The notes beneath the pieces were generated by a model that saw nothing but the letters and a program-made list of their open reading frames with translations, made no database searches and was not told the origin of the DNA. From Ruminiclostridium sp. (GTDB lineage: Bacteria; Bacillota; Clostridia; Oscillospirales; Ruminococcaceae), in assembly GCA_017465545.1 (NCBI GenBank), contig JAFTVY010000066.1:1-60812 (forward strand): a DNA stretch of 60,812 nucleotides. Reading direction: 5' to 3'. Within the stretch, counting starts at the first letter, position 1, and every line of letters begins with the position of its first letter. The position numbers were made by a program, and so were the translations under genes. This document shows, one piece after another, positions 1-60,812 of the stretch.

Positions 1-94
1 CACAATAACTCAAACCATGTTCCCGCATATCCATTATAACAGATATTTTGAATTCTGGCGAGTATTTTTTGTTTTTTCTTCCTGTTTTGCCCAT
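1..94 (-). CDS. IS3-family transposase OrfA, N-terminal part (runs off the window)
   Basis: The reverse strand opens with ATG at 94 and stays open for 31 codons to the window edge. The start reads MGKTGRKNKKYSPEFK, followed by a helix rich in I, V, M and D. This basic start followed by a YSPEFK-like helix is typical of the helix-turn-helix OrfA of IS3-family (IS150-like) elements. The rest of the element lies outside the window, so its integrity cannot be judged. The outer end of the element lies about 46 bp upstream of this start. Confidence 0.7.
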   Translation of the reverse strand, partial: MGKTGRKNKKYSPEFKISVIMDMREHGLSYC

Positions 95-140
95 AAAAAA
101 TATGCACCTCCAAAAGTGTCTAACTTTTGGGGTGCATATC
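95..140. mobile_element. Terminal region of the IS3-like element with an internal palindrome
   Basis: Between the transposase start and the flanking DNA lies a near-perfect palindrome at about 100-139: ATATGCACC and CAAAAGT pair with ACTTTTG and GGTGCATAT. A hairpin just inside the end and ahead of OrfA is also seen in the IS3-like copy near 21.3 kb, although the sequence is different. The outer boundary is placed near 140. The target duplication cannot be checked because the other end is outside the window. Confidence 0.6.
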
Positions 141-171
141 AGTTCTTCGTGTGTTTTTTTTAACGATTTGT

Positions 172-210
172 TGTAAGGTTATGCAAAAAAATCTGTCTTA
201 TATAACAGAT
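172..210 (+). promoter_or_regulatory. Possible ECF-type promoter and inverted repeat before the first sigma gene
   Basis: No good TTGACA/TATAAT pair precedes the sigma gene. There is TGTAAG (172-177), 17 nt, then GTCTTA (195-200), loosely like an ECF promoter (AA near -35, GTC near -10). An inverted repeat, ATCTGT and ACAGAT at 191-196 and 205-210, overlaps the -10 side. The second ECF gene in this window has CAGAAC-N18-GTCTGA at a similar distance. Autoregulation is an inference only. Confidence 0.3.
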
Positions 211-227
211 AGCAAAGGAGGGATTGT

Positions 228-791
228 ATGGATGATAATGCTATAATCGAACTGTACTGGCAACGAAGGGATAACGCCATAGAAGAAACGGATAAGAAAT
301 ACGGAGCATATTGCTTTGCTATAGCTGATAATATTCTTCACAGCAGGGAGGATTCGGAGGAGTGCGTAAACGATACCTATCTCAGCGTATGGAACTGCAT
401 TCCGCCACAGCGACCGACGAAATTCAGATGCTTTTTAGCAAGAATCACCCGTAATCTGTCCTTTAACCGATATAATGCTAAAATGAGCAAGAAGCGGGGC
501 GGTGGCGAAATGCCGCTGATTCTTGACGAGCTGAGTCAGTGCATTGCAGGAAAAAGCACCACCGAGGAGGAGTACTCTGCAAAGGAGCTTAAAAAGGCTC
601 TCAACAGCTTTGTAAAGGCTTTGCCGCAAAGAGATGGGAACGTATTTATAAGAAGATACTTTTTCTCTGAAAGCGTGGCGGCAATTTCAGACAGATATGA
701 TTTAAGCGAAAATAACGTCATGGTGATATTAAGCCGCACCCGTAAAAAGCTGAAGGAATATCTTATAAAGGAGGGATTTGTAAATGAATGA
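228..791 (+). CDS. ECF-type RNA polymerase sigma factor
   Basis: A 187-residue sigma-70-family protein that would direct RNA polymerase to a small regulon. Region 2 spans about residues 20-85, including the acidic EECVNDTYLSVWN helix. Region 4 is at about 120-180 (RRYFFSESVAAISDRYDLSENN-type helix-turn-helix, then SRTRKKLKEYL). The start is fixed by a strong AAGGAGGG site 5-6 nt before ATG 228. The stop overlaps the next gene by 8 nt, so the two are translationally coupled, as expected for a sigma factor with its membrane-bound regulator. A paralogue with the same architecture lies at 39994-40536. The target promoters are unknown. Confidence 0.9.
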   Translation: MDDNAIIELYWQRRDNAIEETDKKYGAYCFAIADNILHSREDSEECVNDTYLSVWNCIPPQRPTKFRCFLARITRNLSFNRYNAKMSKKRGGGEMPLILDELSQCIAGKSTTEEEYSAKELKKALNSFVKALPQRDGNVFIRRYFFSESVAAISDRYDLSENNVMVILSRTRKKLKEYLIKEGFVNE

Positions 792-2766
792 AAAAGAGTT
801 ATTCGAAGCCTTTTCCGATATAGACGATGAATTAATCGAGCGAAGCGAAAAGAAAACGAAAGCAAGAAAAATGAATTTTTTGAAATTTCTTATCCCTGCC
901 GCTTGTATCTGTCTTGTTACTGCTGTGGCTATTCCCGTCTTTAACTCTCTCCCCGACAGCGGCTCGTCCCCGTCGGACGTTATTAAAGATGCAGAGGATA
1001 ACGCTTTTCCTGATTCCTATAAAAACCTGGCGGAGCTTTTAGAAGCGGTAAGCAAAACGGAAGAGCATAACAGTATGATAATGGATTCGGATATTCCCTT
1101 TGACCTGAAAACCGACTCTGCTACTGATAATGGGATATCAAAGCTACAGAACTGTGCAGGTGCCGCTCTTACAAAAGATAAGGGATATTCATTTCATATA
1201 AAGGAGTTTTCCTATACCTTCGGAGAATTTGATTACAGTATCAGGAGAATAAACATCACAAAGATAAACGGCAACAACTCTGAGCTTATCGGGTATATAC
1301 CGATAGATTCAGGTGCGCTTATGATTTATGGCGACTATCTCATAACAAAAGGTGCCGCATTCTATGAAGAGGCTGAATCAAAGGATGAATTCTTTAGTCA
1401 GCAGGTCAGCTGTTCCTATGCCATATACGATATTTCAAACCCTGAAAAACCCGTTCTTATGCACGTTTTCACCCAGTCGGGCAGAACGTCGGAATGCTGG
1501 ATGGTAGGAGAAAGGCTGTATATTGTTTCAGGCGACGGAGTATGCGCCTGCGGATACGGCTCTGACAATCCTCAAAAATACTATCCCTTTCTTAAAAAGG
1601 ATAACAAGGATATTAACTGGGATGACGAGGATATAACGATAGTCGGAAAGCCTGACAGAGTCTACTATACCGCAATTTCCATAATAGACGTAACAAGTGG
1701 AGAAGTAATCGAAAAGGAAGCAACCTACGGAGCAGGCTCAGAGCTGTTCTATGGCGAAGACTGGATTGCTTCGTCTTACGCAGAGCCGTCAGGCGACGGG
1801 CATTCAGGAAATATATTTTTGTGTCTCTTTGACGGGAATTTTAAATTTACAGAAAAGATAAATATCACAAAGGCGGCAAGCCTTGATAGCAAAATAAAAT
1901 GGGATAACAAGGATAAAATAAGCGGTGATTCATCCGCCATCGTATCAGTAAAGCGTATAGAGAACGAATACAGAATCATACTCGAAAGCTCTCATTATGA
2001 AAACGGATGGAAAGCCAGTCAGTCGGTTATTGCACTCAGCGTTGATACGGATAAGGATACAAGCTCCTGCGACCGCTACGAAATCGTAACGGAGGAAGGA
2101 ACTATCTTAACCTTCTATAACGTAACGGAAATACTGTGGGAAAGGGACAGAGCCGTTATAGTAACGGCGCTTACAAGATACACGGATGAAATATCCGATA
2201 ACACGGTAGCATCATTTGTATTTGCCGATTTTGGTAATGGCACTGTAGCTGTCCACGGAAACGAGCTTACCGCAGATTATCCCAATAGCCGATTCGGTGA
2301 GTACGGCAACGTATATTTCGGAGAATTAAACAGTCTTATCCCGATGGGAAACGGCATATATCTGAAGCACGCCTACCACGACAAGGAAACCTCCTACAGT
2401 CCCGACGGCTTTGATATATTCGATTTTTCTGACAGCGCATCCCCGAAACAGCTCTATAAGGCAGAAGGACGGATAACAGAAAAAGCGGGATTCGACTTCT
2501 TCTTTCACGTGTATGATAGCAATACCTTCGGTGTACTTGACGTAGCCTATGGTAAAGACACATATTTCAGAAACGTTACCCTCCGATGGACTATCTATGA
2601 TATTGACGTAAACAGCAATCAGCCCTTTACGAAAATATCGCAGACGGAAATAGATACCGCAAAATTCTTTAACGGAGTGGGCAGCTACGATCATACACTT
2701 TTCACCGTAAATGACGTGCTGTACTATGCATCTGAAAACGGAGAAATCAGTAAACCGATAAATTAA
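784..2766 (+). CDS. Membrane-anchored beta-propeller protein, probable anti-sigma/sensor partner
   Basis: A 660-residue protein. It has a short cytoplasmic N-terminus (residues 1-31) carrying a DIDDELIER motif, one transmembrane helix (about 32-53) and a large extracellular part. The latter resembles the secreted beta-propeller family (Beta_propel, PF09826): repeated short strands such as YAIYDISNPEKPVLM and WTIYDID. The gene overlaps the upstream sigma factor by 8 nt. In related clostridia the gene after such a sigma factor usually encodes its membrane-bound regulator. No zinc-binding anti-sigma motif is visible, so the anti-sigma role rests on position, topology and the N-terminal motif it shares with the LRR protein at 40551. 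The propeller would be the sensing domain. The ligand is unknown. Confidence 0.75.
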   Translation: MNEKELFEAFSDIDDELIERSEKKTKARKMNFLKFLIPAACICLVTAVAIPVFNSLPDSGSSPSDVIKDAEDNAFPDSYKNLAELLEAVSKTEEHNSMIMDSDIPFDLKTDSATDNGISKLQNCAGAALTKDKGYSFHIKEFSYTFGEFDYSIRRINITKINGNNSELIGYIPIDSGALMIYGDYLITKGAAFYEEAESKDEFFSQQVSCSYAIYDISNPEKPVLMHVFTQSGRTSECWMVGERLYIVSGDGVCACGYGSDNPQKYYPFLKKDNKDINWDDEDITIVGKPDRVYYTAISIIDVTSGEVIEKEATYGAGSELFYGEDWIASSYAEPSGDGHSGNIFLCLFDGNFKFTEKINITKAASLDSKIKWDNKDKISGDSSAIVSVKRIENEYRIILESSHYENGWKASQSVIALSVDTDKDTSSCDRYEIVTEEGTILTFYNVTEILWERDRAVIVTALTRYTDEISDNTVASFVFADFGNGTVAVHGNELTADYPNSRFGEYGNVYFGELNSLIPMGNGIYLKHAYHDKETSYSPDGFDIFDFSDSASPKQLYKAEGRITEKAGFDFFFHVYDSNTFGVLDVAYGKDTYFRNVTLRWTIYDIDVNSNQPFTKISQTEIDTAKFFNGVGSYDHTLFTVNDVLYYASENGEISKPIN

Positions 2767-2816
2767 TACAAAATCTCCCCGAATTTAATGCGATAGTCGT
2801 ATAGAAGTATTAAAAG

Positions 2817-2848
2817 CCACTTTTGATGTTGATGTCAAAAGTGGTTTT
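2817..2848 (+). terminator. Intrinsic terminator after the beta-propeller gene
   Basis: CCACTTTTGA (2817-2826) and TCAAAAGTGG (2835-2844) form a perfect 10-bp stem with an 8-nt loop, followed by TTTT. It lies 50 nt downstream of the beta-propeller stop codon. Confidence 0.8.
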
Positions 2849-2863
2849 GCGTTGCTTATGACG

Positions 2864-2892
2864 TTGACTTTTTATATCGACAATGCTATAAT
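2864..2892 (+). promoter_or_regulatory. Sigma-A-type promoter of the small membrane protein gene
   Basis: TTGACT (2864-2869), exactly 17 nt, then TATAAT (2887-2892), about 38 nt before the chosen GTG start at 2930. Confidence 0.8.
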
Positions 2893-2929
2893 TAACTGAC
2901 AGATAAATAAGAATTTGGAGGATGGGCGA

Positions 2930-3379
2930 GTGAAGAAAATATATGCGTGGGAACCTTGGTTCTTTATGTTTTTCGGATTGTTTCATTTACATAGAATATG
3001 GGGCTTGATTGACAGAACATCATATGCTGATTTTTGGTTGGGAATCTTGGAGAGCAAAGGTACCTTCTATTTTGTACTGATGGGTATTTTAGCTTTTTTA
3101 TGTGTTTGTGGAATAGTGACATTTTGTAAGAATAAGAAAAACAATTATTGGTGGCGATGGATATACATTTTCGGTGGTAGCTATGTCCTGTTTGACTTAT
3201 TTGCAATTGCAATCGAATTTAAGGTATGGAATGATTTATTATTGTTTATGTTTGATGTTAATTCTGCATGCTGGAATATCGTATGGGGATTTTTCGTTGC
3301 ATTAGGTGGATTTGTATTTTGTTTGGGTGCAAAATTGCTTAAACAAAGAAAAGCGCTAAATCCCAATTTGTCGAACTGA
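2930..3379 (+). CDS. Small four-helix membrane protein of unknown function
   Basis: About 149 residues with four predicted membrane helices (WFFMFFGLFHLHRIWG, the FYFVLMGILAFLCVCGIV region, the YIFGGSYVLFDLFAIAI region and the NIVWGFFVALGGFVFCLGA region). The tail is short and basic. I do not recognise the family. The frame is open from TTG 2915, but the GGAGG at 2917-2921 would lie inside such a start. GTG 2930, 8 nt after GGAGG, is the better choice. The gene has its own promoter and a shared downstream terminator, so it stands alone between the sigma pair and the aro operon. Confidence 0.65.
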   Translation: MKKIYAWEPWFFMFFGLFHLHRIWGLIDRTSYADFWLGILESKGTFYFVLMGILAFLCVCGIVTFCKNKKNNYWWRWIYIFGGSYVLFDLFAIAIEFKVWNDLLLFMFDVNSACWNIVWGFFVALGGFVFCLGAKLLKQRKALNPNLSN

Positions 3380-3389
3380 ATATAAAATA

Positions 3390-3422
3390 AACTCCAGAGA
3401 AGACGTTTTCTTCGCTGGAGTT
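3390..3422. terminator. Bidirectional terminator hairpin between convergent genes
   Basis: AACTCCAG and GAAGA at 3390-3403 pair with TTCTTC and CTGGAGTT ending at 3422. The hairpin sits between the plus-strand membrane protein gene and the minus-strand tyrA stop, and could serve both. The T-tracts are short. Confidence 0.65.
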
Positions 3423-3461
3423 ACTTCTTTATGGCTACCGCCCTTTTTTCGGGGAGACTTT

Positions 3462-4319
3462 TTATTTCTTATCAAACAAGGCTCTGCGTTGGGTGGAGTG
3501 GCGCATCATTGCTCTCATGCCCTCCACGTCATCAGTCTGGAGCATCTTCTTCAGCTCGCTGAATTTATCCATAAACATATCCATCTGACTGAGCAGAACG
3601 TCCTTATTGGCAATAAACAGCTCGCTCCACATAAGATCGTTTATTCTGGCGATACGGGTAAGGTCACGGAAGGAGTCACCTGTAAACTTCTCCATATCCT
3701 CCTTATCATTGCAGGTCATAAGAGTTATGGCAATGCAGTGTGTAAGCTGGGATAAGAAGCCTATCATCTCATCGTGATCTTCGGGTGACAGAGTAGCCAC
3801 GTTTGAAAATCCCAGCAGGCGACCAAGCTCAACGCAGGTCTGTACCGCTTCGGGAGTATTCTTATCCGTGGGAGTCACTATATAGTTTGCACCGATAAAC
3901 ATCTTATCCGTGCTGTTTTCTACTCCTGAGGATTCACGTCCTGCCATCGGGTGTGCCGCAATAAACTCAACGTCAGGGCGGAGCATATCCTGAATCTGAT
4001 ATACTATACCACGCTTTACACCAGTAACGTCGGTTATAAGTGCACCGCTTTTAAGCATAGCCTGATTCTGCTCTATCCATTCTACAAACACGTGAGGATA
4101 AAGGGCGAATATAACAAGATCCGCTTCGCCTATCAGCTTTTCGTCAAGCTCTGTCGAGCCTTCGTCAATAATATTTTCCTTTATTGCATAATCTATCGAG
4201 CTTTGCTCCTTAGTAATAGCGCTGATATGAAAGCCGAAGCGCTTGAGCACTCTGGCATAGCTACCGCCAAGAAGACCGAGTCCGACAATAAGAATCTTTT
4301 TACTTACGTCTACTATCAT
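3462..4319 (-). CDS. tyrA: Prephenate dehydrogenase
   Basis: 285 residues. Catalyses NAD(P)-dependent oxidative decarboxylation of prephenate to 4-hydroxyphenylpyruvate, the tyrosine branch. An N-terminal Rossmann motif, ILIVGLGLLGGSYARVL, is at about residues 9-25, and the family sequence AAHPMAGRE at about 140. The C-terminal helical dimerisation domain follows (LSPEDHDEMIGFLSQLTH, then FRDLTRIA). There is no ACT or chorismate mutase domain, so this is a stand-alone dehydrogenase. It is the last gene of the aro operon and its ATG overlaps the aroA stop by 4 nt. Within this operon pheA supplies the mutase step that makes its substrate. Confidence 0.93.
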   Translation of the reverse strand: MIVDVSKKILIVGLGLLGGSYARVLKRFGFHISAITKEQSSIDYAIKENIIDEGSTELDEKLIGEADLVIFALYPHVFVEWIEQNQAMLKSGALITDVTGVKRGIVYQIQDMLRPDVEFIAAHPMAGRESSGVENSTDKMFIGANYIVTPTDKNTPEAVQTCVELGRLLGFSNVATLSPEDHDEMIGFLSQLTHCIAITLMTCNDKEDMEKFTGDSFRDLTRIARINDLMWSELFIANKDVLLSQMDMFMDKFSELKKMLQTDDVEGMRAMMRHSTQRRALFDKK

Positions 4320-5518
4320 ACTAATTCCACCTTTGCTCCCAGACTCTTTATATCGCTAAAAAATCCGGGATAGCTTTTTCTGACAGCCTCTACGCCGTCA
4401 ATTTCTCCGCCCGTCTGTGTAAGGATTACGGACATAGCCATTACTATTCTGTGATCGTTGTGTCCGCCGAGCGTTACACTCTTATACTGAAGCTCCTGCT
4501 TCGGTACGATGATTTTATCCTCTCCGATTACGAGTCCACCGCCAAGCTTTCGCAGTTCGTCATCCATTGCCGCTCCACGGTCGCTTTCTTTCGACTTCAG
4601 TCGGTCTGTTCCTGTGAAGGTTGCACCGTTTTTCATTGCGGCAAGAGCGAACAGTATCGGTCCTAAATCGGGACAGTCGGATATATCAAGGGTGGGTGTA
4701 CCCTTCGATATTTCTTCAAAATACTCTACATATACCCTGTCGCCCTGAAGGCTGTCGGATTTCAGATTATCTATTTTCACTTCTGAGCCTATATGATTAA
4801 AGGCGTCAAGGAATGCGGCGTTGGAATAATCCCCTTCTATTCTACCCGAATATGAGTGTAGTCCGGATTTTCCGATCAGGATTCTGTACTCATCCGCAAA
4901 GGATACCTCTGCACCGAAGGATTTCAGCGCCGATATGGTAAGATCTATATAAGATCTGCTCTCAAAGGGAGGAAGAATCTCGATAGAAGATTCCTTACCA
5001 AGATACAAAAGAGCAAAAATAAGTCCCGTAATAAACTGACTGCTTATATCTCCACGGACTGTGTAGCTTCCGCTTTCCAGCCTTCCGCATACTGTTACAG
5101 AGCTTTTATCTTTATCAAATGTAAAAGCCTTTTCCCTGCAAAGCTCCTCGTATACTGTGAGCGGTCTTTCAAAAAGTCGCTCGCTACCTTTAAGGGTAAC
5201 GGGTTTTCCAAGGCATAAAGCCAGCGGGATGAAAAATCTGAGGGTACTACCACTTTCACGGCATTCTAAAACGGGAGTCTGTGCCTTCATAAAGCCTTCG
5301 GGATTCACCGTTACTTTATCGCCGTCGGTTATTATTTCAGCACCCAGCGCCTTAAGGCAATCGATACTTGCAAGGATGTCCTGACTGTAATCCACACCTG
5401 AAAGTATGCATTTTTCTCCTGAAAGTGCCGCACCGATAAGGTATCTGTGCGCCATACTTTTGGAAGGCGGAGCGGATATATCGCCTTTTAACCTGCAGGG
5501 CTCAAATATTGCTTTCAT
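4316..5518 (-). CDS. aroA: 3-phosphoshikimate 1-carboxyvinyltransferase (EPSP synthase)
   Basis: 400 residues. Transfers the enolpyruvyl group of PEP to shikimate-3-phosphate. The phosphate-binding start PPSKSMAHRYLIGAAL (about 17-32), the ESGSTLRFFIPLA motif (about 87-99) and the RLKSKESDRG segment near 305-314 are all present. The C-terminal HNDHRIVMA motif is intact. Length is slightly short for the family (about 420-430) but all signature regions are there. The gene begins immediately after the aroQ stop and overlaps tyrA by 4 nt, so translation is probably coupled. Confidence 0.93.
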   Translation of the reverse strand: MKAIFEPCRLKGDISAPPSKSMAHRYLIGAALSGEKCILSGVDYSQDILASIDCLKALGAEIITDGDKVTVNPEGFMKAQTPVLECRESGSTLRFFIPLALCLGKPVTLKGSERLFERPLTVYEELCREKAFTFDKDKSSVTVCGRLESGSYTVRGDISSQFITGLIFALLYLGKESSIEILPPFESRSYIDLTISALKSFGAEVSFADEYRILIGKSGLHSYSGRIEGDYSNAAFLDAFNHIGSEVKIDNLKSDSLQGDRVYVEYFEEISKGTPTLDISDCPDLGPILFALAAMKNGATFTGTDRLKSKESDRGAAMDDELRKLGGGLVIGEDKIIVPKQELQYKSVTLGGHNDHRIVMAMSVILTQTGGEIDGVEAVRKSYPGFFSDIKSLGAKVELV

Positions 5519-5950
5519 TTACTTCTGCCCCTCTGCCAAAAAATCTATAGCCTCAAGATAGCCATCTGTTCCGTGTCCCGTGATAGTCTTTACGCAGGCA
5601 AGACGGATATAGCTTATCTGACGGAAATCCTCTCTTTCCTCCACCTTTGAGATATGCACCTCAACGGTAGGGATATTTACAGATTTTACAGCGTCAAGAA
5701 TTGCTATACTTGTGTGGGTATATGCCCCGGGATTTATAACTATTCCGTCGGCATTTCCGTAAGCCTTCTGAATCTCGTCCACAAGGTCGCCCTCGTGGTT
5801 CGACTGATAAACCGAGACCTCTATTCCCTTTTTATCGCAATGCTCCTGAATTTTTTTCACAAGGTCGGAATAGGTCTCCTTACCGTAGTGATCAGGCTCT
5901 CTTATGCCCAGCATATTCAGATTAGGTCCGTTTATAACAAGAATCTTCAT
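5519..5950 (-). CDS. aroQ: Type II 3-dehydroquinate dehydratase
   Basis: 143 residues, the usual size of the small type II enzyme. Converts 3-dehydroquinate to 3-dehydroshikimate. The start ILVINGPNLNMLGIREPDHYG contains the flexible loop with the active-site Tyr. The NPGAYTHTSIAILDA motif carries the catalytic His region, and VEVHISKVEEREDFRQ closes the active site. The gene lies 27 nt after aroC and abuts aroA with no gap. Confidence 0.93.
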   Translation of the reverse strand: MKILVINGPNLNMLGIREPDHYGKETYSDLVKKIQEHCDKKGIEVSVYQSNHEGDLVDEIQKAYGNADGIVINPGAYTHTSIAILDAVKSVNIPTVEVHISKVEEREDFRQISYIRLACVKTITGHGTDGYLEAIDFLAEGQK

Positions 5951-5977
5951 CTTTTTTCTTCTTTCTTTTGTCTGATT

Positions 5978-7066
5978 TTATTTAAGATAATCCGTGCCGA
6001 ATCTCATAGCAAGGGCATCGCACAATACTATAGCGGACGCGGCATCCTGCACTACTCTTGCTCTGTGAACGATAGCAGGATCGTGTCTGCCCTTAGGAGT
6101 AAGTACGGTTTCAGTCATATTGCTGAAATCAATGGTATTCTGGGGTTTAAAGATAGTGGGAGTAGGCTTTATCGCAGTACGGAATATTATCGGCATTCCG
6201 TTTGTAATACCGCCGTTGATACCACCGTTATTGTTGGTTTCGCTGACTACCTTGTCGCCGTCCATTCTTAACGGATCGTTTGCCTTGCTTCCTCTCATAT
6301 CGGCTATATCAAAGCCTGCACCGAATTCAATTCCCTTTACGGCAGGGATAGAGAACATCATATGTGAAAGCATACCTTCTACGCTGTCAAACCAGGGCTC
6401 GCCTACACCTGCAGGCATACCAGTAATTGCCGTTTCGAGTATACCGCCTACGCTGTCCCCTTCTGTTGCCGCCTGAAGGATAGCCTGAGTCATTTTATCC
6501 TCGCAGGCTGTATCAAGCACCGCAAAGGTCTTTTTGTTAAGCTCTGTTATATCTGCATTCAGATTATCAAATTCTCTGTCCGATATACCTGCACATTTTT
6601 TTACGTGTGTTCCGATAGAAATGCCCTTCTTCATAAGAGCGTATCTGCATATTGCACCTGCGGCAACGAGTGCGGCGGTAATGCGACCGCTGAAATGACC
6701 GCCGCCACGGGAATCCTGATAGCCGTGATACTTGCACTGTGCAGTATAGTCGGCGTGGGAGGGACGGGCTACAGTCTTCATCTGAGAGTAATCGCCGCTT
6801 TGCACGTTTTCGTTTGGGATAAGAATGGTAATAGCAGTACCGGTAGTCGTACCTGCCACTACACCGCTGACGATTCTGAAATTATCCTGTTCCTTTCTCG
6901 GCGTGGAGATTTTACCGTCAGGACGGCGGAGCGTAAGCATATGGGCAATATATTCGTTGTTTACTTCAATGCCGGGTGCAAGTCCGTCGATTATCGCACC
7001 GATATATTCTCCGTGGCTTTCACCGAAAATGGTGACTGCCACGCTGTTTCCGAACGTGTTTTTCAT
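5978..7066 (-). CDS. aroC: Chorismate synthase
   Basis: 362 residues. FMN-dependent removal of phosphate from EPSP to make chorismate. The N-terminal GESHGEYIGAIIDGLAPG motif, the RPSHADYTAQCKYHGYQDSRGGGHFSGR region (about 100-127) and the late GRHDPAIVHRA segment are all typical of the family. The ATG follows the aroB stop by only 2 nt. This enzyme commits flux to both the PheA and TyrA branches encoded in the same operon. Confidence 0.95.
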   Translation of the reverse strand: MKNTFGNSVAVTIFGESHGEYIGAIIDGLAPGIEVNNEYIAHMLTLRRPDGKISTPRKEQDNFRIVSGVVAGTTTGTAITILIPNENVQSGDYSQMKTVARPSHADYTAQCKYHGYQDSRGGGHFSGRITAALVAAGAICRYALMKKGISIGTHVKKCAGISDREFDNLNADITELNKKTFAVLDTACEDKMTQAILQAATEGDSVGGILETAITGMPAGVGEPWFDSVEGMLSHMMFSIPAVKGIEFGAGFDIADMRGSKANDPLRMDGDKVVSETNNNGGINGGITNGMPIIFRTAIKPTPTIFKPQNTIDFSNMTETVLTPKGRHDPAIVHRARVVQDAASAIVLCDALAMRFGTDYLK

Positions 7067-7068
7067 TG

Positions 7069-8085
7069 TTATATACCCCCAAGGCCTTCCTTTGCCAGTC
7101 CGATAACGTCAATACATTTCATCGTCTTTATTTCAAAGCTTCCGACCTCGTCAACGATAGTTACCGCTACGGTATCACCGTCAGCCTTTTTATCGTGGAA
7201 TGCCGCATCGGTAATCTTCTGCCAGTCATATTCCAGAGTGCGGTAGAGGTTGCATTTTTTCAGCACCTCAATAACTCTCGGTCTGATTTTTTCACCGCAC
7301 ATAGGAATCATACCAAGTGCTACGCATTCGCCGTGGTAAAGCTCGGAAAGATTCTCACTGCTTTCGATTCCGTGACCTATCGTATGGCCGAAATTGAGTA
7401 TCCTGCGCAGTCCTGCTTCCTTTTCATCCTGCTCCACAACGCTTTTCTTGACGTTTAATGAGCGGATGATTATTTCATCTATATTGTCTTCAATATCCTT
7501 TGTTTCAAAAATATCGAAAAGCTCCTTGTCTGACGTAAGGGACATTTTTATAGCCTCTGCAAGACCGTTGGAAATCTGTCTTTCGGGCAGAGTTTTCAGA
7601 AGCTCGGGATCGATAATAACCTTTTTCGGCTGATAGAAGGCACCGACGATATTCTTTACACCACCGAAGTTTATAGCTGTTTTTCCACCGATGGAAGAAT
7701 CTATCTGGGAAAGAAGCGTCGTAGGGATATTGTAGAAATCGATTCCTCTCATATACGCCGATGCCGCAAAGCCTGAAAGATCTCCGACTACGCCACCGCC
7801 GACCGCAACAACGCAGTCCTTTCTTGAAAAGCCGTTATCCAGCATAGTCTGAAGAAGCTTTCCGAAAACCTCAAGACTTTTTGAGCCTTCGCCCATTTCT
7901 ACAGTACAGATTACAGCCTCTCTGCATTTTTCCGCAACTGTTTTTGCATACTGTGCAGGAACGCCCGAATCCGTCACCACAAGAACACGTCTGTCAAGCT
8001 TCAGATGCTTATCAACGTCGGCAAGGATTCCTCTTTCTACAATAATATCGTAGCTATCCTCACCCAAATTCATACGAATCGTCAT
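7069..8085 (-). CDS. aroB: 3-dehydroquinate synthase
   Basis: 338 residues. NAD- and metal-dependent cyclisation of DAHP to 3-dehydroquinate. It shows VVAVGGGVVGDLSGFAASAYMRG (about 93-115), the PTTLLSQIDSSIGGKTAINF motif and the metal-binding LNFGHTIGHGIES segment. It follows pheA by 9 nt and precedes aroC by 2 nt. A little shorter than the usual 350-360 residues, but with no missing motif. Confidence 0.94.
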   Translation of the reverse strand: MTIRMNLGEDSYDIIVERGILADVDKHLKLDRRVLVVTDSGVPAQYAKTVAEKCREAVICTVEMGEGSKSLEVFGKLLQTMLDNGFSRKDCVVAVGGGVVGDLSGFAASAYMRGIDFYNIPTTLLSQIDSSIGGKTAINFGGVKNIVGAFYQPKKVIIDPELLKTLPERQISNGLAEAIKMSLTSDKELFDIFETKDIEDNIDEIIIRSLNVKKSVVEQDEKEAGLRRILNFGHTIGHGIESSENLSELYHGECVALGMIPMCGEKIRPRVIEVLKKCNLYRTLEYDWQKITDAAFHDKKADGDTVAVTIVDEVGSFEIKTMKCIDVIGLAKEGLGGI

Positions 8086-8094
8086 ATTACACCT

Positions 8095-9183
8095 CTATAT
8101 TCCGGTATGCGGTGCAAAGGTACCTGCTACCTTCAGCTTGTCGCATACCGCACCTAATTCTTCTAACATTTTCTTACCCTCATCGGTATCTGTACAGCCG
8201 TCAATTTCCACGTAGAAATAATACTGCCAGGAATGTTTTTTCAGCGGTCTGCTTCTGAGAGCTGTCATATTGAAGCCGTACTTACCTATAATGCTGATTG
8301 CATTGGCAAGTGAACCTGCTTCGTTCTTTACTGTGAACATCAATACAGAGCTTGAAAGTGAGGGTGATGCGGCTCTGGTCTTTGAAAGAACTGCAAAACG
8401 GGTAGTGTTCTCTCCGCTTTTATTTATGTTGGCTTCTAAAATCTTCAGTCCGTAGATTTCAGCAGTTTCCACGCTTGCGATTGCACCGAGGGACTTATCC
8501 TTCGACTTTGCCACCGTCTTTGCGGCAAGAGCCGTATTATTGGCTTCTTCTGTTTCAAAGCCTCTCATCTTGATATATTCGTGACACTGGCTGAGCGCCT
8601 GAGGATGGCTTGTTACCTTTCTTATATCCTCTACAGTCGCATCAGGAGTACCGAGCAGATTCTGATGTATCTCCAGCTCGTAAATGCCGTTTATGAACAG
8701 CTCACCTGAGAAAATGAGGTCGATGGTCTGTCCCACTTCACCTGCATAGCTGTTTTCGATAGGGAGTACAACCAGGTCACTTTCGCCGCTGACAACCGAG
8801 TTATAGGCAGAGTTGAAATCTCTGTAGGAGATTCTGTTACCTTCGGGGAATATTCTTCCTGCGGCAATGTGGGCAAAGGCACCCTCTACACCGCTGTAGG
8901 CTACCTTGAGTCCGCTCTGCATACGATACTGATATGCACGGGACACCTTCATCATATGCTTCAGGTAATCGATGTAATAGCCCTTCAGCGTTTCGTCCTC
9001 AATCATAGCGGAGTTTGTCTCGATAACGGCATTCTCCCGATTTTCATCAAGGATAGGCAGACCGAATTCCTTTTTGTATTCATATACCATTTCGGCGGCT
9101 CTCATACGTTCTACGAAAAGCTCAGCCATCTGCTTATCTACAGAGTTTATTATTTTTCTGGCTTCTTCCAGCTTGTTTCCCAT
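8095..9183 (-). CDS. pheA: Bifunctional chorismate mutase/prephenate dehydratase (P-protein)
   Basis: About 362 residues in three parts: an AroQ-type chorismate mutase helix bundle (about 1-90, EARKIINSVDKQMAELFVERM), a prephenate dehydratase domain (about 108-285, VAYSGVEGAFAHIAA, then LPIENSYAGEV and TTRFAVL) and a C-terminal ACT domain (about 288-362). The ACT part has a GSLANAIS segment and an alternative SRPLKKHSWQYYFYVE, which in the family binds phenylalanine for feedback inhibition. The frame is open from GTG 9192, but ATG 9183 lies about 10 nt after AAAGGA and is the better start. The gene makes phenylpyruvate and also supplies prephenate for TyrA. Confidence 0.93.
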   Translation of the reverse strand: MGNKLEEARKIINSVDKQMAELFVERMRAAEMVYEYKKEFGLPILDENRENAVIETNSAMIEDETLKGYYIDYLKHMMKVSRAYQYRMQSGLKVAYSGVEGAFAHIAAGRIFPEGNRISYRDFNSAYNSVVSGESDLVVLPIENSYAGEVGQTIDLIFSGELFINGIYELEIHQNLLGTPDATVEDIRKVTSHPQALSQCHEYIKMRGFETEEANNTALAAKTVAKSKDKSLGAIASVETAEIYGLKILEANINKSGENTTRFAVLSKTRAASPSLSSSVLMFTVKNEAGSLANAISIIGKYGFNMTALRSRPLKKHSWQYYFYVEIDGCTDTDEGKKMLEELGAVCDKLKVAGTFAPHTGI

Positions 9184-9200
9184 TTCTGACACTTCCTTTA

Positions 9201-10229
9201 TTAAAGCTTGTCTGCAATATCAAGAATAAGCTTTTCTGTCTTATCCCAACCAAGGCAAGGGTCTGTGATGGATTTACCGAATACGTGTTCTCCGATACCC
9301 TGTGCGCCGTCTTCGATGTAGCTTTCAATCATAAGTCCCTTTACAAGCTTCTTTATGTCAGCGTTCTGATTGCGGCTGTGAACTATATCCTTTGCGATAC
9401 GAACCTGCTCAAGGTACTGCTTGCCTGAGTTGTTGTGGTTTGTATCTACGATAACTGAAGGATTAACGAGATTTGACTTTTCGTAAAGCTCTCTTACCTT
9501 GAGAAGGTCTTCATAGTGGTAGTTGGAAACGCTCTTTCCTGCGTAGTCAACGTAACCACGGAGAATAGCGTGAGAATAGGGATTGCCCTCGCTGGTTACC
9601 TCCCAGCCTCTGTAAATGAAGGTGTGGCTGGACTGTGCCGCTACTATTGAATTCATCATTACGCTGAGATCGCCGCCTGTAGGGTTCTTCATACCTACGG
9701 GTACGTCTATACCGCTGGCCGTAAGTCTGTGCTGCTGATTTTCAACAGAACGGGCGCCGATTGCGATGTAGGAGAGAAGGTCGGAAAGGTAACGGTGATT
9801 TTCGGGGTAGAGCATTTCGTCTGCGCAGGAGAAATCATAATCACGTAAAGCCGCTAAATGAAGCTCACGGATTGCAACGATACCCTTGTACATATCAGGC
9901 TTTGCGTCGGGATCGGGCTGGTGAAGCATACCCTTGTAGCCCTGACCTGTAGTTCTGGGCTTGTTTGTATAGATTCTGGGGATGATGATAATCTTATCAG
10001 ATACCTGCTCCTCAATTCTGCGGAGTCTTGAAATGTATTCGAGTACAGGCTCGCTGTGGTCTGCGGAGCAGGGACCGATTACAAGAATGAACTTGTCGGA
10101 GGTGCCTTCGAATACGGCACGGATGCTCTCGTCACGCTGTGCCTTTACCTGAGCCATTTTTTCTGTTAAGGGGAAATCCTTCTTTACGTCCTGGGGAATA
10201 GGGAGCTTTCTGTGGAAATTCATTGACAT
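9201..10229 (-). CDS. aroF: 3-deoxy-7-phosphoheptulonate (DAHP) synthase, AroF/G/H type
   Basis: 342 residues. Condenses PEP and erythrose-4-phosphate, the first step of the shikimate pathway. Class I-alpha features: VIGPCSADH (about 51-59), IIPRIYTNKPRTTGQGYKG, the NPTGGDLS segment and the VDTNHNNSGK metal-site region. ATG 10229 is preceded by AGAGG at 9 nt. It is the first structural gene of the operon, downstream of the leader-peptide/terminator element at 10382-10540, so the pathway entry step is the most directly controlled. Which amino acid inhibits the enzyme cannot be read from the sequence; the symbol aroF is a family label only. Confidence 0.92.
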   Translation of the reverse strand: MSMNFHRKLPIPQDVKKDFPLTEKMAQVKAQRDESIRAVFEGTSDKFILVIGPCSADHSEPVLEYISRLRRIEEQVSDKIIIIPRIYTNKPRTTGQGYKGMLHQPDPDAKPDMYKGIVAIRELHLAALRDYDFSCADEMLYPENHRYLSDLLSYIAIGARSVENQQHRLTASGIDVPVGMKNPTGGDLSVMMNSIVAAQSSHTFIYRGWEVTSEGNPYSHAILRGYVDYAGKSVSNYHYEDLLKVRELYEKSNLVNPSVIVDTNHNNSGKQYLEQVRIAKDIVHSRNQNADIKKLVKGLMIESYIEDGAQGIGEHVFGKSITDPCLGWDKTEKLILDIADKL

Positions 10230-10381
10230 TGTTTTGTACCTCTTTCGTTTAAATTTGCTTTTCTGAGAATTAACAGGTCTGCAAACTCTATATTATGAAT
10301 ATCCTGAAATGACGTCTTTTTTCAAACAAATATAGAATAATAAAGAATTCTGTCGGGGATCTGCGTCGGTGTAACGGAAAA

Positions 10382-10433
10382 TAAAAAAACCGCACCTTGC
10401 TTTTATGCTTTTTAAAAAGCACAGCAAATGCGG
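10382..10433 (-). terminator. Attenuator terminator of the aro operon leader
   Basis: On the minus strand CCGCA and a TTTGCT/GTGCTTTTT arm pair with AAAAAGCA, AGCAA and TGCGG around a short loop (10390-10433), followed by seven T residues (10383-10389 on the complement). It lies between the leader ORF stop (10463) and the aroF start (10229) and inside the same transcript, so it must be read through for the operon to be expressed. No T-box signature (AGGGTGG-type) is present. Confidence 0.85.
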
Positions 10434-10462
10434 ACTGTCCGTGTATTTTGTTTCCGATGATT

Positions 10463-10540
10463 TTAATTCTCGGTTTTCACAAAAGACGGGCAGCCCTTAT
10501 TAAAGTAATAAAAATAAAAGTAAAACTTGTTATTATTCAT
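10463..10540 (-). CDS. Aromatic-amino-acid leader peptide (25 residues, Phe/Tyr run)
   Basis: A short ORF on the minus strand with AAGGAGG 8-9 nt before its ATG (10540). It encodes MNNNKFYFYFYYFNKGCPS, then six further residues ending EN and TAA (10463-10465). Residues 6-13 are eight consecutive Phe/Tyr codons (four of each). It lies 34 nt after a consensus promoter and just before an intrinsic terminator and aroF. The codons for Cys-Pro-Ser contain CTGCCCGT (complement of 10486-10493), which can pair with ACGGACAG (complement of 10435-10442) at 7 of 8 positions. This is the layout of classical leader-peptide attenuation: ribosome stalling at Phe or Tyr codons would change the RNA fold and let polymerase pass the terminator. 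Confidence 0.88.
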   Translation of the reverse strand: MNNNKFYFYFYYFNKGCPSFVKTEN

Positions 10541-10573
10541 TTTAGCTACCTCCTTTGTGAATTTCTGTTTTAG

Positions 10574-10602
10574 ATTATATCACATTAAATCGGTAAAGTC
10601 AA
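10574..10602 (-). promoter_or_regulatory. Promoter of the aro operon leader
   Basis: On the minus strand TTGACT (complement of 10597-10602), 17 nt, TATAAT (complement of 10574-10579). The expected start lies just before the leader ORF ribosome site. Confidence 0.85.
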
Positions 10603-10633
10603 TAGCATTCTTAAAAAAAATTTAAAGTCTCTA

Positions 10634-10669
10634 CAAAAAAAGACAGTATAGCGGTTATGCTATACTGTC
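10634..10669 (-). terminator. Terminator of the diguanylate cyclase gene
   Basis: GACAGTATAGC and GCTATACTGTC (10642-10652 and 10659-10669) form a perfect 11-bp stem with a 6-nt loop, followed on the minus strand by seven T residues. Confidence 0.88.
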
Positions 10670-10701
10670 GGAATTTATTCTTTTGTCGGTTCTGCGGGTT
10701 A

Positions 10702-12879
10702 TTATTCTGTTACTGCAGGTTCTTCTGACGCTGTGTCAGCTACTGCAGGAGCATCGCCGCCGATAACGTCCTCTTCTTCTACTGTAGTAGGAACAGGCTT
10801 CTTTACGACTTCCTTGTTCAGGATACCGAAGTTTGACTTACCGCTCTTCTTAATCTTATACATCGCATCGTCTGCCATACCAATGATTTCATCCACTCTC
10901 ATGGTTGTATCCTGGATAATGGAGATACCGATACTTGTATTTACAGAAAGCTTATCGCCGTTATCGGATACGAAGCCTTCCTTCAGGGTATTGAGGATCG
11001 TCTGTGCAATCTTTGTAGGATCGTTTACGTCTACGTTGCGGATGCATACGATAAATTCGTCGCCACCGTAACGGCCTGCTGTACCGAAGCCCTCTGTAAT
11101 CTCTGTGATCGTCTGTGCAACGAACTTGAGAACGGAGTCACCGGTTGCATGGCTGTACTTGTCGTTGAATATCTTGAAGTCGTCAACGTCGATAAAGAGA
11201 ATTGCAAATTCGCTCTTACGTACGTTGATAAGATCGATTTCGTTATCAATGGTGCGCTCGATGGATTCACGGTTATAAAGACCTGTAAGGCTGTCGTAGC
11301 TTGCTCTTTCGGTAAGAAGCTTTTCACTCTTCTTTGCACGGTCGATATCAACGATAACACCGACAATCTTAGCCACGTTGCCCTCTCTGTCTCTGATGGT
11401 AGAAGTACGCATGAGAATCCAGATATAGTCGCCGTAGATGTTCTTCCAACGGTACTCGTTGCCCTCGAACTCTTCACCCTTGGAGAGTCTTTCGAGATCC
11501 TTATGGTAACGATCGGAATCGTCGGGATGCGTCTTTGCCTTAAGTAAGAAGCTGTCGCCGAAGTGATCGGAAGGAGCACGGTAGCTGAACTTCTTGTTGA
11601 AGTTGTTGGAGAAGATAACGTCGTTTGTCTTGAAGTTCCATTCAAAGATGATGTTATCTGACATTTCTACGATTGTACGGTATCTGCCTTCGCTTACGAT
11701 GATGTCATCGATAAGGTCGTTGAAGGATCTTGCAATTTCACCATACTCGTTGTTTGCCATAATATTGATTCTTGTTTCGTGGTCGCCACGGCGTACCTTT
11801 ACAAGAGTTTCTTCGATCAGCTTTAAGGGTTTTGTTACAACGAATACTAAGATAACTGCGGCTACTATCATAATAATAGAAACTGCAACTATTGTACCGA
11901 TGATACCGCCTGCCGCATTGCCGGAAGCTGTGTATGCCTTATCGGTTTCAGCGATTACCGCAATTGTCCATGCGTCTTCGCCACCTTCTGACATTGCTGT
12001 CTTAGTTACAAAGCCTACTGTGTTACCACTACCTGTGCTCTGTCCCTTGAAGTTATCGATACGATTTGCAGTGCCGACACCTGCCGCAGAAACAAGCTTG
12101 TTGAATTCATCACGAGCGCCGTCACCAAGATTGCCAAGGTATGTACCATCGATGATAGAGCCAAGAGAGTCTATCATAACAAGTCTTGTATTTGTTGCAA
12201 ACTGTGAGCCTACGGCAAAGTTCTTCATTCTTGTGTAGTTGAAGAACACTAAAACATCATAGTTGCCGCTCTTCTGCTTTACAACGAGCTTTATATCAGC
12301 TGAGCTACCCGTTGCATCAGGGAAAAGAGGATCTACCATATTGGAAGAGCCTTCTGACTCGTCGGAATCTGTAGCGTAATTATCCTTGGAATAGCAATAA
12401 ACAACGTTATCCTTATTGAGCTTGGAGATGTTCTTCAGAGCCTTCTTTGCTTCTGCGCTGTTCTTGAGATCCTTTACCGTGCTGTCTTCACCTGTGCAGT
12501 AGTAAAGCTCACCATAAGAGTCGGTGATAACGATTCTTGCCAGGTCGAACATTGAATCAAATGCAGAATTGTCCTCGCTTACGGCATTGCCGATCATAAG
12601 AGAATATACGTTTATAATTTCATCCGCCGCATTCGTATTGCCATCCTTTGTGAAGGCGGATATGCGGGAATCCTCTGCGATCTGCTTTGTGGTGTTTACA
12701 AGGGTATCGAAATATTCCGACAAGCTTGCCGACTGTCTTTCGGTCATATCCTTTGCCGCATCAGTATAATTCTGCAGTGCTATGCTGTTCATCTGTACGT
12801 TAGCCACAATTGCAAATGCGACTGAGGGGATGATGATAAAGCATACAAGCACTGTAATCAGTAAGGTTTTGATTCTCAT
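10702..12879 (-). CDS. Membrane diguanylate cyclase: Cache-like sensor, HAMP, PAS, GGDEF
   Basis: 725 residues. A transmembrane helix at about 5-28, an extracellular region of about 290 residues (Cache-like by position and size), a second helix (about 322-346), HAMP (about 347-395), PAS (about 400-525, ending in a PAC-like WILMRTSTIRDREGN strand) and GGDEF (about 535-690). The catalytic motif is intact (GRYGGDEFIV), with FIDVDDFKIFND supplying a metal-binding Asp. The position of the inhibitory RxxD site reads EGFG, so classical product inhibition is probably absent. The C-terminal 30 residues are acidic and Ala/Glu-rich. It would make cyclic di-GMP in response to an extracellular ligand. Monocistronic, with its own promoter and terminator. 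Confidence 0.88.
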   Translation of the reverse strand: MRIKTLLITVLVCFIIIPSVAFAIVANVQMNSIALQNYTDAAKDMTERQSASLSEYFDTLVNTTKQIAEDSRISAFTKDGNTNAADEIINVYSLMIGNAVSEDNSAFDSMFDLARIVITDSYGELYYCTGEDSTVKDLKNSAEAKKALKNISKLNKDNVVYCYSKDNYATDSDESEGSSNMVDPLFPDATGSSADIKLVVKQKSGNYDVLVFFNYTRMKNFAVGSQFATNTRLVMIDSLGSIIDGTYLGNLGDGARDEFNKLVSAAGVGTANRIDNFKGQSTGSGNTVGFVTKTAMSEGGEDAWTIAVIAETDKAYTASGNAAGGIIGTIVAVSIIMIVAAVILVFVVTKPLKLIEETLVKVRRGDHETRINIMANNEYGEIARSFNDLIDDIIVSEGRYRTIVEMSDNIIFEWNFKTNDVIFSNNFNKKFSYRAPSDHFGDSFLLKAKTHPDDSDRYHKDLERLSKGEEFEGNEYRWKNIYGDYIWILMRTSTIRDREGNVAKIVGVIVDIDRAKKSEKLLTERASYDSLTGLYNRESIERTIDNEIDLINVRKSEFAILFIDVDDFKIFNDKYSHATGDSVLKFVAQTITEITEGFGTAGRYGGDEFIVCIRNVDVNDPTKIAQTILNTLKEGFVSDNGDKLSVNTSIGISIIQDTTMRVDEIIGMADDAMYKIKKSGKSNFGILNKEVVKKPVPTTVEEEDVIGGDAPAVADTASEEPAVTE

Positions 12880-12935
12880 AAAAATAACCTTTCCTTTCCT
12901 GTATTTCTACGATTTTTGATTCATTATCCATAAAC

Positions 12936-12961
12936 ACGTTCAAAATACGCCGATTGAACGT
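12936..12961 (-). promoter_or_regulatory. Hairpin in the 5' leader of the diguanylate cyclase gene
   Basis: ACGTTCAA (12936-12943) and TTGAACGT (12954-12961) form an 8-bp inverted repeat between the promoter and the start codon. It has no T-tract, so it is not a terminator. It could be an operator or an mRNA structure; I see no cyclic di-GMP riboswitch consensus. Confidence 0.4.
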
Positions 12962-12985
12962 TAAACGAATTTTCATACAGTTAAC

Positions 12986-13014
12986 AGTATAACACAAAAC
13001 TTCAAATTAGTAAA
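12986..13014 (-). promoter_or_regulatory. Promoter of the diguanylate cyclase gene
   Basis: On the minus strand TTTACT (complement of 13009-13014), 17 nt, TATACT (complement of 12986-12991). The leader is about 105 nt long. The stretch 13015-13118 between this and the divergent MFS promoter shows nothing else I can identify. Confidence 0.65.
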
Positions 13015-13118
13015 TGCATTTATGACGGATTTATGTAAATTGCCCAATATAAACTTTATCCGTTTGTTGAAAAAGCTGAAAAATATATTACCGCAGGTAC
13101 ACTTCACCGTATATAAGC

Positions 13119-13147
13119 TTGATATTTAAAGACTTCTGATATATAAT
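13119..13147 (+). promoter_or_regulatory. Promoter of the MFS transporter gene
   Basis: TTGATA (13119-13124), 17 nt, TATAAT (13142-13147), 44 nt before the ATG at 13192. Confidence 0.75.
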
Positions 13148-13191
13148 TAACAGAGAATTTATCTACCTACTATATGATAAGGATATAACAG

Positions 13192-14412
13192 ATGTTCAGA
13201 ACCTATAAATCAACCACCCTTGCCTGCTATATCGGATATATAACCCAGGCGGCAGTAAATAACCTTGCCCCGATACTTTTTATAGTATTTCAGCAGAAGT
13301 ACAATATCGGCTATGAGCTTATCAGCCTGCTGATAATCACAAACTTTGCCACCCAGCTGATAGTTGACGGACTGGCGGTAAAGCTGTGCAGGATAGTCAG
13401 CACCCGTACCCTTTCAGTTGCCGCTCATTTTTTCTGTGCGGCAGGACTTATCATGATGGGAACGCTACCTCTCGTTATCAGCGAAACCTTCGTAGCTCTT
13501 ATGCTGTCGGTGATAACCTACGCTATAGGCGGAGGACTTATAGAGGTGCTTGTAAGCCCGATAATAGAGGCAATACCGAATGATTCGGGTAGTGCAAAGG
13601 CGTCGGCAATGAGCCTGCTTCATTCCTTCTACTGCTGGGGACAGATGGCTGTGGTACTGCTTTCGACGGGATATATCTTCTTTTTCGGAGACGGATACTG
13701 GTTTCTGCTACCTGTGATATGGGGACTGCTTCCGCTTATCAACGGCTTTGTATTTACAAAGGTTCCCCTTTCCCCTTCCTTATCCGAGGACGTGGGGATG
13801 CCGGTTATAAAGCTACTGAAAGAAAGAGGCTTTGTGCTGATTCTTTTGCTTATGCTGTGTGCGGGTGCCTGCGAGCTTACCATGTCCCAGTGGTCGTCTC
13901 TCTTTGCACAAAGAGGACTTCTGGTCTCAAAGCAGGTGGGAGACCTTTTAGGGCCTTGCTGTTTTGCTCTGCTGATGGGTACGGGACGTGTACTGAACAG
14001 CATTTTTGCAAAGAAAATAAATATGTACGCTCTTCTTTGCTGTAGCGGTCTGCTCTGCCTCGTCTGCTATATAACGGTGTCACTTTCCGATAATGCGGTG
14101 CTCTCGCTTATCTTCTGTGCTTTATGCGGTCTGTCGGTAGCCGTGCTGTGGCCGGGTACGTTTTCTCTTGCGGCGGCAGGCTATAAAAAGGGCGGTACGG
14201 GTATGTTCGGTGTAATGGCGTTACTCGGAGACTGTGGCTGTGGCTTCGGCCCGTTTATTGCAGGAATGATATGCGACGCAGTTACAAACGGCGGTGGCAG
14301 TGAGGCGGCAGGTATGAAAACGGGCTTTGCCTTCTCCTCGGTTTTCCCCGTTCTGCTTATTGCATCCTCTCTCATTCTGTATTTTATGCACAAAAAGAAG
14401 AAGGATAACTGA
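13192..14412 (+). CDS. Major facilitator superfamily transporter
   Basis: 406 residues with about 12 hydrophobic segments and a central loop near 195-210, as in MFS permeases. GTGRVLNSIFAKKI near the start of the second half resembles an MFS loop 8-9 signature, and the protein ends in a basic HKKKKDN. The substrate cannot be assigned from sequence; the general look is that of sugar or small-molecule permeases in clostridia. AAGGA precedes the ATG by 8-9 nt. It has its own promoter and is followed by a terminator, so it is probably not in one transcript with the flippase. Confidence 0.8.
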   Translation: MFRTYKSTTLACYIGYITQAAVNNLAPILFIVFQQKYNIGYELISLLIITNFATQLIVDGLAVKLCRIVSTRTLSVAAHFFCAAGLIMMGTLPLVISETFVALMLSVITYAIGGGLIEVLVSPIIEAIPNDSGSAKASAMSLLHSFYCWGQMAVVLLSTGYIFFFGDGYWFLLPVIWGLLPLINGFVFTKVPLSPSLSEDVGMPVIKLLKERGFVLILLLMLCAGACELTMSQWSSLFAQRGLLVSKQVGDLLGPCCFALLMGTGRVLNSIFAKKINMYALLCCSGLLCLVCYITVSLSDNAVLSLIFCALCGLSVAVLWPGTFSLAAAGYKKGGTGMFGVMALLGDCGCGFGPFIAGMICDAVTNGGGSEAAGMKTGFAFSSVFPVLLIASSLILYFMHKKKKDN

Positions 14413-14419
14413 ATATATT

Positions 14420-14474
14420 ACCGCCGTACAGCGATTTTTCAGCAAAATTCCTGATAACGGCGGTTTTAATCTTT
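14420..14474 (+). terminator. Probable terminator after the MFS gene
   Basis: ACCGCCGT (14420-14427) and ACGGCGGT (14457-14464) form an 8-bp perfect stem with a long 29-nt loop, followed by TTTAATCTTT. The long loop lowers confidence. Confidence 0.55.
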
Positions 14475-14500
14475 ACAAATTACCTATAATATGGTACAAT
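14472..14500 (+). promoter_or_regulatory. Promoter of the flippase/ATP-grasp pair
   Basis: TTTACA (14472-14477), 17 nt, TACAAT (14495-14500), about 58 nt before the flippase start. Confidence 0.65.
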
Positions 14501-14558
14501 ATTTATTTGGATATAAATAAACGCTGACATCAGCCAAGGATAAAAAGGACTATTGCCA

Positions 14559-16097
14559 ATGAAAGTAAACCAGATAAAAGCAGGCTCTCTGCTGTCATAT
14601 CTGACGCTTATATTAGGTACTGTGGTTTCCCTTGTATATACTCCCGTCATGCTGGAAAGACTGGGGCAGAGCGAATATGGTGTATATTCGGTAGTTCTGC
14701 CGATGGTATCCTATCTTAACCTCTTCAGCTTCGGACTGGGTAGCGCATATACAAGATTCTACACAAGATATAAGGAGTCGGGAGATAAATTCAATATGGC
14801 GAAGCTGAACGGAATGTTTATGATCATCTATTCGATCATAGGCGTTGTCGTTCTTATCGTTGGCTGTGTAATAGCCGCAAATCCCCGTCTCGCCTTCGGT
14901 GAAAAGCTTACCGAAGAGGAAATCGCCCTTGCGGTAAGGCTGATGTATATAATGACCGCTACAGCCGCCATTTCCTTCCCTTTAAGCGTTTTTGAATCCA
15001 ATACGATGGTAAACGAAAGGTACGTGTTCTTAAAGAGCCTTGCCTTTGTAAAATCGGTAATAAACCCCCTGCTTATAATTCCGCTTTTAATGATAGGACT
15101 GCGAAGCGAGGCTATTGCATATATGAGCCTTGGCTTTACCCTGCTTTCGGGTGTGCTTAATATATGGTACTGCTTTAAGAAGCTGGATATAAGATTCTAT
15201 TTCAGAAAGTTTGACTTTGGTCTGCTGGGTAAGATGTTCAAGTTCACAAGCTGGGTATTTCTCGGCATTGTGGTGGATCAGCTCAACTGGAGCGTTGACA
15301 AGTTCCTGCTTGCCTGGATGCACGGCTCGGAAACGGTAGCGGTATACAACGTTGCCTCTCAGCTCAACATCTATTATATGTCCATGGCTACTACCTTTTC
15401 AGGTATTCTAACCCCGAAGGTGCATCAGATGGTAGCGAACAGATCCTCAAACAAGGATATAAGCGACCTGTTCATCCGTGTGGGCAGATTCCAGTTTGTT
15501 ATCCTGACTATGATACTTTTCGGCTTTATTGCAGTCGGCTATCCCTTCGTACTGCAATGGGCGGGAGTTGACAACGCAGACGCCTTTGCGATTGCGGTAT
15601 GTCTGTTTATCCCGACGATTCTCCCAAGTATACAGAATCTCGGTATCGAGATACAAAGAGCAAAGAATATGCACCGCTTCCGTTCCTTAGTCTACGTGCT
15701 GGTGGCGGTACTGAATATAGTTATCAGCATACCGCTGTGTCAGCACTTCGGTGCAATCGGTGTTGCGATAGGTACGGCTATTCCCGTATTCATCGGCAAC
15801 GGTCTGCTTATGAACTGGTATTATCACAAACGTATCGGTCTTGATATACCACGCTTCTGGAGAAGAATAAGAGCTTTGCTCCCCTCCCTTCTCTTCCCGT
15901 GTATAGTATCGATACTGATAATGTTATTCATAGATATAAACGGCTATCTCGGAATACTCCTCTGGGGCGCTATTTACCTCGTATCCTTTATTATACCGGT
16001 ATGGTTGTTTGGTCTTACTCCAAGAGAAAAGGAAATCGTAACTACTCCTGTTAAACGGATAACCTCCAGAATTATGTCAAAGATATTAAGATACTGA
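14559..16097 (+). CDS. Polysaccharide (lipid-linked oligosaccharide) flippase, MOP/Wzx-like
   Basis: About 512 residues with 14 likely membrane helices. The N-terminal SLLSYLTLILGTVVSLVYTPVML and the LGQSEYGVYS segment are typical of the polysaccharide-export branch of the MOP superfamily. It would move an undecaprenyl-linked glycan across the membrane. The frame is open from TTG 14553, but ATG 14559 lies about 10 nt after AAAAGGA and gives the usual MKVNQIKAGSLL start, so I place it there. The next gene is an ATP-grasp protein 17 nt downstream. No glycosyltransferases are nearby, so the glycan itself must be made elsewhere. Confidence 0.88.
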   Translation: MKVNQIKAGSLLSYLTLILGTVVSLVYTPVMLERLGQSEYGVYSVVLPMVSYLNLFSFGLGSAYTRFYTRYKESGDKFNMAKLNGMFMIIYSIIGVVVLIVGCVIAANPRLAFGEKLTEEEIALAVRLMYIMTATAAISFPLSVFESNTMVNERYVFLKSLAFVKSVINPLLIIPLLMIGLRSEAIAYMSLGFTLLSGVLNIWYCFKKLDIRFYFRKFDFGLLGKMFKFTSWVFLGIVVDQLNWSVDKFLLAWMHGSETVAVYNVASQLNIYYMSMATTFSGILTPKVHQMVANRSSNKDISDLFIRVGRFQFVILTMILFGFIAVGYPFVLQWAGVDNADAFAIAVCLFIPTILPSIQNLGIEIQRAKNMHRFRSLVYVLVAVLNIVISIPLCQHFGAIGVAIGTAIPVFIGNGLLMNWYYHKRIGLDIPRFWRRIRALLPSLLFPCIVSILIMLFIDINGYLGILLWGAIYLVSFIIPVWLFGLTPREKEIVTTPVKRITSRIMSKILRY

Positions 16098-16114
16098 AAG
16101 GGCTTCTGGCTGAA

Positions 16115-17137
16115 ATGACAAAAATAAAAACCTTCTTCCGCAGACTGTTTGCAGGAAGCTTCAAAAGAATGTTCATGCATATAAACACCATTCATAAGGA
16201 AACGGGTAAGAACCGCTTTATAATGTTCTTTGATATGATATGGTGCATTTTCAGATATTCAATAGGGTACCTTGACTATCGTGTATTCGGCTTTGCGAAT
16301 ATAAAGGGCAAGAACCGACGCACATTTATGAATATGAATGACAATCTGCTTATATCAAAAAAGCTCAACGACAGAACCTATTTTACAATATTCGACAACA
16401 AGGCGCTTTTCGATGAGAATTTTACCGAGTATATCGGCAGAGAATTCATAAATCTCGAAAAATGCGACGCCGAAGCACTCCGTAAATTCTGTGAAGGCAA
16501 GGAAACGGTATTCGCAAAGGCAATAAACGAATTCGGCGGAAAGGGTATTTCCAGGGAAGTAATTACCCCTGATACCGATTTTGACGAAATGTACAGAAGG
16601 CTTTGCGAAAACAAGCAGTACCTGATAGAAGAAACCATCACCCAGCACCCTGAAATGAGCAGACTCAGTCCCTCCTCGATAAATACCATAAGAATGGTAA
16701 CGGTGCTTCACGAGGGCAAGGTAAACTTTATGTACGCCCTTGTAAGAATGAGCAACGGAGAAAACTGTGTAGATAATATCTGCAGTGGCGGTATGTACGT
16801 ATCGATAGGCGATGACGGTGTTATCAGAAAGCCCGCCTTCTGCGACGCTACGGGACTTTATTATGATAGTCACCCCTTCACAAAGACCGTTTTCAACGGC
16901 TTTAAGATCCCTATGTTCGACGAAGCGGTGGAGATGTGCAAAAAGGCGGCACTTGTAGAACAGAGAGTCGGTTATATCGGCTGGGACGTGGCTATAACTC
17001 CTGACAGACCGGTTCTTGTAGAGGGCAATACCCTGCCAAGCTATGATATGTGCCAGAACTACGGACATATCGACAACAAAACGGGTATAAAGCCTAAATT
17101 TGAGAGCTTTCTCGGTAAGGAATTCTTCAGAAAGTAA
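16115..17137 (+). CDS. Sugar-transfer-associated ATP-grasp protein
   Basis: 340 residues. The central and C-terminal parts fit the ATP-grasp fold of the sugar-transfer-associated group (ATPgrasp_ST type): FAKAINEFGGKGISREV (about 131-147) as the nucleotide-binding lysine/glycine loop, LIEETITQHPEMSRLSPSSIN and TIRMVTVL (about 170-200), DNICSGGMYVSIGDDG, and GYIGWDVAITPDRPVLVEGN (about 287-306) with the metal-binding Glu/Asn. The N-terminus is basic and amphipathic and might touch the membrane. Cotranscription with a flippase suggests ATP-dependent modification of a surface glycan, perhaps with an amino acid or another carboxylate. The substrate is unknown. Confidence 0.8.
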   Translation: MTKIKTFFRRLFAGSFKRMFMHINTIHKETGKNRFIMFFDMIWCIFRYSIGYLDYRVFGFANIKGKNRRTFMNMNDNLLISKKLNDRTYFTIFDNKALFDENFTEYIGREFINLEKCDAEALRKFCEGKETVFAKAINEFGGKGISREVITPDTDFDEMYRRLCENKQYLIEETITQHPEMSRLSPSSINTIRMVTVLHEGKVNFMYALVRMSNGENCVDNICSGGMYVSIGDDGVIRKPAFCDATGLYYDSHPFTKTVFNGFKIPMFDEAVEMCKKAALVEQRVGYIGWDVAITPDRPVLVEGNTLPSYDMCQNYGHIDNKTGIKPKFESFLGKEFFRK

Positions 17138-17144
17138 ATATTTA

Positions 17145-17180
17145 AACCTCCGGCGATTCTGCAGTCGGAGGTTATTTTTT
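17145..17180 (+). terminator. Terminator after the flippase/ATP-grasp pair
   Basis: AACCTCCG (17145-17152) pairs with CGGAGGTT (17166-17173), followed by A and six T residues. It lies 8 nt after the ATP-grasp stop codon. Confidence 0.88.
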
Positions 17181-17243
17181 GTGCAATTTGCTACAAAAGT
17201 ATTGAACGAATTTTATATATTTGTAGAAGTTACCCATTCAGCA

Positions 17244-17272
17244 TTGACTAATTTATAAGAAAATGGTAAAAT
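17244..17272 (+). promoter_or_regulatory. Promoter of the first papain-like peptidase gene
   Basis: TTGACT (17244-17249), 17 nt, TAAAAT (17267-17272). The surrounding bases (CATTGACTAA and AAAATGGTARAATTATAG) match the promoter of the second peptidase gene at 32105-32133. A TTGTGCAATTTG motif at 17179-17190 lies upstream (see findings). Confidence 0.8.
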
Positions 17273-17308
17273 TATAGGTGAAATAATATCAGGAAAGGAA
17301 ATGATACT

Positions 17309-20300
17309 ATGGAAAAGAATAAATTATTAAGATCCATATCTCTGATTGCTGTTTCGGCAGTTGCTGCAAGCTCTCTTCTCAGCGCTACAGCCTTTGCCGA
17401 TACGTTGCCTACAAGAGTGAATTCACTTGAGGACGGGTACGTAAGCGATATCAAGGATCAGGGAAATTGGGGCACCTGCTGGGCATTTGCCACATCTGCC
17501 GCTTCCGAAGTATCCATAAGCAAGGAGCACGGACTGAATATTGATCTGTCCGAAAACCTTACCGCCTATTTCGTTAACTTCCCTACCACTTACGGAAAAA
17601 TAGGCAATGACACCATGATAAACACCTTTTCTTCAAACACCCAGTATCTTGAGGATGGTAACAACCCTCTTGTATCCGGTCAGATCATGATGAACTGGAT
17701 AGGTCCCTTTGAAGAAAACGCTGACTATCCCTACAACGCCTCCGGCACACCGACCATCGCAACCAAGGAATTCACAGAAGAGGAATGGAATGCGATCCTC
17801 GATTCAAGAGTGGCACAGCTTACCGATTACCGTAAAATAAGCGCTACAGATCCTGACTACATAACAAAGACAAAGAATCTGGTAGCTACCTACGGTGCTG
17901 CAACCGTTACTTACTACGACGAGGTAGAAGCCGGCAAGACAAGTCAGTACATGAACTGCATAGACAGTCAGTATTACTACTTCTGCCCCTTCGGAAAGTC
18001 TGTAAACCATGCGGTTACAATTGTCGGATATGACGACAGCATCCCTGCGTCATACTTCGCAAACAACGGCTATCAGCCTTCAGGAAACGGCGGCTGGCTC
18101 ATCAAGAACAGCTGGGGTACAGGTGCCTTCAACAATGGCTATCTCTGGATTTCCTACTACGATACTTCAGTAGAATCATCGGTAGCCTATGACTACGCTA
18201 TGGAAGGCGACGACGACTATTTCGATTATCTCTACTCCATGGACGGTAGCGTAAGCGCATCCTACCTTTCCTCTGACGGTCTGGCTACGATCCATTCAGC
18301 CAACCTTTTCACAGCTGAAAGAGACGAGATAGTTTCAGCAGCCTCCTTCTTCACAGAAGAGGAATCAGAAAGTACGTATACGGTTTCTGTTTACGTAAAC
18401 CCTTCTGACACAACCTACCTTACAGCAGGAACACCTGTTTCTTCAGCAACTATCACAACTGACGTAACAGGCTACTATACGGTAGAATTCCCTGATACAG
18501 TCAAGGTAAACGAGGGTGACACCTTTGCAATAGTAGTTTCAGCTACTATGAGCAGTGGTCTCGGCAAGGCTTACTATGAGCATCCCCAGGTTATTACCGG
18601 TGGCAGCACCACAATAGAAGTAGTTGCAAACGAAGGCGAATCCTTTGTTTCAACAGATGGCTCATACTGGTTTGATACGCTGGAATACCAGATAGGTAAT
18701 GCTAAGATAAAGGCATACACCTGTGATATTCCTCTTGAAAAGCCCGTAGTTACAGTTCAGTCAGTAGCTGACGGAACAGCAAAGCTTGTATGGAACGCAG
18801 TAGAGGGTGCTACTTCCTACGAGATTATCAGAGTAGACGACGAGGATGATTACGTAACTCTCGGTACGGTAACAGGTACATATTGCAATATAAACAATAT
18901 TGCCGCTAATATCGAGTTCACTTTCATCGTAAAAGCGATTGCCGACGATGGCAGAAGCTCAATGTCAGACCCCGTTACAGTAATATATGAGGTAGCACTC
19001 CTTGAAAAGCCCGTAGTTACAATCGAGTCCATAGCAGACGGCTCGGCAAAGCTTGTATGGGATGCGATAGATGGCGCTACTTCCTACGATATTATCAGAG
19101 TAGACGGCGAGGATGACTACGTAACTCTCGGCACAGTAACCGGTACTTACTGCAACCTCAACAATCTGGATGCCAACGTTGAATACGTAATCATCGTAAA
19201 GGCAGTTGCAGAGGACGGCAGAAGCTCCATGTCAGACCCTGTTACGGTAGTATACGAGGTATTACCCCTTGAAGCTCCCGTGCTTGTGGCTACAAAAATT
19301 AGTGATACAAAATACCAGTTTACCTGGACAGCAGTAGATGGTGCCAGCGGATACGAGCTTATCGGCTGTGACGAAAACGGAAACGCTTACGGTCCTTATG
19401 ACTGCGAGCTGAAAACGTCTGCTACAGTAAACTTCAACAGCTTAACAGAGGATACAAGCTTTACCTTCTACCTGACAGTTACCGATGAAGACGGAAGAAC
19501 AGCAGATTCAAACACTGTTTCATTTACTGTAAAGCTTCCCGTAATCGAGCTTACAGCTCCTGAGCTTTCCGCAGTTCTTAACGGTGACAAGGTAACGCTC
19601 ACCTGGAGCAAGGTTGATTCGGCATATGGTTACGTTATCGAAAAGTATGACGGAACAAGCTGGAATGCAGGTACAACCATCACCGGCAATTCTCTCTTCT
19701 CAATGTCCTTCTCAGGACTCGAAGCTGGAAACACCTACAAGTACAGAATAAGAGCCTTCGCATATTCAGGCGCTAACACAGTTTACGGTGATTATTCATC
19801 CGTAGTAACAATTGAAATGCCCGCCAAGGCTTCCGCAATGACTGGCTTCAAGTCCCCAAGCAAATCATCAACAGCTATCCGTCTTGGCTGGAATAAGAAC
19901 GATACAGCTGACGGCTACATCATTGAACAGTACACAAACAGCGGTTGGGCACAGATTGCAGATATTACAGATGCAAGCACAGTTACCTACAAGGTAACAG
20001 GTCTTGTTCCCGGTACTGCATACAAGTTCAGAATGAGAGCTTATAATGCAGGTGGCGAAGGAAGCAACACCGCAACACTTACAGTAAACACACAGATGAC
20101 AGCTGTAAAGGGCTTTACAAGTCCCAGTAAGTCAACAACTGCAATCCGTCTTAACTGGACAAAGAACGCTTATGCTACAGGCTACGTTATTGAACAGTAC
20201 ACAAACAGTGGTTGGGTACAGATTGCCGATATTACAGATAAGGCAACAACCACCTACAAGGTAACAGATCTTGTTCCCGGTACTGCATACAAGTTCAGAA

Positions 20301-20944
20301 TGAAGGCTTATTCTGTTACAAAGTACGGCGAAACAGTATGCGGCGACAAGACTGCAACTCTTACAGTAAACACACAGATGACAGCTGTAAAGGGCTTTAC
20401 AAGTCCCAGTAAGTCAACAACTGCAATCCGTCTTAACTGGACAAAGAACGCTTATGCTACAGGCTACGTTATTGAACAGTATACAAACAGCGGTTGGGTA
20501 CAGATCGCCGATATTACAGATAAGGCAACAACCACCTACAAGGTAACAGGTCTTGCTTCAGGTACTGCATACAAGTTCAGAATGAAGGCTTATTCCGTTA
20601 CCAAGTACGGCGAAACTATCTACGGCGACAAGACAGCTACTCTTACCGCAAACACTCAGGCTTCCTCAGTTACAGGTCTTAAAGTAAAGAGCAAGTCCGA
20701 TAAGGCTATAAGACTTGCCTGGACAAAGAACACAGCCGTAGACGGCTACGTTATCGAACAGTACGTAGACGGCAAGTGGGTACAGATTGCTGATATTGAC
20801 AGCTATGCAACCACCGAATACAAGGTAACAGGTCTTACTTCAGGCACAGCATACAAGTTCAGAATGAAGGCATATGCAGTTACCAAGTACGGTGAAACAA
20901 CCTACAGCGCATACACAAGCACACTTACAGCATCCACAACGTAA
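17309..20944 (+). CDS. Secreted papain-family (C1) cysteine peptidase with lectin-like domain and eight Fn3 repeats
   Basis: 1211 residues. Signal peptide 1-30 (ends SATAFA). The papain domain starts at once, with Q51 and C57 in QGNWGTCWAF, H234 in SVNHAVTIVGYDD and N267 in WLIKNSWGTG: all four catalytic positions are present. There is no inhibitor-type propeptide between signal and catalytic domain. About 295-465 resembles the lectin-like beta-sandwich that follows C1 domains in Firmicutes (SAASFFTEEES and the EGESFVSTDG region). Eight Fn3-like repeats then run to the C-terminus; the last four carry the KN..ADGYIIEQY-type sequence shared across this island. No LPXTG, dockerin or S-layer anchor is visible, so the protein is secreted or held through its repeats. 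Confidence 0.9.
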   Translation: MEKNKLLRSISLIAVSAVAASSLLSATAFADTLPTRVNSLEDGYVSDIKDQGNWGTCWAFATSAASEVSISKEHGLNIDLSENLTAYFVNFPTTYGKIGNDTMINTFSSNTQYLEDGNNPLVSGQIMMNWIGPFEENADYPYNASGTPTIATKEFTEEEWNAILDSRVAQLTDYRKISATDPDYITKTKNLVATYGAATVTYYDEVEAGKTSQYMNCIDSQYYYFCPFGKSVNHAVTIVGYDDSIPASYFANNGYQPSGNGGWLIKNSWGTGAFNNGYLWISYYDTSVESSVAYDYAMEGDDDYFDYLYSMDGSVSASYLSSDGLATIHSANLFTAERDEIVSAASFFTEEESESTYTVSVYVNPSDTTYLTAGTPVSSATITTDVTGYYTVEFPDTVKVNEGDTFAIVVSATMSSGLGKAYYEHPQVITGGSTTIEVVANEGESFVSTDGSYWFDTLEYQIGNAKIKAYTCDIPLEKPVVTVQSVADGTAKLVWNAVEGATSYEIIRVDDEDDYVTLGTVTGTYCNINNIAANIEFTFIVKAIADDGRSSMSDPVTVIYEVALLEKPVVTIESIADGSAKLVWDAIDGATSYDIIRVDGEDDYVTLGTVTGTYCNLNNLDANVEYVIIVKAVAEDGRSSMSDPVTVVYEVLPLEAPVLVATKISDTKYQFTWTAVDGASGYELIGCDENGNAYGPYDCELKTSATVNFNSLTEDTSFTFYLTVTDEDGRTADSNTVSFTVKLPVIELTAPELSAVLNGDKVTLTWSKVDSAYGYVIEKYDGTSWNAGTTITGNSLFSMSFSGLEAGNTYKYRIRAFAYSGANTVYGDYSSVVTIEMPAKASAMTGFKSPSKSSTAIRLGWNKNDTADGYIIEQYTNSGWAQIADITDASTVTYKVTGLVPGTAYKFRMRAYNAGGEGSNTATLTVNTQMTAVKGFTSPSKSTTAIRLNWTKNAYATGYVIEQYTNSGWVQIADITDKATTTYKVTDLVPGTAYKFRMKAYSVTKYGETVCGDKTATLTVNTQMTAVKGFTSPSKSTTAIRLNWTKNAYATGYVIEQYTNSGWVQIADITDKATTTYKVTGLASGTAYKFRMKAYSVTKYGETIYGDKTATLTANTQASSVTGLKVKSKSDKAIRLAWTKNTAVDGYVIEQYVDGKWVQIADIDSYATTEYKVTGLTSGTAYKFRMKAYAVTKYGETTYSAYTSTLTASTT
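20099..20662 (+). repeat. Near-identical tandem 282-bp Fn3-coding repeats
   Basis: Two adjacent units starting ACAGCTGTAAAGGG at 20099 and 20381 are almost identical over 282 bp (94 codons). They encode Fn3 repeats 6 and 7 of the peptidase. The near absence of silent differences points to recent duplication or gene conversion. Confidence 0.85.
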
Positions 20945-21090
20945 AAGCGACAAACAACTGTCAATCGCTTTACAACGGATATAAGGCTGTAAAAACAACT
21001 GAATAAACAGCTAATCCCCGCTATCTTTTTAATTGCCCTGTCAAGCAGACAGAGCAAAAAACAAAAGAATATTTAGAAAACCTTCAGAAT

Positions 21091-21118
21091 CCACCCTGCT
21101 GCTGCAGGGTGGATTTTT
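21091..21118 (+). terminator. Terminator hairpin inside the deleted IS
   Basis: CCACCCTGC (21091-21099) and GCAGGGTGG (21104-21112) form a 9-bp stem with a 4-nt loop, followed by ATTTTT. It may now terminate the upstream peptidase gene in place of the split hairpin. Confidence 0.7.
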
Positions 21119-21255
21119 CACGCCGCCGCAAGATAATATTCTATCGGTGTCATACATCTGAGCTTTAACTGATAACGCTTATTGTTGTTGCTGTCACCTA
21201 TCCTGAACGCTACTATCTCTGCTCGCTCTTTCTGTGTGGTTTTTTCCTTTGACAT
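21118..21255 (-). pseudogene. In-frame OrfA-OrfB fusion remnant of an IS3-family transposase (45 residues)
   Basis: The reading frame starts MSKEKTTQKERAEIVAF, like the start of an IS3 OrfA. It then jumps to NNNKRYQLKLRCMTPIEYY, which is the familiar tail of an IS3 OrfB (the N..R-Q..L..MTP-EY motif), and ends LAAA before TGA at 21118. The DDE catalytic core is missing. Whether the 45-residue product is made is unknown. Confidence 0.75.
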
Positions 21256-21350
21256 AAAATATACCCCTTAGTGTAGTCTCGAATTTCTGTTTTTTCGAGT
21301 GTCTACTCTAAGGGGATTATATCATAAAATAGCGGGGATTAAAATTTTAT

Positions 21351-24300
21351 TTACTTGTTTGTAGTACCGTTTACGTTTACGTAAGCACCGTAATAGGCTG
21401 TACCACCTGCAACGTTATAGGTTGCTACTCTGAACTTATAGGATGTACCCTTCTTAAGACCTGCTTTGCGATAAGTAACAGTTGCATTTGAAGTGATCTT
21501 TGCAATTCTTACCCACTTGCCACCTGAGTACATTTCTACAATGTAGCCGTCAGCAGAAGTATTCTTTGACCAACCGAGTCTTAAAGCCGTACCTGCCTTG
21601 CCAGTAATCTTAAGATTTGAAACTGCGGAAGGATTTGTATAAGCCGCAAGAGTAGAAGTATAACCGCTGTAGAGAGCGGTAGAACCGCTCATCTTGTACG
21701 CCTTTACTCTGAACTTGTACTGAGTAGAAGCCACAAGGCCTGATACACGGTAGGTTGTAGTAGAATTGCCCGCAATTCTTGCAACTCTTACCCACTTGCC
21801 ACTCTTGTACTGTTCGATGATATAGCCGTCAGCACTGGCGTTCTTTGTCCAGTTAAGACGAAGAGCGTTGGAAGCTCTGCCGCCGATTTTAAGACCTGTT
21901 ACAACAGAAGGATTTGTACGAGCCGCAAAAGTGCTTGTATATTCGCTGTAAAGCGCCTTTGTACCATCCATCTTATACGCTCTCATTCTGAACTTATAAG
22001 CTGTACCTGCCGCAAGACCTGTAACACGGTATGTGGTTGTCGAATTACCTGCTATTTTTGCAATTCTAGTCCACTTGCCACCCTTGTACATTTCGATAAT
22101 GTAGCCGTCAGCGGAGGTGTTCTTTGTCCAGTTAAGACGGAGGGCGTTGCCTGAACGACCGCCGAGGGAGAGGCCTTTTACAGCTGTGGGGGCTAAACCT
22201 AAAAGCTCGAAGTCAAAGCCGTAATCTGTTGCGTACTTGTGAGCGGCGGAATCCTTGTAGCAGTAGATTTTAAATCCATCTACCTTAACAGAATCTAAAG
22301 TTTCATCATCCTGATCAAAGCCAATTGCAAAGTGTCCTATATCTGTAACAGATTCAGGAATTGTAATGCTCTTTAATGAAGGACAGTCGTAAAAGGTGTA
22401 TCCGTTTATACTTTTAACGCCATCGCTGATAATGACAGATTCAAGAGATGAACAATTTTTGAATATAGTCGTACCAGTCTCTGTAACGCTTGCGGGAATA
22501 TTTATTGTCTTAAGTGACGTGCAATTCTGGAAAGCATTATATTCGATTCGTGTAACTGCATTGGGAATGACAATAGATTCAAGTGTAGTACAGTACGAAA
22601 ATGCATAGCCTCCGATAGCTGTGATGCTATCCGGTAAAGTGATAGATTTGAGAGATGTACATTCATCAAACGCATCATATCCTATACTTGTAATTGTGTC
22701 AGGAAGATTTACTGTTTTGAGATCTTTACAACCTGCGAAAGTAAAATCATTAATAGCAGTAACACCTTCGGGAATTGTTATCGACTTCAGAGCTGTATCG
22801 GAAAAAGCATCTTCTGATATAATGGTAACGCTATCCGGGATGATTACCGACGTAAGAGAAGTACAGCCATCAAACGCACTTGATCCGATATACACAAGAC
22901 CGTCAGGAAGAGTTATTGTTTCAAGTTGTTCACGCATCTGGAACGCACCGCCACCGATACCAACAGTTCCTTTTTTGACAGAAGCGGACGTTATATCTTC
23001 GTCGCATGCAACAGCCCAGTTCTCCACGTACTTTATAGCGGTTGTCTGATTATTGACTATTGCAGTATTGGTAAATACATCAGAAGAAAAATATTCTATA
23101 TTATCAGGAATATCAACTTCTGCAAGTGAAACACAGCCGTTAAATACGTCATTATAGATATATTTTACAGAATCAGGAATGACTATTGATTCCAGCGACG
23201 TGCAGTTTTCAAAACAGCCTGCCGAAAGTTCTTCGAGATTTTCAGGTAAATCTATTGAAACGAGTGAAGTGCAATCCTGGAAGGCACGGTTACTTATAGT
23301 TATAACACTGTCGCTAATAATAACGGTTTTAAGGGACGTGCAACCGCTGAAAGCAGAATAGCCTATACTTGTAACAACTTTTCCGTTTAATTTTGAAGGG
23401 ATTGTAAGGTTTGCAGCACTACCTGTATAATCGGTAATTATCACCGTTCCATCATCAAGCTCCGCATAGGAAAAATATATATCAGGATCATAGCTATCAC
23501 CATCAGTATCTTCAAGCACACCGTTGATTCTGATTGCATCTATTGTGATAGAAGGGATGTCACTTTCATCTTCTGCGTAAAGATCAGTATATATAGTCAT
23601 AAAGGCTAATCCGCTCGGATAGCCATCTATACTAAGATTGATTACGTAATAGCCATCTCCGTTGACAATTATTTTATCTGAAGAAGTGCCGTAATTTCCT
23701 TCATCATCTTCACCCCAGTACATATATTCCCAGTTGGAATCCGCATAGCCTAACCATGCATTAAAGGGCTTTCTTGCGTCAGAAACTGCTATTCTTACTG
23801 ATATAGAACCAACGTTCACAAAATCATCGCTGTTAACAATGATTCCGTCAGAGTTGGTTGACCATTCATTGTAGATATCTGTTCTGACTGTTTCGCTGTC
23901 TACGTACGTACTGCCTGAACTCAGAAGATCGATATCCTTTTCTACAGGTTCCACGGGTTCATCAGGCTCTTCGGGAACGTCAGGCACAACCTCGATTGCA
24001 TTATAGACCACTAACTCCCAGTTAACCTCATCGCCTACTTCTGTATTCCAGACATGCGCAATAAAACCGCCGAAATCAGATATATCATCTATGCAATTTG
24101 CATCCATAATTTCTGCAACTGTAGTGGATAATACCAGCACACCCGCTTCCTGAGAAACAGAAACCCAACCACTCCAGTCAGATGCATAACCTGAAAGCCC
24201 CAGACTCCATGAAGAAGTATCGACATCGGGATTTACCGGTGACACACTTAAACTGATCTTATCTGTAGGCAACAATTCGATTCCACTGCCTACAGCAGGT

Positions 24301-25001
24301 GTCTGTATCTGAATAAGTGTACAATCAGAACCCCAGTCAGATTCTACCGATATTGCCGTTCCACTTGTAGAAAATGCTTCTTCATACGTAACGTCAGTAT
24401 CAGGCTCTTCGGGAACGGGCTCTTCGGGAACGGGTTCATCAGGTTCATCGGGAACGTCAGGTTCGACGGGTGTATCGGAACCGGGAGCAATACTTAACGT
24501 CCAGTTGATTTCGTCCCCAACCTGACAATTCCATACCTGAAATATGAATCCACCGAACTGTTCAACGTCTGTCACCGAGATAGAGTCCATCATTTCCTGT
24601 ATTGTGGCACTGAACTCAAGTACACCTGCATCACCGTAAGGGCCGTTCCAGCCGCCCCAGGTGCTATCGTAACAATTGAACGCAAGCTTCCATGCTGAAG
24701 TGTCCTCATCATTGGCAGCCTCTGCTGTTACCGTTACCACGTCGGTAGGTACAAACTCAAAGTTTCCACCTACGGATACGGATTGTATCTGGATACACGT
24801 TGCATCCGGACCAAAATCTCCTTCGGTAACTAAAAGTGTACCTGACGTACTCATTTCCTCATCAATAGTAACCTTAGTGCCCGGTATACTATCAGTTTTC
24901 GTTGCAAAACTAAAATTGCCTGCATACTCTGCGCTTACTTGTGTTGCCAGCATAGCTGTTGCAAGAGTTGAAGCTGTAAGCATGCTTAAAATCTTCTTCA
25001 T
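21351..25001 (-). CDS. Secreted BspA-like LRR protein with two CBM-like domains and three Fn3 repeats
   Basis: 1216 residues. Signal peptide 1-24 (ends QVSA). A beta-rich domain with a YDSTWGGWNG core lies at about 30-150, then a Pro/Glu linker. A second copy follows at about 210-340 (YASDWSGW core), another Pro/Glu linker, and a third, different beta-rich domain at about 365-510. BspA-type LRR_5 repeats (IPDSVT.I...AF..CTSL pattern) run from about 520 to 930. Three Fn3 repeats end the protein. There is no catalytic motif, so it is most likely an adhesin or glycan-binding surface protein. It is convergent with the first peptidase gene and divergent from the XRE regulator. The C-terminal Fn3 DNA is nearly identical, in inverted orientation, to that at 38960-39789. 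Confidence 0.85.
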   Translation of the reverse strand: MKKILSMLTASTLATAMLATQVSAEYAGNFSFATKTDSIPGTKVTIDEEMSTSGTLLVTEGDFGPDATCIQIQSVSVGGNFEFVPTDVVTVTAEAANDEDTSAWKLAFNCYDSTWGGWNGPYGDAGVLEFSATIQEMMDSISVTDVEQFGGFIFQVWNCQVGDEINWTLSIAPGSDTPVEPDVPDEPDEPVPEEPVPEEPDTDVTYEEAFSTSGTAISVESDWGSDCTLIQIQTPAVGSGIELLPTDKISLSVSPVNPDVDTSSWSLGLSGYASDWSGWVSVSQEAGVLVLSTTVAEIMDANCIDDISDFGGFIAHVWNTEVGDEVNWELVVYNAIEVVPDVPEEPDEPVEPVEKDIDLLSSGSTYVDSETVRTDIYNEWSTNSDGIIVNSDDFVNVGSISVRIAVSDARKPFNAWLGYADSNWEYMYWGEDDEGNYGTSSDKIIVNGDGYYVINLSIDGYPSGLAFMTIYTDLYAEDESDIPSITIDAIRINGVLEDTDGDSYDPDIYFSYAELDDGTVIITDYTGSAANLTIPSKLNGKVVTSIGYSAFSGCTSLKTVIISDSVITISNRAFQDCTSLVSIDLPENLEELSAGCFENCTSLESIVIPDSVKYIYNDVFNGCVSLAEVDIPDNIEYFSSDVFTNTAIVNNQTTAIKYVENWAVACDEDITSASVKKGTVGIGGGAFQMREQLETITLPDGLVYIGSSAFDGCTSLTSVIIPDSVTIISEDAFSDTALKSITIPEGVTAINDFTFAGCKDLKTVNLPDTITSIGYDAFDECTSLKSITLPDSITAIGGYAFSYCTTLESIVIPNAVTRIEYNAFQNCTSLKTINIPASVTETGTTIFKNCSSLESVIISDGVKSINGYTFYDCPSLKSITIPESVTDIGHFAIGFDQDDETLDSVKVDGFKIYCYKDSAAHKYATDYGFDFELLGLAPTAVKGLSLGGRSGNALRLNWTKNTSADGYIIEMYKGGKWTRIAKIAGNSTTTYRVTGLAAGTAYKFRMRAYKMDGTKALYSEYTSTFAARTNPSVVTGLKIGGRASNALRLNWTKNASADGYIIEQYKSGKWVRVARIAGNSTTTYRVSGLVASTQYKFRVKAYKMSGSTALYSGYTSTLAAYTNPSAVSNLKITGKAGTALRLGWSKNTSADGYIVEMYSGGKWVRIAKITSNATVTYRKAGLKKGTSYKFRVATYNVAGGTAYYGAYVNVNGTTNK

Positions 25002-25016
25002 CGATTTACCTCCTTC

Positions 25017-25041
25017 ATCATTCTTTTAGACTAAGAATGAT
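25017..25041 (-). promoter_or_regulatory. Hairpin just upstream of the LRR gene ribosome site
   Basis: ATCATTCTT (25017-25025) and AAGAATGAT (25033-25041) form a perfect 9-bp stem with a 7-nt loop in the 5' leader, directly before the GAAGGAGG ribosome site. No T-tract follows. It could stabilise the mRNA or control translation. Confidence 0.5.
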
Positions 25042-25050
25042 AGATATTTC

Positions 25051-25095
25051 AACCTAAATAGATTAGATTTATAATAATTATAACCTAATCAGATT
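25051..25095. promoter_or_regulatory. Direct repeats in the XRE/LRR divergent region, candidate operators
   Basis: AACCTAAATAGATT (25051-25064) and AACCTAATCAGATT (25082-25095) share the pattern AACCTAANNAGATT with a 31-bp start-to-start spacing (about three helical turns). The second lies between the -35 and -10 of the LRR promoter, the first just downstream of its start. The divergent XRE gene nearby is the obvious candidate regulator. Confidence 0.45.
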
Positions 25096-25105
25096 GATTT
25101 GTCAA
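25077..25105 (-). promoter_or_regulatory. Promoter of the 1216-residue LRR protein gene
   Basis: On the minus strand TTGACA (complement of 25100-25105), 17 nt, TATAAT (complement of 25077-25082): a full consensus promoter, about 75 nt before the start codon. Confidence 0.88.
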
Positions 25106-25154
25106 GAGAATATAAGCCTGATATGATACAATACTAATGAAGAGGTGATTTGTT

Positions 25155-25490
25155 ATGGCGTATTATCAGCGTTTGAGAGACCTGAGAGAAGACAGCGATA
25201 AAACACAGCAGGAAATTGCAGAGTATTTAGGCACGTCAGCACAGCATTACGGCAAATATGAGCTTGGTAACGCAGAAATCCCTTTTGAAAGAGCTGTTGC
25301 GCTGGCAAAATATTACGACGTCAGTCTTGATTATATAGCAGGACTTACAAACGATAAAAAAGGCTTGTCGCAAGGTGATTTACCCCGTGACAAGCAAGAG
25401 CTTTTAAAACTCATATCCGCTTGCGAAAAAACGTCAAAGAAGGAGTATTCGGTAGCTGTGTTTAAAAAGCTTGTTGATTTGCTTGAATAA
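25155..25490 (+). CDS. XRE-family HTH transcriptional regulator
   Basis: 111 residues. The N-terminal helix-turn-helix (about 7-62) reads LRDLREDSDKTQQEIAEYLG, then YGKYELGNAEIPFERAVALA, then YYDVSLDYIAGL, a standard Cro/C1-type fold. The C-terminal 40 residues are charged and helical, perhaps for dimerisation. AGAGGTG lies 8 nt before the ATG. It is transcribed away from the LRR gene and is the only regulator inside the 17-40 kb island, so it may control its neighbours. No ligand domain is present. Confidence 0.85.
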   Translation: MAYYQRLRDLREDSDKTQQEIAEYLGTSAQHYGKYELGNAEIPFERAVALAKYYDVSLDYIAGLTNDKKGLSQGDLPRDKQELLKLISACEKTSKKEYSVAVFKKLVDLLE

Positions 25491-25499
25491 AAATAGTAA

Positions 25500-25538
25500 A
25501 GGTCCGCAAGGTGAAATCCTGCGGACCTGTTTTATTTT
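25500..25538 (+). terminator. Terminator of the XRE gene
   Basis: AGGTCCGCA (25500-25508) and TGCGGACCT (25520-25528) form a 9-bp stem, followed by GTTTTATTTT. Confidence 0.85.
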
Positions 25539-25587
25539 CGTTTGTTATAGCTTACCCGCTGGTAACTGAATTTCGCAGCCGATAAAA

Positions 25588-25620
25588 TCATCCCCGCTAC
25601 CTTTTAAATAGCGGGGATGA
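25588..25620. terminator. Terminator hairpin downstream of the 2065-residue protein
   Basis: TCATCCCCGCTA (25588-25599) and TAGCGGGGATGA (25609-25620) form a perfect 12-bp stem. It belongs to the same family of ATCCCCG-(C/T)TA hairpins found at 21013/21329, 31962 and 35587. Confidence 0.8.
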
Positions 25621-25634
25621 CGTAGTTTTAGTTT

Positions 25635-28600
25635 TTAAAGAGTCGTACCATTTACAGTCTTATATTCGCTGTAAAGTGTGGTTTCTCCGACAACAAAGTA
25701 GGTTCTTACCCTGAACTGATATTCAGTTGCTGATGCAAGACCTGTTACCTTGTATTCAGTAGTTGCGCTGTCGTTTACGTCGGCAATCTGCACCCAGTTG
25801 CCGTCAACGTACTGCTCGATAAGATAACCGCTTGCCGTGGCGTTTGCCGTCCAGGCAAGTCTTATAGCCTTGTCGGACTTGCTCTTCACTTTAAGACCTG
25901 AAACCGCAGAGGGGTTTGTAGTCTTTATGAGTGTAGACGTATATGCGCTGTAGGTCTTTTCACCGTACTTTGTGATAGCGTAGGACTTCATTCTGAATTC
26001 GTAGCTTGTAGCCGCCGTAAGTCCCGTTACCTTGTATTCGGTAGTAGCATAATCATCAATATCGGCAATCTGAACCCATACGCCGTCAATCTTCTGCTCG
26101 ATAACGTAGCCGTCAACCGCTGTGTTCTTGCTCCACTTGAGGCGGAGAGCTACAGAGCTTCTGCTCTTCAGGTCAAAGTCCTTGACTGAAGAAGCCTGGG
26201 TATTTACCGTAAGAGTTGCGGTCTTGTTGCTGTAGATGATTCCGCCACCTTCTGTAACGGAGTACGCCTTCATTCTGAACTTATACGCTGTGCCTGATTT
26301 AAGACCTGTCACCTTGTAGGTAATTGTTGCATTGTCTGTAATATCAGCAATCTGAATCCATTTTTCACCGTCAAACTGCTCGATGATATAGCCGGTTGCC
26401 GTATCGATTTTATCCCAGTTAAGACGGATTGCAGTTGTCGATCTGCTGGGGCTTGTGATGGTTATAGCAAGCTTTGCTGTGAAATTATCATCGTAGTAAT
26501 AATCACAGTTGTCACAATCGTGGCGGGTGTAACCCTGACTGAAATAAGTAGCCTCAAATACTGTATCTGTGTAGCTGTGGCCTGGAGCTGTAATCGGTCT
26601 TTCGTCCTTCTTGGCGTCACAGTTCCTGCAATGGATGGATTCAATACCGTCCTCTGTGCAGGTGGGAGCCTTGTCTACTGTGTAGTCTTCTTCGTAATCG
26701 TGACCGAAGGAAACCGTAACCTCAGAAAGGTCGCTTGTGGCGGTGTTGTCGTCTACCGTGATATATGCACGGACTGCGAATTTATATTCTGTGCAGGCTG
26801 AAAGCCCTGAGAATACGTAGGAATTTGCAATGGTTCTGCCATACTCAACGTACTGCTCGCCATCGTAAAGATAAATTATGTATCCGTCGGCATTTTCTAC
26901 TGCTGTCCAGTCGAGTACTACAAAGCTCTTTTCGGTTGATACCGAGATTTCGGGAGTTGTTAACTTCAGCATAGCTGTGAAATTATCATCGTAGTAATAA
27001 TCACAGTTGTCACAATCGTGGCGGGTGTAACCCTGACTGAAATAAGTAGCCTCAAATACTGTATCCGTGTAGCTGTGACCTGGAGCTGTAATCGGTCTTT
27101 CATCCTTCTTGGCGTCACAATGCTTGCAATGGATGGATTCTGTACCGTCCTCGTCGCAGGTGGGAGCTTTATCTACAGTATATTCTTCCTCATACTCATG
27201 CTCGGTTGAGAAGGTGAGCTCCGTAGCTTCGCCGTTTACGGCTCTGCCGTCCTCGGTTACGTAACAGCTTACTGCGAATTTGTACTGTGTGCAGGGGTTA
27301 AGCCCCACGAATACGTAGTAATTGGATATTGCTCTGCCGTATTCGATATACTTTTCTCCGTCAAACAGATATATGGTATATCCGTCAGCGTCAGCCACGT
27401 TATCCCAGCTCAGGAACACGAATCTGCCGTACTGCTCTGCATTAACGTTGCTTACTGTGGGTAAGGTCAGCTTGTCGGTAAAATTATCCTTGTAGCTGTC
27501 GCCACATTCACATTCGTGAAGGGTGTAGCCCTGCTGTGAATAAGTGGGAGCAACAACGGTTTCTGAATAGCTGTGATTTTTAGCAGGTATCGGTCTTTCG
27601 TCCTTCTTCGCATCACAATTCTTGCAATGGATGGATTCTATACCTTCCTCTGTGCAGGTGGGCGCTTTATCCGTTGTGTAGGTATCATCATAATCGTGAA
27701 GCGGGGTTACTGTAATTTCCGTCTTGTCGCTTGTCGCTCTTTCGCCAGCCGCCTCATTATACGCCGCTACTGCGAATTTATACTCTGTACAGGGTGCAAG
27801 GCCTGAAACCGTATATTCGCAGGTAGTAACGTCACCAAGCTTTGCCCAGCCACCGAAAACGTAGAGATATACGGTATATCCGTCGGCAGAATCAACCTCT
27901 TCCCAGCTTAAAGTAAGGGAGTTTCCGTCTGCGACGTAGGTGAGGTTTTCGGGGGTGGCGGGGGTGGTAACCTCTTCGTAAATAACAGCGATTTTTTCTT
28001 CGGAATCGTAAGTGTTACCGTCCTCCGTTATCGCCTTTACGTAGAAGGAATAGGGCTTGTTTGCGGTGAGCGTATCGGTTAAATACTGAAGTGACGTGCT
28101 ATCAACGTATACACAGCCTGATTCTTTCATCAGCTTTTCAAAGGCTGGTGTTACGTAAGGTGTAAGAATTTGTGTACAACCTGAGTCCGTCATCAGATTT
28201 TCCATAAATTCTTTACGGGTTTCTTCCTGATCCTCAGGAGAATCCGCAGTATTTACGTATCTGCCGTAGTAGTCGTAAGGAATGGTATGAACGTAGGTAT
28301 CGTTCTGAGTAGACTGAACAAAGTCGGATACTACCATACCGCCTATCATACCACTATTTGCAGGAGAGTATATACCTTCTGAGTTGAAGGTCATATAAGG
28401 TGCATATATAAAGCCGCTGAACACGTTCTGACCGCCTGAGAAGTCCATATCTGCATTCTCACTCATGGTGATAAGGAATACGTTATTGTGGATATAGAAT
28501 GCTCTTGCGGGGTTGCTTTCATCGTTGTACGTGTTTATTACAGCATCAGAAAAAATACTACTTGTTCCGTAGGTGTTGGTAGCAAAAAGAGCAGTTACGG

Positions 28601-31600
28601 TTGAAGCGGAAATCGGTAACATTCTGTCGCTGGGAGAAGCACCATAGGATAATACTCCGCTGTTATTCGTCACAGAGAACGTACTGTCTGTTAATTTCTC
28701 AAATACTGCAATATGTCCTACGTAGCCGTTTTCAGGCTGAATATACTTTACTCCGTCGGGAACAACAAAGGTTACGCTACCCATACCTCTTATGAATACG
28801 AATTTCACGTTGCCTGCAGGATCCCAGGAGAAGCAATCATACGGCTTGGCGTTGTCTGTTCTGAGATTTCCGTCATCATCAACGTAGCAGTTAGGCTCAA
28901 GGTAGATATACATATTTGCGTACTTTGCCTTGTCTGCTACCTGCGTCGGCTCGTTATAGTCGCCCATAAAGGTATCAAAGATGATTGAGCTTCTGCTACT
29001 ACCACCGGTAACGCTTTTCAGAATATAATAATCGTTGGCTATTGTAGCCTTTATAACCGTGCCCTTATCGTTTTCAAGCACAAGGTCAAGCTGCTTGGAG
29101 GAATCTACGGCAGGTACTTTTGCAGGCATACCATTCACGAAACCCATTGTATAGAACGCGTCTTCAAGGTCCCAGTTGATATATCCGGGATTGCCTATCT
29201 TTTCGACAATCTTCTGCTTTACTGTTGCAATATTTTCGCAGGTGCCGTCTGAAGAGGGCCATACGTCTGCCCATGAGCCGCCTTCTGTACCGCAATAGGT
29301 TTCTACGTAGTCAAGACATTCTCTTATCTGCTCATCACTATTGCAGGTTTCTTCAGAAGAAAGATCGAACTTCAGATACGTTTCTGCCTGCACAGAGCTG
29401 AAGGCACCGCCTGAAATAGCTTCTGTAGTTCCGTCTGCGGCTACTATATTACCTGACTTGAGATTGTATACTTTACCCTCGCATATAGATGCATAGGTTC
29501 TTGCCGTGCTGTCGTCACCGTAGCAGTATACGTTACCGCCGACAACAAACTTACCTGCGTTGGGCATACAGTCTTTTTCAAGGAACAGGTCACCGTTTAC
29601 GTAAATCAAGTGAGTGGGTGCATTGCTGTTGGCGTAATACATATCGCCGTTTACGTATGCCACCGTGCCGATTGACTGACGTGGTGAGTAAAGGTCGCCT
29701 AATACATACATAGGACCGCCGCCAACGCTACCACCGCTGGAAAGAGCCATAACATTTCCGCCTATACGGGCAACGGGGAAGGTAAAGCCGTTCTGTCCGT
29801 ATACGTAGCAGTTATTACCGATGGTAAGCTCTGTATTCTGTACCATAGAAGGTGATTTGAACTCTACTGTTCCTGCGGCGATTATTTCCGCATTCTTTAC
29901 AGTAACGTCGTTTGCAGAAGTACCACCGAACTGAACGTATTCGTTATTAAAGTAAACTACGTCTTCGTCTGTCTTCAGACCTTCAATAACGGTATTTCCA
30001 CCTGAATTTCCGGTGGTTGTGACAAATCCTCTGTAAGCCTGTGACGTTCTGCGGTATGAGGGTATAACGTGCTTAAAGAGTCTGTATCCGTCGCCTTCGT
30101 TTACGTAAATATCGTAGGCTGTCGCCTTCTTTACTTCCGTCCATTGTAAAAGAGCCTTATATCCGGAAGTGGTGACTGAGAGAGAGGGAGGAGTGATTTC
30201 CGCCTCTTCTTCAATAAGCTCATAGCTGATTCCATTACTTGCCGCGTAGATATGAGCGGTGGAATCCTTATAGCAATGGATAACAAGCTCGCTACTGCAG
30301 CTGTCGAAGGCGGTGGTGCTTATCTTGGTTACGCTTTTTGGGATGGTAATCGAGGTGATTCTCGTGCGGCAGAGGAACGCATTATCACCGATGTTTGTAA
30401 AGCTGTCGGGGATGATAACTGTGGTAGCGGACTGGCAACTGCTTAAAGCCTGGGCGCTTATGCTTGTTATCTTCTTTCCATCAAGCTCGGAAGGAAGGGT
30501 AACGACAGTTTCTCTGCTTCCGTAGCCTGTCAGCTCAAGCGTACCGTCGTCAAGCTCTGTCGTGAGTATAAAGGGTGTTGTAGCATATCCGTTCTGGAAA
30601 GCGAAAGCGTGTCCTCTTGTATTAGGGGTGTAATATACTGCGTCAAGCTTGTCACAGTAGAAAAATGCGTCTATATAAATAGTTTCCACACTTGCAGGAA
30701 TGGTAACCTCTTCAAGGGATGAACAGTTCTGGAAGGTGTAATGATTTATCTCGGTAACGCCCTCGGGAATAACTACAGACTTAAGAGAGGTACAGCCTTC
30801 AAAGGCGTAGGTTTCTATGCGTGTGATACCAACGGGTATAGAAACCGACTGAAGGAAAGTACACCCCTTGAACGTACTATGGTTTATTGCAGTAACCTTC
30901 TTGCCGTCAACCTGCGAAGGAATGGTCACCGAGGCGTCTGTTCCACCGTAGGCCATCAGCTCTAACGTGCCGTCCTCCTGCTCGTCGAAAACCATATACG
31001 ACTCGGTGGTAAGTCCGTTATCATAAGCAAATTTATGTCCCCGGGTGTTGGTTACATAATTTACTGTAGTAAGTGAGTCACAGCCATCAAAAGCAGTATC
31101 GAATATATCGGTAATGCTTGCGGGGATGGTTAGTGTTTCAAGCGCTGTACAGTTAAGAAAGGCATTATCATAAATAATTGTAATGCTATCGGGTATAACA
31201 ACTGACTTAAGGCTTGTGCAACCTGAAAATGCAAGCTCTTCTATACCTGTAACCTCTTTGCCGTTAAGGGTTGAAGGTATTTCAAGGGCTGTTGCATTGC
31301 CTGAATAACAGGCAATATTTACAGTGCCGTCCTTGTTTTCGTAATAACTGTAATCACCGGAAACGCCATCGTAGCCGGGGAGGATAGAGAAGGTATAGTT
31401 TACGTTAGCTCCATCTTCCGTACCTACAGCATGGAATAAGAAACCACCGAAGCTATCAATATCAGTGCAGGAAATAACATTCATAAGATACTGAACTGTT
31501 GTTTCTGCTTCGAGAATGCCCGGTTCTGTCATAACACCGTTCCAGCCGCCCCAATCCGAATCAAAGGCGTTTAAAAGTATCTGCCAGTCAGACGTGTCTA

Positions 31601-31832
31601 CGCCTTCGTCACCGAAAATTGTAGCTTTGATAATATCTGTAGACTCAAGAGATAAACTGCCGTTTACGGTTTCTGTCAGAATTTTCAGGCAGGTGTTTCC
31701 ACCATCATTGTCAGACGAGTCGATTACTTTAACGCCAGATGTAGAAAGCGTACTATTTACAGCACCTGCATTCATTACCATTGCTCCCGCCATAGTCAGC
31801 GCTACGGCGATACCTGATATAATTTTCTTCAT
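25635..31832 (-). CDS. Giant secreted LRR/Fn3 protein with a beta-helix-like insert and Cys-rich repeats
   Basis: 2065 residues. Signal peptide 1-24. CBM-like domain with DSDWGGWNG (about 27-153). BspA-type LRR_5 repeats (about 160-540). A first half of an Fn3 domain (about 548-585), then about 650 residues of Gly/Asn-rich, short-strand sequence (VYVLGDLYS, VNGDMYYA, VVGGNVYCYG; later SGFIYAPYMTFNSEG and MIGGMVVSDF), like pilus-associated beta-helix domains (DUF7305-like). The second half of the Fn3 follows at about 1240-1290. After that come Fn3 repeats alternating with three Cys-rich units (CTEEGIESIHCKNC, then CECG) and three terminal Fn3 repeats. No catalytic site is visible. A large surface adhesin or matrix protein is likely. 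It has the same promoter layout as the gene at 35719. Confidence 0.8.
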   Translation of the reverse strand: MKKIISGIAVALTMAGAMVMNAGAVNSTLSTSGVKVIDSSDNDGGNTCLKILTETVNGSLSLESTDIIKATIFGDEGVDTSDWQILLNAFDSDWGGWNGVMTEPGILEAETTVQYLMNVISCTDIDSFGGFLFHAVGTEDGANVNYTFSILPGYDGVSGDYSYYENKDGTVNIACYSGNATALEIPSTLNGKEVTGIEELAFSGCTSLKSVVIPDSITIIYDNAFLNCTALETLTIPASITDIFDTAFDGCDSLTTVNYVTNTRGHKFAYDNGLTTESYMVFDEQEDGTLELMAYGGTDASVTIPSQVDGKKVTAINHSTFKGCTFLQSVSIPVGITRIETYAFEGCTSLKSVVIPEGVTEINHYTFQNCSSLEEVTIPASVETIYIDAFFYCDKLDAVYYTPNTRGHAFAFQNGYATTPFILTTELDDGTLELTGYGSRETVVTLPSELDGKKITSISAQALSSCQSATTVIIPDSFTNIGDNAFLCRTRITSITIPKSVTKISTTAFDSCSSELVIHCYKDSTAHIYAASNGISYELIEEEAEITPPSLSVTTSGYKALLQWTEVKKATAYDIYVNEGDGYRLFKHVIPSYRRTSQAYRGFVTTTGNSGGNTVIEGLKTDEDVVYFNNEYVQFGGTSANDVTVKNAEIIAAGTVEFKSPSMVQNTELTIGNNCYVYGQNGFTFPVARIGGNVMALSSGGSVGGGPMYVLGDLYSPRQSIGTVAYVNGDMYYANSNAPTHLIYVNGDLFLEKDCMPNAGKFVVGGNVYCYGDDSTARTYASICEGKVYNLKSGNIVAADGTTEAISGGAFSSVQAETYLKFDLSSEETCNSDEQIRECLDYVETYCGTEGGSWADVWPSSDGTCENIATVKQKIVEKIGNPGYINWDLEDAFYTMGFVNGMPAKVPAVDSSKQLDLVLENDKGTVIKATIANDYYILKSVTGGSSRSSIIFDTFMGDYNEPTQVADKAKYANMYIYLEPNCYVDDDGNLRTDNAKPYDCFSWDPAGNVKFVFIRGMGSVTFVVPDGVKYIQPENGYVGHIAVFEKLTDSTFSVTNNSGVLSYGASPSDRMLPISASTVTALFATNTYGTSSIFSDAVINTYNDESNPARAFYIHNNVFLITMSENADMDFSGGQNVFSGFIYAPYMTFNSEGIYSPANSGMIGGMVVSDFVQSTQNDTYVHTIPYDYYGRYVNTADSPEDQEETRKEFMENLMTDSGCTQILTPYVTPAFEKLMKESGCVYVDSTSLQYLTDTLTANKPYSFYVKAITEDGNTYDSEEKIAVIYEEVTTPATPENLTYVADGNSLTLSWEEVDSADGYTVYLYVFGGWAKLGDVTTCEYTVSGLAPCTEYKFAVAAYNEAAGERATSDKTEITVTPLHDYDDTYTTDKAPTCTEEGIESIHCKNCDAKKDERPIPAKNHSYSETVVAPTYSQQGYTLHECECGDSYKDNFTDKLTLPTVSNVNAEQYGRFVFLSWDNVADADGYTIYLFDGEKYIEYGRAISNYYVFVGLNPCTQYKFAVSCYVTEDGRAVNGEATELTFSTEHEYEEEYTVDKAPTCDEDGTESIHCKHCDAKKDERPITAPGHSYTDTVFEATYFSQGYTRHDCDNCDYYYDDNFTAMLKLTTPEISVSTEKSFVVLDWTAVENADGYIIYLYDGEQYVEYGRTIANSYVFSGLSACTEYKFAVRAYITVDDNTATSDLSEVTVSFGHDYEEDYTVDKAPTCTEDGIESIHCRNCDAKKDERPITAPGHSYTDTVFEATYFSQGYTRHDCDNCDYYYDDNFTAKLAITITSPSRSTTAIRLNWDKIDTATGYIIEQFDGEKWIQIADITDNATITYKVTGLKSGTAYKFRMKAYSVTEGGGIIYSNKTATLTVNTQASSVKDFDLKSRSSVALRLKWSKNTAVDGYVIEQKIDGVWVQIADIDDYATTEYKVTGLTAATSYEFRMKSYAITKYGEKTYSAYTSTLIKTTNPSAVSGLKVKSKSDKAIRLAWTANATASGYLIEQYVDGNWVQIADVNDSATTEYKVTGLASATEYQFRVRTYFVVGETTLYSEYKTVNGTTL
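26479..27119 (-). repeat. Near-identical Cys-rich repeat DNA within the giant gene
   Basis: Blocks at 26479-26623 and 26975-27119 (about 145 bp each) differ at only a few bases. They encode the second half of one Cys-rich unit and the start of the next module, spaced 496 bp apart. A third, more diverged unit lies further upstream in the gene (around 27480-27680). This points to recent internal duplication. Confidence 0.8.
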
Positions 31833-31883
31833 TTCAATTCCTCCTATATAAAAAGACTTTTCAGCCTGAAATATACTACTTTA

Positions 31884-31912
31884 ATTATACTCCCGTTTCC
31901 CGCTTTCGTCAA
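31884..31912 (-). promoter_or_regulatory. Promoter of the giant secreted protein gene
   Basis: On the minus strand TTGACG (complement of 31907-31912), 17 nt, TATAAT (complement of 31884-31889). The upstream sequence AATAATTGTGCAGTTTG is identical to that before the 35657 promoter. Confidence 0.85.
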
Positions 31913-31961
31913 TCTTCAAACTGCACAATTATTCCGTACGTGGTTTGTTGAAGATTAAATC

Positions 31962-32040
31962 ATCCCCGTTATCCTTTTGATATAATCCCTTCAGAGCAGG
32001 CACATAAAAAAACACGGGACTAAACCAAGGGATCATATCA
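31962..32040 (+). mobile_element. IS3-like end remnant next to half a terminator hairpin
   Basis: ATCCCCGTTAT (31962-31972) is one arm of the island's terminator family, but the matching arm is absent nearby. After CCTTT the sequence becomes TGATATAATCCC (31978-31989), then AGAGCAGGCAC, AAAAAAACA and GACTAAACCAAGGG. This is an evident relative of the end of the deleted IS at 21324. No ORF remains. The region 31833-32165 otherwise holds only the two divergent promoters. Confidence 0.6.
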
Positions 32041-32104
32041 CCTTTACCAATTGTCGGTTTCTGTCTCAGCTACAAATTATCTTTTATAAAATATGGAATT
32101 CTCA

Positions 32105-32133
32105 TTGACTAAAGGTGAAAAAAATGGTAGAAT
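32105..32133 (+). promoter_or_regulatory. Promoter of the second papain-like peptidase gene
   Basis: TTGACT (32105-32110), 17 nt, TAGAAT (32128-32133). The context matches the first peptidase promoter at 17244-17272. Confidence 0.75.
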
Positions 32134-32174
32134 TATAGTGCATAATCAATCACAACCAGAAAGGATTGAAGAAA

Positions 32175-35100
32175 TTGAAAAATAAAATAGCAAAAATTTT
32201 ATCACTTGTTGCGGCTTCGGCGGTGGTTACAACCTCCCTTCTCAGCATGACAGCCTATGCCGCTACCTATCCCTCATACGTAAACTCTGTTGAAGACGGA
32301 TATATAACTCCGGTTAAAAACCAGGGTGTCTGGGGTGCTTGCTGGGCGTTCTCTACCATAGCGGCTTCTGAAGCGTCCTTGAACAAGGAATACGGCACCT
32401 TTATGGATCTTTCAGAAAATCTGCTTGCCTACACAGGCTACTCACCTACTCCCCTTGGGACAAACACAACGATAGGCAATGACAGGATATACAGTCAGTT
32501 CACTCCCCCGGAGCGTTATCTCGAAGCTGGCGGAAACTACGTTTTTGCATCACAGCTACTGATGAACTGGTACGGTCTTTATGAGGAAAACGAAAACTAT
32601 CCCTATAACTCAAGCGACGTACCTTCTATTGCCAATAAGGAATTCACTGCAAAGGAATGGAAGGAAATCGTAAATTCCAGACCTGCACAGCTTACCGACT
32701 ATTATTTTGTCATGGCTGAAGATGAAGATTTCATTGACAAGACAAAGGGCTTTATCAATAAATACGGTGCGGCGGCAGTTGACTATTATGCCAGAGAAGA
32801 AAACGGCGACGATTACAGCAGATACACAAACTACATAGATGGTGAATACTACTACTATTGCTATGACGGCTGGTCAGTAAACCACGGTGTAACCATTGTC
32901 GGATACGATGACAGCATTCCTGCATCATACTTTGAAAATGACGGCTACAAGCCAGGTGGTGACGGCGGCTGGCTCATCAAGAACAGCTGGGGCACAGACG
33001 TATACGACGAAGGCTACTTCTGGATGTCCTACTACGATCCGTCAATAGATAAGGTTTTCGCCTATGACTATGCAATGAAGGGCGACGACGATTATTATGA
33101 CAATCTCTATTCCTACGACGGCGCTATATATAACTTCTACGGACTTTCCGACAGCCTGACCAAAACCTCCGCCGCAAATATCTTCAAGGTAAAAAAAGGG
33201 GAAACTATTGAAGGTGCATCCTTCTTTACCTACGGCAACGGTAAAGCAAAATATGAAGTTACTTTATACGTAAATCCCGAGCCCGGCAATCCTTCTTCGG
33301 GAAAAAAGGCTTCGTCTGTTCAGCTTGTATCAGACCTTAACGGCTATCAGACGGTGGAATTCCCCGACGAGGTTAAAGTAAAGAAGGGCGATACCTTCTC
33401 TGTTGTAGTAACAGCCGAAAGTCTGTCAAGCTCAGATTACGTATATTTATTCTACGAGTATGACACCGAATACTATGAAGATGGCACCACGGTTGAAATG
33501 GTGGTAAACGAGGGCGAAAGCTTCATTTCATACGATGACAGCTGGAGAGATATGAAGGATTACTACACCACAATCGGTAATGCCTGCATCAAGGCGTACA
33601 CAAACTCTATCGCTCCCGAGGTGACAGGCTTCAAATCAGGTGCGGTAACCAGCGACACGGTAGCTCTCACCTGGACAAAGAACCCCTATGCAACCGGCTA
33701 CTCAATCGAGAAATTTGACGGCACGAAGTGGGTACAGATCGCCATAGCTACAAGCCCTAATATAACAAACTATACGGCACACGATCTTCTCCCCGGAACA
33801 GCGTACAAATTCAGGATCAGAGCCGTTTCCGCCGATGAAACTTCCACCATTTACGGCAAATATTCACCCACGCTCACCGTAAATACAAAAATGACAGGTA
33901 CAGATGGCTTTGGCGTCAAGTCGAAATCAACGACCGCCGTGCGCCTCAGCTGGGAAAAGAACGTTTATGCCGACGGCTACGTAATCGAGCGTTACAAGAA
34001 CGGCTGGAACGAGGTAGCCACCATCAAGGGCAACAGTACCACCGAATTTAAGGTAGAAGGACTTGTTCCCGGTACGGCAAACAAATTCAGAATAAAGGCT
34101 TATTCCGTTACAAAATACGGCGATACTGTAGAAGGTGACTATTCAGCTACACTTACTGCAAACACGCTGATGACCGGCGTCAAGAATTTCACCAGCACAA
34201 ACAAGGTGGCTACAGCAGTACGTCTTAACTGGGCAAAGAACGAATACGCCCACGGCTATATCATCGAGCAGTACAAGAGCGGTGCCTGGACAAGAATTGC
34301 AAGAATAGCGGACGGCGACACAGTAACCTACAGAGCGGCAGGTCTTACTCCCGGTGACGCACACAAATTCAGAATCAAGGCATTCACCATCACAAAGTAC
34401 GACGACGTTATATACAGCGAATATACTCCCACGCTTACCGCAACCACAACAATGACCACAGTAAGCGGTCTTACCTGCAAGAGCAATTCCACAAGTGCAA
34501 TACGTCTTGGCTGGACAAAGAACCTTTATGCCGAAGGCTATCGGCTTGACATGTTCAACGGCACCAAGTGGGAAACTCTGGCTATTATCGAAGGAAACGA
34601 CGTAACCTCCTACAGAATTGACGGTCTGAAGGCTAAGACAGGCTACAAATTCAGAATGAAGGCATACTCCGTTACAAAGTACGGCGAGACCATATACAGC
34701 GAAAAGACTGACACCTTCAAGGCGAATACAGCAACTTCGGCAGTATCAGGCTTCAAGCTGAAGGACAGATTCTCCGTTGCGCTCCGTCTTACCTGGACAA
34801 AGAACTCTGCGGCAGAGGGCTACGTAATCGAGCAGTATAAGGGTGATAAATGGGTAGAAATCAAGACTATCACAAATAATGCTACCACCTCCTACAAGGT
34901 AACCGACCTTTTACCCTCCACAAAGTACAGCTTCAGAATCAAAGCCTATGCTACTACACAGTATGGTGATAAGACCTACAGCGTATATTCCGATACGCTT
35001 ACAAAGACTACGCTTCCTGCGGCAGTTACAGGTCTCTCTATAGGCGGTAACACAAGTAACGCTATCCGTCTTAACTGGGATAAGAACACCTCCGCTGACG

Positions 35101-35573
35101 GCTATATCATCGAGCAGTACAAGAACGGTGAATGGACGCGAATCGCAAGAATTGCAGGTAACGCAACAACCACCTACAGAGTGGAAGGTCTCGGCGCATC
35201 CACAAAATACGCCTTCAGAATAAAGGCGTACAAGATGAGCGGAGATACAGCTCTTTACAGTGGTATTGCAAAAATCTACGGCTACACAAATCCTACTGCG
35301 GTATCAGGTCTTGCTATCACAGGTAAGGCGGGTACAGCTTTAAGACTGGGCTGGGATAAGAACACGACCGCAGACGGTTATATCATCGAACAGTACAAGA
35401 GCGGAAAATGGGTAAGAATTGCAAAGTTTACTTCAAACGAAACTCTTACCTACCGTGTAGAAGGACTTGCAAAGGGTACGACCTACAAGTTCAGGGTGCA
35501 GACCTTTAAGACTATAGACGGTATGGCGTATTACGGTGCTTACGTTGCTGTAAGCGGTACGACAAACAAGTAA
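32175..35573 (+). CDS. Secreted papain-family (C1) cysteine peptidase with lectin-like domain and seven Fn3 repeats
   Basis: About 1132 residues, a paralogue of the 17309 protein. Signal peptide ends near TAYA. Catalytic Gln and Cys lie in NQGVWGACWAFST (C about 56), His in SVNHGVTIVGYDD and Asn in WLIKNSWGTD. Again there is no propeptide. The lectin-like region (about 300-475, with ANIFKVKKGETIEGASFF) is followed by seven Fn3 repeats. The frame is open from TTG 32166, but AAAGGA ends at 32165. TTG 32175 gives a 9-nt spacing and MKNKIAK aligns with MEKNKLL of the paralogue, so 32175 is preferred. Both candidate starts are TTG, which suggests modest translation. Confidence 0.88.
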   Translation: MKNKIAKILSLVAASAVVTTSLLSMTAYAATYPSYVNSVEDGYITPVKNQGVWGACWAFSTIAASEASLNKEYGTFMDLSENLLAYTGYSPTPLGTNTTIGNDRIYSQFTPPERYLEAGGNYVFASQLLMNWYGLYEENENYPYNSSDVPSIANKEFTAKEWKEIVNSRPAQLTDYYFVMAEDEDFIDKTKGFINKYGAAAVDYYAREENGDDYSRYTNYIDGEYYYYCYDGWSVNHGVTIVGYDDSIPASYFENDGYKPGGDGGWLIKNSWGTDVYDEGYFWMSYYDPSIDKVFAYDYAMKGDDDYYDNLYSYDGAIYNFYGLSDSLTKTSAANIFKVKKGETIEGASFFTYGNGKAKYEVTLYVNPEPGNPSSGKKASSVQLVSDLNGYQTVEFPDEVKVKKGDTFSVVVTAESLSSSDYVYLFYEYDTEYYEDGTTVEMVVNEGESFISYDDSWRDMKDYYTTIGNACIKAYTNSIAPEVTGFKSGAVTSDTVALTWTKNPYATGYSIEKFDGTKWVQIAIATSPNITNYTAHDLLPGTAYKFRIRAVSADETSTIYGKYSPTLTVNTKMTGTDGFGVKSKSTTAVRLSWEKNVYADGYVIERYKNGWNEVATIKGNSTTEFKVEGLVPGTANKFRIKAYSVTKYGDTVEGDYSATLTANTLMTGVKNFTSTNKVATAVRLNWAKNEYAHGYIIEQYKSGAWTRIARIADGDTVTYRAAGLTPGDAHKFRIKAFTITKYDDVIYSEYTPTLTATTTMTTVSGLTCKSNSTSAIRLGWTKNLYAEGYRLDMFNGTKWETLAIIEGNDVTSYRIDGLKAKTGYKFRMKAYSVTKYGETIYSEKTDTFKANTATSAVSGFKLKDRFSVALRLTWTKNSAAEGYVIEQYKGDKWVEIKTITNNATTSYKVTDLLPSTKYSFRIKAYATTQYGDKTYSVYSDTLTKTTLPAAVTGLSIGGNTSNAIRLNWDKNTSADGYIIEQYKNGEWTRIARIAGNATTTYRVEGLGASTKYAFRIKAYKMSGDTALYSGIAKIYGYTNPTAVSGLAITGKAGTALRLGWDKNTTADGYIIEQYKSGKWVRIAKFTSNETLTYRVEGLAKGTTYKFRVQTFKTIDGMAYYGAYVAVSGTTNK

Positions 35574-35586
35574 ATAAAGCTTTTCA

Positions 35587-35620
35587 ATCCCCGTTATTTT
35601 AAATAACGGGGATAATTTTG
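35587..35620. terminator. Terminator after the second peptidase gene
   Basis: ATCCCCGTTAT (35587-35597) and ATAACGGGGAT (35603-35613) form a perfect 11-bp stem, followed by AATTTTG. This is the intact member of the ATCCCCG(T/C)TA hairpin family. Confidence 0.82.
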
Positions 35621-35656
35621 TAATGCTATTTATGCAATAATTGTGCAGTTTGCAGA

Positions 35657-35685
35657 TTGACGGAAAATGGCTTTTGCAGTATAAT
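35657..35685 (+). promoter_or_regulatory. Promoter of the 601-residue LRR protein gene
   Basis: TTGACG (35657-35662), 17 nt, TATAAT (35680-35685), preceded by TTGTGCAGTTTG (35641-35652). Confidence 0.85.
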
Positions 35686-35718
35686 ATTACCATAGAAATT
35701 AATAACGGAGGCAAAAAA

Positions 35719-37524
35719 ATGAAGAAATTTTTACTCGGAATAGCCGTATTTATCACAACGGCAATACTTTGTATAGTGTCCGCAGGTGCGGAAACCTATG
35801 GTGATTACGAATACAACGTACTCAGCAACGGCACAGTAGAGATTACGGGTTATACCGGTAGTGCTACAAATCTTACAATTCCGTCAAAGATAAACGGAAA
35901 GGCTGTTACCGTAATAGGCGAAATGGCTTTTCACGATTGCAACACTCTTACGTCGGTAACAATTCCTTACGGCGTTACGCTGATAGATAACGGAGCCTTC
36001 TTCAAATGTGAGGAGCTTGTATCGGTTACAATCCCTGCCAGCGTTAAAACGCTTGATAATAACTGCTTTTACTGGTGCACGTCTCTTAAATCGGTTAAGA
36101 TTCCAAAGGGCGTTACAACTATAGGCAAAAGTGTTTTTTACTACTGCTATTCTCTTACGTCAGTCACAATTCCTGACAGCGTCACAACTATAGGTCACGG
36201 AGCCTTCAACAGCTGTAGCTCTCTTACGTCTATTGTAATCCCTGATAGTGTTACAAGCTTAGGCGACTACGCCTTCAGATATTGCACGTCCCTCAAATCC
36301 GTCAAATTATCTGATAAATTGACAATTATAGACGAAAATACGTTCTATGCTTGCTGGTCTCTTACTTCGATCTCGATTCCGAATAGTATTAAGACTATAG
36401 GAGAATATGCTTTCTGCGGATGCAATTCACTTAAATCAGTTGTAATTCCAGCTAACGTTAAAAGCATAGGAGAGTATACTTTCTATCAGTGCGAATCACT
36501 TACGTCGATCACCGTCCTCGGCAGCACTACTTCTATAGGCAAATTAGCTTTTGGTTTTGACGGTTACGACCATGATACGGAAACTCACATAATGGTAGAC
36601 GGCGTTGTTATCAACTGCTACAAGGATTCGCCTGCTTACAGATATGCTGTTAACAATAAAGTAAATTACAAGTTAATCTCCGGGCCCACAATCGTATCAG
36701 GCTTCGGAATATCCGTCCGTACAAGTAACTCTCTCACCCTCAGCTGGACAAAGAATACCTCCGCCAACGGTTATATTCTCGAACAGTTTAACGGTAGCAA
36801 GTGGGTAAGAATTGCCAAGATAACAAACCCTGCGGCGACTACGTACAAGCTTACAGGACTTAAGGCAGGTACAGTCTATAAGTTCAGAATGAGAGCCTAC
36901 AAAACCTTTGTTTCACAAGCGCTTTACAGCGACTATACAAGCACCCTGGCAGTCCGTACAAATCCTTCTGACGTATCAGGCCTGAAGCTTGGCGGCAGAA
37001 CGTCCAACGCTCTTCGTCTTAACTGGACAAAGAACGCTTCTGCAGACGGCTATATAGTAGAACAGTATAAGAATGGTAGCTGGGTAAGAATAGCAAGAAT
37101 CTCAGGCAATGCTACCACAACCTACCGTATATCAGGTCTTGCGGCTTCTACACAGTATAAGTTCAGGGTAAAGGCATACAAGATGAGCGGTTCTACTGCC
37201 CTTTACAGCGGCTATACCTCCACACTTGCAGCTTATACAAACCCTTCTGCCGTATCGGGACTCAGAGTAAGAAGCAAATCCGACAAGGCGATAAGACTTG
37301 CCTGGAAGCAGAATACCACCGCTGACGGATATATCATAGAGCAGTACAAGAACGGCAAGTGGACACGTATCGCCAGAATAGCAGATAACGAAACTTTATC
37401 CTGCAGAATTGATGGACTTGCGAAGGCTACCACCTACAAATTCAGAGTTGCAACCTACAATATTGAGGACAACGTTGCATACTATGGTGCTTACGTAAGC
37501 GTAAGCGGTACTACGAACAAGTAA
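35719..37524 (+). CDS. Secreted BspA-like LRR protein with three Fn3 repeats
   Basis: About 601 residues. Signal peptide 1-24 (MKKFLLGIAVFITTAILC, ending SAGA), then ETYGDYEY. About ten LRR_5 repeats (SLTSVTIPDSVTTIG pattern) span about 50-320. Three Fn3 repeats follow to the end (ADGYIVEQYKNGSWVRIA type). The frame is open upstream to 35641, but ATG 35719 follows GGAGG by 7 nt and begins the signal peptide, while the upstream part contains the promoter. There is no anchor motif. Probably a small adhesin of the same family as its neighbours; it shares its N-terminal layout with the next gene. Confidence 0.87.
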   Translation: MKKFLLGIAVFITTAILCIVSAGAETYGDYEYNVLSNGTVEITGYTGSATNLTIPSKINGKAVTVIGEMAFHDCNTLTSVTIPYGVTLIDNGAFFKCEELVSVTIPASVKTLDNNCFYWCTSLKSVKIPKGVTTIGKSVFYYCYSLTSVTIPDSVTTIGHGAFNSCSSLTSIVIPDSVTSLGDYAFRYCTSLKSVKLSDKLTIIDENTFYACWSLTSISIPNSIKTIGEYAFCGCNSLKSVVIPANVKSIGEYTFYQCESLTSITVLGSTTSIGKLAFGFDGYDHDTETHIMVDGVVINCYKDSPAYRYAVNNKVNYKLISGPTIVSGFGISVRTSNSLTLSWTKNTSANGYILEQFNGSKWVRIAKITNPAATTYKLTGLKAGTVYKFRMRAYKTFVSQALYSDYTSTLAVRTNPSDVSGLKLGGRTSNALRLNWTKNASADGYIVEQYKNGSWVRIARISGNATTTYRISGLAASTQYKFRVKAYKMSGSTALYSGYTSTLAAYTNPSAVSGLRVRSKSDKAIRLAWKQNTTADGYIIEQYKNGKWTRIARIADNETLSCRIDGLAKATTYKFRVATYNIEDNVAYYGAYVSVSGTTNK

Positions 37525-37535
37525 ATATTTACATG

Positions 37536-37569
37536 ATTTCAGCCCCTCTTATGAGGGGCTGAAATTTTT
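37536..37569 (+). terminator. Terminator after the 601-residue LRR gene
   Basis: TTTCAGCCCCTC and GAGGGGCTGAAA form a 12-bp stem with a TTAT loop (37537-37564), followed by five T residues. Confidence 0.92.
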
Positions 37570-37591
37570 AGTGCAAATCATAAATTTCGCA

Positions 37592-37620
37592 TTGACAAGA
37601 AAAAGATGTAGGAGTATAAT
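37592..37620 (+). promoter_or_regulatory. Promoter of the 713-residue LRR protein gene
   Basis: TTGACA (37592-37597), 17 nt, TATAAT (37615-37620): full consensus, 27 nt before the ATG. Confidence 0.9.
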
Positions 37621-37647
37621 ATTGATATCAAAAAACGGAGGTTAACT

Positions 37648-39789
37648 ATGAAGAAAATTTTATCTGGCTTTGTCGCGTTTGTTACAGCAGCGATACTCTG
37701 TATAATGTCCGCAGGAGCAGAGACATATGGAGATTTCACGTACGTTGTGCGATATGACACGGTGGACACGGTGTTAATTACAGGTTATACGGGTAATGAC
37801 ACTGAACTTATCATCCCATCGGAGATTGACGGCAAAAGAGTTTCAGGGATTGATGGTATGGTTTTCAGAGATTGCACATCTCTTACATCTGTCGTAATTC
37901 CTGATGGTGTTACAAGTATTGGCATTTGGGCTTTTGAGTGTTGCTCTTCCCTTACATCTGTCACAATTCCCGATAGTGTTACAACTATAAAAACGGGTGC
38001 TTTTATGATGTGCACGTCGCTTAAATCTATCACAATCCCCTATGGTGTTACAACAATAGAGTATGATACTTTCATAGATTGTGAATCACTTACGTCTGTC
38101 GTAATCCCCGATAGCGTTACAAGTATTGGCGACCAAGCTTTCCTTGGTTGCAGCTCACTTACATCTGTCACAATTCCCGACAGTGTTACAAATATAGATG
38201 GATACGCTTTCTACGATTGCGACTCCCTTGTACATATCTCAATCCCCGACAGCGTTACAAGTATAGGTGAATACGCTTTCTACGATTGCGAACTCCTTAC
38301 ATCTATCATAATCCCTGACAGTGTTACAAGCATAGGCATGGATGCTTTTGACTATACCAACACTATTTATTGCAATAAGGGATCCTATGCGGAGCAATAT
38401 GCAAAGGAAAACAACTATAACTACAGACTTATTGACGCAGTTTATCCTCCTTCGGATATAGAGCTTGAAGAAATCACTTCAGATAAGCTCGTCCTTAACT
38501 GGGAAAAAGATAATAACGTCGACGGCTATACTATCTATCTTTGGGACGGAGAATCATATGTTGAGCTTGGCACAACAAACGAATGTTCATATGAGATCAA
38601 CAATCTTTCTGCATGCAATAAATATAAAATTGCTATATCCTCATATTTAACGGTTGGCGATGAAGTGATTGAAAGTGAATTTTATGAAACAGAGATCCAG
38701 ACACTTCACAACTATTCCGAAGCATATACCACAGACATAAAGGCAACCTGTGAAAAGGACGGCAGTATGTCAAGACACTGTATGACAGAAGGTTGTACAG
38801 CTACTACCGATGTTACAGTTATCCCCGCAACAGGTCATAACTACATAGAAACTGTAGTAAAACCCACATATACAGAACAGGGCTACACATATCACGAATG
38901 TTCTGTCTGCGGAAACAATTTTAAGGATAATATTGTAGAAAAGCTCACTCTTGAAAAGGTTGCAGGCTTAAAGCTCGGTGGCAGAGCCTCCGACGCTCTT
39001 CGTCTCAACTGGACAAAGAACGACACCGCCGACGGCTACATCATTGAACAGTACAAGGACGGCAAGTGGGTAAGAATAAAGAAGATCACTTCCAACGCTA
39101 CTACAACCTACCGTGTAACAGGTCTTACAGCTGGTACAGCGTATAAGTTCAGAATGAGAGCGTATAAGATGGATGGTACAAAGGCTCTTTACAGCGAATA
39201 TACAAGCACTTTTGCGGCTCGTACAAATCCTTCTGTTGTAACAGGGCTTAAAATCGGCGGCAGAGCTTCCAACGCTCTTCGTCTTAACTGGACAAAGAAC
39301 ACCTCCGCTGACGGCTACATTATCGAACAGTACAAGGATGGCAAGTGGGTAAGAATAAAGAAGGTCACTTCTAACGCTACAACAACTTATCGTGTAGCAG
39401 GTCTTAAGGCTTCTACTCAGTACAAGTTCAGAGTAAGAGCATACAAGATGAGCGGTTCTACCGCCCTTTACAGCGGCTATACCTCCACACTTGCAGCTTA
39501 TACAAACCCTTCCGCAGTTTCAAATCTTAAGATTACCGGCAAGGCAGGTACTGCTTTAAGACTCGGTTGGTCAAAGAATACTTCCGCTGACGGCTACATT
39601 GTAGAAATGTACTCAGGTGGCAAGTGGGTAAGAGTCGCAAAAGTTACTTCAAACGCAACTATTACTTATCGTAAGGCTGGTCTTGCAAAGGGTACTACTT
39701 ACAAGTTCAGAGTAGCAACCTACAATATTGAGGACAACGTTGCATACTATGGTGCTTACGTTACTGTAAGCGGTACGACAAATTCATAA
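37648..39789 (+). CDS. Secreted BspA-like LRR protein with Cys-rich unit and Fn3 repeats
   Basis: 713 residues. Signal peptide 1-24 (ends SAGA), then ETYGDFTY as in the previous gene. LRR_5 repeats at about 45-250, an Fn3-like domain (about 272-352), a Cys-rich unit like those of the giant protein (CEKDGSMSRHCMTEGC, then HECSVCG, about 355-435), and three Fn3 repeats to the end. It therefore combines the head of the 601-residue protein with the middle part of the 2065-residue one, as expected from module shuffling. The last 800 bp are an inverted near-copy of the end of the gene at 21351-25001. Confidence 0.87.
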   Translation: MKKILSGFVAFVTAAILCIMSAGAETYGDFTYVVRYDTVDTVLITGYTGNDTELIIPSEIDGKRVSGIDGMVFRDCTSLTSVVIPDGVTSIGIWAFECCSSLTSVTIPDSVTTIKTGAFMMCTSLKSITIPYGVTTIEYDTFIDCESLTSVVIPDSVTSIGDQAFLGCSSLTSVTIPDSVTNIDGYAFYDCDSLVHISIPDSVTSIGEYAFYDCELLTSIIIPDSVTSIGMDAFDYTNTIYCNKGSYAEQYAKENNYNYRLIDAVYPPSDIELEEITSDKLVLNWEKDNNVDGYTIYLWDGESYVELGTTNECSYEINNLSACNKYKIAISSYLTVGDEVIESEFYETEIQTLHNYSEAYTTDIKATCEKDGSMSRHCMTEGCTATTDVTVIPATGHNYIETVVKPTYTEQGYTYHECSVCGNNFKDNIVEKLTLEKVAGLKLGGRASDALRLNWTKNDTADGYIIEQYKDGKWVRIKKITSNATTTYRVTGLTAGTAYKFRMRAYKMDGTKALYSEYTSTFAARTNPSVVTGLKIGGRASNALRLNWTKNTSADGYIIEQYKDGKWVRIKKVTSNATTTYRVAGLKASTQYKFRVRAYKMSGSTALYSGYTSTLAAYTNPSAVSNLKITGKAGTALRLGWSKNTSADGYIVEMYSGGKWVRVAKVTSNATITYRKAGLAKGTTYKFRVATYNIEDNVAYYGAYVTVSGTTNS
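38960..39789 (+). repeat. Fn3 block with a near-identical inverted copy at about 21351-22190
   Basis: The DNA for the three terminal Fn3 repeats matches, on the opposite strand, that of the 1216-residue LRR protein. Long runs are identical (for example the block encoding SAVSNLKITGKAGTALRLGW) with scattered differences. By eye identity is high over most of about 800 bp. The two copies lie about 17 kb apart in inverted orientation. Confidence 0.75.
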
Positions 39790-39837
39790 CAAGAGCTTTC
39801 GCCATATAAAGAAGGCAAGTCTGCCTTATACAACAGA

Positions 39838-39868
39838 AGAGAACTGCCGTGGTGCAGTTCTCTTTTTC
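39838..39868 (+). terminator. Terminator closing the secreted-protein island
   Basis: AGAGAACTGC (39838-39847) and GCAGTTCTCT (39854-39863) form a 10-bp stem with a 6-nt loop, followed by TTTTC. Confidence 0.88.
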
Positions 39869-39993
39869 ATTTACTTTATCATAAATATTCTCAAAAGAGC
39901 AAAATGCATTTGCCACTGTGAAAAAATTTTCCTAAAAAACAGAACAAAACGACGTTTTCTTTAGTCTGATAGGGTGAAAGGGGGAGGAAAAGC

Positions 39994-40536
39994 ATGAAGG
40001 ACGAAAAACTTATACAGCTGTATTTTGATCGCGACGAAAGTGCTGTAAAGCAAACAGAAGAAAAATACGGAAGGCTGTGCAGGAAGATCTCCTACGAAAT
40101 ACTTAAAAATGAAGAAGACTGTGAAGAATGTATAAACAGCTCCTATCTTAAAGTATGGAACAGCATTCCACCTACAAAACCCGAATCCTTCAGCGCCTTT
40201 CTTGTAAAAGTAGTACGCAACACCGCCCTTACCCTGTCACAGAAGCTCGGAAAATACAAAACGGATTATATTTACGATGAGCTTGAAGACGTGCTATGCG
40301 GAAAAGAGCTTGAAAAAATCGTGGATGACAGAAGCATATCCGCTCTTTTAAACAGCTTTCTTGACAGTCAGAAAAAGCGGAACCGTGATATTTTTGTAGC
40401 AAGATATTATTTCAATATGCCCACAAAGACTATCGCAAAATGCTTTGGATTAGAGCACGCCACGGTACGCTCCCAGCTACTGAGGACAAGAACGGCTCTG
40501 CGCACGTATTTGAAGGAAAACGGCATTGATGTCTGA
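39994..40536 (+). CDS. ECF-type RNA polymerase sigma factor (second paralogue)
   Basis: 180 residues, clearly related to the protein at 228-791: the same EDCEECINSSYLKVWNSIPP region-2 helix and a region 4 with FVARYYFNMPTKTIAKCFGL and RSQLLRTRTALRTYL. GGGGGAGG lies about 7 nt before the ATG. The gene is followed 14 nt later by the membrane-anchored LRR protein, its likely regulator. A possible ECF-like promoter, CAGAAC (39940-39945), 18 nt, GTCTGA (39964-39969), precedes it. Placed directly beside the secreted LRR/Fn3 genes, but their promoters are of the sigma-A type, so direct control of them is not shown. Confidence 0.9.
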   Translation: MKDEKLIQLYFDRDESAVKQTEEKYGRLCRKISYEILKNEEDCEECINSSYLKVWNSIPPTKPESFSAFLVKVVRNTALTLSQKLGKYKTDYIYDELEDVLCGKELEKIVDDRSISALLNSFLDSQKKRNRDIFVARYYFNMPTKTIAKCFGLEHATVRSQLLRTRTALRTYLKENGIDV

Positions 40537-40550
40537 AAGGAGGATATTTA

Positions 40551-42848
40551 ATGAACGTACAGGATAACAAATGGAAAAATATAATAAACGGCATAGATGA
40601 CAGACATATAAGCGATACCGTAAAGTCTCTCCGGAAAGGCTTTGATCGGTACACCAACTCGGATGAGCTTATAATAATATCAGATCCTGCTGACAAAAAT
40701 GAGCAGGTGAAGGAAAAGAAAAAATTTACGGCATTCCTTCCCGTTGCCGCCGCAATTGCGGTAGCTGTCGGAATCGGTACGGTATCAGCTACGGTGTTAA
40801 CAAACACGAAGCTTTTCTCCCCTCCCTCCGTCACTCAATCGGGCGAAGCTGAGAGTACCCCCGGATATGAATTTGACGAAAAGGAAACGCCCTACTTCAG
40901 CTTCTTCACACCTGACCACAACAAGGAAGAGGTCTATATCTTAGGATATAAAGGCTTTGCCGAAAACGTAGTCATACCCGAAACCCTTTACGGCAGAAAG
41001 GTAATCGGTTTATGCGAATATGCATTCTCCGGGTGTACAGATATAAAAACTATCACGCTACCCGAAGCCATAACAGAAATACCCGACCATTGCTTTTTTA
41101 AATGCGAAAATCTCACAAACGTGTATTTTAACGGCAGGATAAATAACATAGGAGAAAGCGCATTTTCAGAATGCTGGTCTCTTAAGAGTTTTACTATACC
41201 TGAAAACGTAACAGAAATAAAGAACAGCACCTTCTATAAAAGCGGCTTAAAGGAAGTAAAGCTCCACGATAAAATCACAGCTATAGGCAAAAATGCCTTT
41301 GGTCACTGCGCAAACCTTAAAGAAATAAATATACCGGATAGTGTAAAAAATATCGGAGAAGCCGCCTTTTCGACGGATGTAAGCCTTAAATCCGTCACTC
41401 TCCCTGAGGGCATAGAAGAGCTTGCTCCACGCATCTTTGAGGACTGCTGGGAGCTTTCCGGCATAACCCTTCCGTCAGGGCTCAAAACCATCGGAGAAGC
41501 CGCATTTGAGGATTGTCTCTCTCTTGTCAATATCAGAGTTCCCGAAACGGTGACCAGAGTCGGCGAACGTGCCTATAAACATTGCATAAAGCTGGAAACG
41601 GTTATTCTCCCTTCAGGACTTAACGAGATATGTACCTCCACCTTTACTGATTGCGAATCTTTAGAAACGATAAAGCTCCCCGAAAACCTGAAATATCTCC
41701 GTAGCAGTGCCTTTTCAGGCTGTACCTCTCTTAAGGAGATAGAGCTGCCCGAAGGACTGCTGGAAATTCATCACACATTTTACGATTGCAGTTCTCTTGA
41801 AAATATCAGCATCCCCGACAGCGTAATCGTTCTGAACGGCGGATTCGGAAACTGTACCTCTCTTGAGTCGGTAAAGCTCCCCCGTGGGCTTGAATTTATC
41901 GGTGGTAACACCTTTGCAGGTTGTACTGTGCTTAAGAGCATAGAGCTACCCGACACTCTTACAAGAATAGGGGAGTCTGCCTTTGCAAGCTGCATATCGT
42001 TAAAGCAGGTTGAAGTACCTGACTCTGTCGCATTTATCGAAGAAGGTGCCTTCTGGCAATGCAGAGCTTTAGAATCAGTTACACTCCCCGATAGCGTACA
42101 AAGTATAGGAAAGGGCGTCTTTGCCTACTGCACCTCGCTGAGAAGTATCTCCATACCTCAAAAAATAACAAAGCTGGAATCAAGTGTTTTCATGAACTGC
42201 TCCACTCTCACAGAAGTAAATTTCAAGGGTAATATAACGGAAATAGGCGACAGAGCCTTTGAACAATGTCTGGCGCTGAAAAGTATCGATATCAAACCCA
42301 GCGTCACAAGCATAGGAGCACAGGCATTTTCGGAATGCGTAAAGCTGGAAAGCGTTACTATCCCCGATGGTATTGATAAGATTCCCGACAGTGCTTTTTA
42401 CAGATGTCTTAATCTTAAATCCGTTACTCTCCCCGACAGTATCGAGGAAATAGGCTCCAGCGCCTTTTCACAGTGTAACAGACTGACAGAGATAAAAATC
42501 CCCGAAAGCGTCGAAAGCATCGGGAAATACGCCTTTGGCAACTGTACCTCTCTGACTGAGATTACCCTGCCGGAAAAGGTAACTCTTATAAGAGAATACA
42601 CCTTTACAGGCTGTACTGGTCTTAAAAACGTGTATATTCCCGATTCTGTAACCGAAATTTATAACTGGGCATTTGAAAACTGCTCCTCACTTAAAGAAAT
42701 AGTAATCCCCGAAAACGTTACACGTATCCAGCCCAACGTCTTCGGCAACATAGAACTTGCCAAAAAAATACCGATAATCGTATGCAAGGAAAATTCAGCC
42801 GCTCATAGCTTTGCAACCGAAAACGGTCTTGCGTATGAAATAAGATAA
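40551..42848 (+). CDS. Membrane-anchored BspA-like LRR protein, probable anti-sigma/sensor partner
   Basis: 765 residues. Cytoplasmic N-terminus (1-59) with the motif GIDDRHI at 14-20, comparable to DIDDELI of the beta-propeller protein at 784. One transmembrane helix (about 60-83). Then about 25 LRR_5 repeats (about 125-745) of the type IPDSVTEI...AFENCSSLKEI. No signal peptide, no Fn3 tail. Position directly after an ECF gene and the N-in/C-out topology suggest an anti-sigma factor whose LRR solenoid is the sensing part. The N-terminal region lacks the HxxxCxxC zinc motif of classical anti-sigma domains. No site-1 protease site can be recognised by eye. Confidence 0.75.
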   Translation: MNVQDNKWKNIINGIDDRHISDTVKSLRKGFDRYTNSDELIIISDPADKNEQVKEKKKFTAFLPVAAAIAVAVGIGTVSATVLTNTKLFSPPSVTQSGEAESTPGYEFDEKETPYFSFFTPDHNKEEVYILGYKGFAENVVIPETLYGRKVIGLCEYAFSGCTDIKTITLPEAITEIPDHCFFKCENLTNVYFNGRINNIGESAFSECWSLKSFTIPENVTEIKNSTFYKSGLKEVKLHDKITAIGKNAFGHCANLKEINIPDSVKNIGEAAFSTDVSLKSVTLPEGIEELAPRIFEDCWELSGITLPSGLKTIGEAAFEDCLSLVNIRVPETVTRVGERAYKHCIKLETVILPSGLNEICTSTFTDCESLETIKLPENLKYLRSSAFSGCTSLKEIELPEGLLEIHHTFYDCSSLENISIPDSVIVLNGGFGNCTSLESVKLPRGLEFIGGNTFAGCTVLKSIELPDTLTRIGESAFASCISLKQVEVPDSVAFIEEGAFWQCRALESVTLPDSVQSIGKGVFAYCTSLRSISIPQKITKLESSVFMNCSTLTEVNFKGNITEIGDRAFEQCLALKSIDIKPSVTSIGAQAFSECVKLESVTIPDGIDKIPDSAFYRCLNLKSVTLPDSIEEIGSSAFSQCNRLTEIKIPESVESIGKYAFGNCTSLTEITLPEKVTLIREYTFTGCTGLKNVYIPDSVTEIYNWAFENCSSLKEIVIPENVTRIQPNVFGNIELAKKIPIIVCKENSAAHSFATENGLAYEIR

Positions 42849-42854
42849 AATAAA

Positions 42855-42893
42855 ATCAGGGAAGCGCATTTCGGCGTTTCCCTGATATTTTTA
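42855..42893. terminator. Bidirectional terminator between the LRR sensor gene and fruK
   Basis: ATCAGGGAAGCGC (42855-42867) pairs with GCGTTTCCCTGAT (42874-42886) with one G-T pair, followed by ATTTTT on the plus strand. It overlaps the space before the minus-strand fruK stop. Confidence 0.85.
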
Positions 42894-43793
42894 TAACTGC
42901 TTTAAGCATTCTTCTATTTTTTCTTTGGTGCAAAGTCCATCGGAAAAGGCGGTCGCACCGCCTGCGGCTGTACCAAGCTTTAAGGCGTAGTTATAATCAT
43001 TTTCCTTTATCATACCCGCTAAAAAGCCTGCCAGCATAGAATCTCCTGCGCCGACGGAATTTTTAACCTCTCCCTTACATACGGGATAGATATGCACTTC
43101 ATTATTTTCATCCACGAGAATTGCGCCCTTTTCAGCCATAGACACAAGCACGTTCTGCGCACCCATATCCCGCAGCCTTCTTGCATATAATATAATATCA
43201 TCGTTACTACAAAGCTCCGTGCTGAACATCTCTTCAAGCTCAAAATTATTCGGCTTTATTAGATAAGGCTTATATCTCAGAACGTTCAGCAGAAGGTTTC
43301 CCGTAGCGTCTACCACAGCTCTTATTTCCCTTTCACAGAGCCTTTCCAGTATCTTTTCGTAAATATCGTCAGGCATACTCTTCGGGATGCTTCCCGCCAG
43401 CACTAAAATATCGCCCCTGCTAAGTTTATCAAGCTTTTCAAAAAGGCAATGGAGAGCGTCGGAGGTGATTTCGGGACCGAGTCCGTTAAGCTCGGTTTCT
43501 TCATCCGACTTTATCTTGAAGTTGATACGGGAAAAGCCCTTTTCCAGTCTTACAAAATCAGTTGCTATTCCTGAAGCCGAAACGCCCTTTTCGATAGCGT
43601 CACCTGTGAAGCCTGCAACGAAGCCAAGAGCCACAGAGCTTATATCAAGCTCCTTCAGTACAAGGGATACGTTTATACCCTTGCCGCCGAAATATATCTT
43701 CTCGTCGCTGTATTTATTTACTCTGCCCGGCGTTATATTATCGGTATGCACCACGTAATCTACAGCCGGATTAAAGGTTACTGTATATATCAT
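42891..43793 (-). CDS. fruK: 1-phosphofructokinase (PfkB family)
   Basis: 300 residues. Phosphorylates fructose-1-phosphate to fructose-1,6-bisphosphate. The PfkB/ribokinase signatures are both present: YFGGKGINVSLVLKEL (about 34-49) near the N-terminus and NSVGAGDSMLAGFLAG (about 248-263) with the catalytic Asp. The start MIYTVTFNPAVDYV is typical of the FruK/LacC group; tagatose-6-phosphate kinase is the alternative. No fructose PTS gene or DeoR regulator is adjacent in this window. A single gene with its own promoter. Confidence 0.88.
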   Translation of the reverse strand: MIYTVTFNPAVDYVVHTDNITPGRVNKYSDEKIYFGGKGINVSLVLKELDISSVALGFVAGFTGDAIEKGVSASGIATDFVRLEKGFSRINFKIKSDEETELNGLGPEITSDALHCLFEKLDKLSRGDILVLAGSIPKSMPDDIYEKILERLCEREIRAVVDATGNLLLNVLRYKPYLIKPNNFELEEMFSTELCSNDDIILYARRLRDMGAQNVLVSMAEKGAILVDENNEVHIYPVCKGEVKNSVGAGDSMLAGFLAGMIKENDYNYALKLGTAAGGATAFSDGLCTKEKIEECLKQL

Positions 43794-43823
43794 ATTGGTT
43801 TTCCTCCGTAAAATCTGTCTATA

Positions 43824-43852
43824 ATGATAGCACGAAAACGTAAATTTTTCAA
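43824..43852 (-). promoter_or_regulatory. Promoter of fruK
   Basis: On the minus strand TTGAAA (complement of 43847-43852), 17 nt, TATCAT (complement of 43824-43829), about 30 nt before the start codon. Confidence 0.6.
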
Positions 43853-43911
43853 GTCAACGGCTTATAATCGGTAAAAATGCAATAAATTATGAAAAAAATC
43901 ACAAAAAACAC

Positions 43912-43940
43912 TTGCCGAAAATAATAAAATATGTTAAAAT
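43912..43940 (+). promoter_or_regulatory. Promoter upstream of the small ORF and the rnf operon
   Basis: TTGCCG (43912-43917), 17 nt, TAAAAT (43935-43940). It is the only plausible promoter I see before rnfC. Confidence 0.6.
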
Positions 43941-43978
43941 AGAATATATTAATTCGGAAAGGCGGTGCAAAAGCTATT

Positions 43979-44119
43979 ATGGACAAGACCGCAGAAAAAA
44001 TAAACCTGATTCTTGAGGAGCTTTTAAAACAAGACTCACAGCTGGACGAAATTTTTTCCTGCAAAAACTCATCCGATTTTACCGCTACGGATTGGCAAAA
44101 AATTAACAAAGGACTTTAA
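43979..44119 (+). CDS. Small acidic ORF (46 residues) ahead of the rnf operon
   Basis: ATG 43979 to TAA 44117-44119 encodes MDKTAEKINLILEELLKQDS, then a polar stretch with one Cys and an end of WQKINKGL. It reads as an amphipathic helix followed by a tail. I do not recognise it. GGAAAGG lies about 17 nt before the ATG, rather far. The stop codon lies inside a terminator stem, so translation to the end would disturb that hairpin. It could be a real small protein or a regulatory leader of rnf. Confidence 0.55.
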   Translation: MDKTAEKINLILEELLKQDSQLDEIFSCKNSSDFTATDWQKINKGL

Positions 44120-44154
44120 TCTTCTGCGTAACCGAAGGATAAAGTCCTTTTCTG
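44108..44154 (+). terminator. Terminator/attenuator overlapping the small ORF stop, before rnfC
   Basis: AAAGGACTTTA (44108-44118) and TAAAGTCCTTT (44140-44150) form an 11-bp stem, with an inner TTC/GAA extension, followed by TCTG. It sits between the promoter at 43912 and rnfC at 44182, where no second promoter is visible. Confidence 0.7.
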
Positions 44155-44181
44155 TTTAATAAATCAAAGGAGGATAAGAGG

Positions 44182-45483
44182 ATGTTCGTACATCAGATAC
44201 ATCTGCCACACCACAAGCATTCCGCTGAAAACGAAACTATAGAGCTACCCTTACCCGCCAAGGTAACGATAAGCATGGCACAGCACCTTGGTGCTCCCTG
44301 CGCTCCTGCCGTAAAAATAGGCGACAAGGTAAAGATAGGCGACGTTATAGCAAGCAGTGAGGCTGTTATGTCAGCACCCGTACACAGCAGTATTTCGGGT
44401 ACTGTTACCGCCATCACGGACGTACTTCATATATCGGGCAAATACTTAAAATCCATAGTTATAGAAAGCGACGGACTGGGAGAAGTAAGCGAGAATATAA
44501 AGCCTCCCGTCATCGATAGCCGTGAGGATTTCTTAAAGGCTGTCCGTGAAAGCGGTTCTATCGGTCTTGGTGGTGCAGGCTTCCCTACCTCAATGAAGCT
44601 TGGCTTTGATCCCAAGGAAAAACAGCCTGATACGCTTATCATAAACGGTGCGGAATGTGAGCCTTATATCACCTCCGACTATCGTTGCTTTATGGAGGAC
44701 GGAGAAAAGGTTCTCGACGGTATAAAGCTCATAATGAAATGGCTTGCCATCCCTAAATGTATAATCGGTATCGAAAAGAATAAACCGAAGGCTATAGAAA
44801 AGATGACAAAGCTGTGCAGGGATATTCCCGAAATCACGGTAATGGGACTTAAATCAAGCTATCCTCAGGGTGCAGAAAAGACTCTTATCTACAGCACCAC
44901 AAAGAGAGTAGTAAAGGAAGGTATGCTCCCTATCTCCAGCGGATGCATAGTGCTTAACTCCTCAACTGTTGCATTCATTTCCGAGTATATAAAGACGGGT
45001 ATGCCCCTTGTACGCCGCCGTATCACGATTGACGGAAACATAGTAGGAAAGCCTCAGAACGTAATGGTAGCCGTAGGTGCTTCTCTTTCGGAAATAGTTT
45101 CCTTCGCAGACCTTAAAAAAGAGCCTGACAGAATAATTTTAGGCGGTCCTATGATGGGTTCCTGTGCTTTCGACCTTGACTATCCCATTTCAAAGACAAA
45201 CAATGCGGTGCTTTTATTTGCAGATACACCCGTTTACGAGCCTTCCGCCTGCATAAGATGTGGCAGATGCGTCAGAGCCTGCTCTATGAATCTTCTTCCC
45301 ACAGAGCTTGAACACGCCTTTGACGCAGGAGACGTAAAGAAGCTGAGCGACCTGAAGGTTCACCTTTGTGTAAACTGCGGAGCTTGTTCCTACGTATGTC
45401 CCGCAAAGCGCAACATAGCGGAAAAGAATCAGCTGGCGAAGAATTTCGTCCGTGAACAGCTTCAGAAAATGAAAAAGGAATAA
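44182..45483 (+). CDS. rnfC: Rnf electron transport complex subunit C
   Basis: 433 residues. The peripheral subunit that takes NADH/NAD and passes electrons through two 4Fe-4S clusters. The N-terminal HxxHxK start (HIPHHKH-like) and biotinyl-like barrel (about 45-95) are followed by a GLGGAGFPTSMKL nucleotide/FMN-site loop (about 130-142) and NGAECEPYIT. Near the C-terminus lie two cluster motifs, CIRCGRCVRAC with a later paired Cys, and CVNCGACSYVCP. First gene of a complete rnfCDGEAB operon in the order usual for clostridia. AAAGGAGGA lies 8 nt before the ATG. Confidence 0.94.
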   Translation: MFVHQIHLPHHKHSAENETIELPLPAKVTISMAQHLGAPCAPAVKIGDKVKIGDVIASSEAVMSAPVHSSISGTVTAITDVLHISGKYLKSIVIESDGLGEVSENIKPPVIDSREDFLKAVRESGSIGLGGAGFPTSMKLGFDPKEKQPDTLIINGAECEPYITSDYRCFMEDGEKVLDGIKLIMKWLAIPKCIIGIEKNKPKAIEKMTKLCRDIPEITVMGLKSSYPQGAEKTLIYSTTKRVVKEGMLPISSGCIVLNSSTVAFISEYIKTGMPLVRRRITIDGNIVGKPQNVMVAVGASLSEIVSFADLKKEPDRIILGGPMMGSCAFDLDYPISKTNNAVLLFADTPVYEPSACIRCGRCVRACSMNLLPTELEHAFDAGDVKKLSDLKVHLCVNCGACSYVCPAKRNIAEKNQLAKNFVREQLQKMKKE

Positions 45484-45501
45484 CAGAAAGGATATAAATA
45501 T

Positions 45502-46446
45502 ATGTCAAAGCTTAAAATCGAGCCGTCACCACATATAAAATCTGCGGTCTCCACCCAGAAAATTATGCTGTGCGTAATTCTGGCTCTTGTTCCTGCTCTT
45601 GCGGCATCAATATGGATATTCGGTATAAGAGCGCTCCTTATGACTGTTATCTGCTGTACCGCCTGCGTATTGTTCGAGTGGGTATTTGAAAAGATAACAA
45701 AGCGTAAAAATACGATAAGCGACCTTTCAGCAATAGTTACGGGTATGCTTCTTGCCTTCAACCTGCCGGTAACGTTACCCTTCTACATGGCGGTTATCGG
45801 TTGCTTTGTGGCAATAGTTATAGTAAAGCAGTTCTTCGGCGGACTTGGTCAGAACTTCGCAAACCCCGCCATTACCGCAAGAATCGTACTTATGCTATCC
45901 TTCACCTCTTATATGACAAGCTGGGCAGAGCCCTTCTATTATCAGAAGAGCGGTGAGATAATCACCACCTCAACTCCCCTTGTAAGTGAGTCAGCTCCCG
46001 ATTTATTAAGCCTTCTGCTCGGTACAACCGGTGGCTGTATCGGTGAGACCTGCGCTATAGCACTTATCATAGGCGGCATCTTCCTTATTGTTACAAAGAT
46101 AATCTCTCCCGCAACTCCCCTTTGCTTTATCGGTACTGTGTTTGTAATAACGCTTATTACAACGGGTGATATTACAGAGGCTACCGCCGCTATCCTTTCA
46201 GGCGGACTCTTACTCGGTGCTATCTTTATGGCAACCGACTATGTAACAACGCCTATCACAACTCCCGGCAGAATCATATTCGGTGTCGGCTGTGGTCTTA
46301 TAACATTACTTATCAGAAGCTTCGGCACAATGCCCGAAGGCGTATCCTATTCGATACTGCTGATGAATATCCTCTCTCCCCTCATCGACCGCTTTACGGT
46401 ACCCAAGGCCTTTGGTGCGGTAAAGCAGAACGGAGGTAAGAAATGA
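45502..46446 (+). CDS. rnfD: Rnf electron transport complex subunit D
   Basis: 314 residues with about ten membrane helices. A core membrane subunit that carries a covalent FMN. The N-terminal SPHIKSAVSTQKIM start, GGLGQNFANPAITARI and the late MATDYVTTPITTPG segment match the RnfD/NqrB family, in which the conserved Thr in that last segment binds FMN. It starts 18 nt after rnfC and overlaps rnfG by 4 nt. Confidence 0.94.
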   Translation: MSKLKIEPSPHIKSAVSTQKIMLCVILALVPALAASIWIFGIRALLMTVICCTACVLFEWVFEKITKRKNTISDLSAIVTGMLLAFNLPVTLPFYMAVIGCFVAIVIVKQFFGGLGQNFANPAITARIVLMLSFTSYMTSWAEPFYYQKSGEIITTSTPLVSESAPDLLSLLLGTTGGCIGETCAIALIIGGIFLIVTKIISPATPLCFIGTVFVITLITTGDITEATAAILSGGLLLGAIFMATDYVTTPITTPGRIIFGVGCGLITLLIRSFGTMPEGVSYSILLMNILSPLIDRFTVPKAFGAVKQNGGKK

Positions 46447-47012
46447 TTTCAAAGATAAAACCCGTAATAGTATTATCCGCTATCTGCACGCTTGTATGTG
46501 CATTGCTGATAGTTACCTACAATCTTACCTACGTTGATACCTCGGGTATCATCACCGATAAGCTGAAGGCTTCCTGCACGGCAGTAGACGGCGGCTCTGA
46601 TTATGAGCTTATTACCGACAGAGCGTCCGTTGGTCTTGACAAGGAAGAATACGAAGAAATAACAAAGATCGTTAAAAACAAGGAAAGCGGCATCTATCTC
46701 TACGAGGTAGTTGTAAGCGGCTATGCCGACGACGGTATAGACGTGGTTGTCGGAATCGACGAAAAGGGCACTGTAAAGGGTATCTCAATAGTTGCCCTTC
46801 AGGAAACTCCAGGTCTTGGCACAAAGATAAACGACAAGGCATTCCTCGATAAATTTATCGGTGCTGATTCCGATATTACGATAACCAAGAATCCTCCCTC
46901 TGCGGATAACGAGGTGCAAGCAATAACCAGCGCCACCTATTCCTCAAAGGGACTCGCAAAGGCGGTAAATCTTGCTATTGCCGCTGACAAGACGGTAAAG
47001 GAGGTGCAGTAA
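46443..47012 (+). CDS. rnfG: Rnf electron transport complex subunit G
   Basis: 189 residues. One N-terminal membrane helix and an FMN-binding domain outside the membrane. QETPGLGTKI (about 119-128) and AITSATYSSKGL (about 160-171) are the family motifs. The flavin-bearing Thr is expected in SAT at about 165. The usual Gly of the (S/T)GAT motif reads Ser here, a mild departure. The ATG overlaps the rnfD stop by 4 nt and rnfE begins directly after its stop. Confidence 0.92.
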   Translation: MISKIKPVIVLSAICTLVCALLIVTYNLTYVDTSGIITDKLKASCTAVDGGSDYELITDRASVGLDKEEYEEITKIVKNKESGIYLYEVVVSGYADDGIDVVVGIDEKGTVKGISIVALQETPGLGTKINDKAFLDKFIGADSDITITKNPPSADNEVQAITSATYSSKGLAKAVNLAIAADKTVKEVQ

Positions 47013-47702
47013 ATGAGTTATATGAAGGAATTTACCAAAGGTATTATCAAGGAAAACCCCAATATGGTAACTCTCCTTGGTATGTGTCCCACTCTTGCAA
47101 TCACCACAATGGCGTCAAACGCCCTTGGTATGGGACTTTCCACCACCTTTGTACTGGTATGCTCAAATATTGTTATATCCCTGCTTAAAAAGGTTATCCC
47201 CGACTCTGTAAGACTTCCCTCCTACATCGTTATCATTGCAGGCTTCGTAACCTTTATAAGCCTTGTGCTTCAGTCTGCCGCACCCGAGATATATGACAGT
47301 CTCGGTATGTTCTTAAGCCTTATCACGGTTAACTGTATAATCCTCGGCAGAGCGGAAATGTTTGCATCTAAAAATAAGGTGCTCCCCTCCATTCTCGATG
47401 GACTTGGTATGGGACTTGGCTTTACCCTCTCCCTGCTCCTTGTCGGCTCTGTAAGAGAGATCTTAGGCTCAGGTCAGTGGTTCGGCATTCAGCTCGCTCC
47501 CGACTTTTTAGAGTCTATGACTATATTCATTCTCCCTGCAGGCGGCTTCTTCGTGCTGGGCGTTGTAATCGCAGTAGTAAACAGACTTATGAATCTCAAG
47601 CCCAGAGAAATCGGCTGTCACAACTGCCCCAATGCAGAAAGCTGTCACGGAGCCTGCTCCGTAACTCCCTCTGCTGACAAGAAGGAAGGAGGAAATACAT
47701 AA
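47013..47702 (+). CDS. rnfE: Rnf electron transport complex subunit E
   Basis: 229 residues, six membrane helices. ENPNMVTLLGMCPTLAITT near the start, LITVNCIILGRAEMFA (with a conserved membrane Cys) and the GLGMGLGFTLSLLL segment are typical. RnfA and RnfE together bind an Fe-S centre in the membrane core. A Cys-rich tail (CHNCPNAESCHGAC) extends beyond the last helix and is unusual for many RnfE proteins. Confidence 0.93.
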   Translation: MSYMKEFTKGIIKENPNMVTLLGMCPTLAITTMASNALGMGLSTTFVLVCSNIVISLLKKVIPDSVRLPSYIVIIAGFVTFISLVLQSAAPEIYDSLGMFLSLITVNCIILGRAEMFASKNKVLPSILDGLGMGLGFTLSLLLVGSVREILGSGQWFGIQLAPDFLESMTIFILPAGGFFVLGVVIAVVNRLMNLKPREIGCHNCPNAESCHGACSVTPSADKKEGGNT

Positions 47703-48304
47703 TGGAAATAGCTAAAAGCCTTATGATAATCCTTCTTACAGGCATACTGACGGAAAACTTCGTGCTTTCAAAGTTCCTCGGCATCTGCCCCTTCTTAGGC
47801 GTATCCAAAAAGCTCAACAGCTCTATCGGTATGGGTGCCGCCGTTACCTTCGTAATGGTCTGTGCTACCCTTGCTACCTGGCCGATATACTACGGAATTT
47901 TAGTTCCGCTTCATATCGAATATATGAACACCATCGCATTTATTTTAGTAATTGCTCTGTTCGTACAGCTGGTTGAAATGGTAATGAAGAAGTATATGCC
48001 ACCCTTATACAAATCCCTCGGCGTATATCTCCCCCTTATCACCACAAACTGTGCGGTACTCGGTGTAACTCTCCTGAACCTCTCCAAGGAATACGATCTT
48101 TTAGAATCGGTAGTAAACTCCTTTGGTGCAGGTCTTGGCTTTATGATAGCTATGATAATATTCTCAGGCGTCCGCTCAAGACTGGAAACCTGCGATATTC
48201 CGAAGGCGCTCCGTGGCGCACCCATCACCCTTATGGCGGCATCCATCGTTTCTCTTGCCTTTATCGGCTTCGGCGGTGTCATTGACGGCATATTCGGTGT
48301 CTGA
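47702..48304 (+). CDS. rnfA: Rnf electron transport complex subunit A
   Basis: 200 residues with six membrane helices. The start ENFVLSKFLGICPFLGVSK holds the first membrane cysteine and LITTNCAVLGVTLL the second; the pair coordinates Fe-S with RnfE. It overlaps the rnfE stop by one base (TAATG). With D and E it forms the ion-translocating core (sodium or proton; not decided by sequence here). Confidence 0.95.
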   Translation: MEIAKSLMIILLTGILTENFVLSKFLGICPFLGVSKKLNSSIGMGAAVTFVMVCATLATWPIYYGILVPLHIEYMNTIAFILVIALFVQLVEMVMKKYMPPLYKSLGVYLPLITTNCAVLGVTLLNLSKEYDLLESVVNSFGAGLGFMIAMIIFSGVRSRLETCDIPKALRGAPITLMAASIVSLAFIGFGGVIDGIFGV

Positions 48305-48318
48305 GCCTTAAAGAAAGG

Positions 48319-49134
48319 ATGATATTTATGAACGAATACATTATACCTATCGCCATATTCTTGGGCTTTGGCGCTGTTGCGGGAATACTGCTGGTAATAG
48401 CCTCCAGATTCCTTCACGTGGAGGCTGACGAAACCGCCTCGCAGATACTTGACGCTCTGCCCGGTGCAAACTGTGGCGGATGCGGATATTCAGGCTGTGA
48501 GGGTTATGCCAATGCAGTGGCAAGCGGTAACGCTCCCAAGAATTTATGTAAGCCCGGCGGTGCAGACTGCCTTAAAAAAATAAGTGAGATACTCGGAGAG
48601 GAAACCGGGGATTTTGTCCGTGAGATTGCCTACGTTCATTGTAACGGCAACTGCAATGCCACAGAGGACAAATACGAATATATCGGTACCCAATCCTGTG
48701 CGGCGGTGGAAAAATTCTACAACGGCAAGGGCAAGTGTATCTACGGCTGTGCCGGTCTTGGCGACTGTGTGGCGGTATGTGATTTCGGAGCTATAAATAT
48801 AGTAAACGGCGTTGCAAAGGTCACACCTGCAAAGTGTACCGCCTGCGGAAAGTGTATTGCCGCTTGTCCCAACAGAATGATTTCCCTTCGTCGTGAAACG
48901 GAAAAGGTACTGCTCCAGTGTAACTCAAAGGATACAGGTAAGGTCACAAGACAAGCCTGCAAAAACGGCTGTATCGGCTGTAGGATATGTGAAAAGAAGT
49001 GTCCCGAGGGCGCTATCACAGTATCGGAAAACCGTGCAGTCATAGACTACAACAAATGTACCTCCTGCGGCACCTGCGTAGACGCCTGCCCGCAGAAATG
49101 TCTTAAAAAGTTACCCGACTGCAACGTAGTCTGA
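48319..49134 (+). CDS. rnfB: Rnf electron transport complex subunit B
   Basis: 271 residues. An N-terminal membrane helix, then the four-Cys GANCGGCGYSGCEGYA motif (about 51-66) of an Fe-S cluster. Several 4Fe-4S ferredoxin motifs follow (CTACGKCIAACP, CIGCRICEKKCP, CTSCGTCVDACP). This subunit receives electrons from reduced ferredoxin. It is the last core rnf gene; two further genes follow in the same orientation with gaps of 11 and 17 nt. Confidence 0.94.
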   Translation: MIFMNEYIIPIAIFLGFGAVAGILLVIASRFLHVEADETASQILDALPGANCGGCGYSGCEGYANAVASGNAPKNLCKPGGADCLKKISEILGEETGDFVREIAYVHCNGNCNATEDKYEYIGTQSCAAVEKFYNGKGKCIYGCAGLGDCVAVCDFGAINIVNGVAKVTPAKCTACGKCIAACPNRMISLRRETEKVLLQCNSKDTGKVTRQACKNGCIGCRICEKKCPEGAITVSENRAVIDYNKCTSCGTCVDACPQKCLKKLPDCNVV

Positions 49135-49145
49135 AGGAAGAAGCA

Positions 49146-49736
49146 ATGAACGAAAAAGAACAGCTTATAAATTTCGGGAGACAGAAGCTCAGTATGTCTC
49201 CCCTTCCTGTCGGTTGGCTGAAATTTCTTATACGGGTTTACCCGATTATACTAAGCGTGCTGTCGGTTGCAGGCATAATTATGAACTGCACAACGGTATA
49301 TATGGCGCTTTCCGAAGAAGTAAAGCAGGAATTATCAGCAGACAGAATAACTATCATAATAGCCGTCGGCTCGGTCTGTGCGGCTTTATATCTCGGTATT
49401 CTTATATACAGCATTATAATGAAAATGAGAATGCCGATGCTTACAGAAGGAATCCGAAAAGAAATTATCGTATATATAATCAGTAGTGCGATAACGCTTT
49501 TTATTACCGAAACGGCGTCAAATCTGTCAAAGGTGTTCGCCTTCCCCGAAAAAAGCAATATTGAAAGCACTCTCACCTACTGTGGCTTTGTGCTTATTGC
49601 ACTTGCCTTTTTCGTTATATACAGCATACGCAATATAAAGAAAAGGAGCTATATTTTCCTCGATTATTCCTATTATGAGGACGAGCTCAAAAAGCCGTCG
49701 GGAAAAACCAAAAAGAAAAAGCACAAGAAAAAATAA
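49146..49736 (+). CDS. Membrane protein of unknown function, downstream of rnfB
   Basis: 196 residues with four likely membrane helices (about 25-47, 60-80, 105-125 and 130-155) and a strongly basic, Lys-rich C-terminal tail (KPSGKTKKKKHKKK). I do not recognise a family. It begins 11 nt after rnfB with a GGAAGAAG ribosome site, and ends 17 nt before the degenerate GGDEF gene, so all are probably one transcript. The link to Rnf is by position only. Confidence 0.7.
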   Translation: MNEKEQLINFGRQKLSMSPLPVGWLKFLIRVYPIILSVLSVAGIIMNCTTVYMALSEEVKQELSADRITIIIAVGSVCAALYLGILIYSIIMKMRMPMLTEGIRKEIIVYIISSAITLFITETASNLSKVFAFPEKSNIESTLTYCGFVLIALAFFVIYSIRNIKKRSYIFLDYSYYEDELKKPSGKTKKKKHKKK

Positions 49737-49753
49737 AGAAAAGAGATGATAGA

Positions 49754-50920
49754 ATGAAACCTGCCCAGCTTTTAGAGGCATCCGTAAGCGAACTGAAAAA
49801 CAGAATACCCATATCTACGGTTTCACGCTTCAAGACTCAGAAGATAGGTACGGCAAGCGGTAAGCAGATACTTTCCGCCTGCGTTTCAAGATACAACTGC
49901 CGTATGATTCCGCTGTTCTCGGTGCTTGCGATAATTTTCACCATCGCTTCAGCAATAATCAGCGGCTTATTCAGACCCTTGTCACCCCTTGAAATTGCGG
50001 GTATATGCCTTATGGTGGTGACTGCAGGCTGTGGAATCGGCTTTGCCTTTTACTTCGGCAAAAACTACCCCGCCTTCTATCATTACATATTCTGGGGACT
50101 TTTCATCCTCTCATATTTTATAAGAGTTATAGACTGTGTAAAATCTGCAGAAGGGCTTGCCCTTACAGTCGTAACGATAATGGTACTTTGCACAGTCCCG
50201 ATCATGAACTACGGAGCGTCATCGATAATGATGCTGTCCGTTCCGCTGTTCTACACGATTCTTTGCTGTGCAAACGACGTGTATTTCTATTACTATCTGA
50301 TTACCCTGTGCATAGGCGCACTCGGATTTTTCCTGTCGGTGGCGAACTATTCACTTTTCTGCACAAGAATAATAAATTCAAAGCAGATAAAGGAGGATCA
50401 GCAGATAATAAAGCTTAACGCCATCATCGACAAGCGTACAGGACTCTACAACCGCAGTTACGGTGCGGAATACACCAACGAAATGATAAGCAAGGGACAG
50501 AATATTGCCGTTTTTGTAATTGATATAGATCATTTCAAGGAATATAACAGATACCACGGAACACAAAAGGCTGACAAGGCGCTTATACAGATTGCAAATG
50601 CAATAAAGATAGTATCAAAGCCCTACACCGATATAATCTGCCACATAGACAGCGACAAGATTATGGTCTGCACCTATGCAGATTCTGAAAAGGAGATAAT
50701 CAGCCACGCCGAGGATATAAGAAGCACGGTAAGGACAATGGACATAACCTTTGCGGAAAACAAGCTTTTCCACGCTCTTACGGTTTCGGTAGGCGTTGCA
50801 AAAAACGGTCTTCGCGACGATTTTGATACGGTATATGAAAAGGCTATGAAGAGTCTTTACACGGCAAAAAAATCCGGCGGAAACTGCGTAGCATATAAGG
50901 ATGCGGTTGTGAAGGAATAA
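49754..50920 (+). CDS. Membrane protein with a degenerate GGDEF domain
   Basis: 388 residues. Cytoplasmic N-terminus, then five or six membrane helices (about 55-205) and a GGDEF-fold domain (about 225-385). FVIDIDHFKEYNRYHG and the late VSVGVAKNG and AKKSGGN segments are well kept. The signature position, however, reads HIDSDKIMV instead of RYGGDEFIV. The Gly-Gly needed to hold GTP and the catalytic acid are lost, so cyclase activity is unlikely. It could bind GTP or act by protein contact. It ends the run of genes that begins with rnfC. Confidence 0.8.
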   Translation: MKPAQLLEASVSELKNRIPISTVSRFKTQKIGTASGKQILSACVSRYNCRMIPLFSVLAIIFTIASAIISGLFRPLSPLEIAGICLMVVTAGCGIGFAFYFGKNYPAFYHYIFWGLFILSYFIRVIDCVKSAEGLALTVVTIMVLCTVPIMNYGASSIMMLSVPLFYTILCCANDVYFYYYLITLCIGALGFFLSVANYSLFCTRIINSKQIKEDQQIIKLNAIIDKRTGLYNRSYGAEYTNEMISKGQNIAVFVIDIDHFKEYNRYHGTQKADKALIQIANAIKIVSKPYTDIICHIDSDKIMVCTYADSEKEIISHAEDIRSTVRTMDITFAENKLFHALTVSVGVAKNGLRDDFDTVYEKAMKSLYTAKKSGGNCVAYKDAVVKE

Positions 50921-50924
50921 AGAA

Positions 50925-50958
50925 ATAAGGCACTGTAAGATTTATTACGGTGCCTTAT
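50925..50958 (+). terminator. Terminator after the rnf-linked gene run
   Basis: ATAAGGCAC with GTAA pairs with TTAC and GTGCCTTAT around a short loop (50925-50958). No long T-tract follows, but it lies immediately after the GGDEF gene. Confidence 0.7.
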
Positions 50959-51242
50959 CTGACTTAAAGCAAGTCTATACAGCGCACAATTGCTAAAGCT
51001 TTACTACAATTTTGTAGTTATCAAGATAAATTTTCGCAATATAAAGTTGATTTCAACGTGAAATTGCACAAGTTTTTGTCCATTGTTTTAGGCACAATCA
51101 CGATTTAAAAAAATTTTTTAATTTTCATCTAACAAAACAGCTTCTTTTTTCATTGTTTATTACAGATGGCACGATTTACAGGTTATCTGCCTGTATCCTT
51201 GTCTTCTGTAAAAATTCGACTACGTCGAGAAAGGAAGTTTTT
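50959..51242 (+). other. Long AT-rich leader region of the C39-like peptidase gene
   Basis: No ORF of note. It contains small inverted repeats (ACTACAA/TTGTAGT near 51001-51017; TACAGG/CCTGTA near 51178-51194) and GAAATTGCACAA (51060-51071), the reverse of the TTGTGCAATTTC motif seen before other secreted-protein genes. I could not place a convincing -35/-10 pair. Confidence 0.45.
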
Positions 51243-52898
51243 ATGAAAAAAATTTTAGCAACAATCGTCTGCCTGGCGTCTGTTATAACGCTGGCAACTC
51301 CCGTCTTTGCCGTCACAGAAATTCCGGATAATTCAGATTTGACTATAAAATACGTTTCCGTAATTAACGATGACGAAGCTTTTCCATTAAATGCTGAACT
51401 GGTATTTGACGAAGGTAGTATTCACTTTTCCGAAACAGACTGCTACGAATGCGAGTACGAGGTGGATAAATCTCAGCTCAGGGCTGAAGTCATTCTTTCA
51501 TCCAAAGACGAAAGCTCCGACTTCAGCTTCTCATTAACCGATGAAAATGCTACCGTATTCGATATGACGTCCCAGGACTCCGAATTATCCATAGCTTCAC
51601 TTCAGTTTGATAAGTATTATCAGTTCCGTCTTACTATGAGCGGTAACATTTACGCAGGTGAAATGGGAATTATATTTGAAACCTGCAATGTAGTCTACAT
51701 CGACTTTTCGTATCTCCTGATAAACTCATATTCCAGCTTACAGCGTTCTAACCAAAGCTTTATGTACGAGATCGAAAATAATAACAATTATTCGCAAGCC
51801 GATACTATTTATCCGGGAAGAACTATGGTGGGAACTCCGAGCAATATCAATGATACAGATTATTTTTTCATAGATACCGGCTTAAATAACCCCACAATGT
51901 TTAATTCACATTACGCCAACGGGACATTAGATATAACATTAAGTTCACCCTCCAGTAGCATAAATACATACATAATAAAGCTATATACAGTCGAAAACGA
52001 TGAGCCCATCTTTGAAACAACAAGCCTTTCCGCTACGGGAAAATGCAGATATATAAGATACGTAAATACATATGGTTACAGAGAATTTTATATTTCCGTT
52101 ACTCCTGTTTCAGCGGCAGTATACCCTAATACAGAATATTATCTGAATGTAAATTATACAGGTACTTATACCTTCTATAGTCAGAAAAAGGGTAAGATTG
52201 GAAGCTTAGAAACATGGAACACCCAATTTTTAGACGAGCTTACATCTGCCGATGGTAAACCATTTATTACTGTCAATGATATGAATGATCCCGACCATAT
52301 GTCGGTCGGTTGCGCTATAGCAAGCTATGCAATGGCTTTGAGAAACGTCAATGCAACCATTCCGGGTAAGGATTTCAGGACAGGATTTACAGGAAATCTG
52401 TACGCCGATCCGTTTACCGTAATGATGGCTAATTCAGGCATTGACGGTACGTCTATGACAAATTATTCCGAAAACCCCCTTCCAAACAACAGTCCCTGCT
52501 ACATTTACAGAACGAATCTGATAAGTCGTTTTACAGTTAATAGTAACACCCTTTATTCCCATTGCTATTACCTGGGGTTATATAACTCAGTGGATCTGGA
52601 AACGGCACTGGATTACATTCTGGAGCACAATGGAAGCTACGGGGCAATAATAACCTTCACAAATTCGTATGGCAACACTCATTATATGGTTGTTACGGGA
52701 AAAGATGATTCGCAGACCGACCTTAAAAACAAATACACCGTTTTCGACCCGAGTGGAACAACGTTTGCCCATGCAAAGGGTTTAAAATATAAACTTTGCA
52801 TAACCTATACTACTACAGGAGCTCATCACATGGAATTAACCGATGTAGTTGCTATTCATTATTTTAACAGAAATTCACAGCCATTTACCATTCAGTAA
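51243..52898 (+). CDS. Secreted C39-like cysteine peptidase with a PPC-type domain
   Basis: About 551 residues. Signal peptide 1-23 (ends PVFA). About 25-165 is a beta-rich domain I do not recognise. About 180-315 resembles a bacterial pre-peptidase C-terminal (PPC) domain (NNYSQADTIYPGRTMVGTPS, then DTDYFFIDTG). The C-terminal third looks like a C39-type papain fold: MSVGCAIASYAMAL with the likely nucleophile Cys (about 376), NTHYMVVTGKD with His, and YTVFDPSG with Asp. The frame is open from 51153, but ATG 51243 with AAAGGAAG 7 nt before it starts the signal peptide. It is followed 12 nt later by a lipoprotein gene. Substrate unknown. Confidence 0.8.
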   Translation: MKKILATIVCLASVITLATPVFAVTEIPDNSDLTIKYVSVINDDEAFPLNAELVFDEGSIHFSETDCYECEYEVDKSQLRAEVILSSKDESSDFSFSLTDENATVFDMTSQDSELSIASLQFDKYYQFRLTMSGNIYAGEMGIIFETCNVVYIDFSYLLINSYSSLQRSNQSFMYEIENNNNYSQADTIYPGRTMVGTPSNINDTDYFFIDTGLNNPTMFNSHYANGTLDITLSSPSSSINTYIIKLYTVENDEPIFETTSLSATGKCRYIRYVNTYGYREFYISVTPVSAAVYPNTEYYLNVNYTGTYTFYSQKKGKIGSLETWNTQFLDELTSADGKPFITVNDMNDPDHMSVGCAIASYAMALRNVNATIPGKDFRTGFTGNLYADPFTVMMANSGIDGTSMTNYSENPLPNNSPCYIYRTNLISRFTVNSNTLYSHCYYLGLYNSVDLETALDYILEHNGSYGAIITFTNSYGNTHYMVVTGKDDSQTDLKNKYTVFDPSGTTFAHAKGLKYKLCITYTTTGAHHMELTDVVAIHYFNRNSQPFTIQ

Positions 52899-52910
52899 GG
52901 AAGGTTCACT

Positions 52911-53858
52911 ATGAAAATCAAAAACACACTCAGCCTGTTTTCTGCAATTATTCTTACTTTTTCACTTCTCTGCGGCTGTCAGCAGGAATTGACCTCAGAT
53001 ATTAATTCCTCTGATAACAGCACAACAACATCGGATGTAAGTATTTCTGAAGACTCACAGGACGAATCCTCCGAAATCGAATCGGACCCACAGACTATAC
53101 GTCCGCTTCCGCAAACATCATCTGCACCGGAAACTTCCTCATATCCCGAGCCGGTTAAGCTTACTGACGACATAACACAGACCGACCGCAACAACGATGG
53201 CGCTATAGCCACCTTTGAGCTGTATTACGGTCAGGAATGGAGAGAAATTACCGAAGACGAAATACAGCTTATATATAAGCGTGTATTCGATGATAAGCTG
53301 ATAAGTGACGAAAGCATACAGGAAAGAGTAAGCTATATTGGTAAAACCATAGGCGATTTAGAAATTCAGCTTTATAATGCTTCTGGTGAGATAGGCAATG
53401 AACTTATTTTTGCGGGAGTTCCGTTTGAAAACAGAGAAGATTGGTTTTTATCGAAAAAACCGCCCCAGCTTTTCTCCTCAATGGAGGAGCTGTACGAAAT
53501 ACAGAAGGATGTTTTCAGCGACATAACCACCTACGAAGATTTTCTTACTAAATTTGATGCTTTTAAGTTTGAGGATGATGGTTTTTATGTGAAGGGCAGA
53601 ACGCCGGGGATGACGTCAACGCTTTATAATACACCCGTCCTTCCATACACTTCTTTCGGAACAATAAGATGTATCTATAGCTCCGCTGTTGCAGTAGAGC
53701 TTGACGGAGAAATAAAAATGGCGGTAATCAGACGAAACTGCCTGGGATTTACGAAGGATATATATTCTGTACATATCGTTCCGCTTACAGAGATTGACGG
53801 CGTGCTTAAATTCCCAAGAGAATTCGACTGGGAAACGGCGTTTGGAAAATCGAAATAA
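52911..53858 (+). CDS. Lipoprotein of unknown function paired with the C39-like peptidase
   Basis: 315 residues. An N-terminal signal ends in the lipobox SLLCGC, with C23 as the likely lipidated residue. A Ser/Thr/Asp-rich linker (about 26-85) and a globular domain (about 90-315) with no family I recognise follow. It starts 12 nt after the peptidase gene (AAGGAAGG ribosome site), so the two are probably made together. It could be a membrane-held partner, substrate or inhibitor of the peptidase, but nothing in the sequence decides. Confidence 0.7.
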   Translation: MKIKNTLSLFSAIILTFSLLCGCQQELTSDINSSDNSTTTSDVSISEDSQDESSEIESDPQTIRPLPQTSSAPETSSYPEPVKLTDDITQTDRNNDGAIATFELYYGQEWREITEDEIQLIYKRVFDDKLISDESIQERVSYIGKTIGDLEIQLYNASGEIGNELIFAGVPFENREDWFLSKKPPQLFSSMEELYEIQKDVFSDITTYEDFLTKFDAFKFEDDGFYVKGRTPGMTSTLYNTPVLPYTSFGTIRCIYSSAVAVELDGEIKMAVIRRNCLGFTKDIYSVHIVPLTEIDGVLKFPREFDWETAFGKSK

Positions 53859-53917
53859 AAAGAAATCAGACTGTTTTTTTTCCTGATCCGAACTATATTT
53901 ATTATCCATAAGGAAAC

Positions 53918-53956
53918 GGGACTGTAAAGACCAAAGCTTTACAGTCCCTTATTTTT
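53918..53956. terminator. Bidirectional terminator between the lipoprotein and fliB-like genes
   Basis: GGGACTGTAAAG (53918-53929) and CTTTACAGTCCC (53937-53948) form a perfect 12-bp stem with a 7-nt loop, followed by TTATTTTT. Confidence 0.9.
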
Positions 53957-53975
53957 CAATCAGATTTCAGCAGGC

Positions 53976-54875
53976 TCACCCCACAGATATTTTTTCTATA
54001 ATCTCCTCTATATTACAATCCGAATACTCAATCTCCGCTGAATACATTCTCGCTATATCGGATATTTCCGATATGGTGGGATTTTCTCCGTAATACGCTC
54101 TTGCTATACACATTATCGCCCGCACCGAAAACAAGGAGAAATAAACGGCTTCATCCAAATCATAGCATTCGCTGTTAAGATGGCGGAAAATAAAATATAC
54201 CGCCAGCTGTTCCTTTACTACGTCATAATCGTGAATATCCGCTTCACCCTCTGTAAGAAGAGCTGAAAGCATATCGTCCCATTCGGTCGACAGTCTTTCC
54301 AGAGGATAGAGAATATCGTAGATTTCCTTTCTGCTATAAGCCTTTAAAGACGGCAGAACAGCCTTTTCCCTGTCGGAATAGGGAATCTCTCTGTTCTGCA
54401 TAGCCTCTGTAATCAGCCTCTTTGCTTCAATCAGGTCTGTTTCGCAATCATCGGGAATATCCTCGCATCCGTCATCAGAAAGAAGAACCATTTTCACCTT
54501 CTGCTCATTCCCTGCAATCAGCTCTGCCACCGCCTCACAACAAAGTCCCAGACCGATTTCCGTTCTGTCGCTGTAAAAATTTCTGTAACGGGGATGGTCT
54601 GCACATATATCGCATAATATATCCTCGCCATATGATAGAATAAGGCGGCACAGTCCCTTTTCATCAAGAAAAGGACAGCGTTCTCCCTCGCACAGCTTAA
54701 AGCTGTGCACCCCGTTTTCATCGGTGACTATATTATCGTAAATATCCTTTATCGATCTATATCTCTCCATCGAGAGGTCATCAATATCGATTTCCCAGCC
54801 GACACAACAGCTATGCTTACACTTATCGGCAATGCAGGAAAATCTGCTGTAATAATCAGGTGCGTATATCTTCAT
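53976..54875 (-). CDS. FliB-like protein (flagellin lysine-N-methylase family)
   Basis: 299 residues. The N-terminal Cys cluster CIADKCKHSCCVGWEIDID (about 13-31), with later CPFLDEKGLCRL and CDICADHPRYRNF, is the signature of the FliB family, whose Salmonella member methylates flagellin lysines. The Cys set probably binds an Fe-S cluster or zinc. There are no flagellar genes in the window, and members of this family are common in non-motile clostridia, so the substrate here may be another protein. It starts 4 nt after the DUF2461 gene. Confidence 0.8.
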   Translation of the reverse strand: MKIYAPDYYSRFSCIADKCKHSCCVGWEIDIDDLSMERYRSIKDIYDNIVTDENGVHSFKLCEGERCPFLDEKGLCRLILSYGEDILCDICADHPRYRNFYSDRTEIGLGLCCEAVAELIAGNEQKVKMVLLSDDGCEDIPDDCETDLIEAKRLITEAMQNREIPYSDREKAVLPSLKAYSRKEIYDILYPLERLSTEWDDMLSALLTEGEADIHDYDVVKEQLAVYFIFRHLNSECYDLDEAVYFSLFSVRAIMCIARAYYGENPTISEISDIARMYSAEIEYSDCNIEEIIEKISVG

Positions 54876-54879
54876 ATTA

Positions 54880-55632
54880 TCACCACATAAAGCCGCCGTA
54901 CTTTTCTGCTATCGGAGAAGAGTCGGTTTTCAGCTTCTGAGCCTTCTGCTCGTTTTCTTCTGCTATTTCCACCTCGGCAGGCAGCTGTTTTATAAGGAAG
55001 GGCATAAAATAATCCGCCAGCGAAAAGAAATCGATTGCCGCTTCTTTAAGCCTTTCGGTAAGCTTTGCCGAATACATTTCCCTGCCCGAAGGTATGGTAA
55101 AATAGATATAGAGCGTTTTTTTGCTTATAAACTCTATAAGCTCCTCGTCCTCGCAGGGCTTTTTTCTTTTATACTCCTCGCCCGCTATTTTTATATCGTA
55201 TTTTTCTTTAAGCGGCTTCAGTATGTCAAGAAAGAAATCCTTGTTTGTGGTAAGCTCCCTTCTGAAATTCTCCATAACGTAACTCTGGGGCTTGCTTATC
55301 TTAAAGCCGAATACTATTCCGTCGGCGGACAGCTCCATATATACCATCGGAGTCTGATTCCACATCATAGCGTTATGCAGAATATATATCCACATAGTAT
55401 TACGATAATGCTGATAGGGTGGGTAGTTTGCATCCTGATATATTCTTGACGCCTTATATACCACCGTAGGAATATCGGAAAACTGCTCCCCCATCTCCTT
55501 TGCAAGAAGGCACAGAGGTTCGTATACGTCCGTGAGATACTCCTGCTTATGCTCTTCAAACCATTCCTTATTATTGTTATCACGGATTCCTTTTAAGAAT
55601 TCCGTGGTATTTTTATTAAATATACCTGCCAT
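54880..55632 (-). CDS. DUF2461 family protein
   Basis: About 250 residues. The start FNKNTTEFLKGIRDNNNKEWFEEHK, the RIYQDANYPPYQHYRNTMW segment (about 65-84) and the YMELSADGIVFGF strand match the DUF2461 (TIGR02453) family, whose biochemical role is not established. The frame is open from ATG 55641. AAAGGA touches that codon, while the ATG at 55632 lies 9 nt after it and is preferred. It forms a two-gene unit with the fliB-like gene, 4 nt apart. Confidence 0.85.
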   Translation of the reverse strand: MAGIFNKNTTEFLKGIRDNNNKEWFEEHKQEYLTDVYEPLCLLAKEMGEQFSDIPTVVYKASRIYQDANYPPYQHYRNTMWIYILHNAMMWNQTPMVYMELSADGIVFGFKISKPQSYVMENFRRELTTNKDFFLDILKPLKEKYDIKIAGEEYKRKKPCEDEELIEFISKKTLYIYFTIPSGREMYSAKLTERLKEAAIDFFSLADYFMPFLIKQLPAEVEIAEENEQKAQKLKTDSSPIAEKYGGFMW

Positions 55633-55760
55633 ACAGTTCATTCCTTTATTTATTCTCTAATTATTTTATCACATATAGACGGCAAAATCAATAAGGGAAT
55701 AATCTGAAAAAACGCCGCATAGAATAATCCATATACACTATATATAATGAAGGTGAAGGT

Positions 55761-56240
55761 ATGAAACAGTTTTCCTTATCAAAATTTCTGCTTTTTGTAG
55801 TAGGTACCGAGCTTGTGGGAGTGTTGTCCGCTTTGCTGACGGGTAGCTTTTCCGATTTTTTTAAAATCTATACTGCACCACCGCTTCAACCGCCTGCTCC
55901 CGTTTTTATAGTCGCCTGGATAATACTCTACGCTCTGATGGGAATTTCCGCTTATCTCGTCTGTCAGTCGGATGGTGAGAAAAGCGAAATAAAAACGGCG
56001 CTTACCGTTTATTTTATACAGCTTGCGCTGAATTTCAGCTGGAGTATAATTTTCTTCAAGCTTCAAATGTTATGGACGGGCGCACTCATAATAGCTCTTA
56101 TGATAGCCGCCGTGGGATTTATGATATATCTTTTCCTGAAGCTGAGGAAAACAGCGGGATTTCTTAATATCCCGTATATACTGTGGCTGTGCTTTGCGCT
56201 TTATCTCGATATAGCTACCGCCCTTATAAACCACGTATAG
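55761..56240 (+). CDS. tspO: TspO/MBR family tryptophan-rich sensory protein
   Basis: 159 residues with five membrane helices, the usual TspO layout. PPLQPPAPVFIVAWIILYALMG (about 40-61) matches the family PP..PP..VF..VW..LY..MG motif, and NFSWSIIFFKLQ and PYILWLCFALYLD the later ones. The last motif usually ends YAxxLN; here Asp replaces Asn. Bacterial TspO binds porphyrins and takes part in stress responses. A single gene. Confidence 0.9.
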   Translation: MKQFSLSKFLLFVVGTELVGVLSALLTGSFSDFFKIYTAPPLQPPAPVFIVAWIILYALMGISAYLVCQSDGEKSEIKTALTVYFIQLALNFSWSIIFFKLQMLWTGALIIALMIAAVGFMIYLFLKLRKTAGFLNIPYILWLCFALYLDIATALINHV

Positions 56241-56317
56241 ACCATTATTGTATATTTTTCATAACAAAGGCCGTCAGATTGATATTAAAACTTTTCAATC
56301 TTTTTTCTCTTTTAGTC

Positions 56318-56346
56318 TTGACATAATCTGCGTTTTAAGGTATAAT
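56318..56346 (+). promoter_or_regulatory. Strong promoter of the rpmH operon
   Basis: TTGACA (56318-56323), 17 nt, TATAAT (56341-56346): full consensus, 75 nt before rpmH. Confidence 0.92.
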
Positions 56347-56358
56347 ATTAAATTGCAT

Positions 56359-56397
56359 AGGCGTAAATTGACGCCTTACGGTTGATGACAACCGTAA
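56359..56397 (+). promoter_or_regulatory. Two adjacent hairpins in the rpmH leader
   Basis: AGGCGT (56359-56364) pairs with ACGCCT (56371-56376). TTACGGTTG (56376-56384) pairs with CAACCGTAA (56389-56397) around an ATGA loop. They share one base, so cannot both form completely. Neither has a T-tract. They may protect or regulate this highly expressed mRNA. Confidence 0.6.
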
Positions 56398-56420
56398 TAC
56401 TATAACAGGAGGAAAACACA

Positions 56421-56555
56421 ATGAAAAGAACTTACCAGCCCAAGAAGCTGCAGAGACAGAAAGAACACGGCTTCAGAAAAAGAATGTCCACAAGAAACGG
56501 TCGTAAGGTTCTCGCAAGAAGACGTGCAAAGGGCAGAAAGCACTTAAGCTACTAA
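56421..56555 (+). CDS. rpmH: 50S ribosomal protein L34
   Basis: 44 residues. The sequence [18 protein letters not shown], then [22 protein letters not shown], is the near-invariant L34. AGGAGG lies 8-9 nt before the ATG. First gene of the conserved rpmH-rnpA-yidD-yidC-jag order that normally lies next to the replication origin in Firmicutes. Here the gene upstream is tspO, not dnaA. Confidence 0.98.
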
Positions 56556-56564
56556 TATATCGTA

Positions 56565-56936
56565 GTGGGTGATTTCAGAAAAAAATATGTCTGCATAAAG
56601 AAGGACAAGGAATTCCGCTTTCTTTTCAACAAGGGCGAATCCATCGTCAGCTATGCATTCATATGCTACGTGAGGGAAAATAAAAGGCGGGTAAACCGCA
56701 TAGGCATTGTCACCGGCAAAAAGATCGGCAATGCAGTTAAACGTAATCGTGCAAGACGGGTTATCCGTGAAGCGTTCCGCCTTATTGAACCTCGCCTAAG
56801 AGAACAAAGCACAAAAAGATACGACTTTATTTTTGTGGCGAGAGCAAAGACCACAGAATTAAAAACGGACAAGCTGTACTCACTTATGAATAAACTCATA
56901 ATAGGCAAGTACGGAAAAAAGAACGAACAAAAATAA
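56565..56936 (+). CDS. rnpA: Ribonuclease P protein component
   Basis: 123 residues. Basic protein subunit that helps the RNase P RNA cut tRNA 5' leaders. KKDKEFRFLFNKGES (about 13-27) and the RNR-type motif in AVKRNRARRVIREAFR (about 57-72) are the family signatures. It starts at GTG 56565, 9 nt after the rpmH stop, without a clear ribosome site, so it probably depends on coupling with rpmH. Confidence 0.95.
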   Translation: MGDFRKKYVCIKKDKEFRFLFNKGESIVSYAFICYVRENKRRVNRIGIVTGKKIGNAVKRNRARRVIREAFRLIEPRLREQSTKRYDFIFVARAKTTELKTDKLYSLMNKLIIGKYGKKNEQK

Positions 56937-56937
56937 A

Positions 56938-57174
56938 ATGAAATATGTACTGTTATTTTTCGTAAAAATTTACAGACTTACACTATCAAAGTGGTTACCG
57001 CGTTGTTGCCGGTTTACACCAAGCTGCTCACAATATGCTATGACAGCAATTATGCGCTTTGGTGCGGTGAAAGGCGGTTATTTGACTATACGGAGAATTA
57101 TTCGATGCAACCCATTTTCGCCGGGTGGCTATGACTACGTACCAGAGGAATTTTATTTTTTCAAGAAAAAATGA
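56938..57174 (+). CDS. yidD: Membrane protein insertion efficiency factor YidD
   Basis: 78 residues. It starts with a membrane-associated helix (YVLLFFVKIYRLTLS), then the family motif PRCCRFTPSCSQYAMTAI and the GYLTIRRIIRCNPFSPGGYDYVP segment. YidD aids membrane protein insertion by YidC, encoded just downstream. The ATG lies 1 nt after the rnpA stop. Confidence 0.95.
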   Translation: MKYVLLFFVKIYRLTLSKWLPRCCRFTPSCSQYAMTAIMRFGAVKGGYLTIRRIIRCNPFSPGGYDYVPEEFYFFKKK

Positions 57175-57218
57175 CTGCAGGTGTAGGCAGTCCCGCAAAA
57201 TACGGAAGGTGATTCGTC

Positions 57219-58589
57219 ATAGATTTCTTATACACACTTATCGGTACGCCCTTAGGCTATATCATGTGGCCCATTTATCTGCTTTTACAGAATTTCGGTT
57301 GGGCAATTTTAATTTTCACAATCATTTTAAAGCTTGCCACACTTCCGCTGACACTTAAACAGCAGAAGAATATGGCATACTCTCAGTTATTTGCTCCCAG
57401 AGTAAAGGAGATTCAGAGAAAATACAGAGATAACAGAGAAAAGCAGGCAGAAGAGATGCAGAAGCTTCAGGCAGAAGGCTACAACCCCACAGGCGGTTGC
57501 GGTCCCTTAGTCCTCACAATGCTTATCCTCTTCGGTATGATCGACGTTGTTTATAAGCCCATGACACACATGGAGCATATTCCGTCAGATCAGATAAACT
57601 CTACTGTTTCTGTCGCTATTCAAACAGAATACGCCAGCGTCTTCCTCAACGAATATAACGAAGAGGACAGAAAGCTGATAGATTTATACAGAGAATCCTC
57701 TACAAAGGATCAGATTTTCATTTCAGAAACCGATAGCTTAGCTAAAACAGAACACAAGTTCAAGGATGATGAAGGCTTCAAGGCAGATTATTCTGCAAAG
57801 GATCCTACAGACATTACAAAGGATGAGCGCATAAAATACGGTGAATTCTCAGAAGAACAGTTTGCCGATATTACAGGTGACAAATCAAGACTCTCTGCTG
57901 AAACCATCAACCGTTTAAAGCAGGTAAAGACAAAGTATTCAAATCTTCAGAAGGAGCTTTTTGCACTCCAGACCTACAAGAAGTATCCCAAGAGCTTTGA
58001 AGAGAGCTCTATGATATCTGACAGCGTAAAGCAGCAGATGACAAACCTTGAAAAGAATATGAACTTCTTCGGACTTGACTTAGGTCAGACACCCCAGTGG
58101 AAGTTTGAGCCTCTGCTCATCATCCCCGTGTTGTCCTTCATATTCTCAGTTGCACAGACGCTTATTTCACAGCACTTCAACAGAATAAACAACCCTGAGA
58201 CTGCAGACGCTGGCGGTATGGGTATGAAGTTTATGATTTATTCTATGCCAGTTATCTCTCTTATGATCGCCTTCAGCGTTCCTGCCGGTGTTGGCCTTTA
58301 CTGGTCGATAAGCTACGCCGTAGGTATCATTCAGGCATTACTTCTCCAGAAGTTCTATAACCCTGCTAAGATAAGAGAAAAGGTAGAGGCGGAATACAAA
58401 GCAAACCGCAAAAAGCAGCAGGAGGTCGTAACTACCGCTGTAGTGACCGACGCTGAAACAGGCAAGGAAACTGTAGTAAAGAAGACAGAAACCTTAAGCC
58501 AGAAGGAAATCAACAGAAGAAAGCTTGCAGAAGCAAGAAAGGCCGACGCTCTGAAGTACGGCGAAGAGTACAACGAAGACGACGAGTAA
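57219..58589 (+). CDS. yidC: YidC/Oxa1 membrane protein insertase, apparent AUA start
   Basis: About 456 residues if started at ATA 57219. Inserts membrane proteins alone or with SecYEG. Membrane segments at about 16-45, 300-320 and 345-390. The charged region between (about 130-275) is a long cytoplasmic insert rich in Lys, Glu and Asp, larger than in most Gram-positive YidC. The first in-frame ATG is 57264, but it lies inside the first helix and has a poor ribosome site. The 15 upstream codons (DFLYTLIGTPLGYI) look like the usual YidC N-terminus, and GGAAGG ends 9 nt before ATA 57219. The in-frame TGA at 57210-57212 excludes earlier starts. The C-terminal tail is basic then acidic. Confidence 0.9.
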   Translation: MDFLYTLIGTPLGYIMWPIYLLLQNFGWAILIFTIILKLATLPLTLKQQKNMAYSQLFAPRVKEIQRKYRDNREKQAEEMQKLQAEGYNPTGGCGPLVLTMLILFGMIDVVYKPMTHMEHIPSDQINSTVSVAIQTEYASVFLNEYNEEDRKLIDLYRESSTKDQIFISETDSLAKTEHKFKDDEGFKADYSAKDPTDITKDERIKYGEFSEEQFADITGDKSRLSAETINRLKQVKTKYSNLQKELFALQTYKKYPKSFEESSMISDSVKQQMTNLEKNMNFFGLDLGQTPQWKFEPLLIIPVLSFIFSVAQTLISQHFNRINNPETADAGGMGMKFMIYSMPVISLMIAFSVPAGVGLYWSISYAVGIIQALLLQKFYNPAKIREKVEAEYKANRKKQQEVVTTAVVTDAETGKETVVKKTETLSQKEINRRKLAEARKADALKYGEEYNEDDE

Positions 58590-58637
58590 TTCAGTTAAGC
58601 TGCAGAGATAATCTGCACGTTACGGAAGGATTTTAGA

Positions 58638-59558
58638 ATGGAAAAGATTTATAGCGGCAAGGTTTTAGAAGAACTTAAAGCTCTTGCATACACAGAAATT
58701 ACCGCACTCGGAGTAAAGACATCCGACATCACAATCGAGGTTATCGAAGAGCCCGTAAAGAAATTATTCGGTAAGAAGGGCGACTACAAAATCAGAGTAA
58801 CTTATCCCGAAGTTACAACGGATGAAGTAACAGCAACAGAACCCGTAGCAGAGGCATCTGAAACAGCTCCTGCACAGACAGATAAGGAACACAGCGAGAA
58901 GATCGCACTTGCGGTTGCATACATCGAAAAGGTGCTTACAGCACTCGGTGCAGAGGATTTCAAGGTTAACGTGATCGAAAAGGAAGATATTACGGTTCTT
59001 GACATCGTAGGCGAAAAGCTCGGTATCGTAATCGGCAGAAGAGGCGAGACCTTAGATTCTCTCCAGTATCTTGCAATATTAGCAAGCAACAGAAACGACG
59101 AGCCCTATTGCAGAATCACAGTTGACTGCAACGGCTACAGAGACAAGAGAGAGGAAACTCTCCGTGCTCTTGCAGAGCGTACGGCAAACAAGGTACTCCG
59201 TCAGGGCAGAAGAATTACGTTAGAGCCTATGAATCCCTATGAGCGTCGCATAATCCACAGCAAGGTAGCTGAGATCGAAGGCGTTTACAGTAACTCCATC
59301 GGTGAAGAGCCATACAGAAAGGTTGTTATCTCCGCTTCCCAGAAGCACGGCGAAGGCAGAAGAAACGACAGAAGAGGCGGTCAGAGAAGAAACGGCAACG
59401 GCGGTGGAAATCGCTCCTACAAGCAGAGCAGCGGCTTCTCTACAAGCTTTGAAAGAGAGTACAAGCGTACCTCCGATGAAAATGCAACCTACCAGTATTC
59501 ACAGGAAACTGTAGAAACTGAGAAGAATGCAACACTCTACGGAAAAATTGAATTCTAA
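58638..59558 (+). CDS. jag: RNA-binding protein Jag/KhpB (SpoIIIJ-associated)
   Basis: 306 residues. The Jag N-terminal domain (about 1-55, EVIEEPVKKLFGKKGDYKI) is followed by an Ala/Glu/Thr linker, a type II KH domain (about 95-165, VVIGRRGETLDSLQYLA-like), then R3H (about 170-235, with NGYRDKREETLRALA and MNPYERRIIH). A long Arg/Gly/Asn-rich low-complexity tail (235-306) is unusual for Jag and may add RNA affinity. It binds RNA and influences cell elongation in other Firmicutes. It follows yidC by 48 nt. Confidence 0.93.
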   Translation: MEKIYSGKVLEELKALAYTEITALGVKTSDITIEVIEEPVKKLFGKKGDYKIRVTYPEVTTDEVTATEPVAEASETAPAQTDKEHSEKIALAVAYIEKVLTALGAEDFKVNVIEKEDITVLDIVGEKLGIVIGRRGETLDSLQYLAILASNRNDEPYCRITVDCNGYRDKREETLRALAERTANKVLRQGRRITLEPMNPYERRIIHSKVAEIEGVYSNSIGEEPYRKVVISASQKHGEGRRNDRRGGQRRNGNGGGNRSYKQSSGFSTSFEREYKRTSDENATYQYSQETVETEKNATLYGKIEF

Positions 59559-59581
59559 AATTTATCTCCGATATCCTAGGT

Positions 59582-59606
59582 CTGATAGTCATATAGAAGC
59601 TTAAAA
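59582..59606 (+). repeat. Short dispersed repeat, also at about 2791-2815
   Basis: GATAGTC(A/G)TATAGAAG(C/T), then an A/T-rich TTAAAA, occurs here and downstream of the beta-propeller gene at about 2792. Both lie just after a stop codon and just before a terminator. Nature unknown. Confidence 0.45.
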
Positions 59607-59640
59607 AACAAAGTTAAGACCAGTTATAGCGGATACGGCA

Positions 59641-59678
59641 AAGCCATCGTATCAAACGATACGATGGCTTTTAGTTTT
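59641..59678. terminator. Terminator after jag
   Basis: AAGCCATCGTATC and GATACGATGGCTT form a 13-bp stem with an AAAC loop (59641-59670), followed by TTAGTTTTTA. It also lies 12 nt from the convergent gene's stop, which it may serve. Confidence 0.9.
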
Positions 59679-59681
59679 TAA

Positions 59682-60812
59682 TCAAAGAATATAATCAGTA
59701 ATGCAATCATACCAGTGGACATAAACCTCACCGTTCACGGTAATACGTTCATTTTCAGGAAGAATTTCCGTCCAGTTTTTCTTATAGCGGTCTTTTGCCC
59801 AATCGTTACGGTTAAATCTTCTCCAAAGAATAGTCCTGCCGTTCTTGTCGAGATACTGTTCACTGACAACACCGCTATCATAAGTTTCAATGTCCATAAC
59901 GCAAATTGTATCGTACACTTTACCGCCGATTTTAACCTCATATCTTCCCACAACATCAAGTAAAAACGGCTTATCAGCAGCAGTAATTTCACTGCCGTTA
60001 CGGATAATATCGCCCTTTGCAGACAAATTGACTTCGTTTCCGCAGTTGTTTTCGCCAAAGCCCCAGTTCGGAATAAACTCATCACCGTCAAGGAAGGTAT
60101 AGCATTTCTTTACTCCACCGCTTATGTGGCTTTCAGCAAGAAAACGACAGTGCGTATCAGTAAGCTGTGCAATAAAGGTTCGCTCCGCCTTTTTTTCATT
60201 ATCTGTTTTGTTGCAATCCATAGGAGCGTATTGCTTTGCAGTTATTTCTACGCCCTCAATGCCGTGGATTTCTGCTTTACCTATAACCTGCATTTCATCA
60301 TATTCTGTGCGGTTTCTTTTCGGGAAATCGTATATTGCCCAGTTGAGCTTTTCGCCCAGCTTCGGGACAATAAACCAGCCCATAAGCTCCTCCCACTTAA
60401 CGGAAAACGCCTCTTTATCAAGTTTTGTAATTGTATATTCGGGCATAATTTCAGGCAACTTTTTCATATTTAAAATCATTCCTTTCCTTATGAGGAGAGT
60501 ATTCGCATTTTGCGAATACCGACGGGTTTGAAAATCTTTGATTTTCAAACAACAACCTCTTCTATAAATCGTATCAGGCAGATATAACCTTTTGAAATTG
60601 TTTCTTGCTGTGTAAAGTCTGCTCTTTACAGTTCCAACGGGAATATTCAGCCTTTGGGCAATCTCGCTTTGATTGTAACCTTGAATGTAAAATAGGTCGA
60701 TTATCTGTTTGTCATTCTCGGATAATGATTCAAGCGTATCATAAACATCGTGTTGCTCAACATATCCGTATCGACTTGCAGTAAGCGGCTGTTCGGTCAG
60801 TTCGTCGATTGA
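59682..60812 (-). CDS. ECF sigma factor fused in frame to a large C-terminal domain (5' end outside window)
   Basis: The minus strand is open without a stop from the window edge to 59682, 376 codons. The first part is an ECF sigma region 4 (LSENDKQIIDLFYIQGYNQSEIAQRLNIPVGTVKSRL, split here as LSENDKQIIDLF and SEIAQRLNIPVGTVKSRL). A basic linker of about 35 residues follows, encoded by two palindromes, and then a domain of about 260 residues (IMPEYTITKLDKEAF, then WGFGENNCGNEVN and LDVVGRYEVKIGG, ending HWYDCITDYIL) that I know only as a conserved domain found with such sigma factors, possibly an effector-binding domain. Internal ATG codons at 60479 and 60467 follow AAGGAAAGGA, so the second domain could also be made separately. 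Confidence 0.75.
   Translation of the reverse strand, partial: SIDELTEQPLTASRYGYVEQHDVYDTLESLSENDKQIIDLFYIQGYNQSEIAQRLNIPVGTVKSRLYTARNNFKRLYLPDTIYRRGCCLKIKDFQTRRYSQNANTLLIRKGMILNMKKLPEIMPEYTITKLDKEAFSVKWEELMGWFIVPKLGEKLNWAIYDFPKRNRTEYDEMQVIGKAEIHGIEGVEITAKQYAPMDCNKTDNEKKAERTFIAQLTDTHCRFLAESHISGGVKKCYTFLDGDEFIPNWGFGENNCGNEVNLSAKGDIIRNGSEITAADKPFLLDVVGRYEVKIGGKVYDTICVMDIETYDSGVVSEQYLDKNGRTILWRRFNRNDWAKDRYKKNWTEILPENERITVNGEVYVHWYDCITDYIL
60499..60550. repeat. Two perfect palindromes in the linker of the sigma-fusion ORF
   Basis: GTATTCGCA-TTT-TGCGAATAC (60499-60519) and GTTTGAAAATC-TTT-GATTTTCAAAC (60526-60550), stems of 9 and 11 bp, both with a three-base loop. They lie 6 bp apart, inside the reading frame and just before an internal ribosome site. 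They resemble a REP-type or MITE-type insertion, or a translational control element. Confidence 0.7.

Follow-up and report, generated by a model that had tools for sequence, protein, structure and literature searches.

A mixed phenylalanine/tyrosine leader peptide and its candidate transcription attenuator ahead of an aromatic amino acid operon in Ruminiclostridium

The pheA attenuator of Escherichia coli combines a short control-codon ORF, alternative helices and an intrinsic terminator ahead of aromatic target genes, and its leader peptide gene, pheL, contains Phe codons and is not known to contain Tyr codons. T-boxes bind tRNA directly and do not need translation of a leader. The window analysed here, a stretch of 60,812 nucleotides from Ruminiclostridium sp., carries a leader that shares the ORF, the helices, the terminator and the aromatic targets with the pheA type (RF01859, Phe_leader). 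It differs in its mixture of Phe and Tyr codons, in a region 1 that is the leader's own ribosome-binding site (RBS), in a stop codon enclosed in a hairpin and in its target, a whole-pathway operon; against RF01859 it scores 14.6 bits, the gathering score being 55. An earlier, sequence-only reading had assigned it to the pheA/trp style of E. coli; attenuation is supported, whereas the layout departs from that style. The leu-phe_leader of Lactococcus (RF01743), also a Gram-positive leader RNA and named for Leu and Phe, is likewise distinct, with 15.7 bits for the window leader and a gathering score of 70. The T-box (RF00230) precedes aroF in other species of the window's genus, but the window leader has no T-box match.

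Leader peptides are known in Firmicutes. Regular His leader peptides are reported to replace T-boxes at hisS/hisZ in Bacilli (PMC2965389), a leucine-rich attenuator is reported for Staphylococcus aureus (PMC5794164), and a survey of 2005 enters phenylalanine with the attenuators and tyrosine with the T-boxes (PMC1262725). The hisS/hisZ leaders resemble the present one in occupying a T-box's place and differ in amino acid, genes and lineage (PMC2965389). Closest by target is uORFC-13-1, described ahead of aroF with an upstream ORF, a possible promoter, an RBS, one or more Phe codons and an adjacent terminator, for which its authors propose attenuation; its 24 examples come only from Acholeplasma and environmental sequences and contain ‘at least one phenylalanine residue’ (PMC8632094). 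It shares with the window leader the aroF target, the ORF with RBS, the Phe codons and the adjacent terminator; the hosts are others and the section that describes the motif does not mention a Tyr codon (PMC8632094). In the open-licence literature searched, as far as its text was accessible, no description of a mixed Phe/Tyr leader in Clostridia was found; this leader therefore appears to be a new form of a known kind of attenuation.

Rfam searches give no match at the gathering score across the whole window and eight listed matches in the leader (10230-10660) at E up to 10, all below threshold. RF00230 is not among these eight, in keeping with the earlier claim of a leader without a T-box, and the name uORFC-13-1 does not occur among the matches of window or leader. 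A T-box or another described riboswitch in the leader is rejected on these searches, at the gathering score and at relaxed E. From comparison and folding, we read the leader as a ribosome-mediated transcription attenuator that senses charged tRNA-Phe and tRNA-Tyr, with a probability of about 0.87.

Parts of the leader and its operon

All parts lie on the minus strand. The predicted promoter (10574-10602) consists of a -35 box TTGACT (10602-10597), a 17 nt spacer and a -10 box TATAAT (10579-10574) with TG just upstream, and agrees with consensus at 11 of 12 positions; promoter-like sites across 3000-13200 number 19 for 19.4 expected, i.e. without excess. Region 1, TTCACAAAGGAGGTAGC (10545-10561), includes the leader RBS GGAGGT (10553-10548) and pairs with region 2. 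The 25-codon leader ORF, MNNNKFYFYFYYFNKGCPSFVKTEN* (10463-10540), is kept in relatives, and its eight consecutive control codons, FYFYFYYF (10502-10525), sit in the stall window computed as permissive. A run of eight TTY/TAY codons occurs once in the window and in none of 100 shuffles; it also occurs once on both strands of the 2.6 Mb genome, where the reversed-pattern control gives 0. Chance origin of the run is rejected, the run being unique in the genome and absent from the shuffled windows. Promoter, RBS, ORF and run had all been claimed from the letters alone, and all are at their places.

Region 2, GGGCTGCCCGT (10486-10496), has either region 1 or region 3 as its partner, according to the pairing tests, and is prolonged by CTTTTGTGAA (10476-10485), whose partner is the 5′ half of region 1, two-sided changes being seen in 9/9 pairs (columns 15-25 with 99-108 of alignment A1). 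The stop-codon hairpin CCGAGAATTAAAATCATCGG (10454-10473) has covarying arms and is also marked by its folding z scores. Region 3, the antiterminator partner ACGGACAGTCC (10432-10442), ends in the CC that forms the base of the terminator stem, and its pairing with region 2 is backed by covariation; the intrinsic terminator (10383-10433) is made of the arms CCGCATTTGCT and AGCAAGGTGCGG followed by T7. Folding of the window leader RNA gives z = -4.7, and the predicted fold of the unoccupied leader has three helices, namely the RBS stretch with region 2, the stop-codon hairpin and the terminator.

In the window, GGGCTGCCCGT (10496-10486) pairs with ACGGACAGTCC (10442-10432) at 10 of 11 positions, including one G·U. 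The shorter pairing reported before, CTGCCCGT with ACGGACAG at 7 of 8 positions, is as stated. Its claimed exclusivity fails for these 8 nt by themselves, which leave the terminator untouched, and holds for the extended helix, which takes the basal CC (10433-10432). Antiterminator and terminator have only this CC in common, so exclusion operates at the stem base only; loss of the stem base beside the T-run would be enough to prevent termination in the window. The terminator, said to lie just before aroF, is present about 150 nt ahead of the aroF ATG (10229).

The seven-gene aromatic operon proposed earlier is borne out by TIGR and Pfam profiles, with the order aroF, pheA, aroB, aroC, aroQ, aroA and tyrA on the minus strand. 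It opens with the DAHP synthase gene aroF (9201-10229; TIGR00034, 260.6 bits, cut-off 173.2), followed by pheA for chorismate mutase-prephenate dehydratase (8095-9192; PF01817 and PF00800, over cut-off), aroB (7069-8085; TIGR01357, 323.9 bits, cut-off 305), aroC (5978-7066; TIGR00033, 382.1 bits, cut-off 212.2) and aroQ for a type II dehydroquinase (5519-5950; TIGR01088, 182.5 bits, cut-off 169.85). The last two are aroA (4316-5518; TIGR01356, 255.2 bits, under the cut-off of 287.25) and tyrA for prephenate dehydrogenase (3462-4319; PF02153 and PF20463, over cut-off). The features of an attenuator are found together here: a short ORF with an RBS directly upstream of an operon, a run of codons for the end products, and exclusive antiterminator and terminator helices.

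Conservation and pairing among related leaders

Comparison covers 81 aroF loci, i.e. the best 80 listed from a scan of genome contigs plus the window; one of them (L061) is without upstream sequence. Ahead of aroF, 40 of the 81 have an in-frame ORF that is rich in Phe/Tyr codons and carries a G[GA]CTG[CT] or GGC[AT]GC motif. The covariance model R1, built from these 40 leaders, adds five (L036, L050, L065, L067 and L069) at E below 1e-6 among the 41 other loci, and so 45/81 loci have the leader; by motif, ORF and R1 no leader was found in the upstream stretch searched at the remaining 36, L061 included. R1 was also run on the 39 genomes behind 40 loci, 37 of them without a leader directly upstream of aroF and three (L009, L010 and L055) serving as positive controls. 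Matches at E ≤0.1 occur in 23/39 genomes: the three controls, two counted before (G107, the genome of L047, and G117, that of L069), three weak ones without a leader ORF, and 15 new genomes whose leaders have the Phe/Tyr run and are absent from the stretch searched upstream of aroF. Hits at L086 (E 0.08) and at L090, L143, L144 and L145 (E 0.001 to 0.6) are excluded from the counts; at the last four a convincing leader ORF was not found. Genes of such relatives were named by visual inspection of the sequence. In two genomes with a complete stretch (G073 and G098), 6.5 to 7 kb separate leader and aroF because aroF is the last of the aro genes, and at L159 and L160 the gene after the leader resembles an aminotransferase gene or pheA. 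From these varied first genes, the leader therefore tends to stand at the head of the operon, whichever gene comes first.

Leaders occur in at least six families of Clostridia (coded f1, f15, f19, f24, f38 and f93). With R1 and stricter filters, none was found in 59 other genomes of the window's genus; a second model, R2, places the leader in at least 4 of 392 genomes of the class, with six candidates scored per genome, and in 1 of 16 genomes of the family of G229. Some single cases stand at the margin. At L055, on a contig labelled Treponema bryantii, a leader with altered region 3 and terminator precedes aroF; this spirochaete-labelled bin may reflect transfer or a binning error. L063 has a distinct short ORF, MNNKLNFNNNFAFSFSFFGFTAEGVNLLCKNV, about 190 nt ahead of aroF, with Phe and without Tyr; it is accompanied by an unrelated terminator-like hairpin and may represent an independent Phe leader. 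L153 and L154, from two further families, have shorter leader-like ORFs (RFYY or RFYYY) ahead of an aminotransferase-like gene, and L153 has a pairing of its own, CTTTCTGT with ACAGAAAG.

Further tests use 59 distinct leaders, 39 close to the window's and 20 others. L131, whose leader is identical to that of L130, was left out, as were L153 and L154 (region 3 of L154 being unclear); L009, a near copy of the window, was dropped from the 59-leader tests and from the arm-swap tests of the close group, and L092 was retained despite a weak model match (35.3 bits), its ORF and pairings being clear. Both Phe and Tyr are encoded in 58 of the 59 ORFs, the exception (L036) lacking Tyr, and at least two of each in 57/59; Trp occurs once in the whole set. 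Conservation holds for the Phe/Tyr codons, whereas the flanks and the remainder of the ORF start are variable. Loss of the run or of its reading frame in homologous leaders had been named beforehand as a test: the run is kept, L036 alone being without Tyr and L065 and L067 shifting frame after the run.

The helices were examined by an arm-swap test that compares native with swapped partner arms between leaders; all covariation statistics given here treat the leaders without regard to their tree. Across the 59 leaders, native and swapped energies are -20.0 and -16.1 kcal/mol for helix 1:2, -16.4 and -15.5 kcal/mol for 2:3, and -22.3 and -18.7 kcal/mol for the terminator helix 3:4, with 0/5000 permutations as good in each case. 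Helices 1:2 and 3:4 show two-sided changes in 17 of 24 pairs on A1. RNAalifold on A1 recovers the terminator and a small hairpin and misses 1:2, perhaps owing to competition between alternative helices. Helix 2:3 is nearly invariant in the close group alone, where a covariation signal was not found (395/2000; 1859/5000; weak on A1). Alignment A2, a chosen 40 of the 59 leaders that includes divergent ones, gives 93.0% paired positions for 2:3 versus 20-39% when the arms are slid, two-sided changes in 7/10 pairs and 0/500 shuffles as good in percentage paired. Among single cases, 2:3 is rewritten as AGGTCGTT/AACGACCT in L050, and L130, L132 and L136 differ from L133 by a U-A to C-G exchange. Leader-peptide attenuation, as first proposed, is thus strongly supported by the conservation and covariation seen in this comparison.

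The arms of the stop-codon hairpin likewise covary, native and swapped energies being -7.4 versus -4.6 kcal/mol in the close group and -5.2 versus -2.6 kcal/mol in the other leaders (0/5000 for both). Its z score is below -1 in 36/39 leaders and, with other segment ends, in 48/59; the stop codon is wholly unpaired within the hairpin in 30/59. The hairpin would bring regions 2 and 3 together and would be opened by the terminating ribosome.

Ribosome position and the choice of helix

Through its 25-codon Phe/Tyr mini-gene, the leader very probably turns the operon on when either amino acid is short. A shortage of charged tRNA-Phe or tRNA-Tyr would stall the ribosome early or midway in the run, with region 2 left free. 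Region 2 would then pair with region 3 ahead of the synthesis of the terminator 3′ arm, the terminator would lose its stem base and the operon would be transcribed. When both charged tRNAs are plentiful, the ribosome would pass region 2 to the stop codon and open the stop-codon hairpin; region 2 would be covered, or would pair again with region 1 once the ribosome has passed, region 3 would fall to the terminator and transcription would stop. Re-pairing with region 1 would apply in the window, where 7 codons separate region 2 from the stop codon. Without translation, region 1, containing the RBS, would pair with region 2 and the default would be off. The helices expected of such a leader, terminator and antiterminator alike, are found computationally.

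Stall positions were modelled by folding the RNA downstream of the ribosome only, its leading edge being assumed to lie 15 nt beyond where the P-site codon starts. As long as the terminator 3′ arm is still to be made, the mean probability that the antiterminator occupies the basal CC is 0.97 when the ribosome is at the first or middle Phe/Tyr codon (1.00 in the window), 0.07 at the last Phe/Tyr codon and 0.00 at the stop codon. With the ribosome at the stop codon, the finished RNA gives the terminator 0.99, and a ribosome stalled on the last Phe/Tyr codon is likewise predicted to bring termination. In a scan by codon, the antiterminator remains available through codon -3 (0.96-0.97), is partly so at -2 (0.60) and is hardly available from -1 onwards. 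Between codons -5 and -3, the share of Phe/Tyr is 95-100% (the register itself places Phe/Tyr at codon -1), and both amino acids occur inside the permissive codons in 56/59 leaders (not in L036, L129 and L130). In the model, the last stall positions that still keep region 2 free are those filled by Phe/Tyr codons; this geometric fit of the run is established by calculation, as the parts, their conservation and the helix covariation are by alignment. In the finished RNA with a first-codon stall, 2:3 and terminator are near balance at the window's basal CC (0.52 versus 0.47), and the antiterminator is ahead in 28/59 leaders with a first-codon and in 30/59 with a middle-codon stall. Near balance in the finished RNA implies that kinetics must matter.

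Stall position sets the helix in these calculations if pairs across the ribosome are excluded, and does not do so in the window if they are allowed. With such pairs allowed and a stall in the run, 1:2 wins in the window (17.5 pairs at the first and at the middle codon, with 2:3 at 0), 2:3 appears only when the RBS is blocked as well, and a ribosome that has reached the stop codon is spanned by 2:3 (9.0 pairs). In the proposed attenuator, pairing across the ribosome is assumed to be blocked, either by the body of the ribosome or by another one that loads at the RBS. A leader that gauges general ribosome availability or translation speed, with the RBS-sequestering helix as the switch and the Phe/Tyr run secondary, would draw on this win of 1:2 despite a stalled ribosome, on 1:2 covering the leader RBS and on its strong covariation. 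We consider it very improbable, since the stall positions computed as permissive are where Phe/Tyr codons cluster and the window's downstream genes make Phe and Tyr. A protein regulator or an undescribed riboswitch acting on the terminator, with the ORF as a by-product, is the least probable of the alternatives weighed. It could account for a TATGC or TTGTGC high in the terminator 5′ arm (A1 columns 169-177), which many leaders keep beyond what the basal stem needs and which attenuation leaves unexplained; against it stand the kept Phe/Tyr codons amid a variable ORF start and flanks, and the Rfam searches, where the window has no family at the gathering score and the leader's matches are all sub-threshold down to E 10.

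The conserved tail of the peptide raises another alternative. TnaC is the model for peptide arrest in answer to a free amino acid, and here the Phe/Tyr run and the GCPS tail might stall the ribosome on free Phe or Tyr, the amino acids of the KGCPS tail being widely conserved. This conservation is accounted for by the pairing of region 2: the codons of the Gly-Cys-Pro-Ser tail are region 2 itself, and where Gly becomes Asp (GGC to GAC), a G·U turns into A-U and pairing is kept. L065 and L067 retain the RNA motif GGCTGCCCG in another reading frame after the run (AARLL and AARIL), which points to selection at the RNA level in these two; on these frameshifted tails an arrest peptide is rejected. 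Order and number of Phe/Tyr codons also differ between leaders, with the stop 8 to 19 codons past the run. Arrest is accordingly given very little weight, and the attenuator that senses charged tRNA-Phe and tRNA-Tyr, which in cells would respond to both amino acids, is retained.

Origin of the operon and the T-boxes of the genus

The window's aroF shares 98% identity with that of L009 and 76-92% with those of the remaining loci among the best 80 listed. Identity to congener aroF is 62-70%, except for a partial copy in G040 (97%). In a tree of 49 chosen sequences, which leaves out L121 and this partial copy, 22 congener aroF form one clade (99/97) with the window outside. The flanking GGDEF gene belongs to the genus, with 85% identity in G040 and 79% in G028. 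Both genomes have an empty site, in which the window's neighbour genes are adjacent and the operon is absent between them; in G040 the operon is on a different contig that ends within aroF, the leader region being beyond the contig end. Between these neighbours, the window has at 2767-10701 the aro operon, the leader and a 154-aa ORF (2915-3379), for which a Pfam match was not found. Insertion at 2767-10701 by horizontal transfer is probable from these comparisons, and horizontal acquisition of operon and leader looks the simplest reading. Most named records are metagenome assemblies, and single placements, such as that of L055, may be binning errors.

T-boxes precede aroF at 7/15 same-genus loci at the gathering score and at 8 of the 13 loci searched again at E 0.001, as well as 9 of 10 second aroF copies (two of them under the gathering score). 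As to T-boxes, the earlier remark that Firmicutes usually control aromatic genes by T-boxes, TRAP or repressors fits the genus. By eye in the alignments, the specifiers of the first eight T-boxes are six UUC (Phe) and two UAC (Tyr), those of the second copies eight UAC and one UUC. Six congeners (G013, G014, G025, G026, G028 and G032; loci L099-L111 and L161-L170) have two aroF each, one with a Phe T-box and one with a Tyr T-box, as judged by eye. The window genome has one aroF match, with the mixed leader; elsewhere it has eight T-box matches, four of them over the cut-off, and one of 73.5 bits lies ahead of a pheS-like gene (named by eye). Judged by these congeners, one mixed leader thus appears to stand in for two single-amino-acid switches.

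A wider reading, towards which we incline with reserve, is that of a self-contained Phe/Tyr either-or attenuator, moved horizontally with whole aromatic operons among gut Clostridia, which would stand in for the pair of Phe and Tyr T-boxes in the window's lineage and whose first helix would shut the RBS, so that the first ribosome essentially decides. By comparison, the leader is a well-supported case in Clostridia of attenuation by a leader peptide in the classical manner, its control run mixing Phe and Tyr. Since two T-boxes stand ahead of the genes for this step in congeners, two RNA solutions to the control of one pathway lend themselves to natural comparison within a single genus. Such a switch would need only the ribosomes, tRNAs and RNA polymerase of its host, and an operon may therefore carry its own control, which may explain why leader peptides can spread.
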